Below, piece after piece: positions 1 to 64,000 of a DNA stretch of 64,000 nt. The position numbers and the translations under genes were made by a program. This stretch comes from Brevibacterium antiquum. Lineage in GTDB: Bacteria > Actinomycetota > Actinomycetes > Actinomycetales > Brevibacteriaceae. Every line of letters begins with the position of its first letter. Positions within the stretch are counted from its first letter, which is position 1. The stretch covers positions 248,001 through 312,000 of the forward strand of contig NZ_JABASX010000005.1 in NCBI RefSeq assembly GCF_016107655.1, read 5' to 3'. The notes beneath the pieces were generated by a model, which searched no databases, was not told where the DNA came from, and worked only from the letters and a program-made list of their open reading frames with translations.

Positions 1-267
1 AACGACTTCGACCTGGAGATCGAGCTCACCGACAACCTGCTCATCTTCCGTTATGAGGACCGTCCCGGCATCATCGGTCAGCTGGGCCAGGCTCTCGGCG
101 CCAACGACATCAACATCGCCGGCATGCAGGTCTCGCCTTCGGCGACCGACAACGATGCACTCTCCGTGCTGGCAGTCGACTCGGCGGTATCCGAGGAAGT
201 CGTCAAGGCAGTGGCCGGAGCCGTCAACGCCTCAGCGTTCAGCGGAGTCTCACTGAGCGAGGACTGA
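1..267 (+). CDS. serA: D-3-phosphoglycerate dehydrogenase, C-terminal fragment
   Basis: This is the 3' end of a gene that begins outside the window; 88 codons and a TGA stop are present. The fragment reads as an ACT domain, with the stretch RPGIIGQLGQALGANDINIAGMQ typical of the regulatory C-terminus of actinobacterial SerA. The full enzyme oxidises 3-phosphoglycerate to 3-phosphohydroxypyruvate, the first step of serine synthesis, and in this family the ACT domain senses serine. Its position just before leuB and ilvE fits an amino-acid biosynthesis neighbourhood. The catalytic part cannot be seen, so another ACT-bearing dehydrogenase is possible but less likely. A strong hairpin follows the stop codon. 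Confidence 0.85.
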   Translation, partial: NDFDLEIELTDNLLIFRYEDRPGIIGQLGQALGANDINIAGMQVSPSATDNDALSVLAVDSAVSEEVVKAVAGAVNASAFSGVSLSED

Positions 268-293
268 ACTCCACAGGAAACAGCAGATCGAAG

Positions 294-334
294 AAGGACC
301 CGTTCAACTCTGATGATGAGGTGAACGGGTCCTT
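294..334. terminator. Hairpin between serA and the convergent PAP2 gene
   Basis: A perfect 13-bp inverted repeat (AAGGACCCGTTCA paired with TGAACGGGTCCTT) encloses a 15-base loop. It lies 27 bases after the serA stop and contains the stop codon of the convergent PAP2 gene. No long T tract follows, so it may act as a bidirectional terminator or as an mRNA-end stabiliser. Confidence 0.7.
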
Positions 335-1098
335 GTCGTCGCCCAGGTCCAGAGCTCGTCGGCGAGCACTGCAGCCGAGATGCCGATGAGGGCTCCGGCG
401 ATCGTGTCGGAGAGCCAGTGCACCTGCAGCGCTGTGCGCGACCACATCATCAGCAGGATCCACGCGAAGGCCAGGACCATCGACCAGTGGAACCGCAGGC
501 GCACCGGTTCGAGCGGGGCAGTGATCTCGGTCGGAACGGCTGCGGTTTCGGTGGGGACAGTCTCGGTGTCAGTAGGGACAGTCTCGGTCTTGTTCTCCGG
601 TGGGATCGCCAACGGGGGAACTGCGCCCACCGCGGCCAGTCGGAGCATATGCGCACGGGAGGCAATGAATGCCAGCCCCAAGGCCAGTGCGGCCGCGCCC
701 ATGGAATGGCCCGAAGGATAGGAATAGCCCAGGGAGTCATAGAGCTGCTCACTGGGGCGGACCCGAGTGACCACGGCCTTGAGCAGCTCGGACAGCCCGA
801 TTCCCATGAGCATGGTGGTCACGAGGACGCCCGCGGAGCGGAATCGTCGCAGGAGGACGAAGATCGCGGCCAGCAGGCCGGTGCAGATCACGGCCCCCGT
901 GCCCCCGCCCACCTCGGCGAGGATGACCGCCAGCCAGTACCCGGAGGTGTCGGGCTCAAGTCCGACGAAATTCAGCCAGTCCTGATCAACCGTCGTGGGC
1001 CCGGAGACATCGACCCTCAGCCACAGGCCGAAGGCAACGACGAGGAGGACCGCCGGCAGGGTAGACCACAGAATCCACGAGGGTTGACGGACCGACAC
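304..1098 (-). CDS. PAP2-family membrane phosphatase
   Basis: The 264-residue protein carries the three PAP2 phosphatase signatures: K107 to RP115 (KAVVTRVRP), PSGH at 128-131, and SR220 followed by H227 and D231 (SRTALQVHWLSD). Several hydrophobic segments place it in the cytoplasmic membrane, where such enzymes remove phosphate from lipid phosphates such as phosphatidate or undecaprenyl pyrophosphate. The substrate cannot be told from sequence. Residues about 169-192 form a Thr/Glu/Pro-rich insert (TETVPT-type units) built from 21-bp in-frame repeats, placed in the loop between motifs two and three. The start used is GTG; no good ribosome binding site is visible, so the start is uncertain. 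It converges on serA. Confidence 0.85.
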   Translation of the reverse strand: MSVRQPSWILWSTLPAVLLVVAFGLWLRVDVSGPTTVDQDWLNFVGLEPDTSGYWLAVILAEVGGGTGAVICTGLLAAIFVLLRRFRSAGVLVTTMLMGIGLSELLKAVVTRVRPSEQLYDSLGYSYPSGHSMGAAALALGLAFIASRAHMLRLAAVGAVPPLAIPPENKTETVPTDTETVPTETAAVPTEITAPLEPVRLRFHWSMVLAFAWILLMMWSRTALQVHWLSDTIAGALIGISAAVLADELWTWATTRTRSPHHQS

Positions 1099-1132
1099 TA
1101 TTGAGGGCTCGGACTCAGACTCAAGATCAGGC

Positions 1133-1984
1133 TCAGGCGTTCCAGAGCCCGTAGGTCGACGCCAGGGAGGCGATCTTCTTTGCGCGTGCCAGACGTGGCA
1201 GGTACGAGCCGTCCGTGATCTCGGAGCCGCCCTCGGCAGCCTCGAGAAGCTGGCGGGCCCAGTCGCGCTCGTCTTCGCTCGGGCTCATCGATTCGTTGAG
1301 CGTCACGACCTGATCGACGTTGAGCACGAGCTTTCCGGTCATGCCCATCATGTGGGTGACCTCGGCATCCGTGCGGACCTGCTCATCGCTGGCAGTGGCT
1401 GCTGAAGGACCGTCGATCGCACCGGGCAGTCCACCCATGCGCGAGGCGATTGTCAGTCGTGAGCGGGCATAGGCCAGTGCCATCGGATCGCCGGAGAAGC
1501 CGGTGTCCTTGCGGAAGTCGTTCGTTCCGAAGGCAAGACGGAATGTGCCCGGCGCCTCGGCGATCCTGGTCGCGTTCTCCACACCCATCGCAGATTCGAG
1601 CAGAGCGATGACCGGGAGTCCTGCCTTCGCGCGCATCGCGGTGTAGGAGACCTGCTCGGGACGTTCTGTCTCGGGCAGCATCACTCCGCGCAGGCCGGGG
1701 AGCATGGCGATGGAGGCAAGGTCGTCGTCCCAGAACTCGGAGTCCATCTTGTTGATCCGGACCCATGCGGACATGCCGCCTTCAAGGGCACGTACGACAT
1801 TGTCGCGGGCGGCGAGCTTCTTGTCGTCGGAGACCGAGGCCTCGAGGTCGAAGATGACGGAATCCGATTCGGAGATCTGCGCCTCGGTGAAGATCTCCTC
1901 CTTGGCCGCGTTGACCAACAGCCAGGAGCGGGAGAGCTTGGCGGGAAGTGCGGCGGCACGGGCGTTGCGGATCGTGTCTGTCAA
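1133..1984 (-). CDS. HpcH/HpaI aldolase / citrate-lyase beta (CitE-like) family protein
   Basis: The protein (283 residues) has the CitE-like fold signature: SRSWLLVNA near the start, VIFDLEASVSDDKK, the metal/CoA-region segment LPVIALLESAMGVENATRI and LAFGTNDFRKDTG. Members cleave or form C-C bonds of CoA thioesters (malyl-CoA, citramalyl-CoA, citryl-CoA) in the cytoplasm. No citrate lyase alpha or gamma subunit is nearby, so this is a stand-alone lyase or thioesterase, not a citrate lyase complex. I chose the TTG at 1984 because AGAGAAAG lies 7 bases upstream; the longer reading frame to 2140 adds residues with no family likeness. It is divergent from leuB with 189 bases between them. Confidence 0.75.
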   Translation of the reverse strand: MTDTIRNARAAALPAKLSRSWLLVNAAKEEIFTEAQISESDSVIFDLEASVSDDKKLAARDNVVRALEGGMSAWVRINKMDSEFWDDDLASIAMLPGLRGVMLPETERPEQVSYTAMRAKAGLPVIALLESAMGVENATRIAEAPGTFRLAFGTNDFRKDTGFSGDPMALAYARSRLTIASRMGGLPGAIDGPSAATASDEQVRTDAEVTHMMGMTGKLVLNVDQVVTLNESMSPSEDERDWARQLLEAAEGGSEITDGSYLPRLARAKKIASLASTYGLWNA

Positions 1985-2121
1985 TGATCGACTTTCTCTG
2001 GGGTTTCGGGGTGTTCCTCCCATCTTCGACGCTCGGGCCGCGGAATTGTAGTCGGGAACGAAGTTTGAGACATGAAATTGTGGATCACGGGATTCACCGA
2101 ACCCGGCAGTCGACATGTGTC

Positions 2122-2173
2122 CGAATAGTAGGACGATCAAGTTGCATGCTGAGATGAGTTCTAGTCTGAGTCC
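2122..2173 (+). promoter_or_regulatory. leuB promoter with LtbR-like site and leaderless -10 box
   Basis: TAGTCT at 2162-2167 fits an actinobacterial -10 box and lies only 6 bases before the leuB ATG, implying a leaderless or nearly leaderless mRNA. About 30 bases upstream, CGAATAGTAGGA (2122-2133) matches the published Corynebacterium LtbR consensus CA(T/C)ATAGTG(A/G)GA at 9 of 12 positions. The regulator is encoded in this window at 37591-38307. Confidence 0.5.
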
Positions 2174-3211
2174 ATGAAGTTTTCAATTGCAGTCATGCCC
2201 GGCGACGGTATCGGCAACGAGGTCGTCCCCGAAGGCCTCAAGGTCCTCAAGCGCGCCATCGAGGTGTCCGGCGAACCCGTGGAACTCGATCTCACGGACT
2301 ATGATGTCGGTGCCAAGCGTTGGCACGAGACCGGCGAGACACTCACGGACGACGAGCTGGAATCGCTGCGTTCCCACGATGCCATCTTCTTCGGCGCCTG
2401 CGGTGACCCGAGTGTGCCGTCGGGTGTGCTCGAGCGAGGTGTGATCCTCAAGATGCGCTTCGGCCTGAGCCACGCAGTCAACCTGCGTCCCTCGAAGCTC
2501 TTCGCTGGAGTCACCAGCCCGTTGGCCGACCCCGGCGAGATCGACTTCGTCGTCGTCCGCGAAGGCACCGAAGGCTCCTACACCGGAATGGGCGGCTCGG
2601 TGCGCACCGATACCCCCTACGAGGTCGCGACCGAGGTCTCGATCAACACCTGGTACGGCGTGGAGCGGGCAGTCCGTGATGCGTTCGAACGTGCACAGGC
2701 CAGGAACAAGAAGCTCACCTACGTCCACAAGCACAACGTCATGGTCCACGCGGGTCACCTATGGCGTCGCGTCGTCGAGAAGGTCGGCGCAGAATACCCA
2801 GAGGTGACATTCAACTACGAGCACACGGACGCGTGCACGATCTACATGGTCACCGACCCCGGCCGCTATGACGTGATCGTCACCGACAACCTCTTCGGTG
2901 ACATCCTCACCGACCTCGCCGCGGCTGTCACAGGCGGCATCGGTCTGGCCGCCTCGGGCAACCTCAACGTCGAAGGCACGGGACCGAGCCTGTTCGAGCC
3001 CATCCACGGATCGGCACCGGACATCGCCGGACAGCAGATCGCCGATCCGACCGCCTCGATCCTCTCGGGTGCGCTCATGGCCTCGCACCTGGGGCTCGAA
3101 GTCGTGGCGAAGTCGATCGAGACCGCTGTCGAAGCCGATCTGGCCGACCGCGACGGAACCAAGCGATCCACCGCCGAGGTGGGCGACGCGATCGCTGCCC
3201 GCCTGAGCTGA
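2174..3211 (+). CDS. leuB: 3-isopropylmalate dehydrogenase
   Basis: LeuB oxidises and decarboxylates 3-isopropylmalate with NAD+, the third step of leucine synthesis. The 345-residue length is usual for the actinobacterial form. The sequence opens with [19 protein letters not shown], has the substrate-loop arginines and [15 protein letters not shown] in the middle, and the metal-binding stretch [20 protein letters not shown] near residues 235-255, followed by [12 protein letters not shown]. The ATG at 2174 follows a -10-like TAGTCT by 6 bases and has no strong ribosome binding site. Its partners leuCD lie 35 kb downstream, the usual split arrangement in actinobacteria, and ilvE follows directly. 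Confidence 0.96.
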
Positions 3212-3282
3212 CGTGGCCTGCAGGGGCCGAGGTTGGGCACGACCACCTCGGCGAGACGAGAGCCGACTGGACGATTCGTGAG

Positions 3283-3317
3283 CCATCACCCCGGTGCGAC
3301 GCGCACCGGGGTGATGG
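3283..3317 (+). terminator. Long hairpin between leuB and ilvE
   Basis: A perfect 16-bp stem (CCATCACCCCGGTGCG with its complement at 3302-3317) has a 3-base loop. No T tract follows. It is strong enough to stop transcription or protect the leuB mRNA end, and ilvE begins 45 bases later. Confidence 0.65.
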
Positions 3318-3362
3318 ACTACCCTGACAGTGTCACTCATCACAAATGAGAAAAGAGTTCTT

Positions 3363-4454
3363 ATGACCAAGTTTGCCGTTCTCAAGAATGTCCAGCCGCA
3401 ACCCGAGCTGGTGCGCGAGAACATCAAGAAGGACCCCGGATTCGGGCTCTACTTCACCGACCACATGGCCCATGTCAGGTACACCCTTGACGATGGATGG
3501 CACGCTCACGAGGTGAAGCCGTACGGCCCGCTGGTGCTTGATCCTGCGGCTGCAGTGTTCCACTACGCGCAGGAGATCTTCGAAGGTATGAAGGTCTACC
3601 GCCACGCAGACGGCTCCGTCTGGACCTTCCGTCCCGAGCGCAACGCTGCGCGCATCAACAAGTCCGCCGAGCGTCTTGCGCTGCCGCAGATCTCGGAATC
3701 CGACTTCATCGAATCGATCAAGGCGCTGGTCTCACTCGATCAGCAGTGGGTTCCCACCCCTGAATCCGAAGCCGACGAATCGAGCCTGTACCTGCGCCCC
3801 TTCATGATCGCCACCGAACGGTTCCTCGGCGTGCGCTCCAGCCATGAGGTCGACTACTACGTCATCGCCAGCCCCGCCGGGCCCTACTTCTCCGGCGGCA
3901 TCAAGCCCGTCTCGATCTGGCTGTCGCAGAACTTCAACCGCGCCGGCGCCGGCGGCACCGGATTCGCCAAGTGCGGCGGCAACTACGCGGGCTCGCTGGC
4001 GGCGCAGAACGAAGCTGCAGCCCAGGGCTGCCAGCAGGTGCTGTTCACCGATGCGGCAGAGAACAAATACGTCGATGAGCTCGGCGGAATGAACCTCATG
4101 CTCGTGACCAAGGATGGCCGCCTGCTCACCCCGGAGCTCGGTGATTCCATCCTCGACGGTGTCACTCGCCGGTCCCTGCTCGACCTCGCCCCGCAGCTGG
4201 GCCTGAAGCCGGAAGAGCGCAAGATCTCCGTCGATGAATGGCGTAAGGGAGCTGCCAATGGCGACATCGTCGAAGCCTTCGCCTGTGGCACCGCCGCAGT
4301 CGTGACTCCGATCGGCCGTGTCATCGGCACCGAATCCACGATCGACCACGGTGAAAAGCCTGGTGAGAAGACCATGGAGTTCCGTAAGACTCTGCTCGAC
4401 ATCCAGTACGGTCGCGCCGAGGACAAGAACAACTGGATGGTTCGTCTGGCCTGA
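3363..4454 (+). CDS. ilvE: Branched-chain amino acid aminotransferase
   Basis: This class IV PLP enzyme transfers the amino group between glutamate and the keto acids of leucine, isoleucine and valine, the last step of their synthesis. The 363-residue length suits the type II bacterial/eukaryotic-like BCAT. The PLP lysine is K203 in GFAKCGGNYAGSL; upstream AQEIFEGMKVYRHADG and SLYLRPFM are typical, and GGMNLMLV with LTPEL follow. I chose the ATG at 3363, which has AAAAGAG 6 bases upstream, over an in-frame ATG-less extension to 3330. It follows leuB after a hairpin and ends at a strong terminator, so it is probably its own transcript or a read-through from leuB. Confidence 0.95.
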   Translation: MTKFAVLKNVQPQPELVRENIKKDPGFGLYFTDHMAHVRYTLDDGWHAHEVKPYGPLVLDPAAAVFHYAQEIFEGMKVYRHADGSVWTFRPERNAARINKSAERLALPQISESDFIESIKALVSLDQQWVPTPESEADESSLYLRPFMIATERFLGVRSSHEVDYYVIASPAGPYFSGGIKPVSIWLSQNFNRAGAGGTGFAKCGGNYAGSLAAQNEAAAQGCQQVLFTDAAENKYVDELGGMNLMLVTKDGRLLTPELGDSILDGVTRRSLLDLAPQLGLKPEERKISVDEWRKGAANGDIVEAFACGTAAVVTPIGRVIGTESTIDHGEKPGEKTMEFRKTLLDIQYGRAEDKNNWMVRLA

Positions 4455-4503
4455 AGTCTGGGGGCTGCTCAGACGAGGCGGCTCGGGTCGTCCTACATTG
4501 AGA

Positions 4504-4545
4504 GGGTCGGGTGCTGCGATTTCGATCGCGGCACCCGGCCCTTTT
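4504..4545 (+). terminator. Rho-independent terminator after ilvE
   Basis: A 17-bp stem with two G-U pairs (4504-4520 with 4525-4541) closes on a TTCG tetraloop and is followed by TTTT. This is the clearest intrinsic terminator in the window. Confidence 0.9.
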
Positions 4546-4630
4546 GAGCTGCAACAGGACTTTTTGATGTGGCATGCGAATTTCGACAGAACGGACGCTG
4601 GGGTTCAAGGAGGCATGGCTCGGCTGGCGT

Positions 4631-4679
4631 GACACAGTCGACGTGGCTCGGTCTGCTCGACACAGTCAACGTGGCTCGG
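4631..4679. repeat. Two 21-bp imperfect direct repeats in the ilvE downstream region
   Basis: GACACAGTCGACGTGGCTCGG at 4631-4651 recurs with one change at 4659-4679. A third partial GTGGCTCGG-like piece lies just before. The 162 bases between the ilvE terminator and the next gene hold nothing else that I can recognise. Confidence 0.8.
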
Positions 4680-4707
4680 CAGGCGTGGTTCAGAAGGTGG
4701 ACATGGT

Positions 4708-5418
4708 TCAGATGGTGTGGCGAATCCGCGAGAGCACGCGAGCTACCGAAGCCGCGTCGACGAGGTCGGAGTCGGTGAGGCCGCCGACCAGGCGATCGGC
4801 TGCGATTCCGCGGCTCAGGTCCTCCGCCGCGCCGCCCGAACGGAGATAGACAGCCGCGAGCGGAGAAGCAGAGACTCCCTCCAAGGGAATGTCGGTCGAC
4901 CGGATGCGGAATGCCGTTCTCAACATGAATATTCCGCTGGCCAGAAGGAGCCAGGTGAGCGGGAGGGCACATACTCCGAGGACGACGTCGCGTCCTGCCC
5001 CCAGTGCGATCAGCAGGGTGGCAATAGCGATGCCGCCGAGGACTGTGAGACCGCCCAGCACGAAGTCCCGGCGAAAATAGCTGCGCTGTCCGATCCTCTT
5101 CGACAGGCGAACAACACCTGCCCGGCCCATCACGACTCGAACCACGCCAGTGCGATCAGCGACGAACTGCATCAACGACGCTGCACCCCAACGAGTGAAG
5201 ACGATTGTCACCGCAGTGCCGAGGACGATTGAGACCGGGATGATCCAGAGCAGTGAACTTGGCTCAGGTAGGAGCAGAAGGGCGATTCCCAGCCACAGGG
5301 CCATGCCGACGAAGAAGATTCCGCAGGCGCTGACGCTGAGCCGAACCCGCCCGGGTGTGGTTCCCGTCGCAAGTGCATTGACGATCGCCGACGAAGGCGG
5401 GACTCTGTTGCTGAACAT
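4708..5418 (-). CDS. Integral membrane protein of unknown function
   Basis: I do not recognise a named family. The 236-residue protein has four strongly hydrophobic segments: two near the N-terminus (around residues 22-46 and 52-75) and two around 120-145 and 148-172. A basic stretch with RLSKRIGQRSYFRRDF lies between the pairs, and a soluble Asp/Ser-rich C-terminal tail of about 55 residues follows. I chose the ATG at 5418 because AGGAGGGC stands 7 bases upstream; the reading frame could extend to 5631 but those residues lack membrane-protein character. It is divergent from the MFS gene. Confidence 0.6.
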   Translation of the reverse strand: MFSNRVPPSSAIVNALATGTTPGRVRLSVSACGIFFVGMALWLGIALLLLPEPSSLLWIIPVSIVLGTAVTIVFTRWGAASLMQFVADRTGVVRVVMGRAGVVRLSKRIGQRSYFRRDFVLGGLTVLGGIAIATLLIALGAGRDVVLGVCALPLTWLLLASGIFMLRTAFRIRSTDIPLEGVSASPLAAVYLRSGGAAEDLSRGIAADRLVGGLTDSDLVDAASVARVLSRIRHTI

Positions 5419-5566
5419 AGGCCGTGCCCTCCTGCTGGCGAGTCCTCCTGGGGGTCCGTTGGCTGGAATTCTACAGAGTCGCGCAAACGCCTCTGACTTC
5501 CATCGGACTGGATCCAAGCGCGCAGACAAGATGCAGGCAATTTTACTCACAAATGCGTTAAAGAGG

Positions 5567-5572
5567 TATTGT
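5567..5572 (+). promoter_or_regulatory. -10 box for leaderless start of the MFS gene
   Basis: TATTGT lies exactly 6 bases before the GTG at 5579. The same spacing appears at ten other genes in this window. It supports the GTG start, for which the Shine-Dalgarno-like AAAGAGG is too far upstream (about 12 bases). Confidence 0.5.
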
Positions 5573-5578
5573 GGCCTC

Positions 5579-7093
5579 GTGTCTACTGCAACCTCGGCGT
5601 CTACGCCGACCGCTTCCGAAGTCGTTGCCAACCTTCCGTGGCGGTGGCGAACTCAAGGTGCCATCTTCATCATCGGCGGCCTCGGGTTCATGTTCGACGC
5701 TTGGGACGTCGCCCTCAACGGGTTCCTCATCCCACTGCTCAGCGACTACTGGAGCCTGAGCGTAGGCCAGGCCGCCTGGATCGCTACGGCCAACCTCATC
5801 GGCATGGCGTTGGGTGCCTTCATCTGGGGCGGCATCGCTGATGTCATCGGCCGCAAGAAGGCCTTCACACTCACACTCCTCGTGTTTTCGATCTTCACCG
5901 TCGCTGGAGCCTTCTCTCCTGCGTTCAGCTGGTTCATCCTCTTCCGATTCCTCGCTGGATTCGGGCTCGGCGGATGCATCCCCGTCGACTATGCACTCGT
6001 CGGGGAATTCACCCCCAAGAAGCACCGTGGTCGGGTCCTGACGGCAATGGACGGTTGGTGGCCGATCGGCGCCTCGCTGTGCGCCTTCGTCTCTGCAACG
6101 CTGCTGGACGTGGGGGATTGGCGCCTCATCATGCTTGTCATGATCGTGCCCGCGCTGCTGACGGTTGCCGTGCGTTTCGGAATTCCCGAATCACCCCTCT
6201 ACCTTGCTTCCGTCGGACGGTACGCCGAAGCCGACGCCATCATCTCCCGGCTCGTTGAGCGCACCGGCGCCGAGGTGACGACGTGGACCCACGATGTCCC
6301 CACCGCGGGCGCGACCGACGCTTCCGGTGCCAGCGGCACGACCGCGGCCCAGGCCACCGACACGACCGCGGCCCAGGCCACCGGCACGGGCGACGTAACC
6401 GGCGCGGCCCAGGCGCCGGTGAAGACATCGGACTCGGCTGGAACGGTGACTTCCGTCAACAAACAGCTTCGTGCAGCCAGCGGCCAGCTGGTCCAGCTCT
6501 GGCAGTACTCGGCGAAGACGACTCTCGTCTCCTGGTCGCTGTTCGTGTCCGTTCTCCTTGTCTACTACGCGGCACTGACGTGGCTGCCGGGCATCCTGAA
6601 GAAGCAGGGCATGGGCGATCAAGCAGCATTCATGGTCACCGGGTCGATGACCGCAGTGGGCATCCTCGGCGTCATCGTCTCGGCTCTGATCGTCGAACGT
6701 GTGGGCCGAAAATGGGTGCTCGGCGTGACCTCGACCGTCTCCGCCCTCCTCTTGGTCGGCGCTGCAGTGTTCATCGAGGCCTCAGGCTCAGAGCTGACCT
6801 TCGCCGCTAAGGCCAGCATCATCGGCTTCGGGTTCGTCGTGCAGATCGCGATTCCCACTCTCTACACCTACGTGTCGGAGTTGTACCCGACTCGTCTGCG
6901 AGGTTCGGGGTTCGGCTGGGCATCTGCCGCCTCACGCATTGCAACCGGTATCGCTCCGCTGGTCTTCGGTGCATTCATGTGGCCAGTCCTCGGACTGACA
7001 GTGACCTTCATCCTCACAGGACTGCTCGTGATCGTGGCGGTGGTCCTGATGAGTCTGCTTGCGCGCGAGACCACGGGCGAAGCGCTCGATTGA
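5579..7093 (+). CDS. MFS transporter (sugar/metabolite:H+ symporter-like)
   Basis: A 504-residue major facilitator carrier with about 12 membrane segments. The loop between segments 2 and 3 holds the signature GGIADVIGRKKAF, and RFLAGFGLGGCIPVDYALVGEF with KKHRGR closes the first half, a pattern of the sugar-porter/SV2/NiaP-like group. YTYVSELYPTRLRGSGFGW in the second half is also typical. The substrate is not evident. The central cytoplasmic loop (about residues 235-300) is long and rich in Ala, Thr and Gly, built partly from two perfect-length 24-bp repeats at 6337-6384. The GTG start is supported by a leaderless-type -10 box. Confidence 0.8.
   Translation: MSTATSASTPTASEVVANLPWRWRTQGAIFIIGGLGFMFDAWDVALNGFLIPLLSDYWSLSVGQAAWIATANLIGMALGAFIWGGIADVIGRKKAFTLTLLVFSIFTVAGAFSPAFSWFILFRFLAGFGLGGCIPVDYALVGEFTPKKHRGRVLTAMDGWWPIGASLCAFVSATLLDVGDWRLIMLVMIVPALLTVAVRFGIPESPLYLASVGRYAEADAIISRLVERTGAEVTTWTHDVPTAGATDASGASGTTAAQATDTTAAQATGTGDVTGAAQAPVKTSDSAGTVTSVNKQLRAASGQLVQLWQYSAKTTLVSWSLFVSVLLVYYAALTWLPGILKKQGMGDQAAFMVTGSMTAVGILGVIVSALIVERVGRKWVLGVTSTVSALLLVGAAVFIEASGSELTFAAKASIIGFGFVVQIAIPTLYTYVSELYPTRLRGSGFGWASAASRIATGIAPLVFGAFMWPVLGLTVTFILTGLLVIVAVVLMSLLARETTGEALD
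6337..6384 (+). repeat. In-frame 24-bp tandem repeat in the MFS central loop
   Basis: Two adjacent 24-bp units differing only at the last base encode the repeat TTAAQATD/TTAAQATG. It is an in-frame minisatellite and lengthens a cytoplasmic loop without breaking the frame. Confidence 0.85.
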
Positions 7094-7178
7094 GGTTCCC
7101 ATCGCTTGGCTTCACCTCTGACCTGGGCTGACACTGATCGGAAATCTCGTGTCAGGACCGACCGCTACTGTGATTGAT

Positions 7179-8657
7179 ATGGAAGCGGAGTCGGTTTCAG
7201 ACGTGATCACCGAGATTCATCGGTGGCGCGAAGTGCTGTCCGATCTGCCGCCGGCGCAGACGGAGGACGAAGCGATCGACAGAATCACTGCGTTGGAAGA
7301 ACTGACCTCAGTGAGTGCGGCAGCTCAGGCAAGAGAGACGCTGACATTCGACATGCACCGTCGGAATCGTGAAGCCGAAGAAGGAATGTCGCGCCGCAGA
7401 CAGGGCAAGGGCCTCGGTGCCGAGATCGGGTTGGCTCGGAAGGTCTCACGGGCCAGAGGCAGCAGACTGCTCGGCTTCGCCAGGTCCCTGTTGATGGATC
7501 TGCCGAAGACCTATGCCTCCTTGAAGAGCGGACACATCTCAGAGGAGAAGGCGCGAGTTGTTGCGAAGGAGACCGATTGGCTCCCCAGGGACAAGCGTCA
7601 CCAGGTCGATGATCGGATGGCCGACCGCCTCGCCGAGGTGGGTGTCGGTCGGCTGGGCAACGAGGTTCGCGCACTGGCTCAGCAGCTCGACCAGAAAGCA
7701 GCCGTCGAACACCTCGACAGATGTGTGGAAGAACGTGCCGTCACTGTGCGTCCTGCACCAGGAAACATGGCGTATCTGACAGCGCTCCTCCCCTTGTCGC
7801 AGGCGGTGGCAGCGTATTCCAACCTGTCGAGATCGGCACAGTCCATCGTCGGGACAGGACTGTCCGAAGGGCGAACTCAAGGACAGGTCATGGCCGATCT
7901 CTTGGTCGAGAGAACCACGGGCCAAGACAGTGCTGAGGCCATCCCTACCGAAGTCCATGTGGTGATGAATGAGAACAGCCTCTTCGACCCAGGCGAGACT
8001 CCAGCGTGGTTTCCCGGCTTCGGCCCGATTCCGGCAAAGACGGCACGCGAATTCATCGCCCAGAACGAAGCCTCAGTCTTCATCCGCAGGTTGTACACGC
8101 GTCCGTCCGACGGACAGCTGGTACGAATGGACTCGAAGCGACGTGAGTTCTCCGGACTGCTTCGACGCATGGTGGTGATTCGCGATGACGTCTGCCGATC
8201 ACCGTGGTGCGATGCCCAGATCAAACACGCGGACCACTCGCAGGCATTCGCCGCGGGTGGTGAGACCGACTGGGACAATGCATCGGGACTGTGCGCTGCC
8301 TGCAACTTCATCAAGGAGCTTCCCGGTTGGCGACACGAGGCCACAGCAGAAGAGTTGGTCGTCCGGACTCCCACAGGGCACAGGTATCAGATCGGCACCA
8401 GACCGCTCGGGACCCCGACGACGAATTCCAGCGAGCTTCCCCGCTCCAATCTCGCCGACGAACCGACATCGGATGAAGCCAGCAACCCCAACACCTTCAC
8501 AGTGAGGATTCCTCCATTTCGAAAGGTCGAAGCGCCGAGGCTTGAGGGAAGATTCGAATCCCTCAAGGTAGATATGTGGCACCGTCGTGAAGAGCCGCCG
8601 AGCGAGGTGGAGATGTGCCTTGTCGGACAACTGGCCGAATTCGTCTCTGCAGTCTGA
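7179..8657 (+). CDS. DUF222 / HNH endonuclease domain protein (13E12-repeat family)
   Basis: The 492-residue protein joins an N-terminal DUF222 region (about residues 10-320) to a C-terminal HNH nuclease-like motif around 345-395: CRSPWCDAQIKHADH, then GGETDWDNASGLCAACNFIKE. The four cysteines would bind zinc and the histidines are placed as in active HNH enzymes. Proteins of this kind are abundant and multicopy in actinobacteria; their role is not established and they are sometimes linked to mobile DNA. I chose the ATG at 7179, which has TACTGT 7 bases upstream; an in-frame GTG at 7149 is possible. Nothing mobile is visible next to it. Confidence 0.85.
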   Translation: MEAESVSDVITEIHRWREVLSDLPPAQTEDEAIDRITALEELTSVSAAAQARETLTFDMHRRNREAEEGMSRRRQGKGLGAEIGLARKVSRARGSRLLGFARSLLMDLPKTYASLKSGHISEEKARVVAKETDWLPRDKRHQVDDRMADRLAEVGVGRLGNEVRALAQQLDQKAAVEHLDRCVEERAVTVRPAPGNMAYLTALLPLSQAVAAYSNLSRSAQSIVGTGLSEGRTQGQVMADLLVERTTGQDSAEAIPTEVHVVMNENSLFDPGETPAWFPGFGPIPAKTAREFIAQNEASVFIRRLYTRPSDGQLVRMDSKRREFSGLLRRMVVIRDDVCRSPWCDAQIKHADHSQAFAAGGETDWDNASGLCAACNFIKELPGWRHEATAEELVVRTPTGHRYQIGTRPLGTPTTNSSELPRSNLADEPTSDEASNPNTFTVRIPPFRKVEAPRLEGRFESLKVDMWHRREEPPSEVEMCLVGQLAEFVSAV

Positions 8658-8772
8658 TGCACCAGGCTCTCGGCACTCTGATGCACCCGGCAGAGCATCG
8701 TGTCCTCGGCCGCGCAGCGAGAATTCCCTCTGCGTTCAACTGCGCGACTGCCGACGTGGCTAGGCTGGGAGC

Positions 8773-9411
8773 ATGGACGAATATGCCGAGTGTGAGGTTC
8801 TCGGAACTTCACCTGCAGAGCTCAACGTCGAACTCGTGTGGGGTCTACCAGGTGGGCTGGGCCAAAGCTGGGAACCCGTCGGCTCCGCAGCCGGAATCCC
8901 GGGAATGCTGCCTCCTCCCCACGAGGTCGAAGAACTCTACGCAACGGCGGCAGCCGAACCGCCTTTGAGCGAAGATCCGACGCACGCGGCACTGTTCGCA
9001 AACCTCTACGACCTCTCGGTCCGAAATGGTCAGGTCCTCGTCGTGGCAGGTCGATCCGACGGGCGCTTACGATCGATCGCCTACGGACATTTCTGGTCGT
9101 GGCTGGAACAGGATTACGACTGGGCACATGAGCTCCGCTCGGCTCTCGGAGACGCCGCTCAGACAATCGAATGGTCTTTCGCGCTCAACCTGTTGGCACG
9201 TGACCCAAATCTGCGCAGTTCTGGTCTCGGACGGGCCACTCTGCAGACGTGGCTGGCCGGAATCAGCGGATACAGCTGCTGGCTGCAGACAAGTGACATC
9301 GACAGCCCCGCCCGCCGACTCTATGAGAGCCTCGGATTCTTCACGCTCGGTCATGGGCCGCAGGCACCCAACGGCAATCCGGGGCTGGTGATGTTCAGGC
9401 CAGCAGCCTGA
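8773..9411 (+). CDS. GNAT-family N-acetyltransferase
   Basis: The 212-residue protein shows GNAT motif A in the last third (SSGLGRATLQTWLAG), which forms the acetyl-CoA pyrophosphate loop, followed by SPARRLYESLGFFTLGHG, the usual end of the fold. The acceptor substrate is unknown. The first ~60 residues are Pro/Gly-rich and do not match the fold. TAGGCT ends 6 bases before the ATG, giving a leaderless-type start, although GGGAG also lies close to it. The prolyl oligopeptidase gene starts 26 bases after its stop and has its own -10 box. Confidence 0.75.
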   Translation: MDEYAECEVLGTSPAELNVELVWGLPGGLGQSWEPVGSAAGIPGMLPPPHEVEELYATAAAEPPLSEDPTHAALFANLYDLSVRNGQVLVVAGRSDGRLRSIAYGHFWSWLEQDYDWAHELRSALGDAAQTIEWSFALNLLARDPNLRSSGLGRATLQTWLAGISGYSCWLQTSDIDSPARRLYESLGFFTLGHGPQAPNGNPGLVMFRPAA

Positions 9412-9437
9412 GCCGAACCGTTCACTAGGATGGTGGC

Positions 9438-11717
9438 ATGCGCAAAGAAGCTCCGGCAGACAATCAGAAGACCGAAACCTCCACCACGGCCGCAGAGCCG
9501 CAGAGCACGGAGTCGCAGAACACTGCCCCGATGCCACACGACGAGAACCTGTGGCTCGAAGACATCCACGGTGACGAGCCGATGGGCTGGGTCAAGGGCC
9601 AGAACGCGAAGACCATCTCCCGGTTCCAGGACGACCTGTTTGGCTCCATCGCCGGAGATATTCGGACGGCGTTGGATTCCGAGGGCAAGATCCCGATGGT
9701 GGCCAAACGCGGTGAGCACTACTTCAACTTCTGGCGTGACTCCAAGAATCCCAAAGGCATGTGGAGACGAACCACATGGGACAGCTACGTCTCAGATTCC
9801 CCCGAGTGGGAGATCCTCATCGACCTCGACGAACTCGGCGCAGCGGAGGAGACGCCGTGGGTATGGGCCGGAGCCTCGGTGCGTCGTTCGGACGATTCCC
9901 GAGCACTCGTCTCACTGTCTCCCGACGGTGGCGACGCCCACCGGGTGCGCGAATTCGACCTGGTGACCAAGACCTTCGTCGACGGCGGCTTCGACCTGCC
10001 CTCGGCGAAGACTCGCTTCGCGTGGTTGGACGATGACACGATCATCGTCGCCACCGATACCGGCGAAGACTCACTGACCACATCGTCCTATCCGCGACAG
10101 GCACGTGTCCTCACACGCGGACAAGCCATCTCCGATGCCCCGATCGTGGCCGAAGTGCCCCATGACCATGTCGCCATCTTCGTGGGCAGCGATGTCGGAG
10201 CGGCAGCAGCCGATGCCACCGACAGAGCGTTCTTCATTGATGCCATCGACTTCTTCAATACGCAGCTCAGCTTCATCGACCTCGACGCAGTCACCGATGA
10301 GTCGGGGTCCGTCTCAACCGTCGCCTCGGCGTGGGAGAACAACTGGACCGTCGTCGAGGTGCCGACCGATGTGGAAGTCGGGTTGGAAAGGGACAACGTC
10401 CTCTTCCGTCCCCAATCTGAGTGGATTCACGAGGATTACTCGGTCCCGGCCGGAGGTCTGGCCGTGGCTGACATCGCCGAGGTGAAGGCCGGAACAATCA
10501 CACCGACCGTCATCTTCACCCCGGATGAGCACACGGCCCTGCAGTCATGGACGTGGACACGGGACTACCTGATCCTCGAGCTGCTGACCGATGTGCAGTC
10601 GCAACTGAGCGTTCTTGACCCGAACGACGACTTCTCGTCGTCCTCCCTGCCAGGAGTCCCCGCCAATCACATGGTCGGGTTGGGAGCCGTCGACAAACAT
10701 GATGACGCGAGCGCCAACGACTATTGGCTGGTGAGCACGGGGTTTCTGACTCCATCGACCCTGGCGTACGGGAGCCTGGAATCGTCGAAGGGTGACAGTG
10801 AACCCGTCGTCATCAAGTCGGCTCCGGCGCTCTTTCCCAGCGACGGGTTCAGCGTGGAACAGCACTTCGCCACCAGCGAGGACGGGACGAAGATCCCCTA
10901 CTTCCAGATCGCCGACAGCACGCTGGTCCTCGATGGGAGCAATCCGACCCTCCTGGACGGTTACGGCGGTTTCGAAGTCAGCCGGACTCCGGTGTACTCC
11001 CCGGTGATGGGCATCGGCTGGTTGGGTCGCACGACGACCGGAACCCGACACGATCCCGCCGATCGGCAGGCCGATGAGACCGCCGAGGCACCGATTCCCG
11101 CAGGACGTCGTGGGGTCTATGTCCTCGCCAACATCCGCGGCGGTGGAGAATACGGGCCGCGGTGGCACACCTCGGCGATGCGGGAGAACCGGATGCGAGC
11201 CTATGAGGACTACGCCGCCATCGCCCGAGACCTCGTCACCCGTGGGGTGACGAGTCCGTCGAACTTGGCCTGCGCCGGCGGATCGAACGGTGGGCTGCTG
11301 GTGGGGAACATGCTCACACAGCACCCCGAGCTCTTCGGTGCGATTTCGTGCGGAGTGCCTCTTCTGGACATGCGCCGCTACACCAAACTCAGCGCCGGCT
11401 ATTCGTGGAAGGCCGAATACGGTGACCCCGATGTGGCCGAGGACTGGGAGTTCATCCAGAAGTTCTCGCCCTACCATCTGCTCGAAGACGGCACAGACTA
11501 TCCGCCCGTGCTGTTCTGGACGGCGACCTCTGATGATCGTGTGGGACCAGTGCAGGCACGCAAGATGGCTGCGCGGATGCAGAATCGCGGCATCTCTGAT
11601 GTGTGGTTCTTCGAAGACACGGAAGGCGGACACTCAGCGGCATCGGACAACAGACAGGCGGCATTCACCCGGGCCCTGAGCTACCGGTTCCTGTGGAACT
11701 CACTGACCGGAGAGTGA
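9438..11717 (+). CDS. Prolyl oligopeptidase family protein (peptidase S9A)
   Basis: A 759-residue serine peptidase. The N-terminal half begins with ENLWLEDIHGDEPMGWVKGQNAKT, typical of S9A enzymes, and should form the beta-propeller gate. The catalytic alpha/beta-hydrolase domain occupies roughly the last 270 residues: nucleophile S616 in CAGGSNGGLLVGN, aspartate in TSDDRVGPVQARK and histidine in EGGHSAASD. Family members cut short peptides after proline. No signal peptide is visible, so a cytoplasmic role in peptide turnover is likely. TAGGAT sits 6 bases before the ATG, so the mRNA may be leaderless. The first 30 residues are low complexity (Thr/Gln/Ser). Confidence 0.92.
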   Translation: MRKEAPADNQKTETSTTAAEPQSTESQNTAPMPHDENLWLEDIHGDEPMGWVKGQNAKTISRFQDDLFGSIAGDIRTALDSEGKIPMVAKRGEHYFNFWRDSKNPKGMWRRTTWDSYVSDSPEWEILIDLDELGAAEETPWVWAGASVRRSDDSRALVSLSPDGGDAHRVREFDLVTKTFVDGGFDLPSAKTRFAWLDDDTIIVATDTGEDSLTTSSYPRQARVLTRGQAISDAPIVAEVPHDHVAIFVGSDVGAAAADATDRAFFIDAIDFFNTQLSFIDLDAVTDESGSVSTVASAWENNWTVVEVPTDVEVGLERDNVLFRPQSEWIHEDYSVPAGGLAVADIAEVKAGTITPTVIFTPDEHTALQSWTWTRDYLILELLTDVQSQLSVLDPNDDFSSSSLPGVPANHMVGLGAVDKHDDASANDYWLVSTGFLTPSTLAYGSLESSKGDSEPVVIKSAPALFPSDGFSVEQHFATSEDGTKIPYFQIADSTLVLDGSNPTLLDGYGGFEVSRTPVYSPVMGIGWLGRTTTGTRHDPADRQADETAEAPIPAGRRGVYVLANIRGGGEYGPRWHTSAMRENRMRAYEDYAAIARDLVTRGVTSPSNLACAGGSNGGLLVGNMLTQHPELFGAISCGVPLLDMRRYTKLSAGYSWKAEYGDPDVAEDWEFIQKFSPYHLLEDGTDYPPVLFWTATSDDRVGPVQARKMAARMQNRGISDVWFFEDTEGGHSAASDNRQAAFTRALSYRFLWNSLTGE

Positions 11718-11763
11718 GCAAGTTCATAGCTTCGAAGAAGCCCCCGAGAGTAGGTTTGGAACC

Positions 11764-12852
11764 ATGACGAACGACATGCACGAACCCCAGCGTTTTCACG
11801 CCGAATACAAGGTCATCGGCGGGAAGCTTGTGGTCGCCGATGTGGAGACCGACGGGAAGCACATCACCGAGGTCAAAATCTCCGGTGACTTCTTCCTCGA
11901 ACCCGAAGAGGCCTATTTCGACCTCGCCCCCGCTCTTGTGGGCGCCAGCGTCATCGCCGACAACGCGAATCTGCGGCAGCGCCTCGATGCGGCGCTCGCC
12001 GGGTACGGCTCGGAACTGGCGATGCACGGATTCTCCACCTCGGACATCGCCACCGTCGTCCGCCGTGCTCTGGGGTCGGCGGCGAACTTCACCGACTTCG
12101 ACTGGCAGGTCATCCGCGGCCAAGTGCTGCCCACGCAGCTCAATGTCGCACTCGATGAGGTGCTGCTGGAGGAAGTGGCGGCGGGACGTCGGAAACCGAC
12201 GCTGCGATTCTGGGAGTGGGACGACACCGCCACGGTGATCGGAGCCTTCCAGTCCTATGTCAACGAACTCCGCCCAGAAGGCGTGGAGAAGTACGGCGTG
12301 CAGGTTGTGCGTCGCATCTCCGGCGGGGGAGCGATGTTCATGGAAGGCGGGAACTGCATCACCTATTCGATGTTCGTGCCGCCCTCGCTGGTCGCCGGCC
12401 TCGACTACGAGGAGTCCTACGTCTTCCTCGACCAGTGGGTGTTGGCAGCGCTGAAGAGCCTCGGCGTCGAGGCCTTCTACAAACCGATCAACGACATCTC
12501 CTCGACCGGCGGCAAGATCGGCGGTGCGGCACAGAAGAGACTGCGCGATGGCACTCTGCTCCATCACGCGACGATGAGCTACGACATCGACGCCGACAGG
12601 ATGGTCGAAGTCCTGCGCATCGGTGAGGCGAAGATCTCTGACAAGGGAGTCTCGAGTGCCAAGAAGCGCGTCGACCCTCTCCGCAGCCAGACGGGTGAAG
12701 CCCGCAAGGACATCATCGACGTCATGGCCAACACCTTCGCCGACCGTTATGGGGCAAGCTTCGACACCTTCACCACCGACGAACTGGAGAAGGCTCAGAT
12801 CTTGGTTGACGAGAAGTTCGGCACCGAGAAGTGGACACACCGGGTGCCGTAA
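11764..12852 (+). CDS. lplA: Lipoate-protein ligase with the accessory domain at the N-terminus
   Basis: The 362-residue enzyme should activate lipoate with ATP and attach it to lipoyl domains of 2-oxoacid dehydrogenases or GcvH. Residues about 120-320 form the biotin/lipoate ligase core, with VVRRISGGGAMFMEGGNCITYS and the catalytic lysine K251 in STGGKIGGAAQKR. Residues about 8-95 (KLVVADVETDGKHI, EVKISGDFFLEPEEAYFDLAPALVG) look like the LplA C-terminal accessory domain, here placed in front of the core, the reverse of E. coli LplA. TAGGTT lies 7 bases before the ATG. The gene ends just before the decayed peptidase E gene. Confidence 0.85.
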   Translation: MTNDMHEPQRFHAEYKVIGGKLVVADVETDGKHITEVKISGDFFLEPEEAYFDLAPALVGASVIADNANLRQRLDAALAGYGSELAMHGFSTSDIATVVRRALGSAANFTDFDWQVIRGQVLPTQLNVALDEVLLEEVAAGRRKPTLRFWEWDDTATVIGAFQSYVNELRPEGVEKYGVQVVRRISGGGAMFMEGGNCITYSMFVPPSLVAGLDYEESYVFLDQWVLAALKSLGVEAFYKPINDISSTGGKIGGAAQKRLRDGTLLHHATMSYDIDADRMVEVLRIGEAKISDKGVSSAKKRVDPLRSQTGEARKDIIDVMANTFADRYGASFDTFTTDELEKAQILVDEKFGTEKWTHRVP

Positions 12853-12854
12853 TC

Positions 12855-13546
12855 ATGCGCCCTGGTGACCATGCAGCCGGTGAACTTCCTCGGGTAGGTG
12901 AACTTCCTCGGGTATGTTTCGTCCCGACTGCCTCGGGAGACAGCTCCGACTACATCGACCGCTTCGAAGCCGCGTTCGACGGCAGGGCCGAGACACACGT
13001 ACTCTCGCTGTTCGGTCAAGGGCGGTGTGGGTACCAGAATCCGCAGATGCTGGTGGGCATGGACCTCATCTACGTCGGCGGTGGATCCACCGCCAACCTA
13101 CTGACACTGTGGCGGCGCCACGGTGTCGACGACATTATGCGGGCTGCTGCGAAGGGCGGCACGATCCTTGCCGGTATCAGTGCCGGTGCCAACTGCTGGT
13201 TCGAAGCCTCCTCGACCGATTCGTTCGGTCCACTGGCGCCTCTGAATGACGGTCTCGGATTCATCCCCGGCAGCGTCTGCCCGCATTATCACGGTGAACC
13301 AGGCCGCGCCGAGACGTTCCAAGGTGGATCACGACCGGTCAGCTGCCGGTGCTCGGACTTGCCATTGACGACTATGCTGCGATCGTCTTCGAGAACTTCG
13401 CACCCACCTCGGTGATAGTGGAACAACCTGAAGCCAACGCCTACGTCGTTGACCGTTCGCGTGAGACGCGGCTCGGCACCGACGGTGACTCTGCCAGCGG
13501 CCCAGCCGGCACACTGCCTCGCCGTCTTCTCAGACGGGTGCTGTGA
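12855..13546 (+). pseudogene. Peptidase E-like (S51) gene, frameshifted and N-terminally degenerate
   Basis: The first frame encodes VCFVPTASGDSSDYIDRF, the catalytic serine motif GISAGANCWFE and VCPHYHGE, all typical of peptidase E (alpha-aspartyl dipeptidase-like). Near 13320-13330 the reading frame breaks: the conserved continuation (GQLPVLGLAIDDYAAIVFEN...PEANAYVVDR) is found in another frame and runs to the TGA at 13544-13546. A single missing base explains it. The usual N-terminal MGGGGF-type strand is absent and is replaced by two tandem copies of an 18-bp repeat (12879-12914). A real pseudogene or a sequencing error at 13325 are both possible; the damaged N-terminus favours decay. Confidence 0.75.
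12879..12914 (+). repeat. Perfect 18-bp tandem duplication at the peptidase E N-terminus
   Basis: GGTGAACTTCCTCGGGTA occurs twice back to back (12879-12896 and 12897-12914). It duplicates the codons for GELPRV and keeps the frame. Confidence 0.95.
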
Positions 13547-13565
13547 TGAACGACCAGGTACTGCG

Positions 13566-13888
13566 ATGAACGAGGACGAGCTGCAGGAAATATTCATCCG
13601 CGCGTACCGGAAGGAACGACGGGACGCGAAACTGCTCATCATCTTGTCCTCGCTGTTCGTCATCGTTGGGCTGATCATGCTCATCGGTGCGGGCCAGATC
13701 ATCGGTCTTTTCGTCACTGTGTTCTTCGCCGCTGGAATCATCGCCGGCATCATGCAGCTGATCGGCACGAATACGAGGCTCGCACTTCTGCCGGGCATCA
13801 TCGGTGCACTGCTGTTGCCGCAGTCGTCGGTCTCGTGTTCTTCGGCGGTGGCACGGCCGTCCTCTTCGTCCGCTACATTCGGAGCTGA
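13566..13888 (+). pseudogene. Small three-helix membrane protein gene with a frameshift
   Basis: From the ATG at 13566 the frame encodes a soluble start (NEDELQEIFIRAYRKERRDAK) and two membrane helices. Near 13806-13808 the frame loses membrane character, while the neighbouring frame continues with TAVAAVVGLVFFGGGTAVLFV and a basic end, then stops at 13886-13888. One missing base restores a protein of about 107 residues with three helices. I do not recognise the family. This is the second frameshift within 500 bases. A short repeat (GATGAACGA...GATGAACGA) surrounds the start. Confidence 0.6.
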
Positions 13889-13992
13889 TAGTCGCACCTG
13901 CGCAAGCATTCGTCGCGGACGTTTGGACCACCTCGGCGATCTGGTCTGTAGGATTGGGAATCAATCAAGCCATACCCTGCACAAGGAGAGCC

Positions 13993-14778
13993 ATGCGCCA
14001 GGTCGAACCGTCCGTAGAACTGCTCGCAAAACCCAGTATCGACTGGGAATCGATGAGGACATACCTCGACGAGGTGGGCGGAACTACCTGGGCGGATCGT
14101 GTCGAAGAGGCCGAGTCCCCGGACGCTGAGGACATCGTGGAGTTCTCCGGACGCATGTGCTACCGCTCATGGGAGCCGGGACTGAACCCGAACGTGTCCC
14201 GCGTGCGCACGGATTCGGCCCAGTACCTGGGCAATGTCATCAAATCCCAGCACGGTTCGGTCCTCGAACACGCGAATTTCACGTTCGTGCTGCACAACGT
14301 CTCGCGGGTGCTCACCCACGAACTGATCCGCCACCGTGCAGGATCGGCGTTCTCTCAGGAATCCCTGCGCTACGTCCGCCTGGCCGACATTCCGTTCTGG
14401 TTCCCCGAATGGGCACGTGAGGACTCAGAACTCATGGAACGCTCCCTCAAGGTCCTCGACACGCTCGAAGAGCACCAGAAGTGGATGACCGAGCACTTCG
14501 AACTCGACGAAGCCAGCACCAAGTTCTCCCACAAGAAGCACATGACCTCCTTCATGCGTCGCTTCGCTCCCGAGGGCCTGGCCACCGGCATCGTCTACAC
14601 CGCCAACCTCCGCTCCCTGCGTCACGTCATCGAGATGCGCACCGCCAAGGGCGCTGAGGAAGAGATCCGATTGGTGTTCAACAAGATCGGTGAGGCCATG
14701 CTCAAAGAGGCCCCAGCGGTCTTCTCCGACTATGAAGTGGTCGACGGGGAATGGATCCCCGGGACCCGAAAGGCATGA
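13993..14778 (+). CDS. thyX: Flavin-dependent thymidylate synthase
   Basis: ThyX methylates dUMP to dTMP with methylene-tetrahydrofolate and FAD/NADPH. The 261-residue protein contains the ThyX motif RHR followed by seven residues and S (RHRAGSAFSQESLRY), plus QHGSVLEHANFTFVLHNVSR before it. The C-terminal SLRHVIEMRTAKGAEEEIR is typical. The ATG at 13993 follows AAGGAGAG by 2-3 bases more than optimal spacing but is clearly the family start. The next gene starts 2 bases after its stop, so the two are probably co-translated. Confidence 0.95.
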   Translation: MRQVEPSVELLAKPSIDWESMRTYLDEVGGTTWADRVEEAESPDAEDIVEFSGRMCYRSWEPGLNPNVSRVRTDSAQYLGNVIKSQHGSVLEHANFTFVLHNVSRVLTHELIRHRAGSAFSQESLRYVRLADIPFWFPEWAREDSELMERSLKVLDTLEEHQKWMTEHFELDEASTKFSHKKHMTSFMRRFAPEGLATGIVYTANLRSLRHVIEMRTAKGAEEEIRLVFNKIGEAMLKEAPAVFSDYEVVDGEWIPGTRKA

Positions 14779-14779
14779 C

Positions 14780-15358
14780 ATGGCTGACATCTACAACGCC
14801 GAACTCAACCCCGGAAAACTCGACGTCATCTCTGCCTGGCTGACCAAGCAGGCGTGGGCAGCCGAGGCCGATGTAGCTCCGGGCTCGCTGCAGAAGGTCA
14901 CTTCCTACCGGTTGGATGATCCGGAGGGCAAGGTTGGAGCCGAGATCCACATCGTCGCCGCCGGTGACCGTGTCTTCCAGGTGCCCCTGACCTACCGCGG
15001 CGCAGAGTTGGCAGGTGCCGACAAGCACCTGATCGCCACCATGGAACATTCCATTCTCGGCAAGCGCTGGGTCTACGCCGGGATGGGCGACCCTCTCTTC
15101 CGACAGCGACTGGACCACACGATCGCGACCGCTGGGACTTCTGCGAAGCAGTACCGCGTCGACGATGAGGGCAACAGAATCGAAGAGATCACCGATGTGG
15201 CTCATACCTGGGGCACGGGTCCGCTGGCCGGAGCCGAAGACGTGCAGGTGCTGTATGAGCTCAACCTCGACTCACCGGCGGAGGGATCTGATGCGGGACT
15301 GCTCTTGGGCCGCTGGTCGGGCCAGGAGTCCGCAGTCGTCCTCGCCGTCATGGTGTGA
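14780..15358 (+). CDS. Maltokinase N-terminal cap-like (CG0192-type) protein
   Basis: A 192-residue stand-alone protein resembling the Mak_N_cap domain found at the start of some maltokinases and in CG0192-like actinobacterial proteins: KLDVISAWLTKQAWAA, then TMEHSILGKRWVYAGMGDPLFRQRL. The kinase domain is absent, so catalysis is unlikely; no function is known for the free-standing form. It begins one base after the thyX stop (TGA-C-ATG), so it is almost certainly in the thyX transcript. The HIT gene follows after 15 bases. Confidence 0.65.
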   Translation: MADIYNAELNPGKLDVISAWLTKQAWAAEADVAPGSLQKVTSYRLDDPEGKVGAEIHIVAAGDRVFQVPLTYRGAELAGADKHLIATMEHSILGKRWVYAGMGDPLFRQRLDHTIATAGTSAKQYRVDDEGNRIEEITDVAHTWGTGPLAGAEDVQVLYELNLDSPAEGSDAGLLLGRWSGQESAVVLAVMV

Positions 15359-15373
15359 CGGGTTGATGCGCAG

Positions 15374-15808
15374 ATGAGTCAGGACTGCCTGTTCTGCGGG
15401 ATCGTCGCAGGTGCCGTGCCGAGCGCGAAGGTCGCTGAGACGGATACGACCTTCGCGTTCATGGACATCCAGCCGGGATCCGACGGGCATCTGCTCGTCG
15501 TCCCGAAAAGTCACAGCACCGATCTGTGCGATATCCCGCCCGCTGACCTTGCCGACGTGGCGATCGAATCGCAGCGCATCGCGAAGCAGGTCTTCGACGT
15601 GTGGGGTGCCGATGGAGTCAACCTGCTCAACTGCTGCGGCAAGGACGCCTGGCAGTCGGTGTTCCACTTCCATATGCACGTCATTCCGCGCTACCGCGAC
15701 AAGGGCAAGGACCGGCTCAGGCTGCCGTTCGCACCCGGTGTCCGCGGTGACGCCGAGCTGAACGAGGACCTGGCAGCGTCGATGAGGTCGGCGCTGGAGG
15801 ATCGCTGA
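15374..15808 (+). CDS. HIT-family nucleotide-binding protein
   Basis: A 144-residue histidine-triad protein. CLFCGIVAGAVPSAKV opens the fold and the triad itself is HFHMHVIPRY near residues 98-107, where the middle histidine is the nucleophile. Members hydrolyse nucleoside phosphoramidates or related adenylylated compounds in the cytoplasm. Two N-terminal cysteines (CLFC) may bind zinc. No clear ribosome binding site is seen; the gene is close behind its neighbour and may be coupled. Confidence 0.88.
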   Translation: MSQDCLFCGIVAGAVPSAKVAETDTTFAFMDIQPGSDGHLLVVPKSHSTDLCDIPPADLADVAIESQRIAKQVFDVWGADGVNLLNCCGKDAWQSVFHFHMHVIPRYRDKGKDRLRLPFAPGVRGDAELNEDLAASMRSALEDR

Positions 15809-15865
15809 GCCAACTCAGCGACCGAAATCCACTGGCTCAGCGCAAGGGATCCACCAGGTCAGCGA
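15803..15865. repeat. Degenerate tandem repeats and hairpin at the HIT stop codon
   Basis: CGCTGAG-CCAA-CTCAGCG (15803-15820) is a perfect 7-bp stem containing the HIT stop codon. CTCAGCG-type units of 22-23 bases then recur three times up to about 15865. The stretch lies between the convergent HIT and alcohol dehydrogenase genes. Confidence 0.7.
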
Positions 15866-15872
15866 TCCGATT

Positions 15873-16925
15873 TCACCGCTTGAGGTCGATGATCGTCATC
15901 CCCGATCCGGTGTTCGAGCCCAGAGCCTCCATAGCTGCTGGCGCCTCCTCGAGTCCGATGACGTTCGCGACCAGATCCTGCGGGCGCAACTTGCCGTCGA
16001 CGACGAGGTCCAGCATCTCCGGGTATTCGGCCGCGGCCATCCCGTGGGAACCCAGCACGCTGAGCTCGAGGCCGATGACACGTCCTACGTCGACGACAGG
16101 CGGCGCGGCCAGCAGTCCGATCTGCACGTGCCGACCCAAGGGTGCCAGCGAGGCGATCGCGGCAGTGATCGTGTCCTCACGGCCGAGGGCATCCACGCTC
16201 ACCGCCACACCATCGGGGCACTGATCCGAGAACTGCGCGATCACCTCGGCGGATAGTTCCTCCGGGTTCTTACCCATGGCGTTGACCGTGTGCGCGGCTC
16301 CATGCTCAGCCGCCCGGTCAAGCGCAGCATCGCTGACGTCGACCGCGACGACCTGGGCACCGATGGCACGGGCGATCATGATCGCAGACAGGCCGACTCC
16401 GCCGCAGCCGAAGACGGCAACCGTCTCACCCTCGTGAAGGTTCGCCCGCACGCGCAGTCCGTGGAAGGCTGTGGCGAATCGGCATCCGAGTCCCACCATC
16501 GCCGAGGCGGGGAGATCGTTCGGAACAGCGATGAGGTTGGCATCGGCGTTGTGGATGACCACCTGATCCGCCCAGGAGCCGAAGTGGGTGAACCCGGGCT
16601 GAGTCTGATCGGGACACACCTGTGCGTTGCCGCTCAAGCACCACCGGCAGCGACCGCAGCCGCACACGAATGGCACGGTCACACGCTGGCCGGTGTGGAA
16701 CTTCGTGACCGTGGGCCCCGCCGAGGCGATGCGTCCGACCAGCTCGTGCCCGGGCACGTGGGGCAAGGTGATCGTCGAATCGTGGCCTGACCAGGCGTGA
16801 TGGTCGCTGCGGCAGACTCCGGTGGCTTCGACGTCGATGACGACACCAGAGCTGGGGGTGGAGGGAGGCTCGATGTCTCTCAACTGAGGGAGGACAGAGA
16901 ATTCTTCATAGACGATTGCACGCAC
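15873..16925 (-). CDS. Zinc-dependent alcohol dehydrogenase
   Basis: A 350-residue medium-chain dehydrogenase. GVCRSDHHAW and GHELVGRI supply the catalytic zinc ligands (Cys, His-Glu), and CGCGRCRWCLSGNAQVCPDQ holds the four cysteines of the structural zinc. The Rossmann motif is AVFGCGGVGLSAIMIARAIGA. It oxidises an alcohol or reduces an aldehyde with NAD(P)+; the substrate is unknown. The start is GTG with AGGA 5 bases upstream. It is the last of five minus-strand genes and may serve with the aldehyde dehydrogenase and GMC enzyme upstream, although hrpB and another gene stand between. Confidence 0.9.
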   Translation of the reverse strand: MRAIVYEEFSVLPQLRDIEPPSTPSSGVVIDVEATGVCRSDHHAWSGHDSTITLPHVPGHELVGRIASAGPTVTKFHTGQRVTVPFVCGCGRCRWCLSGNAQVCPDQTQPGFTHFGSWADQVVIHNADANLIAVPNDLPASAMVGLGCRFATAFHGLRVRANLHEGETVAVFGCGGVGLSAIMIARAIGAQVVAVDVSDAALDRAAEHGAAHTVNAMGKNPEELSAEVIAQFSDQCPDGVAVSVDALGREDTITAAIASLAPLGRHVQIGLLAAPPVVDVGRVIGLELSVLGSHGMAAAEYPEMLDLVVDGKLRPQDLVANVIGLEEAPAAMEALGSNTGSGMTIIDLKR

Positions 16926-16993
16926 ACAGTGATCCTATGCAGAGGCGTTCCTGCTGCACAGCGCGGTCCACACTGTGCTCTGGCCGGCGAACT

Positions 16994-17974
16994 CTACCGG
17001 GCGTGGATTCCGGCGTGGCCCAGAGCGTCGAGCAGTCGCTGCCGCAGTGCCTGCGCACGTGCGGAGAAGGCCTTCTGCCGGTCCATGTACTCGGCCTTGC
17101 CCTCGGCGGTTTCGATGGCGACGACACCGTAGCCCCACCCGCGCAGATCGTAGGGCGAGGCCTCCATGTCGAGGGTGCGGATGTCGAGCGCCAGGTCGAA
17201 GCAGTTGACGACGAGGTCGGAGGGGGCGATGGGGCCGATCTTCATCGCCCATTTGTACAGGTCCATTCCTGCGTGCAGACAGCCGGGCTGTTCGTTGGCC
17301 ACCATTGACTCGCGGCTGGGCTGAAGGGTGTTGCGGGGTCGGGCGGGTTCGGTGAAGAAGCGGAACGCGTCGTGGTGCGAGCACTGGATCCGGTGGCTCT
17401 CGACGACGACATCGGTGGCCTCATGGCTCAGGCGCAGCGGCACCTGCTGGTGGCGGCGCTGCTCTTCGCTGAGCTTGTAGACCATCGCCCATTCGTGGAT
17501 GCCGAAGCACCCGAAGTTCGCCTCACGGTGGAGGGTCGACTGGAGCAGTGAGGCGATGAACTTCGCTCCATCGCCCCGGTCTTTGCGCCAGGCCTCGACA
17601 TCCACCTCGGCGACCGTGCCAGCAGGGTCCGTGTGGTACCAGCGACGGTCGAAGTAGGACTGATCGGCTTCAGTGGCCAGTTCGAGCCGCACGCCGGGGC
17701 CGGGATTCCATTTGGCCAGCTGACCCGCTTTGAACGGATAGTAGGTGAACAGGAAGTCCTCGACCGGGTGCTTCTCGCCCTTGAGGCGGCGGGCGAGGTG
17801 CGCATCGGTCCTCTCTGCGATCCGCGTTGCGTGATGATCACGCAGACCGCGCCAGCTGGACGCGCTGATCGCAGCACCGGCGGTTCCTGCAGCACCGGCG
17901 GTTCCTTCGGCAGCATCATTGGCAGCACCGAGCAAGTCGGTGCTGTCGGCTGTCAGCGAGGCGGTGGAGGTCAC
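16994..17974 (-). CDS. Conserved actinobacterial protein of unknown function
   Basis: A 326-residue cytoplasmic protein. I recall relatives annotated as 3-methyladenine DNA glycosylase, but I see no glycosylase motif and would not rely on that name. Recognisable conserved-looking parts are HPVEDFLFTYYPFKAGQLAKWNPGPG, REANFGCFGIHEWAMVYK and GCLHAGMDLYKWAMKIGP. The start chosen is GTG at 17974, which overlaps the hrpB stop in the four bases GTGA; this implies translational coupling. An ATG at 18040 would overlap hrpB by 70 bases. The first ~45 residues are Ala/Ser/Thr-rich. Confidence 0.6.
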   Translation of the reverse strand: MTSTASLTADSTDLLGAANDAAEGTAGAAGTAGAAISASSWRGLRDHHATRIAERTDAHLARRLKGEKHPVEDFLFTYYPFKAGQLAKWNPGPGVRLELATEADQSYFDRRWYHTDPAGTVAEVDVEAWRKDRGDGAKFIASLLQSTLHREANFGCFGIHEWAMVYKLSEEQRRHQQVPLRLSHEATDVVVESHRIQCSHHDAFRFFTEPARPRNTLQPSRESMVANEQPGCLHAGMDLYKWAMKIGPIAPSDLVVNCFDLALDIRTLDMEASPYDLRGWGYGVVAIETAEGKAEYMDRQKAFSARAQALRQRLLDALGHAGIHAR

Positions 17975-20823
17975 CGCTTCATTGTCCCAGACCGCTTGGT
18001 CCCGCGCAGCGGGGGTGCCGTCAGCGGATCCTCGGGCCATGAATGTTTCGGATACCGGCCGCGGTTCTCCGCTCTGACGTGGGAATACGCATTTGCCCAG
18101 AAGGAAGCGAGATCGCTGGTGACCGCCAACGGTCGGCGGGCGGGGGACAGAAGGTGGACCACAACGGGCACCCGGCCCTCACACACGCTCGGAGCCGTCT
18201 GCCAACCGAAGCACTCCTGGAGCCTGACCGCGAGAACCGGCCCCTGCTCGGACTCGGAATCCGAATCCACAATGTCGGGATCGGGGTAGTCGAGGCGGAT
18301 CCGTGAACCGCTGGGCACCTCGATGCTCACCGGCACCAACTCCTCGAGGCGGGCCGCCTGCGGCCAGGGCAGGAGCGTGCGTAGCGCCGATACCAGATCG
18401 ACCTTGCCCGGGTCCGCCCCACGTGCGATCCGATCCAGGGCCGCCGGGCACCAGTCGATCAGGGTCTGGGACAGCCGCGACCAGCGCACGTCCGGCCACG
18501 GAGGCCCATAGACGGCGTGCACCAGCCCCAATCGGGACCGCAGCTCTTCGAATGCTTCGCTGGGTCGCAGAATCTCGCGGGCCCCGCGCTGGCGCACAGT
18601 CGCTGCGATCGCCGACCGAGCCAGATCCGGGCTCGCCTTGATCGGCGTGGCAGTGAGTTCGATGCCGCCGAGGCGGGTCCGGCGCACCGCACGCACCTTC
18701 CCCTGATCGAAGGTCGCAGTCTCCTCGGTCGCCATCAGTCCGGCGCCTGCAAGCTCAGCGGTGTCCTCGTCGATGACCACAGCAGCCCTGATGACGGCGC
18801 GACCGCCCGAGAGTCCGACGTCGGAGATCGCCAACCACGGGCTGCCCTGCAGAGACGAATTCCGGGGCAGGGACGCCGCCGTGCCGGATGCCAGCAGGTA
18901 CTCGGACGCAGAGGAGCTGCGCAGCCGCCCGATCTGCAGCGGGTGGGCAAGCGCCACCACTAGACCCAGATCATCGGGGCGCAGGGAACCACCCCGAACT
19001 GAGCTGTGGTCCTGCGCTTGGTGGACTGCTGCGTCGCGACCGGCTGTGTCGTTCCCGGCTGAATCGCGGCCGGCAGTGTCGCGTGCAGCAGAGTCTCGTG
19101 CAGCACCGCCGGGCGGATCCGAGAACTCCGCGGCCAGGCCCGCGAAGCGCTTCACATCTTGGGTGAACCGCCGGTCCTTGCTGCGCCGCAGCTCGCGCAG
19201 GGTGGCCACGAGGTCGGCGCCAGGAGCACGCTGCTCAGATTCGATCACAGCGATCGCCTCGGCTGCCGCGGTCGGGGACAGCATTGCGGCTCCGTCGAAG
19301 AGACCTCGCGCCGACCACACGGAGGCGGGAATCCGGGCGATTGCCCGCCCCAGCTCCGTCACGGTGACAGTGGCGTCCTCGAGCGCCCCAGCCTCGGCGC
19401 TCGCCCTGCCTTCACCGCCTGTCTTGTCTCCGGATTCTGCGAGCTCGATCGCCCCGAGGGCCACGAGATTCTCTATGGCCAGGCGGTGCGGGCCATCCGG
19501 CATCGGATCCGGCAGCAGGTCCGTGTCGCCGCCCCACACCGCGAGGGTCAGGACCGCCGAAGTGAGATCGGAGGTCGCAATCTCCGCAGGCGTGTGCTCG
19601 GGCAGACTCGCCCAATCCGGTTCGGACAGGCAGCGATAGACCGTGCCCGGGCCCAGCCGTGAGGCACGACCACCACGCTGAGTTCCCGAGGCCTTGGACT
19701 CACGGGTCGTGACCAGCCCCGACATTCCACGGCGAGTATCCAACCGTGGCCCCCGTGCCAGACCGGAGTCGACCACGATGCTCACACCGGGGACCGTCAA
19801 TGCCGACTCCGCGACTGAAGTCGACACGATCACACGTCGATGGCCAACCCCGGCGGAATGAGGGCGCAGGATCGCATCCTGCTCCTTGGCAGGGGTGCGA
19901 CCGAGCAGAGTGCGGACTTCTGTTCCCGCGCCGGTGTGAAGCGACCGGGTGATCCGTGAAGCGATCTCCTCGACTTCTCGGGCGCCGGGGGCGAACACGA
20001 GCACGTCGCCACGCTCGTGCCGAGACAGGGCATCGACGGTCGTTCGCGCCACGTGATCGAGGAAGTCCCAGGTCACCCCGCGTGCATCCAGAGGCCGCTG
20101 CTTCGCCGGTGCCCACCTGACGTCGAGGGGATGAGCCTCGGCGGCGACCGATAGCAGCACGGCAATGCTGTCTCCGGAGCCCAAGCGTCTTGCCCACATC
20201 CTGGCATCAAGGGTCGCCGACATGACGACGAGACCTAGGTCCTCACGCAGATCGATGAGCTCTCGGCACAGCGCGAACGTCAGATCGGTGTCCAGCTGCC
20301 GTTCGTGCACTTCATCGAGGATGACCGCTGAGACCCCTGCCAACTCGGGGTCGCGCAGAAGCCTGCTCAGCAGCACTCCAGTGGTCACGAACTCGATTCG
20401 CGTGCGCGCCGAGGTCCGCGATTCGCCGCGAACCGTGAACCCGATGTCCTCGCCGAGGCGAGTCCCGGTCAGCGACGCCAATCGCCTGGCCGCTGCACGA
20501 GCCGCCATCCGCCGCGGCTGGGTGACGATGACTCGACCTTGAGTCTGAGCGTGTGGTGCCTGCCGCAGCAGATGGTCGGCGATGAGCGGTGGCACCAGAG
20601 TGGTCTTTCCCGTGCCGGGTGGGGCCTCGACGACTAGGCGGGGAAATCTGCCGACCGGGGCACCGTCCAGTTGGTCGATGAGCGCCGCAGCGGGCAGACC
20701 TGAGGCGATGTCTGACAGGGTGAATGTGCGTTCAGCGTCGGTGGGCCGCCGATTGGCCGAGTCACCCGATGGCTGCACCGGCTGCGAACGGTGTACGGCC
20801 TTCGGAGGTTGTGGTGGGGGCAT
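17971..20823 (-). CDS. hrpB: ATP-dependent helicase HrpB
   Basis: A 950-residue DEAH-box helicase of the HrpB type. Walker A is APPGTGKTT (near residue 70), the DEAH box is LDEVHERQ, SATLDARMW is motif III, and STSVAESALTVPGV with TQRGGRASRLGPGTVYRC are the C-terminal helicase motifs. The last 130 residues (PWPDVRWSRLSQTL, VPVVVHLLSPARRPLAVTSDLASFW) are the HrpB-specific C-terminal domain. The substrate in vivo is not established. Residues about 570-605 form an Arg/Asp/Ser/Ala/Gly repeat (RDSAARDTAGRDSAG) from short in-frame duplications. It starts 12 bases after the GMC gene and is coupled to the next gene by GTGA. Confidence 0.93.
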   Translation of the reverse strand: MPPPQPPKAVHRSQPVQPSGDSANRRPTDAERTFTLSDIASGLPAAALIDQLDGAPVGRFPRLVVEAPPGTGKTTLVPPLIADHLLRQAPHAQTQGRVIVTQPRRMAARAAARRLASLTGTRLGEDIGFTVRGESRTSARTRIEFVTTGVLLSRLLRDPELAGVSAVILDEVHERQLDTDLTFALCRELIDLREDLGLVVMSATLDARMWARRLGSGDSIAVLLSVAAEAHPLDVRWAPAKQRPLDARGVTWDFLDHVARTTVDALSRHERGDVLVFAPGAREVEEIASRITRSLHTGAGTEVRTLLGRTPAKEQDAILRPHSAGVGHRRVIVSTSVAESALTVPGVSIVVDSGLARGPRLDTRRGMSGLVTTRESKASGTQRGGRASRLGPGTVYRCLSEPDWASLPEHTPAEIATSDLTSAVLTLAVWGGDTDLLPDPMPDGPHRLAIENLVALGAIELAESGDKTGGEGRASAEAGALEDATVTVTELGRAIARIPASVWSARGLFDGAAMLSPTAAAEAIAVIESEQRAPGADLVATLRELRRSKDRRFTQDVKRFAGLAAEFSDPPGGAARDSAARDTAGRDSAGNDTAGRDAAVHQAQDHSSVRGGSLRPDDLGLVVALAHPLQIGRLRSSSASEYLLASGTAASLPRNSSLQGSPWLAISDVGLSGGRAVIRAAVVIDEDTAELAGAGLMATEETATFDQGKVRAVRRTRLGGIELTATPIKASPDLARSAIAATVRQRGAREILRPSEAFEELRSRLGLVHAVYGPPWPDVRWSRLSQTLIDWCPAALDRIARGADPGKVDLVSALRTLLPWPQAARLEELVPVSIEVPSGSRIRLDYPDPDIVDSDSESEQGPVLAVRLQECFGWQTAPSVCEGRVPVVVHLLSPARRPLAVTSDLASFWANAYSHVRAENRGRYPKHSWPEDPLTAPPLRGTKRSGTMKR

Positions 20824-20835
20824 GTCTCCAGTGTC

Positions 20836-22371
20836 TCAGCTGCGCAGCAACTGGGCGGCCTTCTCTCCGATCACAACCGAGGGCGCGTGGGTGTGACCGC
20901 GAATGATCTCCGGCATCACCGATGCATCGGCGACTCGCAGTCGGTCGACGCCGCGGACCCGCAGCTGCGGATCGACGACCGAGGTGTCATCGGTTCCCAT
21001 CCGAGCTGTTGAGGTCGGATGGTAGAGGGTGTGGGAGTTGTGTTCGAGAAGGACGGAGAGCATTTCGTCCATCGGCAGTCGTTCCGCACCGCGAGGAGAG
21101 ACATGACGGCCGTTGGTCACCTTGGCCATCGACGGGGTGGCGAAGATGTCGGAGACCATCTTCAGCGCTCGCAGCATCGTGGCGCGGTCGGCTCCCTCGG
21201 GATCGGAGAGATATCCGGCGTCGACGATGGCCTTGGCAAGGGGATCGGCCGATGCGAGGCTGATGTTTCCGCGGCTCTTCGGCTGGAGCAGAATCGGCCC
21301 CAAGGAGGCACCATGACAGGGTATCCCGCTGAGCCCTTCCTGCACATAGGCGACCGGGGCGAAGATGAGTTCGACGTCGGGCAGCTCGAGCGCATCGTCC
21401 GTGCGTACGAAGCCGTAGGCCTCGGCGACGTTTGAGGTCAGCATCCCTTTTCGCCGCGTGAGGTACTTGATGACGTTGCCGATCTTCGTGGCGTCTTTGA
21501 TCGTGCCGCCCGCCACTTCGAGACAGATGAGGCTGGCCAGGTGATCGCGCATGTTCTGGCCGACCTCGGGGGATTCGACGAGGACCGGAATCCCGTGCCG
21601 GCCCAACTGGGTCGGATCTCCGATGCCGGAGAGCATGAGTGTTTGCGGAGTGTTCACGGTTCCGCCGCTGAGCACGATCTCTCTGCGGGCGCTCGCCTCG
21701 AAGCGCTTGCCGTCCACGAGGTATGAAACTCCGGTGGCGGTCTGTCGATCGAAGTTGACCTTCTCGACGTGAGCTCCTGTGCGGATGGTGAGGTTGGCAC
21801 GGGATTTCGCGGGTTTCAGATAGGCCTGCGACGTGTTGTGCCGTGACCCTTTCAGCTGTGTGACTCGGGTCTGCGTGAAGCCGTCCGGCTGGGCGGAGTT
21901 CGCCTCTTCGACACGGTGACCGGCCTCCCTGACACCCTTGAGGAAGGTCGAGGTCAGCGGCCTGGGGTCTCGCTGTTCGGCGACGCTGATGTTCGTCGAC
22001 TCGAACAGCGGTGCCAACGACTGCCATCCCCATGTCGACCCTGCCGATTTCGCCCAGTTCTCGTAGTCGGCGGCGAAGCCGGGGACCCACATCATCGCGT
22101 TGAGCGAGGATGATCCGCCCAACACTTTGCCCCGGGGCCAGTAGACGGTGCGGCCGTCAAGACCCGGTTGCGGAATCGTCTCGTAGTTCCAGTCGACTTG
22201 TGACTTGAACAACTGAGAGAAGGCTGCCGGGATCGAGATCTTCGAGTCGGTATCCGGACCTCCGGCCTCAAGCAACAGCACTGAGGTATTGGGATCTTCG
22301 GACAGGCGAGATGCGACGACGGCTCCGGCCGAACCAGCGCCGACGATGATGTAGTCGAATTGATCACTCAC
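20836..22371 (-). CDS. GMC-family FAD oxidoreductase (choline/alcohol dehydrogenase-like)
   Basis: A 511-residue flavoenzyme. The FAD-binding motif DYIIVGAGSAGAVVASRLSE is at the N-terminus, PRGKVLGGSSSLNAMMWVPG and SGGTVNTPQTLMLSGIG are the two GMC signatures, and the active-site histidines lie in LYHPTSTARMG and GHTHAPSVVIGEKAA, the latter with H where N is common. It should oxidise an alcohol to an aldehyde. The GTG at 22371 has AAAGGAG 8 bases upstream. It lies 67 bases downstream of the aldehyde dehydrogenase gene, so the pair could take an alcohol to the acid. BetA-type choline dehydrogenase is one possibility; the pairing alone does not prove it. Confidence 0.85.
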   Translation of the reverse strand: MSDQFDYIIVGAGSAGAVVASRLSEDPNTSVLLLEAGGPDTDSKISIPAAFSQLFKSQVDWNYETIPQPGLDGRTVYWPRGKVLGGSSSLNAMMWVPGFAADYENWAKSAGSTWGWQSLAPLFESTNISVAEQRDPRPLTSTFLKGVREAGHRVEEANSAQPDGFTQTRVTQLKGSRHNTSQAYLKPAKSRANLTIRTGAHVEKVNFDRQTATGVSYLVDGKRFEASARREIVLSGGTVNTPQTLMLSGIGDPTQLGRHGIPVLVESPEVGQNMRDHLASLICLEVAGGTIKDATKIGNVIKYLTRRKGMLTSNVAEAYGFVRTDDALELPDVELIFAPVAYVQEGLSGIPCHGASLGPILLQPKSRGNISLASADPLAKAIVDAGYLSDPEGADRATMLRALKMVSDIFATPSMAKVTNGRHVSPRGAERLPMDEMLSVLLEHNSHTLYHPTSTARMGTDDTSVVDPQLRVRGVDRLRVADASVMPEIIRGHTHAPSVVIGEKAAQLLRS

Positions 22372-22438
22372 AGGTGACACTCCTTTGTGCATACAGCTTC
22401 ATTCATGCTGCGCGAGGTTTCTGATGGGCTGGGATTGT

Positions 22439-24202
22439 TCAGGCTTGGAACGCGGCGAGGAAGATCCCCGGCAGCTTCGCCCAACTCGGTGCCGCGGCGA
22501 ACGCGGTCAGGGCGCGCCCAGTGCGTGCGGCGCTGCGCGAGGTGACGAACCACGGTGGTTTGGGGAACAGAGCGAACTCACCGCCGAGGATCGAGCGCGG
22601 GAACGGTCGGAACGGCCCCGCGACCACTGTGCGTTCAGTGTGGGGGATGAGCAGACCGTTGTGCACGACGCCGATGCCGCTCTGCACGTCCTCGAGCGTG
22701 TGACCGGGAAAGGCGCCCCAGGTAGCGGTCGAGGTGAGGAAGGCCAGGCCCGTCCACGCGTTGATCCCGATCGACCCATAGCGCAGCCGTTCGATCTCGG
22801 AATCGAACTGCTCTCCCAAGTTCTTCCGGTCATCGGGGGCGATGATGACGTTGGCCCCCAGAGTGCCGGCCAACGTGTCGTTGGCGTAGTCGATGGCATC
22901 GTGGAGGAACGCCGCCCGGTGCTCGAGCGTGTCCGGAGCACCCACCTCCGTTCGAATGGTCTTGACGCCGAGTACGTTGGCGAAGTACTCGGTGGTTTCG
23001 ACTTCGGTCTCACCGGCGATGGTCACGAGCAGTCGATGCCCGTTCGAGAACGACTCGACATGGTCGTGGTCGGCCGTCGCCTGTTCGATCCGCTTCTGAC
23101 CGCCCGGATACCACGCGGCGCGATCGTGGACACGGTCCAAGACAGCTGCGAGTACATCGAGGAATTCCTCACGCTGGGGCCATTGGGCGTCGAGGACGAC
23201 GACTTGGGCTGCGATGCAGTTATGCCCTGCATTGTGCAAGCGCATAGTGGCGACGTTCTCTGCCTGATACTTCAAATCCGCCTTCGACCAGGCACCGGGC
23301 ACGACGATGACCGGAGAGACTCCGCCCAGCTCGCTGGTGATGGGTTTGCTCAGCTTCGGCTCAGCTTCCGGGCCAGAGTGATTCCCACGGGCTCCCCATA
23401 CGATTCGGTCGTGGGTATCTGCGCTGCCGGTGATGTGGACGTGGTCGATATCGGGATGGTCGCAGAGGTACTCGCCGACTGCGGCGCCGCCTTGGACGAC
23501 ACGCAGCAGATTCGCTTCGATGAGAGGGCCGAGGGCCTCACGATAGACCGACAGCAGTGGAGCCAAGGTGGGATTGATCTTGAGGATGCTCGCCCGGTTG
23601 TGCGCGACGAGTTCGGTCAGGACATCCAAGGGGCCGATCGATGTGATGTTTCCCGCGCCCAGGACCAGGCTGACACCGGCTTCCGTCCCGAGATGCTTGG
23701 CTCCCAATCCGGCGTCGGCCCGGACCGTTTCAGCGTCGACTCCCGGAAGGGTCCACACATCTGCCGAGAAGCCATGGAAGATGATGGCCTCCCGCAGATG
23801 GGTGGGAAGCACCTTCCAGGTCAGGCGTCCGCCGCCGGTCTCGCCAGGGTCGACTCCGTCAAGCGGAGAACTATCCCGCGCCAACGCACGGACTGATGCG
23901 GCGGCGGTGGAGAATCCAGTCAAAGCGGCATAAGGGCCGGACAACCACTCTTCGCCAGTGAGCTGTGAATCAGGGTGGAGACCTTTGATGTCGGTGGCGG
24001 TGCGTGTCCAGCGAGCGACGTTGAGCGCGATTGACTCGTGTGTGCGCTCCAGCAATCGGGCGCGTTGTGACAGGGACAGATTCGCCCACTGACGTATTCC
24101 CGAGCCCAGTGCACCGACAGCAGTGTCGAGCCGGGTGGTGTCAAGCGGGTACTCAGCTGCCCGCATGGGTTCGGTCGCGGTGGGTGAAGTCTCAGCTGGC
24201 AT
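22439..24202 (-). CDS. Aldehyde dehydrogenase family protein
   Basis: A 587-residue member of the aldehyde dehydrogenase superfamily, longer than the usual ~480-500 residues. The active-site cysteine is in LHNAGHNCIAAQVVVLD, the glutamate region is SELGGVSPVIVV, and NAWTGLAFLTSTATWGAFPG resembles the end of the fold. Its sequence is distant from BetB-type enzymes, so the substrate is open. I chose the ATG at 24202, with GAGGAGC 7 bases upstream, over the longer frame to 24241. It is the first gene of the minus-strand series and faces the PucR regulator across a palindromic site. Confidence 0.8.
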   Translation of the reverse strand: MPAETSPTATEPMRAAEYPLDTTRLDTAVGALGSGIRQWANLSLSQRARLLERTHESIALNVARWTRTATDIKGLHPDSQLTGEEWLSGPYAALTGFSTAAASVRALARDSSPLDGVDPGETGGGRLTWKVLPTHLREAIIFHGFSADVWTLPGVDAETVRADAGLGAKHLGTEAGVSLVLGAGNITSIGPLDVLTELVAHNRASILKINPTLAPLLSVYREALGPLIEANLLRVVQGGAAVGEYLCDHPDIDHVHITGSADTHDRIVWGARGNHSGPEAEPKLSKPITSELGGVSPVIVVPGAWSKADLKYQAENVATMRLHNAGHNCIAAQVVVLDAQWPQREEFLDVLAAVLDRVHDRAAWYPGGQKRIEQATADHDHVESFSNGHRLLVTIAGETEVETTEYFANVLGVKTIRTEVGAPDTLEHRAAFLHDAIDYANDTLAGTLGANVIIAPDDRKNLGEQFDSEIERLRYGSIGINAWTGLAFLTSTATWGAFPGHTLEDVQSGIGVVHNGLLIPHTERTVVAGPFRPFPRSILGGEFALFPKPPWFVTSRSAARTGRALTAFAAAPSWAKLPGIFLAAFQA

Positions 24203-24338
24203 GGTGTCTGCTCCTCGTTGAGCCTGGTCGCCGGGAGGCATCGTCCCGTGGCGACAGCAGCGTCTGTGTCAGTGAGGCCATCGTATCTGCAGGCGGTGAT
24301 AGTTCTTATGGGCGCCGATCCTAAACCTGGACGAAACC

Positions 24339-24369
24339 ATTGTGCGTGAGCACAATCGATGGGTACTCT
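24339..24369 (+). promoter_or_regulatory. Palindromic operator and -10 box between the PucR gene and the ALDH operon
   Basis: ATTGTGC-GTGA-GCACAAT (24339-24356) is a perfect 7-bp inverted repeat. TACTCT at 24364-24369 is a -10 candidate 6 bases before the GTG of the PucR gene, so the palindrome would cover the -35 region. This is the expected place for an autoregulated operator that also serves the divergent operon. Confidence 0.6.
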
Positions 24370-24375
24370 GGCGAG

Positions 24376-25509
24376 GTGAGTGACAATGTTGACGTTCGTG
24401 ATGGTGTGCTTGCTTCGACTCTGGACGTCGATCGTCTTTCGCACGTGATCGCCGATGACATCCTCTCGGGAGATCGAGCCTATGCTGAGAGACCCATCCC
24501 TCGCCAGAGTCTTGTCGACATCGTTGCCGAGAATCTGCGATCCCTTCTGAATTCGTTCGGATCCGCAGACTTGGATCTGGGGCCGGCCCGCCGTGCTGGT
24601 CAAATCAAGGCCGAATATGGGGTCGAGCTCTCCGGCGTCCTCCATGCTTACCGCATGGCGGGGTTGCGATTGTGGAGTGCCTTGGAGGAGTCCTCCGGGC
24701 TCGAGGACTCGGGCCAGAGCACTCTGTTTCCGTTGGGTTCAGAACTGTGGACGGCCCTCGACGAGCTCTCCACAGCTGCGGCGGAGGCGCATCGCGAGGT
24801 GGCCATGGCGCGTGAGCGCTGGGCAGAGCAGTCACGGTTCGGCGCGGTCGTCGATCTGCTGTCCCCGATGGCGGCACCAGAACGCCGCGAGGCGGCTGCC
24901 CGCTTGCTCCAGGTGCGCGAGGGCATGCGGTTGTTTGTCCTGGTGATGGACGAACACAGTCCAGAAGTCGAGATTCTCGGCGCGCGCGAGCACTGGGCGG
25001 AGTTCAACGGTGCGCGAGTGTGCCTGCTGGTGCAGCGGGAGAGTGCCGAATTCCTTGTTTCCACCGATGGTGCTCGGATCGGGGTGAGCGACGAGTTCCG
25101 ATCATTGGAGTGCGCAATCGAGGCGGAGCGCCAGGCCCGTGTCGCGCTGCGCTGTTTAGGCACCGCACGCGAAGGAATCGGCCGCTACGGTCAGTCGCTG
25201 ACCGATATGCTCATCGTCTCCCAGCCCAGGGAAGCCGAAGTTCTGGTCAGACGGACCTTCACCGAGGTCGGTGCTCTCAGCGGCGACAGTCGTGAAATAC
25301 TGCTTGACACATTTGAGACGTGGATCAAGTGCGGCGGTTCGCTCTCGAAAGCCGGCGAGCTGCTCCACTGCCATCGGAACACGGTCAATTACCGGCTGCG
25401 CAGATTTGAGACGTTGACTGCGCGGTCGATAGGCGATCCCACTGATCTCACTGTACTGACGCTGGCCCTGCGGACGATTCGACTGCTCGGGTGGCCGGCC
25501 AAGCGTTGA
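24376..25509 (+). CDS. PucR-type transcriptional regulator
   Basis: A 377-residue regulator. The C-terminal segment LLDTFETWIKCGGSLSKAGELLHCHRNTVNYRLRRFE is the PucR-type helix-turn-helix. The middle resembles the GGDEF-like domain of this family (residues about 165-290) and the N-terminus has the RsbT/DUF-like helical start. Members sense catabolic substrates such as purines, amines or alcohols. The start is uncertain: GTG 24376 fits a leaderless -10 box and leaves the palindrome outside the gene; GTG 24346 or TTG 24340 would put it inside. It is divergent from the aldehyde dehydrogenase/GMC operon, its likely target. Confidence 0.83.
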   Translation: MSDNVDVRDGVLASTLDVDRLSHVIADDILSGDRAYAERPIPRQSLVDIVAENLRSLLNSFGSADLDLGPARRAGQIKAEYGVELSGVLHAYRMAGLRLWSALEESSGLEDSGQSTLFPLGSELWTALDELSTAAAEAHREVAMARERWAEQSRFGAVVDLLSPMAAPERREAAARLLQVREGMRLFVLVMDEHSPEVEILGAREHWAEFNGARVCLLVQRESAEFLVSTDGARIGVSDEFRSLECAIEAERQARVALRCLGTAREGIGRYGQSLTDMLIVSQPREAEVLVRRTFTEVGALSGDSREILLDTFETWIKCGGSLSKAGELLHCHRNTVNYRLRRFETLTARSIGDPTDLTVLTLALRTIRLLGWPAKR

Positions 25510-25710
25510 AAGCCTGTGTTCGCAACTGGACATCTGAGATTCGGCCACGCAGCGCAAGGTCAGCGGTGGTGGACGTCTTCGTACGCTGACGCCACGCACG
25601 TGGGCACCGTGACATATTCTGCGGTGTCGGACGCGACTTCTTCGAACTCTCGACCAGCTGCCCAGGTTCCCGTGTGCCAGGCGCGCATCGCACTGACTAG
25701 ACTGGGGCAC

Positions 25711-26517
25711 ATGCGTATTGCCAGATTTGTGCACCAGGACGAACCCAAATACGGAGTCGTCGAAGGCGACGTGCCGCAGATTGAGGACGGGACGTGGGAC
25801 ACGTCCGGCCTCAGCCTCGCCGTTCTCGACCAGGACCCGTTCTTCGCTCCGGCCCAGTCGACGGGGGAGCGGCTGAAGTTCGACGATGTTCGTCTGCTCA
25901 GCCCGATCCTGCCGCGGTCGAAGGTCATCGGCGTCGGCCGCAACTTCGCCGATCATGCCGCCGAGCTCGGCAATGAGGTGCCCGTCAGCCCACTGACCTT
26001 CTTCAAGCCCAACACCGCGGTCATCGGCCCCGGAGACCCGATCCGTCTGCCCGCCATCAGCGAATACGTGTCCTACGAAGCCGAGCTGGCCGTCATCATC
26101 GGCCGCGTCGCCAAAGGCGTGAAGGCAGAGAACGCCTTCGACTACGTCCTCGGCTACACCGCGAGCAACGATGTCACACTGCGGGACATCCAGAAGTCGG
26201 ACAAGCAGTGGACCCGGGCGAAGGGCTTCGATACCTCGAGCCCACTTGGACCATGGATCGAAACCGAACTCGACGTCGATGACCTCTCCATCCGGTCCTG
26301 GGTCGACGGGGAGCTGAAGCAGGACGGCACAACCGCCGGCTTCATCTTCGACATCCCGACGATCATCGAGCACCTGTCCGAAACGATCACCTTGCTGCCC
26401 GGAGACGTCCTCCTCACCGGCACTCCCGCCGGTGTGGGTCAGATCGTCGCCGGAAACCGTGTCGATATCGCTATCGACGGCCTCGGAGTCCTTACCAACA
26501 TGGTCATGGACGCCTGA
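25711..26517 (+). CDS. Fumarylacetoacetate hydrolase family protein
   Basis: A 268-residue FAH-superfamily enzyme. KVIGVGRNFADHAAELG opens the catalytic domain at about residue 70; metal ligands are the glutamates in SYEAELAVIIGR and the aspartate in GYTASNDVTLRD; LLPGDVLLTGTPAGVG is the family end motif. Relatives include 2-hydroxyhepta-2,4-diene-1,7-dioate isomerase and acylpyruvate hydrolases; the actual substrate is unknown. The location just before gltX is conserved in actinobacteria. TAGACT ends 7 bases before the ATG, so the mRNA may be leaderless. Confidence 0.9.
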   Translation: MRIARFVHQDEPKYGVVEGDVPQIEDGTWDTSGLSLAVLDQDPFFAPAQSTGERLKFDDVRLLSPILPRSKVIGVGRNFADHAAELGNEVPVSPLTFFKPNTAVIGPGDPIRLPAISEYVSYEAELAVIIGRVAKGVKAENAFDYVLGYTASNDVTLRDIQKSDKQWTRAKGFDTSSPLGPWIETELDVDDLSIRSWVDGELKQDGTTAGFIFDIPTIIEHLSETITLLPGDVLLTGTPAGVGQIVAGNRVDIAIDGLGVLTNMVMDA

Positions 26518-26595
26518 GACCAGCACACATCACCAGCTCAAGCCCCACAATGCAACAGCCGCACAACTCGCAGCACCAGAGACCGAAGGATCACA

Positions 26596-28062
26596 GTGAG
26601 CGTCAAAGTTCGTTTCTGCCCATCACCCACCGGCACCCCGCACGTCGGTATGGTCCGCACCGCCCTGTTCAACTGGGCATATGCGAAGCACACCGGCGGA
26701 AAGTTCGTCTTCCGCATCGAGGACACCGACGCCGCCCGTGACACCGAGGAGAGCTTCGGCCAGGTCCTCGAGGCCATGAAGTGGCTCGGCCTCGACTGGG
26801 ATGAAGGCATCGACGTCGGCGGACCCGACGGGCCCTACCGCCAGTCCCAGCGCGGCGACATCTACGCCGGCGTGATCGAGAAGCTCAAGGCCGCCGGACA
26901 CATCTACCAGTCCTACTCGACCAATGAAGAGGTCGAAGCCAGGCACAAGGCAGCAGGCCGCGACCCCAAGCTCGGCTACGACGGCTACGACCGGGACCTC
27001 ACCGCCGAGCAGATCGCCGGTTTCAAGGCCGAGGGCCGCGAACCCGTCTGGCGTGTGCGTATGCCCGCCACCGACGTCACCTTCACCGACCTGGTGCGCG
27101 GAGAGATCACCTTCCGAGCGGGCACCATTCCCGACTACGTCGTCGTCCGTGCGAACGGTCAGCCGCTGTACACCCTGGTCAACCCCGTCGACGATGCCCT
27201 CATGGGCATCACCCATGTGCTGCGCGGTGAGGACCTGCTGTCCTCGACCCCACGTCAGGTCGTGCTCTACGAAGCGCTCAAGGACATCGGCGTCGCCGAG
27301 GCAACCCCCGAGTTCGGTCACCTGCCCTACGTGATGGGCGATGGCAACAAGAAACTGTCCAAGCGCGATCCGGAATCCAACCTGTTCCTCCACCGCGACA
27401 ACGGCTTCATCCCCGAAGGCATCATCAACTACCTGGCCCTGCTCGGCTGGTCCATCGGACCCGACCGAGACGTCTTCAGCGTCAAGGAGTTCGTCGAGGC
27501 CTTCGACATCCACGATGTTCTGCCCAACCCCGCCCGCTTCGATGTGAAGAAGGCGACGTCGATCAACGCCGACCACATCCGGCTCCTCGACGTCAGCGAC
27601 TTCCGTGACCGTCTGGTGCCCTATCTCCAGGCCGCCGAGGTGCTCCCGGAGAAGCCATCGGAGGCTCAGCTGGAGATCCTCAGCCAGGCGGCTCCGCTCG
27701 TGCAGACGAGGATGAACCTCCTCGGCGAAGCACCTGACCTGCTCGCGTTCCTGTTCACTCCCGATGCCGAGCTGACCATGGCCGAGGACGGTCTGAAGAC
27801 CCTGAAGGATTCGGCTCCCGAGGTGCTTGCCGCCTCGATCGAGGTCCTCGAAGGAGTCGAGGACTGGACGACAGACACGCTGCACGAAACGCTTCAGGCC
27901 AAACTGGTCACCGAGATGGAGATCAAGCCTCGACTGGCCTTCGGCCCGCTGCGCGTGGCCGTGTCGGGACGCAAGGTCTCACCACCTCTGTTCGAGTCCA
28001 TGGAGATCCTCGGCAAGGACTCGTCACTGACTCGCCTGCGGGCGCTGGCCGCCCAGCTGTGA
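26596..28062 (+). CDS. gltX: Glutamyl-tRNA synthetase
   Basis: A 488-residue class I aminoacyl-tRNA synthetase. The HIGH-type signature is [21 protein letters not shown] near the start, and the KMSKS-type loop is KKLSKRD around residue 252. [15 protein letters not shown] is typical of GluRS. It charges tRNA-Glu; the gene for tRNA-Glu(CTC) lies 1.6 kb downstream. The start is GTG with GAAGGA 5 bases upstream. The stop overlaps the start of the next gene in GTGA. Confidence 0.97.
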
Positions 28063-29354
28063 CGATGCTCAATCAGGCGGCCTGGACGCGTGGGGGACTG
28101 CACCTGAAGGACGTGACCTTCGAAGCCCCGCTCGACCACTTCGGTGGGGGAGCAGGACGGTCCGCGGCCACCTCGGCGCCCATCGAGGTCTTCGCCCGGA
28201 TCACCGCGACCGAAGCCGACAGCACCAAGCCGTACCTCGTGTACCTGCAGGGCGGTCCGGGTGTCGAAGCACCCAGGCCCACCACCCCCGTCGGCGAGTC
28301 CACCTGGTTGGCGCGAGCACTCGAGGACTTCCAAGTCGTCATGCTCGACCAACGCGGAACCGGGAGATCGAGCCCCATTGGCTCCGTGGACGGACGCATC
28401 ACCGGTCTCGACGGAATCGGCGAGGCCCCTGCAGACATCGCTGCGGCGCTGAGCCACTACCGTGCCGATTCGATCGTCGAGGACGCTGAGATCCTGCGCC
28501 GCGGGCTGGGAGTCGACTCCTGGTCGCTGCTGGGTCAGTCGTTCGGAGGATTCACCGCCCTGCGGTATGTCTCCGCGCATTCGGAATCACTGAACGAGGT
28601 CTACTTCACCGGCGGACTGCCGGCGATCGGAACCGACCCCGCCACCGTGTACGCCACGACGTGGGAAGGTATGAAGCGGAAATCAGAGCAGTTCTACCGA
28701 GCATTCCCCGGTGACCGCGACAAGCTCGCCCGGATCATCGACCTCGCCGAGGCGGATGGGGGCATCGCGCTGCCCGGCGGAGCCCGCGCCACGACGGAAC
28801 GCATCCGGCTCCTCGGGCACTTCCTCGGAGCTTCCGACGGACCCGAGAAGCTGCACTACCTGCTGGACCTGGACCCTGCCTCGGCGGCATTCCGTCATGA
28901 TCTGGCTGCCGCACTGCCGTTCTCTGGACGAAATCCGCTCTACGCCGTGGTCCACGAGTCCTGCTGGGCCGACGGTGCGGTCACCAACTGGGCAGCTCGG
29001 CGGGCAATGCCTGCGGACGTCGAAGCCGATCCGACCCTTTTGGCCGGCGAGCACGCCGGGCCCGAGTCACTTGCCGAGGATCCGGAGCTTGCCCCCTTCG
29101 CCGAGGTGGCCCAGCTCGTGGCACAGCACGAATGGTCCAGGCTCTACGACGTTGATGCGCTGCGGGCCTCAAACGTGCGCGGAGGCGCAGCAGTGTACTT
29201 CGAGGACGCCTACGTTCCTCCGGAGTACTCACTGGCCACAGCGGACCTCCTCGACGGAGTGACGCCATGGGTGACGAACGAGTACGAGCACAACGGACTG
29301 CGTGCTGACGGATACCGGGTGCTCGATCGCCTTATCTCCCTGGCGTGGGCGTGA
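28059..29354 (+). CDS. Proline iminopeptidase-like alpha/beta hydrolase (peptidase S33)
   Basis: A 431-residue alpha/beta hydrolase of the prolyl aminopeptidase group, which releases N-terminal proline from peptides. [15 protein letters not shown] is the oxyanion-hole motif (HGGPG-like, with Q for H), [13 protein letters not shown] follows, and S161 in [13 protein letters not shown] is the nucleophile. [21 protein letters not shown] at the end supplies the histidine. The GTG start overlaps the gltX stop by four bases (GTGA), so the two are coupled; an ATG 6 bases further is an alternative. Confidence 0.88.
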
Positions 29355-29452
29355 ATTCGTTCGTGCAGGTGGCACATCGTTCGAGTGAGAGGCAAATCGT
29401 TCTCGCTGGAAGCAATGTTAAGAAGGTCACACCGGAAATGAGCCCCGATGAT

Positions 29453-29482
29453 TTGGAGTCGAGCGGGGGGTTTGTGTAGAGT
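29453..29482 (+). promoter_or_regulatory. Probable promoter of the tRNA pair
   Basis: TTGGAG and TAGAGT are separated by 18 bases and stand about 50 bases before tRNA-Gln. The 178 bases between the peptidase and the tRNA hold no gene. The hexamers are recognisable but not strong. Confidence 0.45.
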
Positions 29483-29532
29483 TATATCTCGTTGCTCAGG
29501 GAAATTCCTTCGGGGATGAGCCTGGATAACAT

Positions 29533-29604
29533 TGGGGTATGGTGTAATTGGCAGCACGAGTGTTTCTGGTACATTTAGTCTAGGTTCAAGTCCTGGTACC
29601 CCAG
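29533..29604 (+). tRNA. tRNA-Gln (anticodon CTG)
   Basis: The 72-base sequence folds as a cloverleaf: acceptor TGGGGTA with TACCCCA, anticodon stem AGTGT/ACATT closing the loop TTCTGGT, and T-loop GTTCAAGTC. The loop gives anticodon CTG. The 3' CCA is not encoded. Confidence 0.93.
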
Positions 29605-29642
29605 CGAACAGCATCGGGAGTATGACTCTGAGCTGTTTATTG

Positions 29643-29715
29643 GCCCCCGTCGTCTAGTGGCCTAGGACGCTGCCCTCTCAAGGCGGAAACGGCAGTTCGA
29701 ACCTGCTCGGGGGTA
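29643..29715 (+). tRNA. tRNA-Glu (anticodon CTC)
   Basis: The 73-base sequence has acceptor GCCCCCG with CGGGGGT, anticodon stem CTGCC/GGCGG around CTCTCAA (anticodon CTC) and T-loop GTTCGAAC. It lies 38 bases after tRNA-Gln, so both are probably one transcript. CCA is not encoded. Confidence 0.93.
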
Positions 29716-29830
29716 CGGTTGAGTCCCGCATCGAGGAATCGGTGTGGGGCTCGCTCTAATTCACGGCCATTCTTCTGCAGATGTGCGAGCCGCCTTGAGC
29801 CTCGCCGGTCCGGACGTTTCTGAAGCAGTG

Positions 29831-29882
29831 CGCTCTGAGTCACAGGGCTCGACGTCGAAGCTGATCCCTGCAACTCAGAGCG
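29831..29882. terminator. Long structured hairpin between the tRNAs and the DUF4282 gene
   Basis: CGCTCTGAGT pairs perfectly with ACTCAGAGCG, and inside it CAGGG pairs with CCCTG around a small palindrome. It stands between the tRNA transcript and the convergent DUF4282 gene. A smaller GCTGAG-GCGA-CTCAGC hairpin (29901-29916) covers the DUF4282 stop codon. Confidence 0.7.
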
Positions 29883-29911
29883 AATGAACCCAGAGAGGCT
29901 GCTGAGGCGAC

Positions 29912-30841
29912 TCAGCGTCCAAGGGAGTCCGCGATCCTCTTCGTGTTCTCCGCAGTCTTGACGTTGGCCACGATGAGCTCGAGGGCCAATCGGACGAAGA
30001 TCACCCAGAGGGCGGGAATGATCCAGCCGAAGATGATCGCCAGCAGCAGCGGCCACGGACTGAAGCTCGGGCCATCGCTGAGATAGCTGGTCGCCGCTCC
30101 CGCTGCTGCACCTGTGACGATTCCGCCGATGATGGATCCCAGCCAGGACAATGCGGCCACAACGATGGCGATGATGTAGATGAATCCCGCCCATCGCACG
30201 GCGATGAGATTATCGAAGCGGAAGTCGAAGAGCGACTTGAAGAAACCGCCGCTTCCGCCAGGCTTCTGCTGCGCTGCCGGCTGCTGGAAATTGCCCACCG
30301 GAGCGTGCTGGGAGTCGGCGTAATTTCCTTGGTTGTATGCAGCGTAGTCAGCATCCTGATAGTACTGGCCCTGCTGGGCTGACTGCCCGTACTGACCCTG
30401 CTGGGCTGGCTGCCCGTATTGACCGTACTGATTCTGTGGGTCGTACTGACCATCTTGGTCGTACTGATCCTGAGGCGTGTACTGGCCACCTTGGCCAAAT
30501 TGCTGCTGTTGACCGAACTGGCTCTGTTGGTTGTACAGCTCCGACTGACCGAACTGGCTCTGTTGGCCGTTGTGCTGATCGGCCTGGCTGTACTGATCGC
30601 TCTGGCTGAACTGTGAGCCGTGACCAAACTGGGCAGTGCCAGCATGCGACTGGGGGTCCCCTGTCTGTTCGCCGAGACCGGGATCGTGAGCAGTGGGTTC
30701 GTGAGCAGATGGTTCATGGGCCGTCTGTTCGTCGGCCGCGGGATCCTGCGGCCGGTTCAGGTCAGGATCAGGCTGATCGCCTGGGATGTTCTGATTGTTC
30801 TCTTCATCCGAACCGGAGTACGGGTTCTGTGGTGTCGACAT
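29912..30841 (-). CDS. DUF4282 membrane protein with a long Gln-rich N-terminal region
   Basis: The 309-residue protein has two parts. Residues about 1-200 are low complexity, first Asp/Glu/Pro-rich (QTAHEPSAHEPTAHDP) and then Gln/Gly/Tyr-rich with many QFGQ, QYGQ and QYDQ units. Residues about 210-305 are a DUF4282 domain: FFKSLFDFRFDNLIAVRWAGFIY, two long hydrophobic helices, and ALELIVANVKTAENTKRI at the end. The function is unknown. The N-terminus should be disordered and cytoplasmic or wall-facing. The ATG at 30841 has AAGGAAGA 3-4 bases beyond it upstream, an adequate site. Confidence 0.8.
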   Translation of the reverse strand: MSTPQNPYSGSDEENNQNIPGDQPDPDLNRPQDPAADEQTAHEPSAHEPTAHDPGLGEQTGDPQSHAGTAQFGHGSQFSQSDQYSQADQHNGQQSQFGQSELYNQQSQFGQQQQFGQGGQYTPQDQYDQDGQYDPQNQYGQYGQPAQQGQYGQSAQQGQYYQDADYAAYNQGNYADSQHAPVGNFQQPAAQQKPGGSGGFFKSLFDFRFDNLIAVRWAGFIYIIAIVVAALSWLGSIIGGIVTGAAAGAATSYLSDGPSFSPWPLLLAIIFGWIIPALWVIFVRLALELIVANVKTAENTKRIADSLGR

Positions 30842-30913
30842 AATCTTCCTTCGCACGAGTTGAAGCCGATAGTCGCAACTTATCAGTGCAAGCTGACTTT
30901 GCAGCCAGAACTC

Positions 30914-31882
30914 CTAACGCAAGGAGACGCTCCATTCCACGCTGAGTTCGCCCTGCGCGTCTATGACATCGAAGTCCGAACCCGAGGCGAAGGCGTTGGG
31001 TGGACACGTCATCGGTTCGATGGCGATGGCGCTGCGGCGAAGCGGCTGGTCGAGGTCGTCTCCGGTGCAGAACTGCCAGGCCCGGAAGCTCTCATCCATT
31101 CCGATGGTGACCGTCCTGTCGTCGGCTCCTCTCAACCTCACTCGCGACCACCCATCGTCACCGCGCTGCGGGGTGCCGAAGGCGTCATCGAGGATCGCCG
31201 GGCCAAGAGTGCGCAGCGCGCGGAAGTCCTTGCAGAGGACGCAGGATGCTTCTTCAGGCCCGTGATCGGCGGGGACGGACGATCCAGTGTCGAAATGCCT
31301 GATCGTCTGGGGGATGAGTCTGTCATCGGTCTCGAACCAGGTTTCTGCCGGAATGAGGAGCTGTGCCTGATCGACTCGTTGCGCGCCCGGATGGATCCAG
31401 GGATGAAAGCCGAAACCGAAGGGAACGGTCTCGTGCCCGATGTTTCGCGCGAGAGCCAGGACCCGTAGCTCGCCGCTGCCCTCGTATTCATTCGCACATT
31501 CGCCCTCGTCTTCACACTCAACAAGGGTGTAGGTCACCTCAAGGGACAATTCAAAGGGATACCCCGGTGGGCTGGTGATGTCTGTTTCGAGACGTACCGA
31601 GGCTTCATTGCGTTCACTGACTTTCCAGTCGGTCTCGGCCACAAGACCATGCAGAGACGTTCCGCGTGTGACCTCGGTGATAGGCAGCTGGTGGGAGCGG
31701 CCGTTGAAGTCATAGCGTCCATCGGCGATCCGGTTCGGCCACGGTGCCAGCACGGCGCCATCGAAGGCGGACATCTGGACGACGACAGGACGATCCCCGA
31801 CGGTGTAGTCGAGCAGAGCCGCTCCGCTTGTGGAGACGACTGCGCTGTCGTCGCCCAGGGCGAGCTCGATGAGATCGGTCAT
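30914..31882 (-). CDS. galM: Aldose 1-epimerase family protein (galactose mutarotase-like)
   Basis: A 322-residue protein of the aldose epimerase fold. The substrate-binding stretch VLAPWPNRIADGRYDFNG and the histidine motif TSLHGLVAETDW are near residues 45-90, and FGFHPWIHPG carries the second conserved histidine region. It would interconvert alpha and beta forms of galactose or a related sugar. It is divergent from galT-galK, which supports the galactose role. Residues about 135-147 are an acidic insert (ECEDEGECANEYEG). The ATG follows CAGGAG by 4 bases. Whether it is true GalM or another epimerase of the same fold is not certain. Confidence 0.8.
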   Translation of the reverse strand: MTDLIELALGDDSAVVSTSGAALLDYTVGDRPVVVQMSAFDGAVLAPWPNRIADGRYDFNGRSHQLPITEVTRGTSLHGLVAETDWKVSERNEASVRLETDITSPPGYPFELSLEVTYTLVECEDEGECANEYEGSGELRVLALARNIGHETVPFGFGFHPWIHPGAQRVDQAQLLIPAETWFETDDRLIPQTIRHFDTGSSVPADHGPEEASCVLCKDFRALRTLGPAILDDAFGTPQRGDDGWSRVRLRGADDRTVTIGMDESFRAWQFCTGDDLDQPLRRSAIAIEPMTCPPNAFASGSDFDVIDAQGELSVEWSVSLR

Positions 31883-31925
31883 GCGACTCCTGAGCAGGTG
31901 GTGAGCGGATATTCCGGTGTCCCAG

Positions 31926-31950
31926 AATTCTACGCGAGATCTGGGATCTC
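31926..31950 (-). promoter_or_regulatory. galM promoter -10 box with adjoining palindrome
   Basis: On the minus strand TAGAAT (31931-31926) is a good -10 box 44 bases before the galM start. GAGATC-TGG-GATCTC (31936-31950) is a perfect 6-bp palindrome just upstream of it and could be an operator. Confidence 0.45.
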
Positions 31951-31972
31951 TCCCATGCAGATGTTAGCATTA

Positions 31973-31994
31973 TGATCGAAAATGATCAGTTTTG
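31973..31994 (+). promoter_or_regulatory. Candidate DeoR operator upstream of galT
   Basis: The 22-bp motif starts TGATCGAAAATGA and ends AGTTTTG. It matches the site at 36605-36626 upstream of the symporter gene at 19 of 22 positions. Both are preceded or followed by a TTATGATCG-type element. A shared operator for the DeoR regulator at 36807-37580 is the simplest reading. Confidence 0.55.
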
Positions 31995-32003
31995 GGAGGT
32001 CTG

Positions 32004-32066
32004 ATGGGTCAGTGCAGTTTTTCTCGATTCCACCGACGAGCCGTTGAACTCGTGGGTGTCCGTTGA
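32004..32066 (+). CDS. 20-codon leader ORF coupled to galT
   Basis: ATG at 32004 follows GGGAGG by about 4 bases and opens a 20-codon frame (MGQCSFSRF... VGVR) whose TGA overlaps the galT TTG start in the four bases TTGA. It is not the galT N-terminus, which begins normally at the TTG (RRNTLADGRD). The strong ribosome site belongs to the leader, whereas galT has no clear one, so ribosomes that finish the leader would restart at galT. No codon run suggests classic attenuation. The peptide itself has no recognisable function. Confidence 0.55.
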   Translation: MGQCSFSRFHRRAVELVGVR

Positions 32067-33199
32067 GCACGCAGGTTCGTCGGAACACGCTTGCCGACGG
32101 CAGAGACATCCTGTTCTTCCAGGACGCAGGTTCGACGGCGGCACCAGTTGCCGAGGACCATCGCCCCGCAGGACCACGTCCTACCGGCGGACAGCTGCGC
32201 TTCGACCTGCTCACCGGCGAGTGGGTGGCCGTGGCCACGCATCGTCAGTCGCGGACGCATCTTCCCGCAGCCGCCGACTGTCCTCTCTGCCCCTCGACAC
32301 CCGGACGACCCACTGAGATCCCTGTCGCCGACTACGACGTCGTCGTCTTCGAGAATCGGTTCCCTTCGCTGGGGCCATCACTCGGAGCGGTGCCTGCCGA
32401 TCCGAGACAGAGATTCGCCGAGGCGGCCTCCGAATCCGCACTGATCGCCCCGGCCCATGGGCGCTGTGAGGTCGTCGTCTTCTCTTCCGAGCACAACGGA
32501 TCGTTCGCCGACCTCGACCCGGCACGGGCCCGCACGGTCATCGACGCCTGGGCGAACCGGAGCAGCGAGCTCTCCGCACAAGAGGGGATCGAGCAGGTCT
32601 TCGTGTTCGAGAATCGGGGTGAGGAGATCGGTGTGACGATGAACCACCCACACGGCCAGATCTATGCCTATCCGTTCGTCACCCCGCACACCGTAATCAC
32701 CTCGGCTCGAGCGGTGCAGCACAGACGTGAGACGGGCAGGCCTCTGATGGGCGACGTCCTCGATTTCGAACGCGGCTCGGGGGAGCGGATGGTCCTTGAG
32801 TCGGCATACTTCTCTGCCTTCGTGCCCTTTGCAGCTCGGTGGCCGGTCGAAGTCCACATCGTCCCGCATCGGCAGGTGCTGAGACTCGACGAACTCGACG
32901 ATGCCGAACGCGACGACCTCGCTGGCATCTATCCCGAGGTGCTGCGAAGGATCGACAACCTCTATTCGACCCCCACTCCATATATCGCAGCTTGGCATCA
33001 GGCGCCGGTCAATTGTGCCGACCGCTCGGCAGAGTGGATGCATCTCGAGATCACCAGCCCCAGACGTGCCGAGAACAAGCTGAAATTCCTCGCCGGATCC
33101 GAAGCGGCCATGGGAGCCTTCGTCGGCGACGTCTCCGCCGAAGAGACCGCTGCACGGTTGCGTGCGGCGTCGCCTGCGCTCGAAGACGGTCGCAGATGA
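32063..33199 (+). CDS. galT: Galactose-1-phosphate uridylyltransferase
   Basis: A 378-residue Leloir-pathway enzyme that swaps UMP between UDP-glucose and galactose-1-phosphate. The active-site HPH is in MNHPHGQIYAYPF, CPLCPSTPGRPTEIP supplies zinc cysteines, and WPVEVHIVPHRQ and WHQAPVNC follow as in the family. The start is TTG and overlaps a leader ORF; the ADGRD segment a dozen residues in agrees with family N-termini. galK follows with an ATGA overlap, so the two are co-translated. Confidence 0.93.
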   Translation: MSTQVRRNTLADGRDILFFQDAGSTAAPVAEDHRPAGPRPTGGQLRFDLLTGEWVAVATHRQSRTHLPAAADCPLCPSTPGRPTEIPVADYDVVVFENRFPSLGPSLGAVPADPRQRFAEAASESALIAPAHGRCEVVVFSSEHNGSFADLDPARARTVIDAWANRSSELSAQEGIEQVFVFENRGEEIGVTMNHPHGQIYAYPFVTPHTVITSARAVQHRRETGRPLMGDVLDFERGSGERMVLESAYFSAFVPFAARWPVEVHIVPHRQVLRLDELDDAERDDLAGIYPEVLRRIDNLYSTPTPYIAAWHQAPVNCADRSAEWMHLEITSPRRAENKLKFLAGSEAAMGAFVGDVSAEETAARLRAASPALEDGRR

Positions 33200-34434
33200 G
33201 CGCGGCCACCGCTGAGACGGGTCCGAGCCTGCGCCGCGAGTTCGAAGCGGTGTTCGGCTATCCGCCGAACGACTGCTTCCGTGCTCCCGGACGCGTCAAT
33301 CTCATCGGAGAACACACCGACTACAACAACGGGTTCGTCCTTCCCATCGCCATTGACAGGGCTGTCCACGTAGCCATCGGCCGGCGTCCGCAGGACCGTT
33401 CGGAGGTCCATGAACACGGAACTGCGGCACCGCCTCGGCGCCCGGAGAGCATCCGGATCGTCTCCGACCATCGAGACGAGTCGGGCGCGAGGCTCGCAGG
33501 CCAGTTCGCGGCCGAAGAACTCGTACCCGGAGCTCTGCCGAGCTGGCTCAGCCATCCGGCGGGCGTCGTCGATGAGATCGCCAAGACGACGGGCACAGTC
33601 GTCGGCGGCATCGACCTCTACATCGAATCGACAGTGCCCGTAGGAGCCGGGCTGTCGTCCTCCCATGCCCTCGAGGTGGCGGTCCTCATCGCCCTCGACG
33701 AGATCTACGGGCTCGGACTCGACGACCGAGAGAAGGCCCTGCTCACCCAGCGCGCCGAGAACGACTTCGTCGGTGCTCCCACCGGAATCGTCGATCAGGC
33801 GGCCTCGATCATGACCGAGGCCGGGCATGCACTCTTCCTCGACTGTCGGGACCTCCGGACTCGACAGATCCCCTTCGACCTCGACGCCGAAGGGCTGGCG
33901 CTGCTCGTCATTGATACCCGCGTGTCCCACTCCCATAGCGAGAGTGGATACGGCGACCGGCGGCGCACCTGTGAGGAGGCCGCCAGGATCCTCGGAGCCG
34001 CGAGTCTGCGCGAACTGGATGTGAGCGTGGACCTTGGCCCGCTCAACGAGGAGCAGAAGAAGCGGGTACGGCACATCTTCAGTGAGAACGCCCGGGTCCG
34101 GGCCACCGTCGAACTCTTAGAAGGCCACAGTGATGAGAGCCGCAGCATTCGCGGAATCGGCGAACTCCTGCTTGCTTCCCACGAGTCGCTGGCCCACGAC
34201 TATGAGGTCTCGTGCACCGAACTCGACACCGCTGTCGTGGCGGCCATGTCGGCCGGCGCTATCGGAGCGCGGATGACCGGCGGCGGCTTCGGGGGATCGG
34301 CGATCGCACTCGTCGACGCGGCGAGTGTCGACCAGGTTGGCGAGGCCGTCCGCGCGACGTTCGCCGACCACGGATTCCGCAGGCCCGATGTCTTCGCAGT
34401 CAGCCCGGGAAAGGGCGCGGGCAGAATCGCCTGA
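33196..34434 (+). CDS. galK: Galactokinase
   Basis: A 412-residue GHMP kinase that phosphorylates galactose at C1. The galactokinase signature GRVNLIGEHTDYNNG is near residue 37, the ATP motif PVGAGLSSSHALEVAV near 150, and the C-terminal GHMP motif GARMTGGGFGGSAIAL near 360. The ATG overlaps the galT stop (ATGA). Residues about 65-90 contain an Arg/Pro-rich insert (HGTAAPPRRPES) in a surface loop. The stop is followed by 21-bp tandem repeats of the gene's own last codons. Confidence 0.95.
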   Translation: MSAATAETGPSLRREFEAVFGYPPNDCFRAPGRVNLIGEHTDYNNGFVLPIAIDRAVHVAIGRRPQDRSEVHEHGTAAPPRRPESIRIVSDHRDESGARLAGQFAAEELVPGALPSWLSHPAGVVDEIAKTTGTVVGGIDLYIESTVPVGAGLSSSHALEVAVLIALDEIYGLGLDDREKALLTQRAENDFVGAPTGIVDQAASIMTEAGHALFLDCRDLRTRQIPFDLDAEGLALLVIDTRVSHSHSESGYGDRRRTCEEAARILGAASLRELDVSVDLGPLNEEQKKRVRHIFSENARVRATVELLEGHSDESRSIRGIGELLLASHESLAHDYEVSCTELDTAVVAAMSAGAIGARMTGGGFGGSAIALVDAASVDQVGEAVRATFADHGFRRPDVFAVSPGKGAGRIA

Positions 34435-34481
34435 CCCCGCGGCAGAATCGACCGACGGAGAGCGGAATCGCCTGGACGGGC
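34420..34481 (+). repeat. 21-bp tandem repeats covering the galK stop codon
   Basis: Three units of 20-21 bp begin GGCAGAATCGCCTGA, GGCAGAATCGACCGA and GCGGAATCGCCTGGA. The first contains the last galK codons and its stop. The repeat array fills the gap to the convergent small gene. Confidence 0.85.
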
Positions 34482-34801
34482 TAGGCGCGGGTATCGCCGG
34501 TCTCTGTCGTGCCGGTCCCGTCAGTTGCCTCGTTCCCGTCGCCCACCTCCGTCGACTCATCGGCGATGATGCGAATCGGGCGCAGCCTGGCCCAGGCGAT
34601 GAAGAAGACTGCTGTGAGGATGAGGCCGATTCCGGTCCAGAGGTTGGCATCGATTCCGCCGGTCCGCTCCGCCTCGTCGGGAGTGTAGTCGACCATGCCT
34701 GCGATGACGAGGATGACTCCGAAGATCCCCAGCAGCACGCCGATGAAATTTCGGATGTCGAAGGCACCTGCGGTCTTGGTCAGTTCGTTGGCTTTGCTCA
34801 T
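34481..34801 (-). CDS. Small two-helix membrane protein linked to the symporter
   Basis: A 106-residue protein with two hydrophobic helices (about residues 17-37 and 54-72: FIGVLLGIFGVILVIAGMV and LWTGIGLILTAVFFIAWARL) and a polar tail rich in Asp, Gly and Thr. I do not recognise a named family. It begins 17 bases after the symporter stop, so it is probably in the same transcript and may be an accessory subunit. The ATG at 34801 was chosen for the AGGAGC upstream, though the spacing is long (about 11). Confidence 0.65.
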   Translation of the reverse strand: MSKANELTKTAGAFDIRNFIGVLLGIFGVILVIAGMVDYTPDEAERTGGIDANLWTGIGLILTAVFFIAWARLRPIRIIADESTEVGDGNEATDGTGTTETGDTRA

Positions 34802-34818
34802 TGTTCTCACTTGCTCCT

Positions 34819-36516
34819 TCAGCCGAAGACCACGTTGAGGATGATGACGAGGACCAGCGCGACTCCCGCAACGGGCACCGGGCGTTTCCACATCGGGGGC
34901 TTCGGTTCACTGAGATCTTCGAAGTCGGTCTTCGGCGTCTCCGAATAGACGAGCCCACGCAGTTCATGGGCAGGCTTCGGTGCGGTCCTGAAGGTGACGA
35001 TCACCGAGAGAACGATATCGACGACGAACGCCGTGCTGGCGGCGAGGAACGCTGCGCCCTGACCGGGCAGGTCGAACACGCCGGTTTCGCTGAGGACGAA
35101 GACAGCGACGGCCGAGAGGGTGCCGCCGACCAGGCCGACCCAGCCAGCAGTCGGGCTCATGCGCTTCCAGAACATGCCGAGGATGAAGGTGGCGAACAGC
35201 GGTGCGTTGAAGAAGCCGAACAGAGTCTGCAGGTAGTCCATGAGGTTGGCGAAGTTGCCGGCGATGAGGGCGGTGAAGATCGCGACGATGCAGGCGCCGA
35301 CCGTGGCGTAGCGGCCGACCTTGAGGTAGTAGGCGTCGTCGCGGTCCTTGACCACGTACTGCTGCCACAGGTCATAGCTGAAGACGGTGTTGAACGCGGA
35401 GATGTTGGCGGCCATGCCGGCCATGAACGCGGCGAGCAGGCCGGCGATGGCAACGCCGAGGAGACCGTTGGGCAGAACCTCGCGCATGAGCAGCAGGAGC
35501 GCATCGTTGTAGGTCACTCCGGTCTGGGACTGGGCGGTCACCTCGTCGACGCTGGACGCGATCTGCTTGAACTTCGTCATCTGGGTCACGAGGACCGCCG
35601 AGATCATTCCGGGAATGATGACGATGAACGGAATGAGCATCTTCGGGAAGGCGCCGAGGATCGGAGTCAGTCGTGCGGCATTGATGCTCTTCGAGGCCAT
35701 GGCACGTTGGACCTCGACGAAATTCGTCGTCCAGTAGCCGAAGGAGAGCACAAAGCCGAGCCCGAATACGATCCCGACCACCGAGAGCACCGGGTTGGAG
35801 AACCCGGAGAGCTGCTCTCCCGGCCAGCTGCTCAGCTGCTCGGCCCCGAGCATGCCGTCATTGCTGACCTTCGCCACGAGACCGTCCCAACCGCCCACGC
35901 GATTGAGACCGATGATCGTCAGCGGCAGCAGGGCCGCGACGATGACGAAGAACTGAAGCACCTCGTTGTAGATGGCAGCGGTCAGCCCGCCGAGCGTGAT
36001 GTAGGACAGGACGATGGCGGCAGCGACGACCAGGGCGATCCACAGCGGCCAACCGAGGAGGCGATTGACGATCGTGCCGAGGAGGAAGAGGTTGACGCCG
36101 GCGATGAGGATCTGAGCGACGGCGAAGGACAGTGCGTTGACGAGGTGGGCGCCGGTGCCGAAGCGTCTGCGCATGAATTCGGGAACGGACCGAACCTTCG
36201 AACCGTAGTAGAAGGGCATCATGACCACCCCGAGGAAGAGCATCGCCGGGACCGCGCCGATCCAGAAGTAGTGCATCGTCGGCATGCCGTACTGGGCGCC
36301 GGTGGCTGACATCCCCATGATCTCTACGGCACCGAGGTTCGCCGAGACGAAGGCCAAGGCTGTCACCCACGCCGGAAGGCTGCGCCCGGAGAGAAGGAAT
36401 TCGATGCTCGAGGAGATGCCGCGCTTGGCGAACCAGCCGATTCCGAGGACGAATACGAAGTAGATCGCGATCAGCAGATAGTCGATCCACTGAGCGTCCA
36501 GCCGGATGTCTTCCAA
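34819..36516 (-). CDS. Sodium:solute symporter family (SSS) transporter, probably for galactose or a related sugar
   Basis: A 565-residue sodium-coupled carrier with about 14 membrane helices. FLLSGRSLPAWVTALAFVSANLGAVEIMGMSATGAQYG is the typical SSS start and FGYWTTNFVEVQRAMASKSINAARLTPILGAFPKM lies at the conserved middle; this pattern is that of SGLT-like sugar carriers. The start is TTG with GGAGG 4-5 bases upstream. Its neighbours galM, galT, galK and the DeoR regulator point to galactose uptake. The shared 22-bp operator upstream supports one regulon. The substrate is inferred from context only. Confidence 0.88.
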   Translation of the reverse strand: MEDIRLDAQWIDYLLIAIYFVFVLGIGWFAKRGISSSIEFLLSGRSLPAWVTALAFVSANLGAVEIMGMSATGAQYGMPTMHYFWIGAVPAMLFLGVVMMPFYYGSKVRSVPEFMRRRFGTGAHLVNALSFAVAQILIAGVNLFLLGTIVNRLLGWPLWIALVVAAAIVLSYITLGGLTAAIYNEVLQFFVIVAALLPLTIIGLNRVGGWDGLVAKVSNDGMLGAEQLSSWPGEQLSGFSNPVLSVVGIVFGLGFVLSFGYWTTNFVEVQRAMASKSINAARLTPILGAFPKMLIPFIVIIPGMISAVLVTQMTKFKQIASSVDEVTAQSQTGVTYNDALLLLMREVLPNGLLGVAIAGLLAAFMAGMAANISAFNTVFSYDLWQQYVVKDRDDAYYLKVGRYATVGACIVAIFTALIAGNFANLMDYLQTLFGFFNAPLFATFILGMFWKRMSPTAGWVGLVGGTLSAVAVFVLSETGVFDLPGQGAAFLAASTAFVVDIVLSVIVTFRTAPKPAHELRGLVYSETPKTDFEDLSEPKPPMWKRPVPVAGVALVLVIILNVVFG

Positions 36517-36586
36517 GGTTCCTCCAACGTCTTCGGTGAATGGCCCCTTGTGATCAAAGCCACCTCAAACGGATACTCTAGAGGAC

Positions 36587-36641
36587 AGATCGACCGATCT
36601 CCAGTGATCGAACATGAAAAGTTTTGATTGTTTATGATCGC
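36587..36641 (-). promoter_or_regulatory. Operator region of the symporter gene
   Basis: AGATCG-AC-CGATCT (36587-36600) is a perfect palindrome; the 22-bp motif at 36605-36626 (TGATCGAACATGA...AGTTTTG) matches the galT site at 19 of 22; TTATGATCG follows at 36632-36640 and also occurs at galT. The 290 bases between the symporter and the DeoR gene hold no supported gene. Confidence 0.55.
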
Positions 36642-36806
36642 TCGCCTGTGAGCGGGGATTCTTCCTCCGCCCTCGGCGTGTCGGAGGCAGCCACGGTCTC
36701 ACCTCCGCGTCTGCGCTCATGCTCCTTCGCCCGGACTCGCGAGAAGAGGACCTGCGCGACCGCGATGAGAATCCCGGCGAAGGCCTCGCCCGACGCAGGT
36801 GCTCGC

Positions 36807-37580
36807 TCAGCTCGCCGAGGTGGTGGTGACCTCGACATCGACGCCGGCGATGCGCAGCGCATCCAGTTCGGAGCCGTCACTGCCGGAGTCCGTGATCAAC
36901 TGGTCGATCTCCTCCGTGGGGACCGTGAGCACCGAGGAGTGCAGACCGACCTTCGTGTGGTCGACGAGTGCGGTGACCTTTCCGGCTCCGGCGGCCATAG
37001 CCCGGTCGGTGTCGGCCACAGGAAATGCGGGAGTGGAGAGGCCGAAGTCCGCGGCCAGCCCGTTGCCCGAGAGGAATACCGTGTCCGCTCTCAGGCCGGT
37101 CAGCTGTGAGACCGTGCCGCCGCCGACGAAGGCCCGGATCGAATGGCGCAGGATTCCCCCGACGACGATGACTTCGACGTCGGGGGAGGAGACCATCGCC
37201 TCGGCGACGAGGAGGGAATTGGTGACGATGCGGATGCCCGAGCGATCGCTGAGCTCCTTGGCCAGGAGCTCGGTCGTGGTGCCGGGGCCCAGGGCCACGA
37301 CGTCGCCGTTGCGCACATGCTTGGCTGCGGCCCGCGCAATCGCGGTCTTCTCAGCCAGTGCCTGCTCGAGCTTCTCTGCATACGACGATTCGCGGGCGCT
37401 GGAGAAGGCGACCGCGCCTCCGTGGGTGCGGGTCAGGCGTCCTTCATCGGCGAGCTGATCGAGGTCGCGACGGACCGTCACCGCTGAGGTGCTCAGCAGA
37501 TCCGAAAGGGCGGCGATGGAGACCGCACCGTCTCGTTCGATCGTCTCGATGATCACGTTTCGTCTTTGGGCGGCGATCAT
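36807..37580 (-). CDS. DeoR-family transcriptional regulator
   Basis: A 257-residue sugar-type regulator. The N-terminal winged helix is RRNVIIETIERDGAVSIAALSDLLSTSAVTVRRDLDQLADEGRLTRTHGGAV (residues 6-57), the DeoR signature. The rest is the DeoRC sensor domain, with VVALGPGTTTELLAKEL and LFLSGNGL-like VFLSGNGLAADFG and DHTKVG. It probably senses a sugar phosphate. It begins 10 bases after the IclR gene stop, so the two regulators may be co-transcribed, and it stands upstream of the symporter, its likely target. Confidence 0.9.
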   Translation of the reverse strand: MIAAQRRNVIIETIERDGAVSIAALSDLLSTSAVTVRRDLDQLADEGRLTRTHGGAVAFSSARESSYAEKLEQALAEKTAIARAAAKHVRNGDVVALGPGTTTELLAKELSDRSGIRIVTNSLLVAEAMVSSPDVEVIVVGGILRHSIRAFVGGGTVSQLTGLRADTVFLSGNGLAADFGLSTPAFPVADTDRAMAAGAGKVTALVDHTKVGLHSSVLTVPTEEIDQLITDSGSDGSELDALRIAGVDVEVTTTSAS

Positions 37581-37590
37581 GGGGTTGTCC

Positions 37591-38307
37591 TCAGCCTCTG
37601 ATGAGAGCTTCGCTCAAGGTCCGAGCCGCTTCGATGATGGACTTCGCGTGCAGGCGTCCCGGTTGACGTGTCAGACGGTCCACGGGACCGGAGATCGACA
37701 CGGCGGCCACGACGCGATTGCTGGGTCCGCGCACCGGGGCCGAGACGGAGGCGACGCCTCGTTCGCGTTCGGCTATCGACTGCGCCCAGCCTCGGCGACG
37801 GACGCCGGAGAGCATGGTGGCGGAGAAGCGGGCACCGCGCAGGCCGGTGTGCAGACGGTCGGGTTCCTCCCAGGCCAGGAGGACTTGGGCGGCGGAACCC
37901 GCGCGCATGCTCAGGGTGGCACCGATCGGCACCGAGTCGCGCAGGCCGACGGGGCGTTCGGCGGCGGCCACGCACAGGCGCAGGTCGCCCTGGCGGCGGA
38001 AGAGCTGTGCGGACTCGCCGGTCTGGTCGCGAAGCTGGCCGAGCACCGGTCCGGCCGCAGCGAGCAGGCGGTCCTCGCCGGCGGCCGAGGAGAGTTCGGC
38101 CAGACGTGGGCCGAGGACGAAGCGACCCTGCAGGTCACGTCCGACGATGCGATGGAATTCGAGCGCAACGGCCAGACGGTGGGCAGTGGGTCGGGCGAGT
38201 CCGGTCAATGAGACCAATTCGGCCAGTGATGCGGGTCCAGCCTCAAGGGCGGAGAGAACCATTGCGGCCTTGTCGATGACTCCGACGCCGCTACCATTGC
38301 TTGTCAT
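37591..38307 (-). CDS. ltbR: IclR-family regulator, LtbR/NdgR type
   Basis: A 238-residue IclR protein: helix-turn-helix at residues 10-65 (VIDKAAMVLSALEAGPASLAELVSLTGLARPTAHRLAVAL) and the IclR effector domain after it. In actinobacteria the IclR gene divergent from leuCD is LtbR/NdgR, which in Corynebacterium represses leucine and tryptophan synthesis genes; orthology here rests on position and family. I chose the ATG at 38307; the longer frame to 38400 adds unlike residues. Its own start region overlaps an ATAGTG-containing site. DeoR follows 10 bases later. Confidence 0.82.
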   Translation of the reverse strand: MTSNGSGVGVIDKAAMVLSALEAGPASLAELVSLTGLARPTAHRLAVALEFHRIVGRDLQGRFVLGPRLAELSSAAGEDRLLAAAGPVLGQLRDQTGESAQLFRRQGDLRLCVAAAERPVGLRDSVPIGATLSMRAGSAAQVLLAWEEPDRLHTGLRGARFSATMLSGVRRRGWAQSIAERERGVASVSAPVRGPSNRVVAAVSISGPVDRLTRQPGRLHAKSIIEAARTLSEALIRG

Positions 38308-38320
38308 AGACACTATTGTG
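38305..38320. promoter_or_regulatory. LtbR-like site overlapping the start of its own gene
   Basis: On the minus strand the sequence reads ACAATAGTGTCTATG, holding the ATAGTG core of the published LtbR consensus CA(T/C)ATAGTG(A/G)GA. It would allow self-repression and control of leuC across the 196-base gap. Confidence 0.4.
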
Positions 38321-38470
38321 CGCGTCTCAGTGGGCGAGATGCAAGTTCGAAATGCGATACGGGCGAGTAGGTTTCCTGTACGAACTCGTTGAGCGCACAT
38401 CGCGCACTCGCCGAGTGGTCAGATCGAATGTCACCCACGCCCGAACACGGGCCGTCACAGCAGTAAGCAC

Positions 38471-38489
38471 GTACAGGCAATCCCTGTAC
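38471..38489 (+). promoter_or_regulatory. GTACAGG/CCTGTAC inverted repeat before leuC
   Basis: GTACAGG-CAATC-CCTGTAC is a perfect 7-bp inverted repeat ending 3 bases before the leuC ribosome binding site. A third CCTGTAC stands at 38375-38381. It may be an operator or a small mRNA hairpin that hides the ribosome site. Confidence 0.5.
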
Positions 38490-38503
38490 CAGCGGGAGGA
38501 ATC

Positions 38504-39994
38504 ATGCCACGCACTTTGGCCGAGAAGGTCTGGGCCGATCACGTCGTATCCCTGGGCGAAGACGGTGCGCCCGACCTCATCTACATCGACCTCCACCTCG
38601 TCCACGAGGTCACCAGCCCGCAGGCATTCGACGGTCTCCGACTCGCCGGGCGCCCCGTGCGCCGCCCCGACCTGACGATCGCCACGGAGGATCACAATAC
38701 TCCGACCTGGGACATCGACAAGCCCATCGCCGAGCCCACCTCTGCCACGCAGATCGAAACCCTGAGGCAGAACACGCAGGAATTCGGGATCCGGCTGCAC
38801 AGCCTCGGCGATGCCGACCAGGGAATCGTCCACGTCGTGGGCCCACAGCTGGGCCTGACCCAGCCCGGCACCACCGTCGTCTGCGGTGACTCGCACACCT
38901 CCACCCACGGCGCCTTCGGTGCGCTGGCACTGGGCATCGGCACCTCAGAGGTCGAGCACGTGCTCGCCACCCAGACGCTGAGCCTCAAGGCATTCAAGAC
39001 GATGTCGATCACCGTCGACGGCGAACTGCCCGAAGGCTCGAGCGCCAAGGACATCATCCTCGCCATCATCGCGAAGATCGGCACCGGCGGCGGGCAGGGC
39101 TACGTGCTCGAATACCGCGGCTCGGCGATTCGCGCGCTGTCGATGGAAGCACGGATGACCATCTGCAACATGTCGATCGAGGCCGGAGCCCGCGCCGGCA
39201 TGGTTGCCCCGGACGAGACCACCTTCGACTACGTCAAGGGCCGTCCGCACGCACCCGAGGGCGAAGACTGGGACGCCGCAGTCGAATACTGGAAGACCCT
39301 GTACACCGACGAGGGCGCCACCTTCGACCATGAGGTCGTCCTCGAGGCCAAGGACATCGAACCGTTCGTGACCTGGGGAACCAACCCGGGCCAAGGACTG
39401 CCGCTGTCGGCCTCCGTGCCCTCACCCGATGACTTCGCCGACGAGAACGACAAGGCATCGGCCGCCAACGCCCTGGCCTACATGGGTCTGACGCCGGGCA
39501 CCCCGCTGCGCGAGATCGAAGTCGACACCGTGTTCCTCGGTTCGTGCACGAACTCACGCATCGAAGACCTGCGTGCCGCCGCCGAGGTGGTCCGCGGCCG
39601 GAAGAAGGCCGAGAACGTCCGCTTCATGGTCGTGCCCGGATCAGCGAAGGTGCGCCTGCAGGCCGAGGACGAGGGTCTCGACACGATCTTCAAGGACTTT
39701 GGGGGAGAGTGGCGCTTCGCCGGCTGCTCGATGTGCCTGGGCATGAACCCGGACCAGCTGGCCGACGGCGAACGCTGCGCCTCGACCTCGAACCGCAACT
39801 TCGAGGGTCGTCAGGGCAAGGGCGGGCGCACCCACCTCGTATCCCCGCTCGTGGCAGCGGCCACCGCCGTGCGCGGGACGCTGTCCTCACCCGGTGACGT
39901 CAAGGATCTCCCACGCGACGCCGAACCGGTGGCGTGGACGGACGATAAGCCCACCTTGACACTGACACCCACCCCCACCTCGGCGAACGCTTAA
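38504..39994 (+). CDS. leuC: 3-isopropylmalate dehydratase large subunit
   Basis: A 496-residue aconitase-family subunit that, with LeuD, converts 2- to 3-isopropylmalate. [31 protein letters not shown] is the substrate region; the [4Fe-4S] cysteines are in [11 protein letters not shown] and [21 protein letters not shown] at the start is typical. GGGAGGA lies 4 bases before the ATG. The C-terminus carries a short Thr/Pro-rich tail. leuD follows 13 bases later. Confidence 0.97.
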
Positions 39995-40007
39995 GGAGTG
40001 AAGCCTG

Positions 40008-40607
40008 ATGGAAGCTTTCAGCACACATACCGGCATCGGCGTCCCGCTGCGTCGCGCCAACATCGACACCGACCAGATCATCCCGGCGAAGTTCCTCAAG
40101 CGGGTCACCCGCACCGGGTTCGAAGACGCGCTGTTCTACCGGTGGCGGACGAACGACGATTTCGTCCTCAACGACCCTGACTTCTCGGCCGGCTCCGTCC
40201 TCGTGGCTGGACCCGATTTCGGCACCGGCTCTTCGCGTGAGCACGCCGTGTGGGCGCTCAAGGACTACGGTTTCCGCGTCGTCCTCTCCTCGCGCTTCGG
40301 CGACATCTTCCGCGGCAACTCCGGCAAAGAGGGCCTCCTGGCAGCTCAGTTGGAACAGGACGACATCGAATTGATCTGGAAGATCCTGGAGAACCACCCG
40401 GGCACCCCGATCACCGTGGACCTGAACGAGAAGACCGTGACCTGCGATTCGGTCACGGTGACGTTCCAGATCGATGATTATACGCGCTGGCGCCTCCTCG
40501 AAGGCCATGACGACATCAGCCTGACCCTGGCCAAGGAATCCGAGATCTCCGATTTCGAGTCCAAGCGGGCGACGTTCAAGCCGACGACTCTGCCCGCGAA
40601 GGTCTGA
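40008..40607 (+). CDS. leuD: 3-isopropylmalate dehydratase small subunit
   Basis: A 199-residue swivel-domain subunit that completes the isopropylmalate isomerase with Leu[28 protein letters not shown] is the conserved start and [24 protein letters not shown] the family motif. AAGGAG stands 9 bases before the ATG and overlaps the leuC stop. The stop codon lies in the first of three 22-bp tandem units. Confidence 0.97.
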
Positions 40608-40663
40608 ACCCTTCTCAGCGAAAGTCTGAAGCTTTCTCAGTGAAGGACTGATCCCTTCTCAGT
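40598..40663 (+). repeat. Three 22-bp tandem units at the leuD stop
   Basis: Units at 40598-40619, 40620-40641 and 40642-40663 each begin GAA(G/A)G(T/A)CTGA and end TTCTCAG(C/T), with a partial fourth copy. The first includes the leuD stop codon. Each unit can fold as GAAG...CTTC, so the array forms a series of small hairpins. The rest of the gap to murA holds only the murA promoter. Confidence 0.9.
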
Positions 40664-40729
40664 GAAGGCTCGAATCGTCGAACGCGACGGTCTGAGAGCC
40701 GTGACACAGGGGACCCACGCCGCGTCTGC

Positions 40730-40771
40730 GCTAGTCTTGGACGAGTCCGGACTAGTCTGGGCCACGTCCGG
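40730..40771 (+). promoter_or_regulatory. Duplicated 21-bp promoter-like element before murA
   Basis: Two adjacent 21-bp units (40730-40750 and 40751-40771) each contain CTAGTCT and end in GTCCGG. TAGTCT fits a -10 box, so the duplication may have made tandem start sites 21 bases apart. The murA ATG is 35 bases after the second unit. Confidence 0.5.
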
Positions 40772-40806
40772 ATCCTACCGGGTGCAAGTGTGACGCAGGG
40801 AGGAAC

Positions 40807-42123
40807 ATGCTCGAAGTTCGCGGCGGTAATCCGTTAGGTGGAACCGTCCAGGTCAGAGGTGCCAAGAACTTGGTTCCCAAGGCCATGGTCGCCTCATTGT
40901 TGGGAGAGACGCCCTCCGTGCTGCGCGGGGTGCCGCAGATCAGGGACGTTGAGATCGTCACCGGTCTGCTCGAGCTCCACGGGGTTCGGGTCACGCCCGG
41001 GGCCGATGGACAGCTGTCCGACGGTGAACTTCACCTGGACCCCTCCGATATGGCACAGGGATCGATCGTCGACATCGACGCACACGCCGGTTCCTCACGG
41101 ATCCCGATCCTCTTCTGCGGACCTCTCCTGCACAGTCTGGGCCAAGCGTTCATTCCGGATCTGGGCGGCTGCCACATCGGCGACCGTCCCATCAACTTCC
41201 ACCTCGATGTGCTGCGGCAGTTCGGTGCCGAGGTCGACAAGACCTCCGGCGGCATCATGCTCACCACCCGGGGACGACTCCAGGGGACGAAGGTCGAACT
41301 GCCCTTCCCCTCTGTGGGTGCCACCGAGCAGGTTCTGCTGACCGCGGTCCGCGCCGAAGGTGTGACCGAGCTGCGCAATGCGGCCATCGAACCCGAGATC
41401 ATGGATCTCATCGCCCTGCTGCAGAAGATGGGCGCCATCATCACCGTCGACACCGACCGTGTGGTGCGCATCGAGGGCGTGGAGAGCCTGCGCGGATTCA
41501 TCCACCGCGCGCTGCCGGACCGCAATGAGACCGCCTCGTGGGCCTCTGCCGCGCTGGCCACCGGCGGAGACATCTTCGTCGAAGGTGCCTCCCAGCCCGA
41601 GCTCATCACCTTCCTCAACGTCTTCCGCCGCATCGGCGGCGAATTCGAGGTCGAGGAGACCGGGATCCGTTTCCGCCACCCCGGCGGCAAGCTCACGTCC
41701 TTCGCGCTGGAGACCGACGTGCACCCGGGCTTCATGACCGATTGGCAGCAGCCGCTCGTCGTCGCCATGACCCAGGCCGAGGGCCTGTCGATCATCCACG
41801 AGACCGTGTACGAGAACCGCTTCGGCTTCACTCACGCGCTCGGTGAGATGGGCGCCCAGATCCAGCTCTACCGCGAATGCCTCGGCGGCACACCCTGCCG
41901 CTTCGGGCGCCGCAACTACCAGCATTCAGCCGTGGTCTCCGGGCCCACCGAACTCACCGGAACACGCATCGACGTGCCCGACCTGCGGGGTGGGTTCAGC
42001 CACCTCATCGCAGCCCTGGCAGCACGCGGCACCAGCCAGGTCCACGGCATCGAGCTCATCAATCGCGGATACGAGAACTTCCTCGACAAGCTTCTCGGTC
42101 TCGGGGCCGAGGTGGCCGCATGA
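40807..42123 (+). CDS. murA: UDP-N-acetylglucosamine 1-carboxyvinyltransferase
   Basis: A 438-residue EPSP-synthase-fold enzyme that adds enolpyruvate to UDP-GlcNAc, the first committed step of peptidoglycan synthesis. GGNPLGGTVQVRGAKNLVPKAM is the substrate-binding start; the catalytic loop is PDLGGCHIGDRPINFH with C122, the residue attacked by fosfomycin; unlike mycobacterial MurA, which has Asp there, this one keeps Cys. GGGAGGA stands 4 bases before the ATG. plsC overlaps its stop as ATGA. Confidence 0.96.
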   Translation: MLEVRGGNPLGGTVQVRGAKNLVPKAMVASLLGETPSVLRGVPQIRDVEIVTGLLELHGVRVTPGADGQLSDGELHLDPSDMAQGSIVDIDAHAGSSRIPILFCGPLLHSLGQAFIPDLGGCHIGDRPINFHLDVLRQFGAEVDKTSGGIMLTTRGRLQGTKVELPFPSVGATEQVLLTAVRAEGVTELRNAAIEPEIMDLIALLQKMGAIITVDTDRVVRIEGVESLRGFIHRALPDRNETASWASAALATGGDIFVEGASQPELITFLNVFRRIGGEFEVEETGIRFRHPGGKLTSFALETDVHPGFMTDWQQPLVVAMTQAEGLSIIHETVYENRFGFTHALGEMGAQIQLYRECLGGTPCRFGRRNYQHSAVVSGPTELTGTRIDVPDLRGGFSHLIAALAARGTSQVHGIELINRGYENFLDKLLGLGAEVAA

Positions 42124-42887
42124 GTGCGGTGACCGAGCCGGACTCGAACGATCACGATCTCGTCTCCTTCGATCCCGCCTCAGTGCGTGCGCAGAACCGG
42201 GCCGGCACCATCGCCGCCACCGCTGCCTTCGGGCTGATGAGGACGGCCACGAAGATGGCGGTCACGGGGGCCGAACATCTGCCGCCGCCGGGCAAGGCCG
42301 CCATCATCGCCGCCTACCATGCGAACCACCTCGACCCGATCCTCGTGGGCCTGGCCCTCAAACGTCACGGTCGAATGCCGCATTTCCTGGCGAAGTCGTC
42401 TCTGTTCTCCGGCGTTCTCGGAACGATCCTCAAGACGATCGGCCAGATTCCCGTGCTGCGAGCCTCGGGGCAGGCCGGGGACTCGCTCGAATACGCGAAA
42501 GATGCTTTGGCCAATGGCCAAACCGTGGTCATCTACCCCGAAGGAACCTTGACCAAGGACCCGGACTTCTGGCCCCAGCACTTCAAATCCGGCACTGCCC
42601 GGCTCGCCCTTGAAACAGGAGCACCGATCATTCCCGTCGCCCACTGGGGGCTCAACGGAATCTATCCGCGCGGATCTCGGCTGCCGAGGCTGAAACCGCT
42701 GAGCCACAGCTGCGTCGTCAGATTCGGGCCTTCCCTCGACTACGAGGACCTGTGGCCCCACCGCGAGGAGAAGAGGGCCAAGACGGTGCTCACCCACCGT
42801 CTGACGAACACCATTGCAGCGATGGTCGGCGAGCTTTCGAACCGTGAGCTGCCGGCGAGATTCCACAACAAGGAGGTCGGCGAATGA
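42120..42887 (+). CDS. plsC: 1-acyl-sn-glycerol-3-phosphate acyltransferase
   Basis: A 255-residue acyltransferase that makes phosphatidate. The HX4D motif is YHANHLDPILVG (near residue 65) and the glycerol-phosphate motif is VIYPEGTLTKD (near 140), followed by PIIPVAHWGLNGIYPRG. It is coupled to murA by ATGA and to gpsA by another ATGA. The murA-plsC-gpsA set supplies cell-envelope building blocks. Confidence 0.92.
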   Translation: MSAVTEPDSNDHDLVSFDPASVRAQNRAGTIAATAAFGLMRTATKMAVTGAEHLPPPGKAAIIAAYHANHLDPILVGLALKRHGRMPHFLAKSSLFSGVLGTILKTIGQIPVLRASGQAGDSLEYAKDALANGQTVVIYPEGTLTKDPDFWPQHFKSGTARLALETGAPIIPVAHWGLNGIYPRGSRLPRLKPLSHSCVVRFGPSLDYEDLWPHREEKRAKTVLTHRLTNTIAAMVGELSNRELPARFHNKEVGE

Positions 42888-43897
42888 GCGTCGAGAAGAC
42901 CGCAGTGCTGGGCGCCGGATCATGGGGGACAACCTATGCCGCCGTCGTCGCTGATGCCGGATTCCCCGTCACCCTCTGGGCTCGCCGGTCCGAGGTCGCC
43001 GAGGAGATCACCTCCTCACACACCAACGAACGGTACCTCGGCGACCGGGACCTGCCTGAGCTGCTGAGCGCGACCGCCGATGACATCGCCGCCGTGACAG
43101 ACGCCGAGGTCATCATCCTCGCCGTTCCCGCGCAAACCCTGCGGGTTAACCTGAGCCGGTGGAAGCCGCACCTGCGCCCAGGAGTGAAGCTCGTGAGCCT
43201 GATGAAGGGCATCGAGGTCGACACAGGCAAACGCATGTCCGAGGTCATCGCCGAGGTCGCCGAGGTGGACTCCACCCAGATCGCGGTCGTCTCCGGCCCG
43301 AACCTGGCCCGTGAGATCGCCGATCGTCAGCCCACAGCCACCGTCGTGGCCTCGGAGAGCATCGAGACCGCCGAGGTGGTCGCTGAGATCAGTGCCAACG
43401 GCTACTTCCGGCCCTATACGAACACCGACGTCGTCGGCGTCGAGATGGGCGGTGCCGTGAAGAACGTCATCGCCCTGGCAGTCGGCATCGCCGATGGTCA
43501 GAAACTCGGCGACAACTCGAAGGCCTCGATCATCACCCGCGGCCTGGCCGAGACCTCTCGTCTTGCCGCTGCCATGGGTGCCCAGCCGCACACCCTCTCG
43601 GGGCTGGCCGGACTCGGCGACCTCGTCGCCACCTGCGCCTCACCACTGTCGCGAAACAGGACATTCGGGCGCCACCTCGGCGAGGGCATGAGCCTGGATG
43701 ATGTCATCGCCCACACCTCGCAGACCGCTGAGGGAGTGAAATCGGCGACCGCCATCCTCGCCCTGGGCCGCAGGTACGCAGTCGACCTGCCGATCACGGA
43801 AGCCGTGTGTGCGGTCCTCGGAGGACAGCTGAGGGTTGACGAACTCGCCGGTTTGCTGTTGTCTCGGAAGCGTAAGCACGAGGGGCCACCTGCCTGA
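42884..43897 (+). CDS. gpsA: Glycerol-3-phosphate dehydrogenase [NAD(P)+]
   Basis: A 337-residue enzyme that reduces dihydroxyacetone phosphate to glycerol-3-phosphate for phospholipids. The Rossmann motif is VLGAGSWGTTYAAVVADAG at the start; SLMKGIEVDTGKRMSEV and the catalytic-lysine region GVEMGGAVKNVIALAVGIADG follow; SGLAGLGDLVATCAS is typical. Its ATG overlaps the plsC stop (ATGA). Confidence 0.96.
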   Translation: MSVEKTAVLGAGSWGTTYAAVVADAGFPVTLWARRSEVAEEITSSHTNERYLGDRDLPELLSATADDIAAVTDAEVIILAVPAQTLRVNLSRWKPHLRPGVKLVSLMKGIEVDTGKRMSEVIAEVAEVDSTQIAVVSGPNLAREIADRQPTATVVASESIETAEVVAEISANGYFRPYTNTDVVGVEMGGAVKNVIALAVGIADGQKLGDNSKASIITRGLAETSRLAAAMGAQPHTLSGLAGLGDLVATCASPLSRNRTFGRHLGEGMSLDDVIAHTSQTAEGVKSATAILALGRRYAVDLPITEAVCAVLGGQLRVDELAGLLLSRKRKHEGPPA

Positions 43898-43974
43898 GCA
43901 GCTCAGGCTGGCCGGCACCACAGCGTACGATCACTGCATCGCACGACCACTACATCGCGTTACAAGGAGCAGAC

Positions 43975-44508
43975 ATGAGCGTCAACTCACCGTTCTACAA
44001 CCTTTCTGATGTCCCGACATTCACCCTCACCAGCACAGATATCGAGAATGGGGCCGAACTGAGCGGACCGCAGCTCTCAGGCGCGATGGGCGTCGACGGC
44101 GGCCAGGACGTCTCCCCGCAGCTGTCCTGGTCGGGATTCCCCGCAGAGACCAAGGCCTTCGCCGTGACCTGCTATGACCCCGACGCACCCACCGGCTCCG
44201 GTTTCTGGCACTGGGTCGTCACCGACCTCGACGCATCGACGACCAGCCTGCCCGCCAACGCCGGCGATCCATCGGCAGACTTGTTGCCGGCAGGAACAGT
44301 GACCCTGCGCAACGATGCGGGCGAACCTCGCTTCGTCGGTGCCGCCCCACCCCAGGGCCACGGACCGCACCGTTACTTCTTCATCGTCACGGCACTGGCG
44401 GAGCCGCTGGGCCTCGACGAATCCGCCTCACCGGCCTTCGCCGGATTCAACATGTTCTTCAAGGGCATCGCACGTGCGTGGCTGGAATGCACGTTCGAGC
44501 TCAAGTGA
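43975..44508 (+). CDS. YbhB/YbcL family PEBP-like protein
   Basis: A 177-residue phosphatidylethanolamine-binding-protein-like fold. The signature stretch is DVSPQLSWSGFPAETKAFAVTCYDPDAPTGSGFWHWVVTDL, and GPHRYFFIVTALAEPLGL follows. Bacterial members bind small anionic ligands; no clear function is known. AAGGAG lies 6 bases before the ATG. In the 77 bases upstream a 15-16-bp piece (GATCACTGCATCGCAC) is repeated with changes. ddl follows 54 bases after the stop. Confidence 0.9.
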   Translation: MSVNSPFYNLSDVPTFTLTSTDIENGAELSGPQLSGAMGVDGGQDVSPQLSWSGFPAETKAFAVTCYDPDAPTGSGFWHWVVTDLDASTTSLPANAGDPSADLLPAGTVTLRNDAGEPRFVGAAPPQGHGPHRYFFIVTALAEPLGLDESASPAFAGFNMFFKGIARAWLECTFELK

Positions 44509-44562
44509 GCTAGAGTTTTCCAGTCCGTACAAACGGTCACGCGCTTACGACCAAGGATTTCT

Positions 44563-45678
44563 ATGCCTGAATCTGATCACCGGCCACTCGTCGCAGTCCT
44601 CTTCGGCGGACGATCGAGCGAACACGCCGTCAGCTGCGTCACTGCTGCCGGGGTCATCCAGGCCATCGACACCGACGCCTACCGTGTTCTGCCGATCGGC
44701 ATCACGAAGGCCGGTGTGTGGCGCATCGTCGAAGACTGGTCGACGATGGCCTTCGACCCGGCTGACATGCCCGAGGTCGTTGACAACGGAACCGAGGTCA
44801 TCCCGCCGATCTCCGCGCAGGGCTCACCTCTGCTGCAGCGGGACGCCGAGGGGCAGTACACCGAGCTCGGATCCGTCGACGTCTTCTTCCCTCTCCTGCA
44901 CGGCCAGTACGGGGAAGACGGAACTCTGCAGGGCCTGTTCGAACTCAGCGACACGGCCTACGTCGGCTCCGGGGTCTTCGCTTCGGCGGCGAGCATGGAC
45001 AAGCACTACACGAAGTCCCTCATGGCCCACGCCGGAATTCCGACGTGCCCCTGGGAGCTCGTGACCGAAACCATGTGGGATTCCGAGCAGGCTGACGCGC
45101 AGGCTCGGATCACCGGACTTGGTCTGCCCGTATTCGTCAAACCGGCACGGGCAGGATCGTCCATGGGAGTCAGCCGCGTCGAGTCCGCCGAGGGACTGGA
45201 TCAGGCGCTGCGCTCTGCCTTCGAGCATGATTCCAAGGTCATCGTCGAACCACAGGTCGTCGGCCGCGAGATCGAATGCGCGGTGCTCGGCTCTGTTCAC
45301 GACCGTCAGGTCCGCGTCTCGTTCCCCGGAGAGATCGAAGTCTCCGGCGAGCACTCGTTCTATGACTTCGAGGCCAAATACCTCAACCTCGCCGATGCGC
45401 AGCTGACCTGTCCGGCGCGCGTCGATGAGAAGACGACGGCCCGGATCCAGGAACTCTCGGCTCAGGTCTTCCGGCTCTTCGATTGCACAGGACTCTCACG
45501 AGTCGATACCTTCGTCACAGATGCCGGTGACGTCCTCATCAACGAGATCAACACGCTCCCGGGGTTCACCCCCACCTCGGCGTACCCGTTCATGTGGTCG
45601 AACTCGGGCATCGAGTACCCGGCGCTCATCTCAGAGCTCATCACCATCGCCCTGGTCGACCACGCCCGCACTCACTGA
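44563..45678 (+). CDS. ddl: D-alanine-D-alanine ligase
   Basis: A 371-residue ATP-grasp enzyme that joins two D-alanines for peptidoglycan. VAVLFGGRSSEHAVSCVTAAGV is the conserved start, PLLHGQYGEDGTLQGLFELSDTAYVGSGVFASAASMDK the serine-loop region, and INEINTLPGFTPTSAYPFMW the end of the active site. AAGGA stands about 8 bases before the ATG. The order gpsA-ddl-DUF3515-thiL is common in actinobacteria; here a nuclease-like gene is inserted between ddl and DUF3515. Confidence 0.96.
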   Translation: MPESDHRPLVAVLFGGRSSEHAVSCVTAAGVIQAIDTDAYRVLPIGITKAGVWRIVEDWSTMAFDPADMPEVVDNGTEVIPPISAQGSPLLQRDAEGQYTELGSVDVFFPLLHGQYGEDGTLQGLFELSDTAYVGSGVFASAASMDKHYTKSLMAHAGIPTCPWELVTETMWDSEQADAQARITGLGLPVFVKPARAGSSMGVSRVESAEGLDQALRSAFEHDSKVIVEPQVVGREIECAVLGSVHDRQVRVSFPGEIEVSGEHSFYDFEAKYLNLADAQLTCPARVDEKTTARIQELSAQVFRLFDCTGLSRVDTFVTDAGDVLINEINTLPGFTPTSAYPFMWSNSGIEYPALISELITIALVDHARTH

Positions 45679-46054
45679 GTCCCGAGTCGCGCACCCATTC
45701 AGTCCCGCTGGATCTGAGTCACGCACGCGCTGAGTCACGCACGATATGTAGGCGTCTGCGGCTCCTGAGCACACCTGTAACCCCGAGCACACCTGGCAGG
45801 CAGGCTGCATCTGCCATTGGGCATCGAGGGGACTACTTAGCGTCGAGGGGTCACGCTATAAACTCGACCCTCGTCGATAAGTGGTCCCGCCGGTGCTGAT
45901 GGCCGACGCTGCTCCCGAGCTTTGGCGCGATCTCAGGTGCGTCGAGACGGTAGCGGGGGTCGTTTCAGTGTCGGGGCGGCAACTTGTGACCATGGGCACC
46001 GAGGTGGTTTCGGACTGACCGCAGTGTGCCGCTGTCCTTTTGAGCCTCCGCCTG
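45679..46054. other. Gene-poor stretch after ddl
   Basis: The 376 bases hold no supported gene. The first 75 bases contain degenerate tandem copies of the ddl end, clearest in CTGAGTCACGCACGCG and CTGAGTCACGCACGAT near 45714-45745. Palindromic element copy 1 follows at 45824-45889. The remaining part up to the nuclease-like gene shows nothing I can name. Confidence 0.7.
45824..45889. repeat. Palindromic element, copy 1
   Basis: GGGACTACTTAGCG at the left and TCGATAAGTGGTCCC at the right form an imperfect inverted repeat of about 22 bases per arm around an AT-richer centre. A related 65-base sequence lies at 47132-47196. The two flank the nuclease-like gene. As a hairpin it could also end the ddl transcript. 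Confidence 0.65.
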
Positions 46055-47011
46055 TCAGCCGAATTCAGCGATTGCTGCTCTGATCTTGGTGAATTCTCTC
46101 GCCCGGAAGAGATCTGCCCAAACGAGGTTGAAGACGCGGTATCCGGCGTTGAGCAGCTTCATATGCCGTTCATGGTTCTCAGAGCTGGCGCGATCTGGAC
46201 CGGCGTTGTTGAGATAGTACTTCCCCACTCCATGGAACTCGACGATCAGAGGATGCTTGTCATGCCGGAAGTCATTGCGAGCGATCCACGCTCCGGCACC
46301 GTCGTAGGTATTCACCTGCGGGATCATCCCGATGATGTTGAAACGAAAGAACTTCACTGCGCATAGCGCCTCACCCGAGGATTCGTGAGCCGGACTGGCC
46401 AAGTCGAAGGCTTGGGCTGCCCGCCTGCAGCCTCGTGTGCCCGATCGGATGCTGCTGTGCAGTGATTCGTGGGACGCGAGACCTCGACGCAGTGCCTCAG
46501 AGATGAAAGGCACTGAGACTTCAAGCGGATAGTCAGTGGCAAGGTCGACAAGGGTTCTGCCGACGGTTGTCACAGGCAAATCGCCGACATGTGTGAGTTC
46601 TTCGGAATTCAGCGAACGGTCACGGGTCCGCAGAGTCTTCTTCGCTCGGTGAAATCCGGGCCGAACCACCTCCGCTGAATCGGTTGCCGGATATGGCGGG
46701 TCCAGGCCGTGTATGAGTGCTGCGGACACGTGAGAGAAGACCGCTCCTGCCGGGAGTTCGTCGGCATAGGAGCGGATCAGCACCCTGAGCCACTCCGAGT
46801 TGTCTCGGATGTCCCCATATCGTCGCGGGTATTCTGTGGCAGTGGTGTTGTGGAGTAGGTGGAGCGGCATATGGTCCGTCGTGTTGCATGGCGAGTTCAA
46901 AACGAAGTGCCCGCGACGTATCCTGCGGAAGCAACAGTTCAGTGCATCGCGAATGTCTGCCTCGGTGAATCCGAGGTCATGGAGTGCCTTGGATCTGAAC
47001 ACCGAGACCAT
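46055..47011 (-). CDS. AbiEi-like / DUF559-type nuclease-fold protein
   Basis: A 318-residue protein. The first half (FRSKALHDLGFTEADIRDALNCCFRRIRRGHFVL) looks like an AbiEi-type N-terminal winged-helix domain, and TTVGRTLVDLATDYPLEVSVPFISEALRRG is typical of this actinobacterial group. The C-terminal region DFRHDKHPLIVEFHGVGKYYLN has the D...EXG..K spacing of a Vsr/DUF559 nuclease fold, followed by RVFNLVWADLFRAREF. The role is unknown; relatives lie in variable regions and may be toxin-antitoxin or defence-related. Its promoter region is AT-rich compared with the window, and related palindromes flank it, so it may be acquired. An in-frame TTG at 47050 is a second possible start. Confidence 0.7.
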   Translation of the reverse strand: MVSVFRSKALHDLGFTEADIRDALNCCFRRIRRGHFVLNSPCNTTDHMPLHLLHNTTATEYPRRYGDIRDNSEWLRVLIRSYADELPAGAVFSHVSAALIHGLDPPYPATDSAEVVRPGFHRAKKTLRTRDRSLNSEELTHVGDLPVTTVGRTLVDLATDYPLEVSVPFISEALRRGLASHESLHSSIRSGTRGCRRAAQAFDLASPAHESSGEALCAVKFFRFNIIGMIPQVNTYDGAGAWIARNDFRHDKHPLIVEFHGVGKYYLNNAGPDRASSENHERHMKLLNAGYRVFNLVWADLFRAREFTKIRAAIAEFG

Positions 47012-47131
47012 TGTGCCATTATGATCCTCAAGTGCTATTAAATGCAACAAAAGCCATTAAAAAACAGCAAAAAGCATGTAACTATTACATTGGTCATTGC
47101 TCGCCGTTGGCAGGCGCTTCGGTCACTTCTG

Positions 47132-47196
47132 TCGAGAGGACTACCTTTCATCCAGCGGCTACCGTATAACGTCTCCCGTCGATGCTAAGTGGGCCG
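47132..47196. repeat. Palindromic element, copy 2
   Basis: This copy shares TCGAG-GGACTAC at its left and GTCGAT-TAAGTGG-CCG at its right with the element at 45824-45889, with a related TATAA-containing centre. The inverted repeat here is more decayed. The 230 bases from the nuclease-like gene to DUF3515 hold nothing else except an AT-rich promoter-like part near 47030-47095. Confidence 0.6.
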
Positions 47197-47241
47197 TTTG
47201 ATGACAACTCATCATGGCTGGGAGTCAGTGATGCTGGTGAC

Positions 47242-47760
47242 TCAGCTGTCGAGGTCCTGGGCTCCCACGCACTTGGCCTCAGGCTTCACAGCAGTCAGCG
47301 CCGGTGAGATCGCTGCGAGTACATTGTTGCCCGATTCCGCCTTGCGGTTGACGAGGACCTCGACTGCCGGGGTACGACCGTAGCTGGTGAAGACCCAGGT
47401 GTCGTCCTCCTCGGAGGCCTTGGAGATCCAATCGACGCTGCTCACGCTCACGCACTGATCGGTGGTCGGCCCGGGTGGGGTGACCCCGCAGCGCACGACT
47501 GCGATGTTGGGATCTCCCCACGCCTTCGTGCCCTGGGAGGATGTCGTGCGTGACTTCGCGCCGGCGATCTCATCGGGCATACGCAGCATGATGTCGGCGC
47601 AGTCGGGATTCTGTGCGTCCTGAGCAGGCTCAACGACGACCGTGCGCTCACACCCTGCCAGGCTGATTCCGGCCACCACAGTGGCGATGGCTGCCAGGGC
47701 GATGGTGCGCGCCTTCCGAGGCGAAGGTCGAGGCGACGGGCGGAGGCGACGAGATCTCAT
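47242..47760 (-). CDS. DUF3515 family lipoprotein
   Basis: A 172-residue secreted protein. A basic start and hydrophobic helix (RTIALAAIATVVAGISLAGC) end in the lipobox LAGC, so it should be a lipoprotein. The mature part has the DUF3515 pattern: CADIMLRMPDEIAGAKSR, AWGDPNIAVVRCGVTPPGP and DWISKASEEDDTWVFTSYGRTPAVEVLV. Its function is unknown. Position next to thiL is conserved in actinobacteria. TACGGT stands 6 bases before the ATG, indicating a leaderless start. Confidence 0.88.
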   Translation of the reverse strand: MRSRRLRPSPRPSPRKARTIALAAIATVVAGISLAGCERTVVVEPAQDAQNPDCADIMLRMPDEIAGAKSRTTSSQGTKAWGDPNIAVVRCGVTPPGPTTDQCVSVSSVDWISKASEEDDTWVFTSYGRTPAVEVLVNRKAESGNNVLAAISPALTAVKPEAKCVGAQDLDS

Positions 47761-47792
47761 ACAACTACCGTATCTCCCGATAACCTTGAGCC
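47761..47792. promoter_or_regulatory. 32-bp divergent promoter of DUF3515 and thiL
   Basis: The whole gap between the two start codons is 32 bases. On the minus strand TACGGT (47772-47767) is 6 bases from the DUF3515 ATG; on the plus strand TAACCT (47781-47786) is 6 bases from the thiL ATG. Both -35 regions must therefore lie in or next to the opposite gene. Confidence 0.5.
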
Positions 47793-48884
47793 ATGACCCG
47801 ACTGTCCGAACTTGGCGAATCACACGTGCTCGAACGCATCCTCTCTCACAATCGCACCGGTTCGCAGGTGATCATCGGACCCGGAGACGATGCCGCGGTG
47901 ACCGCGGTTGACGGCAACCTGGTGTCGACCGCGGACATGCTCGTGGAGAACGAGGACTTCACCCGCGCCTGGCTCGACTGGGGCCGGCTCGGGATCAAAG
48001 CCGCAGCGCAGAACCTCTCCGATGTCTGCGTCATGGGCGCCAGGCCTCATGGGCTGCTGGTGTCACTGGCCGTGCCGAACTCGACCGAGATAGAGGACCT
48101 CGAAGCGCTCTTTGCCGGCATTGTCGCCGAGGCGGGGCGTGCCGGTGAGGAACTGGGCTGCGAGATCCCGATCATCGGTGGAGACCTCTCATCCTCGGGC
48201 CTCATCGTCATCGCGATCACTGCGTTGGGCACCGTCGCCGATCATGCAGCGATCACCCGCTCGGGTGCGCGGCCGGGCGACTCGATCTACCTGGCAGGCA
48301 CCATCGGACGCGCCGCAGCCGGATTGGATCTCCTCTTCGCCGGTGTCGACGGGAACGCCGGGGGCGCCCGGGACGCCGGGGACGCCCGGGACGCCGGGGA
48401 CGCCCGGAACGATCCTCAACTCGATGAAAGCCTGACGTCACTCATCACCACCCAACTGGCTCCACAGCCGGACTATGCGGCCGTCCTGAACATGCGGGCA
48501 GCCTCGGCGATGATCGATGTCTCCGACGGGCTGAGCACGGATATGGGACGGATCGCGTCGGCTTCGGGAGTCCACGCTCGGATCGACCGCGCCTCACTCC
48601 AAGAGCTCATCGATGAGCTGCTGCCTGCAGCACGGCACCTGGTGGGCGCCATCGAGGGTGCTGAGTCGGACGAAGAGACCGCACAGGCTGCCGCAGAGGC
48701 CGAGGAGTTGGCGTTGGCCTGGGTGCTCAACGGGGGAGAGGACCATGGCTTCGTCGCGTCGTCGGCGCAGTTCGACACACCTCCGGTAGGCTGGCGGAGA
48801 ATCGGAGAGATGAGAGTCGGCAGCGGGGTCAGTCTCGACGGCGCACCGGTGCCGACGAGCGGCTTCAGCCATTTCGGGAAGTGA
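47793..48884 (+). CDS. thiL: Thiamine-monophosphate kinase
   Basis: A 363-residue kinase that makes thiamine diphosphate from thiamine monophosphate. GSQVIIGPGDDAAV at residues about 25-40, ENEDFTRAWLDWGRLGIKAAAQNLSDVCVMGARPHG and IPIIGGDLSS are the family metal and ATP motifs, and MIDVSDGLSTDMGRIASASG is in the second half. Residues about 185-206 (GNAGGARDAGDARDAGDAR) are an extra loop coded by three 18-bp minisatellite units. TAACCT lies 6 bases before the ATG. The next gene starts one base after its stop. Confidence 0.93.
   Translation: MTRLSELGESHVLERILSHNRTGSQVIIGPGDDAAVTAVDGNLVSTADMLVENEDFTRAWLDWGRLGIKAAAQNLSDVCVMGARPHGLLVSLAVPNSTEIEDLEALFAGIVAEAGRAGEELGCEIPIIGGDLSSSGLIVIAITALGTVADHAAITRSGARPGDSIYLAGTIGRAAAGLDLLFAGVDGNAGGARDAGDARDAGDARNDPQLDESLTSLITTQLAPQPDYAAVLNMRAASAMIDVSDGLSTDMGRIASASGVHARIDRASLQELIDELLPAARHLVGAIEGAESDEETAQAAAEAEELALAWVLNGGEDHGFVASSAQFDTPPVGWRRIGEMRVGSGVSLDGAPVPTSGFSHFGK
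48353..48406 (+). repeat. 18-bp minisatellite inside thiL
   Basis: Two perfect copies of GGACGCCGGGGACGCCCG (48371-48388, 48389-48406) follow one degenerate copy (48353-48370). The repeat is in frame and codes for DARDAG. Confidence 0.95.
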
Positions 48885-48885
48885 C

Positions 48886-50550
48886 ATGAGCGGACCCAAT
48901 CAAGCCATCGGCCTCAACGGGCGTCTGGCCGCCAGGTGGGCTCGGCGGGCCGTTGATCGTCTGCGCAAGGAACGCGTCGAAATCGATGAACTCAACGTCT
49001 TCCCAGTACCCGACGGCGACACCGGCACGAACATGTACCACACCCTGCGCGCCGCCTACCTGGCTGTCGAAGAACTCACCGGACCCGTCACGCTGCCCCA
49101 GGTGGTTGCGGCTCTCGCAGAGGGGGCAGGACGCGGTGCTCGCGGAAACTCCGGACTCATCCTCGCAGTCGCACTCCAAGGCGTCGCCGATGCGCTGGAG
49201 GGCGTGACCGTAGCGACGCCCGAAGCCATGGCCGCAGCCCTCGAACTCGCCTCCGCCAGGGCCCGGCAGTCCGTGGCCCGGCCCGTCGACGGCACCATGC
49301 TCACGGTCCTCGACGCCATGGCCACGGAGGCAGCAGAGAAGGCCGAGAATGGGGCGAACCTCATCGACCTCATCTCCGCGGTGCGCCTCCGCTCCCGCTC
49401 GGCACTGCGCGAGACCACCGGGCAGCTGCCAGTGCTGCGCGAAGCCGAGGTCGTCGATGCCGGTTCGACGGGGATCGTGGAGCTCTTCGATCTCCTCTAC
49501 GCCACGGTCACCGGCCGGACACCGCAGGATTCGATGCTCGGCGAAGTCACCAGGTCACCCCGCATCGTCCATCAGGCCAGTGCCGATGAACTCGAGATCG
49601 TCGCCATCCTGGCCACGTATCCGGCATCCACCGATTCCGAAAATACGGGGAACACCCTCGCCGAGGCGCTCGATGACCTCGGTGGGACATCGATCGTCAT
49701 CAACGGACCCAAGGTACACGTCCACGTCGCCGACGAGGCCACCGCCGTGACCATTCTCGACCACCTCTCCGGCTACGGCATCGCCCGCCTGGATATGGAA
49801 GACCTGCGTCTGCACGAGGAGGAGGGCGAAACCCACCTGGTGGCCATCGTCTCGGGCACCGGGCTCCTCATGCACTGCGCGCTCAACGGAGCAAGTGCCC
49901 TGACGCCGGATTCCGGTGACGTGCGGGCCATGACCAAAGACATCATCGCCGAGGAAGAACGTGCGGTCATCGTCGTCCCCAGCTCGACGACCGTCCTGAA
50001 AGCACTGGGACAGGTCTCCGGTGGACAGGTGGTCCGCTCCCGCAATGTCGCCACTCTGCTCTCGGCGCTCGCGGTCCATGATCCCTTCGCCCCGTCCGCG
50101 GAGATCTTCGCCGATATGACCGAGGCTGCCGCCGGCACCCGTGTGGGCACCATCGTCTCGGCCGAACAGCTTGCCCTCAACCCGCCTACAGGTGCCCTGC
50201 CGGTCATCGACGATGTTCCGGGAGCGAGTTCGGATCCTGACTCCATGCTCGACTCCAGCACGGTGGGCATGCGCAGGATTCCGCTCTCCCATCCCTCGCA
50301 GTTCTACCGGGTCTTCATCGACGGGAAGGTGAAGACTCAGAGCACCGAACTCACGACCCTGGTCGAGAAGCTCGCCGATCGTCTCCTGGGCGCCGGGGGA
50401 GAGCTCCTCACCGTCGTCCACGGTCCCGGGTGCGCACCCGATGTCCTCTCGCACCTGCGGGACTGGATCCGCAAATCACACTCTCAGGTGAGGTTCCAGG
50501 ACATCGACTCGAGGGACCGGGCGACGCTCCTCATCATGGGAGTCGAATGA
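48886..50550 (+). CDS. DAK2-domain protein, FakA/YloV-like
   Basis: A 554-residue protein. Residues about 1-200 form a DAK2 (DhaL-like) ATP-binding domain: DELNVFPVPDGDTGTNMYHTL carries the aspartates that bind magnesium and ARGARGNSGLILAVALQGVADAL the next motif. The rest is the YloV/FakA C-terminal part. In Firmicutes FakA phosphorylates fatty acids bound by FakB; whether this actinobacterial form does so is unproven. It begins one base after thiL and overlaps recG (ATGA), a conserved order. Confidence 0.88.
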   Translation: MSGPNQAIGLNGRLAARWARRAVDRLRKERVEIDELNVFPVPDGDTGTNMYHTLRAAYLAVEELTGPVTLPQVVAALAEGAGRGARGNSGLILAVALQGVADALEGVTVATPEAMAAALELASARARQSVARPVDGTMLTVLDAMATEAAEKAENGANLIDLISAVRLRSRSALRETTGQLPVLREAEVVDAGSTGIVELFDLLYATVTGRTPQDSMLGEVTRSPRIVHQASADELEIVAILATYPASTDSENTGNTLAEALDDLGGTSIVINGPKVHVHVADEATAVTILDHLSGYGIARLDMEDLRLHEEEGETHLVAIVSGTGLLMHCALNGASALTPDSGDVRAMTKDIIAEEERAVIVVPSSTTVLKALGQVSGGQVVRSRNVATLLSALAVHDPFAPSAEIFADMTEAAAGTRVGTIVSAEQLALNPPTGALPVIDDVPGASSDPDSMLDSSTVGMRRIPLSHPSQFYRVFIDGKVKTQSTELTTLVEKLADRLLGAGGELLTVVHGPGCAPDVLSHLRDWIRKSHSQVRFQDIDSRDRATLLIMGVE

Positions 50551-52694
50551 GCGCCCGCCTCGAGGACTACTTCACCGCACGAGACCGCGGTGCACTCAAG
50601 AAGCGAGGAATCACCTCGGTGGCGGATCTCTTCCGCTTCTTCCCGCGCAGATTCCTCGTGCCCGGAGAGAAGACGCCCCTGGGCGGGCTCCCGTTGGGGG
50701 AGACCGCGATTCTCCAGGCCGAGGTCATCTCCGTCGACACCCGGCGCATGCAGAAGCGCCGCGGCACCATCACCGATGTCATCGTCCACGACGGACAGCA
50801 GTCGATGAAGATCGCCTTCTTCAACCAGCGCTGGCTGGACAGCCAGCTGGTGCCCGGACTCACCGTCGTCTTCGCCGGGAAGGTCGAGGAATACCGCGGG
50901 CAGCTGACCCTGAACTCGCCCACCTGGCTCAATCGGGACGAACACGATGAGAAGTGGACCCCGGAGGACCTCAACTCCCCGTTCCCCGTCTACTCACGGG
51001 TCAAGGGCATCGCGCAGACGCGACTGTGGAAGGCCATCAAGGTTCTCCTCGATGTCGCTGACCCTGCCGAGTTCGAGGACCCGCTGCCGACCGCCATGCG
51101 AGAGAACCTCGACCTGCCCGACCTGCGCACCGCATTCAACGACATGCATCGGCCCAGGTCAGCAGGGGCCACGGAGAAGGCCAAACAGCGTTGGAAATGG
51201 GAAGAGGCGCTTGCCCTGCAGGCGGAGTTCGTCTCCCGCAAGGCCGATTACGAAAAGCTCGAGGCCACCCCTCTGCTCAACGTCGGAGCCAGAAGCGAAC
51301 GGTTCGACAACAGTCTGCCCTTCTACCTCACGGCCTCTCAGCTGCGGGTCGGAGAGGAGATCGAGGCTGACATGGGCCGGAAGACGGCGATGCATCGGCT
51401 GCTCCACGGCGACGTCGGCTCCGGCAAGACCGTCGTGGCGCTGCGGGCGATGCTCACTGCCGTCGATTCGGGAGCTCAGGCTGCGATGCTCGCGCCCACA
51501 GAAGTGCTCGCCACTCAGCATTTCCGCTCCATTGAGAGCCTCCTCGGCGATCAGATGGCGCTGAGTCCTCTGCTCTCGAGTGATGATCAGGTGCGGGTGG
51601 CGCTGCTGACGGGGTCGATGCCGGCCCGGGAACGAAAACAGCTGGCACTCGACCTCGCCACCGGTCAGATCGACATCGTCGTCGGCACGCATGCGCTGAT
51701 GTCGGATACGACGATGTTCGACAAACTGGGCCTCATCGTCGTTGACGAGCAGCATCGGTTCGGCGTCGAACAACGTGAGGCCCTCCGGGCGAAGGCCGGA
51801 CTCAAGGTCCCGCACACCCTCGTGATGTCCGCGACGCCGATCCCGCGGACCGTCGCGATGACCGTCTTCGCCGATCTCGATGTCTCCACTCTCGACGAGA
51901 TGCCCGCCGGCACCAAGGACATCACCACCCACGCTGTATCACTGGGGGACCATCCGAATTGGCTGGGCCGGGTACTCCAGCTCATCGACGAGGCGGCCGA
52001 GGACGGCCGCGGCACATTCGTGGTCTTCCCGCGGATCGACCCCTCCGACATCGAAGATCCCGAAACAGGTGAGGTGGTCGGCAGCAGAGAGGGGATTGAG
52101 GACCTGCGGGACAAGCTTCAGAACTCCGATGAGCTCGGGTCTCGTTCGATCGAGCTTCTCCATGGGCGGATGTCACCGGTGGAGAAGGACAGGACGATGG
52201 CTGCGTTCGTCTCTGGCGAGACCGACATCCTGGTCTCCACGACCGTCGTCGAGGTGGGAGTCGACGTGCCGCGGGCGACCATGATGGTCGTCTTCGAAGC
52301 GGAGCGATTCGGTGTCGCTCAGCTCCATCAGCTGCGCGGCCGCGTCGGACGAGACGGCAGCGCAGCCATGTGCTTCCTGCTCACCCAGGCATCCGAATCC
52401 GATGAGAGCTTTGAGCGCCTGAGTGAGGTCGCTGGCACCCTCGACGGCTTCGCCCTGGCCGAGTATGATCTCGGCACCCGGGGAGAAGGCGATGTGCTCG
52501 GAGCTTCGCAGTGGGGAGGATCGTCGCTGAAGCACCTGTCCATTCTGCGCGACGCGCCGATCGTCGAAGAGGCGAGAACCATTGCGGAGAAGATCATCTC
52601 CGTCGACCCCGATCTGAGTTCACTGCCGGCCCTGCGTACCTTCATCAATAGAGTCCTGCCCGCCGAATCGGCTCACTTCATCGAGGCGAGCTGA
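50547..52694 (+). CDS. recG: ATP-dependent DNA helicase RecG
   Basis: A 715-residue helicase that remodels stalled forks and branched DNA. The N-terminal wedge/OB part is near residues 50-160, Walker A is LLHGDVGSGKTVVALRA near residue 290, the DEQH box is VVDEQHRFGVEQREAL, SATPIPRTVAMTVFADLD is motif III, and QLRGRVGRDGSAAMCFLL is motif VI. The ATG overlaps the previous stop (ATGA). rsmD follows after 31 bases with its own AGGAGG. Confidence 0.96.
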   Translation: MSARLEDYFTARDRGALKKRGITSVADLFRFFPRRFLVPGEKTPLGGLPLGETAILQAEVISVDTRRMQKRRGTITDVIVHDGQQSMKIAFFNQRWLDSQLVPGLTVVFAGKVEEYRGQLTLNSPTWLNRDEHDEKWTPEDLNSPFPVYSRVKGIAQTRLWKAIKVLLDVADPAEFEDPLPTAMRENLDLPDLRTAFNDMHRPRSAGATEKAKQRWKWEEALALQAEFVSRKADYEKLEATPLLNVGARSERFDNSLPFYLTASQLRVGEEIEADMGRKTAMHRLLHGDVGSGKTVVALRAMLTAVDSGAQAAMLAPTEVLATQHFRSIESLLGDQMALSPLLSSDDQVRVALLTGSMPARERKQLALDLATGQIDIVVGTHALMSDTTMFDKLGLIVVDEQHRFGVEQREALRAKAGLKVPHTLVMSATPIPRTVAMTVFADLDVSTLDEMPAGTKDITTHAVSLGDHPNWLGRVLQLIDEAAEDGRGTFVVFPRIDPSDIEDPETGEVVGSREGIEDLRDKLQNSDELGSRSIELLHGRMSPVEKDRTMAAFVSGETDILVSTTVVEVGVDVPRATMMVVFEAERFGVAQLHQLRGRVGRDGSAAMCFLLTQASESDESFERLSEVAGTLDGFALAEYDLGTRGEGDVLGASQWGGSSLKHLSILRDAPIVEEARTIAEKIISVDPDLSSLPALRTFINRVLPAESAHFIEAS

Positions 52695-52725
52695 TGTCGG
52701 ATCACCCCAATGAGGAGGAAGCGCA

Positions 52726-53520
52726 ATGAGAATCATCGCTGGTGCGTTCAAAGGGTCCAAGCTCGTCGCACCGGGCGGATCCAATACCCGCCCGACCTCA
52801 GACCGGGTCAAGGAATCCCTGTTTTCCATGCTCGACGGCTACGGGGTCCTCCAAGCCGCGAACGTCCTCGACCTCTTCGCCGGCTCCGGTGGGCTCGGGT
52901 TCGAAGCCATGTCCAGAGGTGCGGCCGAAGTCGATTTCGTCGATTCGGCCAGCGCTTCGGCTCGAGCAGTCGAGTCGAATGCCCAGAAGCTCGGAATCGA
53001 TCACTCGACTCGGATCCACTCCTCGGATGTCGTCTCCTTCCTCAGCTCCCAGCGAGGTCCGGGACAGCATGCGTCGACGCAGCGGCGACCCGAAGGACAC
53101 GCAGGAGGAGCGGACCCCGAACTCCACGCAAAGGGAGCGGACGACGGAGGGCGAGCATCGCTCGGCAGCGGCCTTGATGAGGTTCAGGACGGTCAGGTGT
53201 TGGAGGCCCGCAGCGATCGTGATGACGATGGGGGTCGCATCTTCGACCTGGTGTTCATGGATCCGCCCTACCCGTTGGGGGAGGATGCCGTCACCCAGAT
53301 CCTGGGTCGACTCGCTGGGCTCCTCGACATGGAATCCATCGTTGTGGTCGAGCGGGCATCACGAGCGCCCGAACCGACGATGCCGGCCGCCCTAGAGGTC
53401 TTCCGTTCGAAGACGTTCGGTGAGACCGCACTGTACTTCGTCCAGCTCAAGGCCGAATCTGAAGAGGCAGCGGATGTCGCCAGCGGAGCAGGTGCAACGG
53501 CAGCAGACGAGTCGGCATGA
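52726..53520 (+). CDS. rsmD: 16S rRNA (guanine(966)-N(2))-methyltransferase
   Basis: A 264-residue methyltransferase of the RsmD type. RIIAGAFKGSKLVAPGGSNTRPTSDRVKESLFSML is the family start, VLDLFAGSGGLGFEAMSRGAAEVDFVD the SAM site and FMDPPYPLG the catalytic DPPY. It is longer than the usual ~190 residues: residues about 110-168 form an extra Gly/Asp/Arg-rich, probably disordered loop before the catalytic motif, and the C-terminus has an Ala-rich tail. GAGGAGG lies 8 bases before the ATG. Confidence 0.9.
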   Translation: MRIIAGAFKGSKLVAPGGSNTRPTSDRVKESLFSMLDGYGVLQAANVLDLFAGSGGLGFEAMSRGAAEVDFVDSASASARAVESNAQKLGIDHSTRIHSSDVVSFLSSQRGPGQHASTQRRPEGHAGGADPELHAKGADDGGRASLGSGLDEVQDGQVLEARSDRDDDGGRIFDLVFMDPPYPLGEDAVTQILGRLAGLLDMESIVVVERASRAPEPTMPAALEVFRSKTFGETALYFVQLKAESEEAADVASGAGATAADESA

Positions 53521-53798
53521 GGTCTCACCGTCCCTGGTACCGCACACCCTGGGTGTTCGCCGCCTGCGGGGTGGGTCTGCTGCTCCTCTGGTCGGCACTC
53601 AGGTGGCTGAGAAGTCAGTCGGAGGCTGATGCCGGTGCAGGCGGGAGCGACGCGGGCACGAACGCAGCGGACCCGGTGGGGCGCTCCGATGTGTTCTGGG
53701 CCGGGCCTTCGGACATCCTGTTCTGGGTGGCCATGGTGCTCATCGCCGTTGCAGTCGTCGTGAGGATCTGGCGGCTCGTGCGCCGCATCCGCAGCTGA
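53517..53798 (+). CDS. Small two-helix membrane protein
   Basis: A 93-residue protein that overlaps the rsmD stop as ATGA. It has a helix at about residues 12-30 (WVFAACGVGLLLLWSALRWL), a disordered Gly/Ala/Ser linker with GTNAADPVGRSD, and a second helix at 66-85 (ILFWVAMVLIAVAVVVRIW) with a basic end. I do not recognise the family. Its tight coupling makes it a real gene. Confidence 0.65.
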   Translation: MRSHRPWYRTPWVFAACGVGLLLLWSALRWLRSQSEADAGAGGSDAGTNAADPVGRSDVFWAGPSDILFWVAMVLIAVAVVVRIWRLVRRIRS

Positions 53799-53828
53799 AG
53801 CCCACCGCGACGGCTGAAGCCCACGGAA

Positions 53829-53871
53829 CAGCAGAGGCCCACCTGAGTTGCACACCGGAGGGCCTCTGCTG
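53829..53871. terminator. Bidirectional hairpin between the rsmD and ABC-importer genes
   Basis: CAGCAGAGGCCC pairs perfectly with GGGCCTCTGCTG around a 19-base loop. It separates two convergent transcripts. Between the last stop and the hairpin, the piece GCTGAAGCCCAC is repeated twice, including the stop codon. Confidence 0.8.
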
Positions 53872-53873
53872 AG

Positions 53874-54692
53874 TTACTGCACGCTGGAGAGGAACGTGCG
53901 CGTGCGCTCATGCTGCGGATTGTTGAAGATCTGATCCGGCGGACCCTCTTCGAGGACCTGGCCGCCGTCGAACATCATCACCCGGTGTGAGACTTCTCGG
54001 GCGAACTGCATCTCGTGAGTGACCAGGAGCATCGTGATGTCGGTCGTCTCTGCGATATCGCGGAGGACTCCGAGGACATCTCCCACGAGCTCCGGGTCGA
54101 GAGCCGAGGTCACCTCGTCGAGGAGGAGGATCTCCGGACTCATCGCCAGTGCCCGTGCGATCGCCACACGCTGCTGCTGACCGCCCGACAGGCGAGTGGG
54201 ATGCTCATCGGCCTTGTCTGCAAGTCCGACCTTGTCCAACAGCGACTTCGCCTCCGTTACGGCATCGGCCTTGGATCTGCCGAGCACGTGGATGGGCGCC
54301 TCGATGATGTTCTCGAGCACCGTCATATTGGGGAAGAGGTTGAACTGCTGGAAGACCATTCCGATCCGCGTCGTCATGGCGCGGGTCGTCTTCGACGGCA
54401 GTTCGACTCGCTTGCCGTTCTTCTCCGTATGCGTCAGCGGTTCGCCGTCGACGAAGATGTAGCCGCCGGTCAGCTCCTCCAAGGTCATGACGAGGCGGAG
54501 GATCGTCGTCTTTCCCGAACCGCTGGGCCCGATCAGAGTCACACGCTCCCCGGGAGCGACGCTGAAGTTGAGGCCCTTGAGGACGGTGGTCTTGCCGAAG
54601 GACTTCTCCACGTCTTTGAACTCGATCGCCGGTGTGGCCGAGCTTGCGGGATCTGCCGTCGGAGTTGATGAGGTGTTCTCAGTAGGTGGCAA
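53874..54692 (-). CDS. ehuA: ABC importer ATP-binding protein (EhuA-like)
   Basis: A 272-residue ATPase for a polar amino acid/ectoine-type importer. Walker A is LIGPSGSGKTTILRLVMTLEEL, the Q-loop follows in MVFQQFNLFPNMTVLENI, the signature is LSGGQQQRVAIARALAMSPEILLLDEVTSALDPE. The start chosen is TTG at 54692, which overlaps the EhuD permease by 14 bases; no other start leaves the IEFKDVEKSFGKTTVLKG beginning intact. The first ~25 residues before it are Thr/Ser/Ala-rich. The ectoine assignment comes from the binding protein. Confidence 0.85.
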   Translation of the reverse strand: MPPTENTSSTPTADPASSATPAIEFKDVEKSFGKTTVLKGLNFSVAPGERVTLIGPSGSGKTTILRLVMTLEELTGGYIFVDGEPLTHTEKNGKRVELPSKTTRAMTTRIGMVFQQFNLFPNMTVLENIIEAPIHVLGRSKADAVTEAKSLLDKVGLADKADEHPTRLSGGQQQRVAIARALAMSPEILLLDEVTSALDPELVGDVLGVLRDIAETTDITMLLVTHEMQFAREVSHRVMMFDGGQVLEEGPPDQIFNNPQHERTRTFLSSVQ

Positions 54693-55338
54693 GGCGCTTG
54701 TCCAATCGTTGGATGAGCAGGGACGTCGGGTAGCTGGCGGCGAGGAAGATGAGCCCGGCCAAGGTGAAGGCCTCCGTGTAGGCGAATGTGGAACCACCGA
54801 ACTGCTTCGCCGAGGTGACGAGTTCGACGACCGAGATCGCGAACAGGAACGGGGTGTCCTTGAACATGGCCACGGCGTAGTTGCCCAATGACGGGATCGT
54901 GGCGCGCAGAGCCTGCGGAAGCACGACAGCGGTGAATGTGCGCACCGGCGGCAGAGACAGAGCTGTTGCGGCCTCGTGCTGCCCAGGGGGCACGGAGTCG
55001 ATGCCCGCACGGTAGCTTTCGGACATGTACGTCGAATAGTGGATGCCGATGACGATGCAGCCGACGGCAAGCGCCGGAATGCTGACCAGGCCGGGGATGT
55101 CCGAGAACGCGAAGTAGACGAACATCAGCTGCACGATCAGCGGCGTATTGCGGACGAAGGCGACGAGCAGTCTGACCAGCCAGTTGATCCAACGGGGCAG
55201 CGTGCGGATCGCAACGGCGATGAGAAGGCCCAGAATCGCGGCGATGACGGTGCCGACGACGGTGGCGATGAGTGTGTTGACGAATCCTTGGAGGAGGATC
55301 GGCAGCGCTTCGGCGGCGAATTCCCAGTTCCAGGTCAC
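54679..55338 (-). CDS. ehuD: ABC importer permease (EhuD-like)
   Basis: A 219-residue HisM/EhuD-type permease. It has five or so membrane helices and the EAA loop SVPPGQHEAATALSLPPVRTFTAVVLPQALRATIPSLGN, where it meets the ATPase. FVRNTPLIVQLMFVYFAF is typical for the family. Its GTG overlaps the EhuC stop as GTGA, with GGAGGTG upstream. Confidence 0.85.
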   Translation of the reverse strand: MTWNWEFAAEALPILLQGFVNTLIATVVGTVIAAILGLLIAVAIRTLPRWINWLVRLLVAFVRNTPLIVQLMFVYFAFSDIPGLVSIPALAVGCIVIGIHYSTYMSESYRAGIDSVPPGQHEAATALSLPPVRTFTAVVLPQALRATIPSLGNYAVAMFKDTPFLFAISVVELVTSAKQFGGSTFAYTEAFTLAGLIFLAASYPTSLLIQRLDKRLATY

Positions 55339-56126
55339 AGGGCACCTCCGTATCCGACGTTCCCGGAACTCGGGCCGGAAACGGTCGTGGCACCGGCGTC
55401 GCGTTTCGATTCCGCACGAGCGTCTCGACGGGCTTCACGTCGATCGGACCGCGAGTTCGGGCGTCTGCGTCCCAGTCGTTTTGTGGCTTGGCGTTCGAGA
55501 AGGTTCATGAGCTCCTGAATCAGCCAGGCGATGACGAAGTAGATGACGAGGCCGACGGTGAACGCGAAGACGGTGTCGCCCGTCGACTGCCGCAGTTGTT
55601 GGATCTTGTCCGTGAGGTCACTGAGCGTGATGAAGAAGACCACTGCCGTGCCCTTGAGGAGCTGGATGAGCAGGGTCGCCAGGGACGGGATCATCAGGGC
55701 CCAGGCCTGGGGGAAGATGACGCGGATCATACGCCGAGCCGGCGAGAGGCTGAGCGCGATGGCTGCCTCCCACTGGCCGGGGTTGACCGTTTTGATCGAC
55801 GATCGGACCACCTCGGCGGAGTAGGCACCGTAGTTGAGCGAGAGGGCACCGATGCCGCACATCAGGGGATCGAGTTCGACTCCGAGGAGCGGAAAGACGT
55901 AGAAGAGCCAGAAGATCTGGACGAGCAGAGATGTGCCGCGGAAGAATTCGACGACGATCCTGGCGGGGATGCGCATCCAGGCGTGAGGAGAGGTCATCGC
56001 GAGTCCGAGGATGATCGCAATGATGATGGTGCCGATCGAGCCGGCGATGGTGAGGATGAGCGTTGTCTGAATTCCCTCCCACAGCTGTGGGAGGAAATTC
56101 AGCAACGTTGTGACATTGTCAGTCAT
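55335..56126 (-). CDS. ehuC: ABC importer permease (EhuC-like)
   Basis: A 263-residue partner permease. FFRGTSLLVQIFWLFYVFPLLG and the EAA loop TVNPGQWEAAIALSLSPARRMIRVIFPQAWALMIPSLAT are family features. The last ~45 residues form a basic Arg/Asp/Glu-rich tail (RRPNSRSDRREARRDARAES) not needed for the permease core. The binding-protein gene lies 24 bases upstream. Confidence 0.85.
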   Translation of the reverse strand: MTDNVTTLLNFLPQLWEGIQTTLILTIAGSIGTIIIAIILGLAMTSPHAWMRIPARIVVEFFRGTSLLVQIFWLFYVFPLLGVELDPLMCGIGALSLNYGAYSAEVVRSSIKTVNPGQWEAAIALSLSPARRMIRVIFPQAWALMIPSLATLLIQLLKGTAVVFFITLSDLTDKIQQLRQSTGDTVFAFTVGLVIYFVIAWLIQELMNLLERQATKRLGRRRPNSRSDRREARRDARAESKRDAGATTVSGPSSGNVGYGGAL

Positions 56127-56150
56127 GATCGGGAGTGGCCAAGGACCGGA

Positions 56151-57032
56151 TCAGGACTTTGCTGTGGGCAATTCGCCCTTGCACAGCTGGTCGGTCGTGA
56201 TCTCGCCGTCAGGGCGCTCTTCCTTCGTGAAGCCGAAGTCACCGACGACATCGAGGTACTTCTTCTCGTCGCCGACGATCTCGTCGAGCTTCTCGTTCCA
56301 CTTGTCCCGAAGTTCGGTGTCATCTGTGCGGAAGACCGTGGCGCCGGCACCGATCTGCGGGACTCCCTTGATCTCCTGGACGAAGGATTCGCTGACCTCG
56401 ACGCCGGCGTCCTTGTTGTTCTTGGCCATCCAGTTGAGTGAGATGGCGGTCAGTGCGAAGACATCAGCACGGCCCGTGGTCACGGCGTCCATGCCGTCCT
56501 GGGGAGTGCCGACTTCCTGGGAATTGATGCCGAGGTCCTCGGCATAGGTGGATTCAACGGCACCGGTCATGGTGGCCAGCTTGAGGCCCTTCTCCTTGAC
56601 ATCATCGAGGGTCTTCAGGCCGTCCTGCTTGCCCTTCTTGGTCATCAGGGCGGTGGTGTACATGAACTCAGGATTGCCGAAGGCAGCCTGTTCGCAACGA
56701 TCGGGCAGGATCGACATTCCGGCGGAGATCGCGCCGAAGCGATCGGCGTTGAGACCGGGGATCAGTGAGCCGAATTCAGTGTTGACGCCCTCGACGTCGT
56801 CGACGCCGAGCTCCTTGAAGACGGCCTTCGCCATTGCCACGGATGCTCCTTGGAGTTCGCCGTCCTTCTCGAAGCTGTATGGTGCCTCACCGGCGAAGCC
56901 GACGGAGATCTTCCCGTCATCGATGGCCTTCTGGAGAGTGCTCTTATCGGAATCGCTTCCACCGCATGCCCCCAGTGTGAGCGTCAGGGCGATGATCGAG
57001 GTCGCGGCGGCAAGCCCCTTGATGGCTTTCAT
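56151..57032 (-). CDS. ehuB: ABC importer solute-binding lipoprotein (EhuB-like, ectoine/hydroxyectoine type)
   Basis: A 293-residue secreted protein. The signal helix ends in LTLGACGGS, a lipobox. The mature part begins TLQKAIDDGKISVGFAGEAPYSFEKDGELQGASVAMAKAVFKEL and holds FGSLIPGLNADRFGAISAGMSILPDRCEQAAFGNPEF, a pattern I recognise from EhuB, the ectoine/hydroxyectoine receptor. Binding of another polar compound is possible. AAAGGGA lies 5 bases before the ATG. It heads the operon ehuBCDA and faces the GntR gene across a dyad. Confidence 0.78.
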   Translation of the reverse strand: MKAIKGLAAATSIIALTLTLGACGGSDSDKSTLQKAIDDGKISVGFAGEAPYSFEKDGELQGASVAMAKAVFKELGVDDVEGVNTEFGSLIPGLNADRFGAISAGMSILPDRCEQAAFGNPEFMYTTALMTKKGKQDGLKTLDDVKEKGLKLATMTGAVESTYAEDLGINSQEVGTPQDGMDAVTTGRADVFALTAISLNWMAKNNKDAGVEVSESFVQEIKGVPQIGAGATVFRTDDTELRDKWNEKLDEIVGDEKKYLDVVGDFGFTKEERPDGEITTDQLCKGELPTAKS

Positions 57033-57103
57033 AGCTGTCCCTTTCGTTGAACGTCGACACATCTTCGTGACATGCGTCTCAGGAACACTATTCAATACTT
57101 TTG

Positions 57104-57130
57104 TTGTCCGGATGTCACACTGTCAGACAA
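57104..57130. promoter_or_regulatory. Dyad operator between ehuB and the GntR gene
   Basis: TTGTC(C)G...C(A)GACAA forms an imperfect 11-bp inverted repeat over 27 bases in the 115-base divergent gap. TATGAT at 57136-57141 is a -10 candidate for the GntR gene. The regulator would be expected to bind here. Confidence 0.5.
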
Positions 57131-57147
57131 CGTTATATGATCGTGAT

Positions 57148-57909
57148 ATGCCTTCACCCCCGACTTCGGAGCTCCCCGTCCTCCGCAAGGTCATCAGATC
57201 CTCGACGATCGACCTCATCGCCGACCAGATTCGGAACGCCATCTACAGCGGCTCACTGGCGCCGGGGCAGTCCATCAACGAAGTGCGCACAGCAGAGCTC
57301 CTCGTCGTCTCCAGGCCCTCACTGCGGGAGGCTCTGCAGCGACTCGTCAGCGAAGGGGTGATGACACACGCGCCCGGCCGCGGTGTCTGGGTCAAGCGGA
57401 TGACGTCTGATGACATCGATGACGTCTATGCCGTCCGAGAGGCCATCGAGGCACAGGCCGTGAAGATCGTCATCCGAGCGGGAAAGCCGATTGCCCGCAT
57501 CCACCAGGCGCTGGCCAAACTCGAGCTCGCGGTCGAGGGGAACACCGCCCGCGCCATCGGCGACGCCGACCTCGACTTCCATCACTCGATCGTCGCCTGC
57601 TCCGGGTCGGTCAGGCTCAGCGACCTGATGAAGGTGTCGATGGTCCACACTCGCCTGCTCTCACTCTCCGACCCGCGTGGATATGAGGTCAGGTGCGACC
57701 TCATCGAGACACACAGAGAACTGAACGAGGCGATCGCAGACGGGAACGAAGCACGGTCCCTGGCGGTCGTGGGCAGGGTCATGGCCGGGGCCGCTGCACG
57801 ACTGCACAACCCCCTGACGGAACCCGGGGCTGTCATCGTCAGGGCCGACGATCAGGACAAGCTCGTCGACGACCAGTGGTCACAGCTGAGAGATACGATG
57901 AAGGCATGA
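57148..57909 (+). CDS. GntR-family regulator (FadR subfamily)
   Basis: A 253-residue regulator. The winged helix is DLIADQIRNAIYSGSLAPGQSINEVRTAELLVVSRPSLREALQRLVSEGVMTHAPGRGVWV (residues 22-82), followed by an FCD effector domain with DVYAVREAIEAQAVKI and ADLDFHHSIVACSGSVRL. It probably senses the solute imported by the divergent operon and acts as its repressor. Its stop overlaps the coaD start (ATGA), which ties an essential gene to this regulator's mRNA. Confidence 0.88.
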   Translation: MPSPPTSELPVLRKVIRSSTIDLIADQIRNAIYSGSLAPGQSINEVRTAELLVVSRPSLREALQRLVSEGVMTHAPGRGVWVKRMTSDDIDDVYAVREAIEAQAVKIVIRAGKPIARIHQALAKLELAVEGNTARAIGDADLDFHHSIVACSGSVRLSDLMKVSMVHTRLLSLSDPRGYEVRCDLIETHRELNEAIADGNEARSLAVVGRVMAGAAARLHNPLTEPGAVIVRADDQDKLVDDQWSQLRDTMKA

Positions 57910-58394
57910 AGGTTGTCTGCCCCGGTTCCTATGACCCGATCACCATGGGTCATCTCGATGTCATTGCCCGCAGCGCCCGACTCTTCGACGAGGTGGTCGT
58001 TGCCGTCGTGCACAATCCCAAGAAATCCGGACGATTCGATCCCGAGGTCCGAGCCGATCTCATCCGCGCCTCGCTGGCCGACGATGAGCGGACCCGAGCG
58101 GCGAGGAACGTCACCATCGAGACCGTCGCCGGCGGCCTCCTCGTCGACTACTGCACCTCCATCGGAGCCCCTGCAGTGGTCAAAGGGCTGCGCTCGGGCA
58201 CGGATTTCGCCTACGAGCTGCCGATGGCCCTGATGAATAAGCATCTGAGCGAGTTGGAGACCATCTTCGTCCCCGGAAACCCCGAGTACGAACACGTTTC
58301 GTCCTCGCTCATCAAGGAAGTTCACTCCGGCGGCGGGAACATCGAAGGTCTCGTCCCGGGCGCAGTGCTGTCGGCGCTGAACGCCAGCCGCTGA
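57906..58394 (+). CDS. coaD: Phosphopantetheine adenylyltransferase
   Basis: A 162-residue enzyme that makes dephospho-CoA, the fourth step of CoA synthesis. The nucleotidyltransferase motif is CPGSYDPITMGHLDVIARS at the start and VSSSLIKEVHSGGGN (ISSS-type) at the end. In most actinobacteria coaD follows rsmD directly; here four importer genes and the GntR gene lie between. Translation is coupled to the GntR gene by ATGA. The MFS gene begins three bases after the stop. Confidence 0.96.
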   Translation: MKVVCPGSYDPITMGHLDVIARSARLFDEVVVAVVHNPKKSGRFDPEVRADLIRASLADDERTRAARNVTIETVAGGLLVDYCTSIGAPAVVKGLRSGTDFAYELPMALMNKHLSELETIFVPGNPEYEHVSSSLIKEVHSGGGNIEGLVPGAVLSALNASR

Positions 58395-58397
58395 CGC

Positions 58398-59585
58398 ATG
58401 CCGATTCCCTCTTCTTCCTCTCGGGCGTGGTTCCTCGGCCTCATCTTCCACACCGTGGTCGCTCATGCCACCTACAACGGCGTGCGCGTCCTCATCTCCT
58501 ACCGGACACTGGAGCTCGGCGGCAGCGGAGTCGTCCTCGGGCTCATGACCGCCTGCTATTCCCTCGTGCCGCTGCTCACAGCACTCCTCGTCGGCCGGCT
58601 CGTCGACCGCGGATACGCCACCGCTGTGCTGTGGACGGGAACGATCCTGTCGATCGTGCCCGTCGGACTCGCCGCGATGGCGCCCAACCTCGGCGTCCTC
58701 CTCATCGCCACGATGTGCCTGGGCCTGGGGCAGCTGCTGACCACCGTTGCATCGCAGGCACTGATTCCACAGAGCTTCCCCGCCTCGGCGCTGACCTCGA
58801 AGTTCGGCTACCTCACCCTCGGCGTCTCGATCGGGCAGACGATCGGTCTGCCCGTGGCAGGTGCCATCGCCGGCGCGACGGACGGTGCCCCGCAGATCGT
58901 CAACGCCCTGTGGTTCATGACGGGCATCTCCGCGCTGACGCTGGTCGCTGCCGTCATCGTCATGCTCCGCGGCCGGACACCGCATGTCTCCCGCGCCGAG
59001 GCGGCCAAAGGTGCCCGTACGCCCTGGTCCCTGCTCTCGATCCGGGGGATGAAGCCCGCAATCCTCGCGTCGATGACCACCCTGGCCGCGGTCGACCTGA
59101 TGACGGCCTACCTGCCGCTCATCGGGCAGCAGAACGGGCTGTCGGTGACGACTGTGACCTGGCTGCTGACCGTGCGCACACTGGCCTCAGTGGTCTCGCG
59201 GCTGATCATCGGGCAGCTCACACGCAAGTGGCGCAGCCTCTCGCTACTGTGGACCGCCTCGGCGGCGGCAGGTGTCTGCATCATTCTCATCCCGGTGTTC
59301 ACGCAGCCGTGGATGCTCGCGATCCTCCTGCTGATCGCGGGGTTCTGCTTCGGACTCACCCAGCCGCTGACGATGACCTGGGTCTCGACCCTGTCGGACC
59401 CGGCCAACCGGGCAGCGGTGCTGTCGATCCGCCTTGCCGGCAACCGACTCAGCCAGGTGGCGATCCCCTCGGCGGCCTCCCTGCTCACCGTCCTCGCCGG
59501 ATCCGGGATCGTGTTCACGATCTCCGGGGCACTGCTCCTGGCCGCCGGTGGTGTGACCTGGCGCAACCAGCACGAGAAATGGTGA
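58398..59585 (+). CDS. MFS transporter
   Basis: A 395-residue carrier with about 12 helices. GRLVDRGYATAVLWTG lies at the loop between helices 2 and 3 in place of the classic motif A, and FPASALTSKFGYLTLGVSIGQTIGLPVAG is the helix 4-5 region. The sequence resembles drug or metabolite exporters, but the substrate is unknown. It starts 3 bases after coaD and probably shares its transcript. The neighbouring DUF177 gene has its own ribosome site. Confidence 0.8.
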   Translation: MPIPSSSSRAWFLGLIFHTVVAHATYNGVRVLISYRTLELGGSGVVLGLMTACYSLVPLLTALLVGRLVDRGYATAVLWTGTILSIVPVGLAAMAPNLGVLLIATMCLGLGQLLTTVASQALIPQSFPASALTSKFGYLTLGVSIGQTIGLPVAGAIAGATDGAPQIVNALWFMTGISALTLVAAVIVMLRGRTPHVSRAEAAKGARTPWSLLSIRGMKPAILASMTTLAAVDLMTAYLPLIGQQNGLSVTTVTWLLTVRTLASVVSRLIIGQLTRKWRSLSLLWTASAAAGVCIILIPVFTQPWMLAILLLIAGFCFGLTQPLTMTWVSTLSDPANRAAVLSIRLAGNRLSQVAIPSAASLLTVLAGSGIVFTISGALLLAAGGVTWRNQHEKW

Positions 59586-59706
59586 CCAGGAACACCTGCG
59601 CATACTTCGAAGCTCGATTGGTAATGACAGGCGATGATGACTAGAATGGTGAGTCGCGTGTGAACGCAGGAGTAAGCATCCTCAATCACGTAAAGGAGGA
59701 GTGAGC

Positions 59707-60225
59707 ATGAAGAAGCAGTCTGAGTTCGTCTACGATCTCAGGTCGATGGGATTGCTCGGTCATCCTGGTGAATGGGAACGGGTGAACACCACCCTGTCTG
59801 CTCCAGCGGATCTCAAGATCGAAGTGATCGGGGTCGCAGAAGGTTCACCACTGACACTCGAGCTGATGTTCGAAAGCGTGTCGGAGGGAATCTACGTGTC
59901 GGGCACAGTCTCGGCCACGGCTCGCGGCGAAGATGTGAGGACTCTCGACGAAATCGAGTTGCCTATAGATGTCGACATCCAAGAGATGTATGTCTATGAG
60001 CAGGCCGATGGCGACGAGGATTCCTACCTCATCGACCGCGATCAGCTCGACCTCGAGCCCGCGATCAGAGACGCTGTTGTCATGGCTCTGCCCTTCAGTC
60101 CGTCAAAGGACCGGAGCGAAGAGTTCAGCTTCACCCTCGGTGAGGACCTTGAGGTCGACGACAGCGAATCGGATTCGCCGTTCGCATCATTGAAGAGTTT
60201 GTTGGATGAGAAGAAAGAGAGCTAG
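59707..60225 (+). CDS. DUF177 (YceD) family protein without the usual cysteines
   Basis: A 172-residue protein encoded directly before rpmF, where YceD is nearly always found; YceD proteins are thought to act in 23S rRNA or L32 handling. The family's usual cysteine motif (CxRCL type, after a V.G.V. strand) is replaced here by GEDVRTLDE, so the metal site is missing. The C-terminal tail is acidic. The ATG at 59707 has AAAGGAGGA 6 bases upstream; the GTG at 59701 is less likely. Confidence 0.88.
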
Positions 60226-60227
60226 AC

Positions 60228-60431
60228 GTGGCTGTTCCAAAGCGTAAATTGTCGCGCAGCAACACCCGCCACCGTCGTTCGCAGTGGAAGGCACAGGCTC
60301 CCAGCCTGGTCAAGACTGTGGAGAACGGTCGCGTTGTGTACTCGCGCCCTCACCAGGCCAAAGTTGTCGAAGACGCAGCCGGCACCCCGCTGTTCCTTGA
60401 ATACAAGGGACGCAAGGTCGCTGACGTCTGA
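60228..60431 (+). CDS. rpmF: 50S ribosomal protein L32 (zinc-free form)
   Basis: A 67-residue ribosomal protein. [21 protein letters not shown] is the usual L32 start, and [14 protein letters not shown] the actinobacterial end. It has no cysteines, so it is the zinc-independent form. The GTG starts 2 bases after the DUF177 stop. A hairpin with a T tract lies 37 bases after its stop, inside rnc. Confidence 0.96.
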
Positions 60432-60434
60432 CCT

Positions 60435-61139
60435 GTGGAAACTGACACCACAGCAGAATTGCAGAAGAGTCTCGGGATCGATATTGATCCCGAGACTTTT
60501 CGTCTCGCCCTGACACACCGCTCCTTCGCCTTCGAAGCTGGCGGCATACCCACGAACGAGCGTCTCGAATTCCTCGGCGACTCCGTCCTGGGCCTCGTGG
60601 CCACCGAGTCGCTGTACTATGACAACCCGGATCTGGCCGAAGGTTCACTGGCCAAGATGCGCTCCGCCGTGGTCAACACCAAAGCCTTGGCGTCGATCGC
60701 GCGCAGACACAAGATCGGCCCCCACATCCTCCTGGGCAAGGGCGAAGAGCTCACCGGCGGCCGCAACAAGGACTCGATCCTCGCCGACACCGTCGAGGCC
60801 CTCATCGGCGCGACCTTCGTTGCCCGCGGACGTGAAGAGGCATTCGCCTTCGTCCACCGCCTCATCGACGGTATGCTCTCCGACGCAGTGAATCTGGGTG
60901 CCGGAATGGACTACAAGACGACCCTGCAGGAAGCAGCGGCCGATCTTGATCTGGGCGCCGTGAGCTACGAGATCGTCTCCTCGGGACCCGATCACGCCAT
61001 GGTCTTCACCGCCACCGCCCTGCTGGGTGACAACGGCTGGGGCACCGGCGACGGCTCCTCGAAGAAGAACGCCGAAGCGGCAGCCGCGGAAGTCGCCGTC
61101 AAGGCCATCCGCACCATCTATCCGGACTACACGCGCTGA
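60435..61139 (+). CDS. rnc: Ribonuclease III
   Basis: A 234-residue double-strand RNA endonuclease that matures rRNA. The signature is NERLEFLGDSVLG (near residue 40), with FLGD and EALIGATFV as catalytic segments, and the dsRNA-binding domain covers the last ~75 residues (DYKTTLQEAAADLDLGAVSYEIV...GSSKKNAEAAAAEVAVKAI). The start is GTG 3 bases after rpmF; the site upstream is weak. Codons 12-22 form a strong hairpin. mutM follows after 10 bases. Confidence 0.95.
   Translation: METDTTAELQKSLGIDIDPETFRLALTHRSFAFEAGGIPTNERLEFLGDSVLGLVATESLYYDNPDLAEGSLAKMRSAVVNTKALASIARRHKIGPHILLGKGEELTGGRNKDSILADTVEALIGATFVARGREEAFAFVHRLIDGMLSDAVNLGAGMDYKTTLQEAAADLDLGAVSYEIVSSGPDHAMVFTATALLGDNGWGTGDGSSKKNAEAAAAEVAVKAIRTIYPDYTR
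60465..60500 (+). terminator. Terminator-like hairpin inside the start of rnc
   Basis: AGTCTCGGGATC pairs perfectly with GATCCCGAGACT around GATATT, extended by A-T and G-T pairs, and the downstream arm runs straight into TTTT. It encodes the conserved LGIDIDPETF of RNase III. It could end part of the rpmF transcript or be a processing site for RNase III itself. Confidence 0.6.
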
Positions 61140-61149
61140 GGCATTCCTG

Positions 61150-62073
61150 ATGCCCGAACTTCCCGAGGTAGAGAGCGTGCGTCTGGGCGTCCACGAATGG
61201 ACTGCCGGCACCACCATCACCGGCGCCGAGGTGATCGACCCCCGAATTCTCGGCACCACGTCCCAGCGTCGCATCAATGCTTCCGCAGCCGACGAGTTCG
61301 TCGCAGCGGTGTCCGGGCGGCGGATCATCGGCGCCGAACGTCGCGGCAAGTTCATGTGGCTGACCCTGGGGGAGGACCTTGGTGCCGGTCCGGCTGCCGA
61401 GCCGGCTGCCCCTGAACTCAGCCTGCTCGTCCACCTCGGCATGAGCGGACAGCTGCGCGTGCACGATACGGCTGACGAGATCCACAAGCATACGCGGGCG
61501 ATCCTCCACCTCGAGCGGGGGAGCGAGAGCCTCCAGCTGCGTTTCATCGACCAACGGATCTTCGGCCATCTCGGCGTACAGCCGCTGGTGCACGCCTATG
61601 GTCGGCTCGTGCCCGCCTCGGCGAATCACATCGCAGCCGATCCTCTGGAACCGGCCTTCGAACCCGGCCTTGCTCTCGAACAGCTCTCTCATAAGCGCAC
61701 GGTGGTCAAATCGGCGCTGCTCGACCAGTCCCTGGTCAGCGGCATCGGCAACATCTATGCCGATGAGGCTCTCTTCAGGGCCGGCATCCACCCGCTGGCG
61801 ATCCCCGCTCGCACTCGAAAGTCCCGCCTGGCCGCGGTCCTCGACTCTGCGTCGCGGGTGATGAGCGATGCGCTGGCCGTGGGTGGGACCAGCTTCGACG
61901 CGCTCTACGTCAACGTCAACGGGGAGTCCGGATACTTCGACCGTGCCCTGCTCGTCTACGGGCGCGGCGGCCAGGAGTGCGTGCGCTGCGGCACCGAGAT
62001 CGAGAAGATGACGATCGGCGGACGAGGCAGCCACTTCTGCCCGAACTGCCAGCGCCCGCCGCGGTATCGCTGA
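61150..62073 (+). CDS. mutM: Formamidopyrimidine-DNA glycosylase
   Basis: A 307-residue DNA repair enzyme that removes 8-oxoguanine and formamidopyrimidines. The catalytic PE of MPELPEVESVR starts the protein, H2TH is in LLDQSLVSGIGNIYADEALFRAGIHPLA, and the C-terminal zinc finger is CVRCGTEIEKMTIGGRGSHFCPNCQ. Residues about 75-95 hold an extra Ala/Glu-rich loop (DLGAGPAAEPAAPE). It follows rnc after 10 bases, the conserved actinobacterial order. Confidence 0.95.
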   Translation: MPELPEVESVRLGVHEWTAGTTITGAEVIDPRILGTTSQRRINASAADEFVAAVSGRRIIGAERRGKFMWLTLGEDLGAGPAAEPAAPELSLLVHLGMSGQLRVHDTADEIHKHTRAILHLERGSESLQLRFIDQRIFGHLGVQPLVHAYGRLVPASANHIAADPLEPAFEPGLALEQLSHKRTVVKSALLDQSLVSGIGNIYADEALFRAGIHPLAIPARTRKSRLAAVLDSASRVMSDALAVGGTSFDALYVNVNGESGYFDRALLVYGRGGQECVRCGTEIEKMTIGGRGSHFCPNCQRPPRYR

Positions 62074-62204
62074 TCGTTCTGCTAGTCTTTCGGCGACGTT
62101 TCACGCCAACTAGGACTGACGTCGAAAACTTTCGCAAAGGGCTTCCCTGTGCGAGCCCGGGCTCCGCGACCAGCGGCTGGTCTGGGGGCGCGGAATGTGG
62201 GTGC

Positions 62205-62633
62205 CTAGTAAGCCGTGTTGTATCCGCGTTCGGTGTGGTCCCAAATTTTGGCTACGATAACTGATCCGTCTCCGGCCTTTGCACCTGCAACTTTCTCGGC
62301 AACATCACGGGTGTACTGGTCTCCCCATTCGCCTTTGTCAGGCTTGGAGGAGATGGATACCGTCTTGTCGTCGAATGTCACGCCCTCGCCGACGTCTTCG
62401 AGGACTTTCACCGTCCGATCCTGGTCTTGGAGTTCTGAGTTCTTGGATTCGACGCCAACCATCAGGTCGCTTCCGCCGTTGAGTTCTGCTCTGCCCTCAT
62501 ATTTGTCGGCGATGTGGTCGTTGAATATTTCGTTGTCTGCGAACTCGAGCGGCGCTTCGTCGGGGTCACTGCCTGAGCATCCAGCGATGGCGAGCAGTGC
62601 AGCGAGTCCTACTGCGGTTGTTGTTCGTCTCAT
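62205..62633 (-). CDS. Putative lipoprotein of unknown function
   Basis: A 142-residue protein with a short signal helix and lipobox (AVGLAALLAIAGCSGS). The mature part is acidic and has no family that I recognise; segments DRTVKVLEDVGEGVTFDDKTVSISS and GDQYTRDVAEKVAGAKAGDGSVIVAKIW look like alternating beta strands and helices. TAGCGT stands 6 bases before the ATG, so a leaderless start is likely. Base composition is less GC-rich than its neighbours. It converges on mutM, with 131 bases between that show no clear feature. Confidence 0.65.
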   Translation of the reverse strand: MRRTTTAVGLAALLAIAGCSGSDPDEAPLEFADNEIFNDHIADKYEGRAELNGGSDLMVGVESKNSELQDQDRTVKVLEDVGEGVTFDDKTVSISSKPDKGEWGDQYTRDVAEKVAGAKAGDGSVIVAKIWDHTERGYNTAY

Positions 62634-63078
62634 GTATGCACGCTATCGGAGGGCGCGGACGCGAAAACTGACCACGTCTGTCGTCCTTTCTAGGACGACT
62701 GGTTTCGCCCTTGCCTGTCAATTGCATTAAGCCGCGTTTGTCACCGTTTGGTTGAGTGCCACCTGGTCTCTTTGATGGTGGTCTCGCAGTAGCCGCCGAG
62801 GTGTCCGCGGCGTCCGACTTGGTGGATGGTGGGCGCGGGGACGGGGAGGACGGCTGTTATGTCGACGGCGGATGCGTCCGTCTTTAGCGTTGACGGCTTG
62901 TCCGACGCGGTACCAGTAGATCGGACGCGCCGAGACTGCGTAACGCTGTCGCCTGAGCCCGTGTCGGCATTCCAACACCGATGCGACAGGCGAGAGGCGG
63001 CTGGTGACACTCTCATCGAGTCTCACCGGCCGCCTCTCGCAATCACCGATGTCGCGCGGTCAGCACCGCGACAAGGGG
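62634..63078. other. Gene-poor stretch with a possible decayed coding region
   Basis: The 445 bases have no convincing gene. On the minus strand two overlapping frames between about 62740 and 63016 look coding in separate parts: YAVSARPIYWYRVGQAVNAKD in one frame and VDITAVLPVPAPTIHQVGRRGHLGG in another, as if a gene had suffered a frameshift near 62890. I cannot name the parent family. The hairpin at 62990-63040 is the other feature. Confidence 0.4.
62990..63040 (-). terminator. Hairpin after the BCCT gene
   Basis: GCGAGAGGCGGCTGGTGA and its complement at 63023-63040 form an 18-bp stem with one G-U pair and a 15-base loop. It lies 39 bases beyond the BCCT stop on the minus strand. No T tract follows. 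Confidence 0.7.
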
Positions 63079-64000
63079 CTACTTGACGGTGTCGCTGTGC
63101 TCGTGATCGGCGTCACCGAGGTCAGACGATTCGGAAGAGCCCGCCTCGGCGTCTTCCTTGTCGTCTTCGAGTTCCTCGACAGGAAGCTCTGACGTCTCGA
63201 GTCCGAAGACCTCTCCGTCGTACTCGTTGACGGCCGTGGCGACCGACTGCTCGAGGACGTGATTGGCCAGCTGTCCCTGAATGATCAGCGGATCTCGCGA
63301 GAGATCCTTCCACACGGCCACGCAGAGAAGCAGCATGACGATGACGAAGGGCAATGCCGCCACGATCGTGATGTTCTTCAGACCTTCGAGGGCCTCGGCG
63401 GGATCAGAACCTCCGGCCAGGAGCATCACCGCTGCCACTGCACCGGTCGCCACACCCCAGAAGAGGACGAGGCCCTTGCCGGGCTCCTCTCGACCGTTGG
63501 CCGACAGCGTGCCCATGACGATCGACGCGGAGTCGGCGCCCGTGACGAAGAAGATCGCAATGAGGATGACCGTGACGACCATCAAGATGATGGCGATGGC
63601 GTTGGGCAGAGGCAGAGCGCCGAGGAGATCGAACAGGATCGTATCCATGTTGATGTCCGGTTCACCGTCGACGATCTTCGCCAGGGCCTTGACTGTGCCT
63701 TCGCCGCGCTCAGCACGTTCCTGGATGCCGATTGCTCCGCCGCCGAAGATCGCGAACCAGATGGTCGAGACGACCGAAGGAACGATGAGGACGCCGAGGA
63801 CGAACTGACGCACGGTGCGGCCGCGCGAGATGCGGGCGATGAAGAGGCCGACGAAGGGCGACCATGAGACCCACCAGGCCCAGTAGAAGACGGTCCACGA
63901 GGACAGCCAGGTGTTGACGTCCTGGCCATTGGCCGCGGTCCGGGATGCCATCTGCGGCAGATCTTGGATGAACGAACCGAGAGAGGACGGAATGACGTTG
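63079..64000 (-). CDS. BCCT-family osmolyte transporter, C-terminal part
   Basis: The gene begins outside the window; 307 residues of its 3' part are present. WTVFYWAWWVSWSPFVGLFIARISRGRTVRQFVLGVL is the BCCT signature that lines the substrate site and contains the conserved tryptophans. FFVTGADSASIVMGTLSANG follows. Such carriers take up glycine betaine, ectoine or choline with sodium or protons. The C-terminus is a long acidic tail (EELEDDKEDAEAGSSESSDLGDADHEHSD), in contrast to the basic tail of Corynebacterium BetP. Solute identity is not known; the Ehu importer nearby also suggests osmolyte uptake. Confidence 0.92.
   Translation of the reverse strand, partial: NVIPSSLGSFIQDLPQMASRTAANGQDVNTWLSSWTVFYWAWWVSWSPFVGLFIARISRGRTVRQFVLGVLIVPSVVSTIWFAIFGGGAIGIQERAERGEGTVKALAKIVDGEPDINMDTILFDLLGALPLPNAIAIILMVVTVILIAIFFVTGADSASIVMGTLSANGREEPGKGLVLFWGVATGAVAAVMLLAGGSDPAEALEGLKNITIVAALPFVIVMLLLCVAVWKDLSRDPLIIQGQLANHVLEQSVATAVNEYDGEVFGLETSELPVEELEDDKEDAEAGSSESSDLGDADHEHSDTVK

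Follow-up and report, generated by a model that had tools for sequence, protein, structure and literature searches.

The ddl-DUF3515 site and its insert

The window, a 64,000-nt stretch of the Brevibacterium antiquum genome (contig NZ_JABASX010000005.1, positions 248,001 to 312,000), carries between ddl and a DUF3515 gene an insert that, by its list of open reading frames, holds only one long plausible gene, a nuclease gene with a palindrome on either side (Table 1). The insert is bounded by comparison with the empty site of two close relatives, and by both comparisons it is slightly wider than its two palindromes; a repetition of GAGCACACCTG at the left edge makes that edge uncertain by ~18 nt. 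Apart from an 11-nt repeat that the site itself already had next to it, no target duplication was seen. The open reading frame at 47793-48884, on the far side of the DUF3515 gene, contains an in-frame tandem repeat at 48357-48420, which reads ARDAGDARDAGDARN in translation.

Table 1. Parts of the ddl-DUF3515 site, in window coordinates.
Feature	Coordinates	Strand	Remarks
ddl, left neighbour	44563..45678	+	convergent with DUF3515 gene
Whole insert	45796..47240		by comparison with the empty ddl-DUF3515 site of two close relatives (G044 aligned, G004 read)
Left palindrome, copy 1	45821..45896		downstream of nuclease gene
Nuclease gene	46055..47011	-	AbiEi-antitoxin-like fold and Vsr / I-Bth0305I-like catalytic domain; ATG at 47011 is the likely start codon, judging from the invariant M14 of alignment A1
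Longer ORF of nuclease gene	46055..47050	-	start TTG 47050
AT-rich stretch, upstream palindrome to start codon	47012..47130	-	presumed promoter
Right palindrome, copy 2	47131..47200		upstream of nuclease gene; degenerate
DUF3515 gene, right neighbour	47242..47757	-	

An earlier sequence-only reading had proposed two related palindromic elements at 45824-45889 and 47132-47196. Their relatedness is borne out, with 45 of 66 aligned columns identical (68%) and a score that none of 1000 shuffles reaches, and their palindromic character is confirmed by DNA folding for copy 1 (z -3.4) and not for copy 2 (z +0.9). The shared arms, searched as GGACTAC-N20..48-TAAGTGG, occur at exactly two places in the 4.25-Mb genome, which are these two copies; a reversed control of the pattern also matches twice, so it is the position of the matches and not their count that is informative. 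The left arm of copy 1 repeats a unit, TCGAGGGG, at 19 nt, and at this lag the left arms of the two copies match at 11/19 and 9/19 positions. Elsewhere the same genome has two diverged lone palindromes similar to the window's type (L002 1497-1570 and L003 1499-1565); by eye, they lie at the 3′ ends of genes.

The same reading had placed one nuclease-like gene between these elements and had taken ddl and the DUF3515 gene to be neighbours that are normally adjacent. The gene is indeed a single minus-strand frame, and both neighbours are confirmed. A search of 57 Brevibacterium genomes with the DUF3515 protein yielded loci from 30, one per genome and the own genome included: 22 have the two neighbours side by side without the nuclease, one is ambiguous, and seven hold the nuclease (the own genome, G046, G056, G015, G052, G016 and G049). 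Read by eye, the gene is flanked by the repeats on both sides in all seven, and in none of them does it stand at this site without the repeats. The idea of a gene cassette framed by a small repeat is supported by the empty sites in close relatives and by the repeat pair that accompanies the gene. One nuclease-free site, that of G047, holds a lone palindrome of the window's family, and the 72% homolog in that genome lies on another contig; the other 21 show no similar palindrome by eye.

An AbiEi-like fold joined to a Vsr-like nuclease domain

The protein had been called AbiEi/DUF559-like from its sequence, a description that holds by fold and, for AbiEi, by PADLOC, which assigns AbiEi to 23/23 family members, and fails by family model: for the window protein, Pfam gives no match at E 1e-3 and NCBIfam none at E 10. 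A sequence search of the PDB with the nuclease likewise gave no match. In the AlphaFold model of the window protein (mean pLDDT 88.5), residues 15-219 match the AbiEi antitoxin fold (6y8q, Z 10.5 over 168 residues), while Rv2827c (Z 8.2) is matched by residues 16-232. The domain at residues 221-331 matches the catalytic domain of I-Bth0305I (3r3p, Z 12.2, rmsd 2.4, 95 residues) as well as NGO0050 (Z 11.6) and Vsr (Z 10.7). The invariant residues of a 23-member alignment include E223, E227, D260, E271 and K277, which may constitute a PD-(D/E)XK-type site. At E up to 1, the 23 members match 14 Pfam families, including DUF559 (10/23) and REase_MTES_1575 (4/23), and the Y1 transposase model is absent from these 14. 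With ddl and the DUF3515 gene as its neighbours, the window's gene has no AbiEii nucleotidyltransferase toxin gene beside it. Median dN/dS values of 0.11-0.19 in five ortholog groups indicate that the nuclease is under purifying selection. Both AbiEi and Rv2827c are described as binding 23-bp inverted repeats in their own promoters and repressing them, the Rv2827c promoter carrying four repeats (PMC7319586).

Matched palindromes across the protein family

The own genome encodes 11 homologous nuclease genes (counted from 15 match rows), and nine of them have a flank pair exceeding 30 shuffles each, L006, L009 and L016 narrowly; the flank pairs of L008 and of the broken gene L013 are not above shuffles. 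The copies of a pair are alike within one gene and unlike between genes, and at L011 they match in 69/70 columns, non-palindromic positions included. Many paralogs thus have a palindrome pair of their own, and palindromes are also dispersed without a gene, both of which go beyond what had been seen in the window: its locus is one case of something larger. The broken paralog (L013/L015, G000:C11:41115-41705) has a palindrome that was found on one side only.

Homologs of the nuclease occur in 54/57 genomes of the genus. We scored the similarity of left and right flanks at the 95 loci with both flanks available. The cut was the 95th percentile of 1500 randomly drawn comparisons between loci; 77 of the 95 pass it (median 77 vs 23), compared with none of 30 ordinary ORFs of similar length (median 25). 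The window's own pair, with an automatic score of 31 under the cut of 41, is among the misses, as are its ddl-site orthologs in G046 and G016 (36 and 37), while those in G056, G015, G052 and G049 pass (44 to 61). In 64 of the 77 passing loci the left segment is more palindromic than 98% of its shuffles. The two copies lie in direct orientation at 45 of these loci and in inverted orientation at 32; a median of 95 bp separates the upstream palindrome from the start codon, and a median of 12 bp separates the stop codon from the downstream one. One nuclease gene, L040 (G004:C4), is flanked by a 59-bp direct repeat, 138-197 nt left and 248-307 nt right of the match, that is not palindromic in look and is perhaps the duplicated 3′ end of a neighbouring gene.

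Beyond the genus, at least 251 of 394 genomes of the class match the protein (E 1e-10; the best five candidates per genome scored). Pairs at 34 more distant loci, two of them from Brevibacterium, were held against their own cross-locus 95th percentile, which 21 pass; five of these 21 are weak (scores 39-49), one of the five being a 20-nt repeat and not a palindrome. Across 19 families, defined as proteins under 60% identical, palindrome arms match at a 19-nt lag with a value of 0.461, whereas 200 shuffles average 0.267 and reach 0.307 at most, and this lag ranks first in 10/19 families and in the top three in 15/19; at L137, L138, L147 and L161 it is not outstanding. The 19-nt lag suggests repeated units read by a protein, two per arm.

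Palindrome similarity tracks protein identity (Mantel Spearman 0.44, 0/2000 permutations) in a set of 47 dereplicated loci picked from those passing the pair cut. Between elements, none of the pairs below 60% protein identity has a palindrome score over 41, against 78-96% of those above 60%; within elements the median score is 79, a value favoured by the selection of loci. Taken domain by domain, the correlation is 0.28 for the wHTH, 0.46 for the middle and 0.46 for the nuclease, so the DNA-binding domain is not singled out. Similar elements almost always share a chromosomal site (in a comparison for which pairs under 45% identity were subsampled), so that position confounds the correlation between protein and palindrome. 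Pairs of ~60-66% identity at different sites are mixed: L134 scores 52-64 against L122, L126 and L128, L028 scores 29-47 against six ddl-site elements, and several others are at background.

One site, four palindrome types

A second site, between an amidohydrolase-like gene and bcp, holds the nuclease in 30/40 genomes (absent in nine, ambiguous in one). All 30 occupied loci have a left/right pair score of 42 to 139, and by reading the pairs fall into four types, A (19 loci), B (5), C (5) and D (1); several of the unoccupied sites hold other hairpins. The nuclease stands in the same orientation in 30/30, which, together with the near-constant site of similar elements, led us to reject a frequently jumping element.

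G015 carries type A and G016 type C at this site though the genomes are very close, G016 being ~98% identical to G015 around the site except in a ~2.8 kb tract that is 99.6-100% identical to C-bearing G003 (otherwise ~88%) and that ends at most ~100 nt from the right palindrome. To judge from these identities, one cassette has taken the place of another while the locus stayed the same. Some 3.4 kb further on lies a second such tract, which has no cassette, so the transfer to G016 needs no more than ordinary homologous recombination. In G013 the bcp site holds a lone type A palindrome whose outer flanks both match occupied relatives, as would be expected if two flanking copies had recombined; alternatively, it may be the state before insertion.

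Palindromes dispersed away from the nuclease

We searched the type A palindrome in the 57 genomes, scoring the best candidates, up to 16, per genome. All 19 genomes whose bcp site holds a type A nuclease have at least 20 match rows (mostly two per place), vs 2/38 others, with a Fisher p of 3e-13 for a cut picked after seeing the data and with kinship ignored; the type A nuclease was scored at the bcp site only, which was examined in 21 of the 38 comparison genomes. The two exceptions are G013, with its apparent solo remnant, and G016, with its recent swap. A first look listed, per genome, 65 to 97 type A candidates for 14 of the 19 and 36 and 37 for another two; the remaining three, which include the own genome (~10 places), have 12 to 18. 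Some copies may be missing from the own assembly, given that own contigs end inside type A palindromes (G000:C1:1-49, C16:495457-495514, C19:1-54 and C23:248484-248541). In genomes that have its nuclease, type A occupies from about ten up to several tens of sites, and it is rare elsewhere. The possibility raised for the window, an abundant intergenic repeat with no tie to the gene, is not borne out: palindromes of the window's type are rare in its own genome, and type A, the abundant one, is abundant almost exclusively in genomes that have, or until recently had, its nuclease.

At 26 type A loci, some of them orthologous and three of them cassette copies, a crude ORF call puts the palindromes often close behind stop codons, with 15/26 between convergent genes. 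One locus of G046 (C6; L426 1404-2605) has two type A palindromes ~1.1 kb apart around an alcohol-dehydrogenase-like gene and no nuclease, the bracketed gene being either a chance neighbour or carried cargo. A type A palindrome at another G046 locus (L427 1471-1533) corresponds to a 12-nt remnant in the own genome (L428 ~10870), as a deletion between 7-bp repeats would leave. Comparing these two genomes for an insertion polymorphism of a solo palindrome, we rejected one site because the own genome has undergone a deletion of this kind there and found a second ambiguous, with no clean gain.

Palindrome types at orthologous dispersed sites were read by eye. Site X has type A in G046, which has the A nuclease, and type B in G044 and G004, which have the B nuclease. 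Site Q has A in G016 and, by coordinates, G015, B in G004 and G044, and C in G020, which has the C nuclease. At site Y, type A in G046 and the own genome corresponds to another palindrome family in G044, and site P has type A in G016 and, by coordinates, G015, with no such palindrome in G004, G044, G052, G056 or G020. The palindrome type equals the bcp-site nuclease type in 10/13 genome-site pairs that bear a palindrome, two G015 pairs being by coordinates only. The three mismatches are G044 at Y and G016 at Q and P, where type A stands beside a cassette that is now C; the recent A-to-C swap would explain the latter two.

In another actinobacterial family, f27, the palindrome end motif AAATGATCAYGT stands at both outer ends of 5/7 nuclease cassettes and occurs 0 to 208 times per genome in 12 genomes, the reversed motif occurring 0 times in all 12. 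None of 30 such places has a nuclease within the 1.5 kb examined. Two of the 30 (L342-L371) carry the motif as an 88-bp inverted pair.

Discussion

Sequence comparison reveals matched pairs, a 19-nt architecture and a link between type A dispersal and its nuclease. On balance, we favour, as the simplest account to take in all these observations, the reading that these are minimal selfish cassettes of palindrome, nuclease gene and palindrome, REPIN/RAYT-like in lifestyle and run by an unrelated, non-HUH enzyme. We infer that the nuclease, and not another enzyme, drives dispersal by binding, cleavage and copying. The AbiEi-like part would read a palindrome whose arms each hold two repeated units at a spacing of 19 nt, and the Vsr/homing-type domain would nick or cut there. 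Repair of the break could then copy the cognate palindrome between the two flanking copies, by which the pair would stay matched, or onto other intergenic sites at gene 3′ ends, leaving dispersed solo copies, and could copy the palindrome together with the complete cassette into the corresponding locus of a different cell, replacing the allele there. Recombination between the flanking copies would delete the gene and leave a solo palindrome behind. Type replacements at orthologous sites, apparent solo remnants and purifying selection are likewise seen in the sequences. We entertain more tentatively a genome-wide overwriting drive, in which the nuclease would copy its own palindrome both to new sites and over rival types at the same sites, so that a change of the home allele would be followed by later conversion elsewhere.

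An unlikely alternative is that the palindromes are operators, where the AbiEi-like part would bind solely to control the expression of its own gene, perhaps along with that of others, with a nuclease activity unrelated to the repeats; pairs would then match because one protein constrains both its sites. The promoter binding and repression described for AbiEi and Rv2827c at 23-bp inverted repeats (PMC7319586), the likeness of the 19-nt units to protein sites and the position of the upstream palindromes, a median of 95 bp before the start codon, all speak for it. An operator is less expected a median of 12 bp after a stop codon, however, or at the tens of further places that type A occupies away from its gene, and the agreement of non-palindromic positions at L011 argues for copying and not for site constraint alone.

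We give still less credence to dispersal by some other enzyme, such as a RAYT or an IS200-like transposase, beside whose palindromes AbiEi-nuclease genes would merely have inserted. Dispersed intergenic palindromes are typical of REPs (PMC8266576), and by eye some copies contain GTAG, whether internally or at their 3′ edge (the type A 3′ edge, L011, and single B and C copies). The 5′ edges of types A, B and C, however, read CTACC, AACCTCC and AGCAACC by eye, with no constant GTAG; nuclease clades are flanked on both sides by their own palindrome, and type A abundance tracks the type A nuclease. Least probable is that the palindromes are terminators or insulators that were duplicated along with the gene, so that the match of the pair would be a by-product of insertion into a terminator: the convergent spacers and stop-codon proximity of dispersed type A (crude ORF call) and the other hairpins at several unoccupied bcp sites would suit this, but termination needs no conserved 19-nt sub-repeat, the bcp pair varies among A, B, C and D and yet matches left to right in 30/30 occupied loci, and 0/30 ordinary genes have matched flanking hairpins, for which reason we reject a plain terminator pair as the whole story.

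If the selfish-cassette reading is true, an unrelated second class of enzyme keeps and spreads cognate palindromes, and this lifestyle arose more than once. It would also suggest a function for a common and unexplained type of actinobacterial protein, and it would offer a natural series of nuclease-target pairs from which DNA specificity could be read out. Among the best matches in the open-access PMC literature, we found no link between DUF559/AbiEi nucleases and palindromes; our results suggest that in Brevibacterium and other actinobacteria these cassettes form a class of small selfish DNA that has so far been overlooked.

Comparison with known systems

The cassettes share features with several known systems. 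Like the AbiE type IV toxin-antitoxin systems, whose AbiEi proteins bind inverted repeats, they encode an AbiEi antitoxin fold, but the window's gene lacks a neighbouring nucleotidyltransferase toxin gene and is fused to a nuclease domain. DUF559 and REase_MTES_1575 provide the C-terminal domain family of some members, whereas the window protein has no match to them and the family models are silent on paired palindromes. A classical insertion sequence has terminal inverted repeats and a target duplication; here, the orientation of the pairs is mixed and the ddl site shows no duplication apart from the 11-nt repeat next to it.

The catalytic domain shares its fold (Z 12.2) with that of I-Bth0305I, a free-standing homing endonuclease of the EDxHD/Vsr-like kind, and the single allele replacement, with its ~2.8 kb conversion tract ending near the right palindrome, may resemble the co-conversion of flanks by free-standing homing genes, but a second tract, free of any cassette, lies nearby. 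The differences are that the DNA-reading part is AbiEi-like, that the gene is bounded by two copies of its presumed target, whereas a homing gene interrupts and so protects its target, and that further copies of this putative target are dispersed.

RAYTs, which are HUH transposases, are the best explanation so far for dispersed bacterial palindromes. RAYT genes are vertically inherited, and REPINs are commoner where a RAYT is present (PMC8049555). The cassettes are similar to REPIN/RAYT systems, as described for those (PMC8049555, PMC8266576), in that long-persisting genes are tied to palindromes, and in that dispersed intergenic palindromes are commoner with the gene, here for type A only and with kinship ignored. 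They differ in their enzyme, an AbiEi and Vsr-like nuclease in place of an HUH (Y1) tyrosine transposase, and in their palindromes, which are ~55-75 bp long with a 19-nt repeated unit, whereas those of REPIN/RAYT systems measure 20-50 nt and have a conserved tetranucleotide (GTAG or CGTC) in front of them. By eye, types A, B and C give no constant GTAG at the 5′ edge, and some copies have it elsewhere. Unlike REPIN/RAYT systems, moreover, whole cassettes are exchanged here as alleles.
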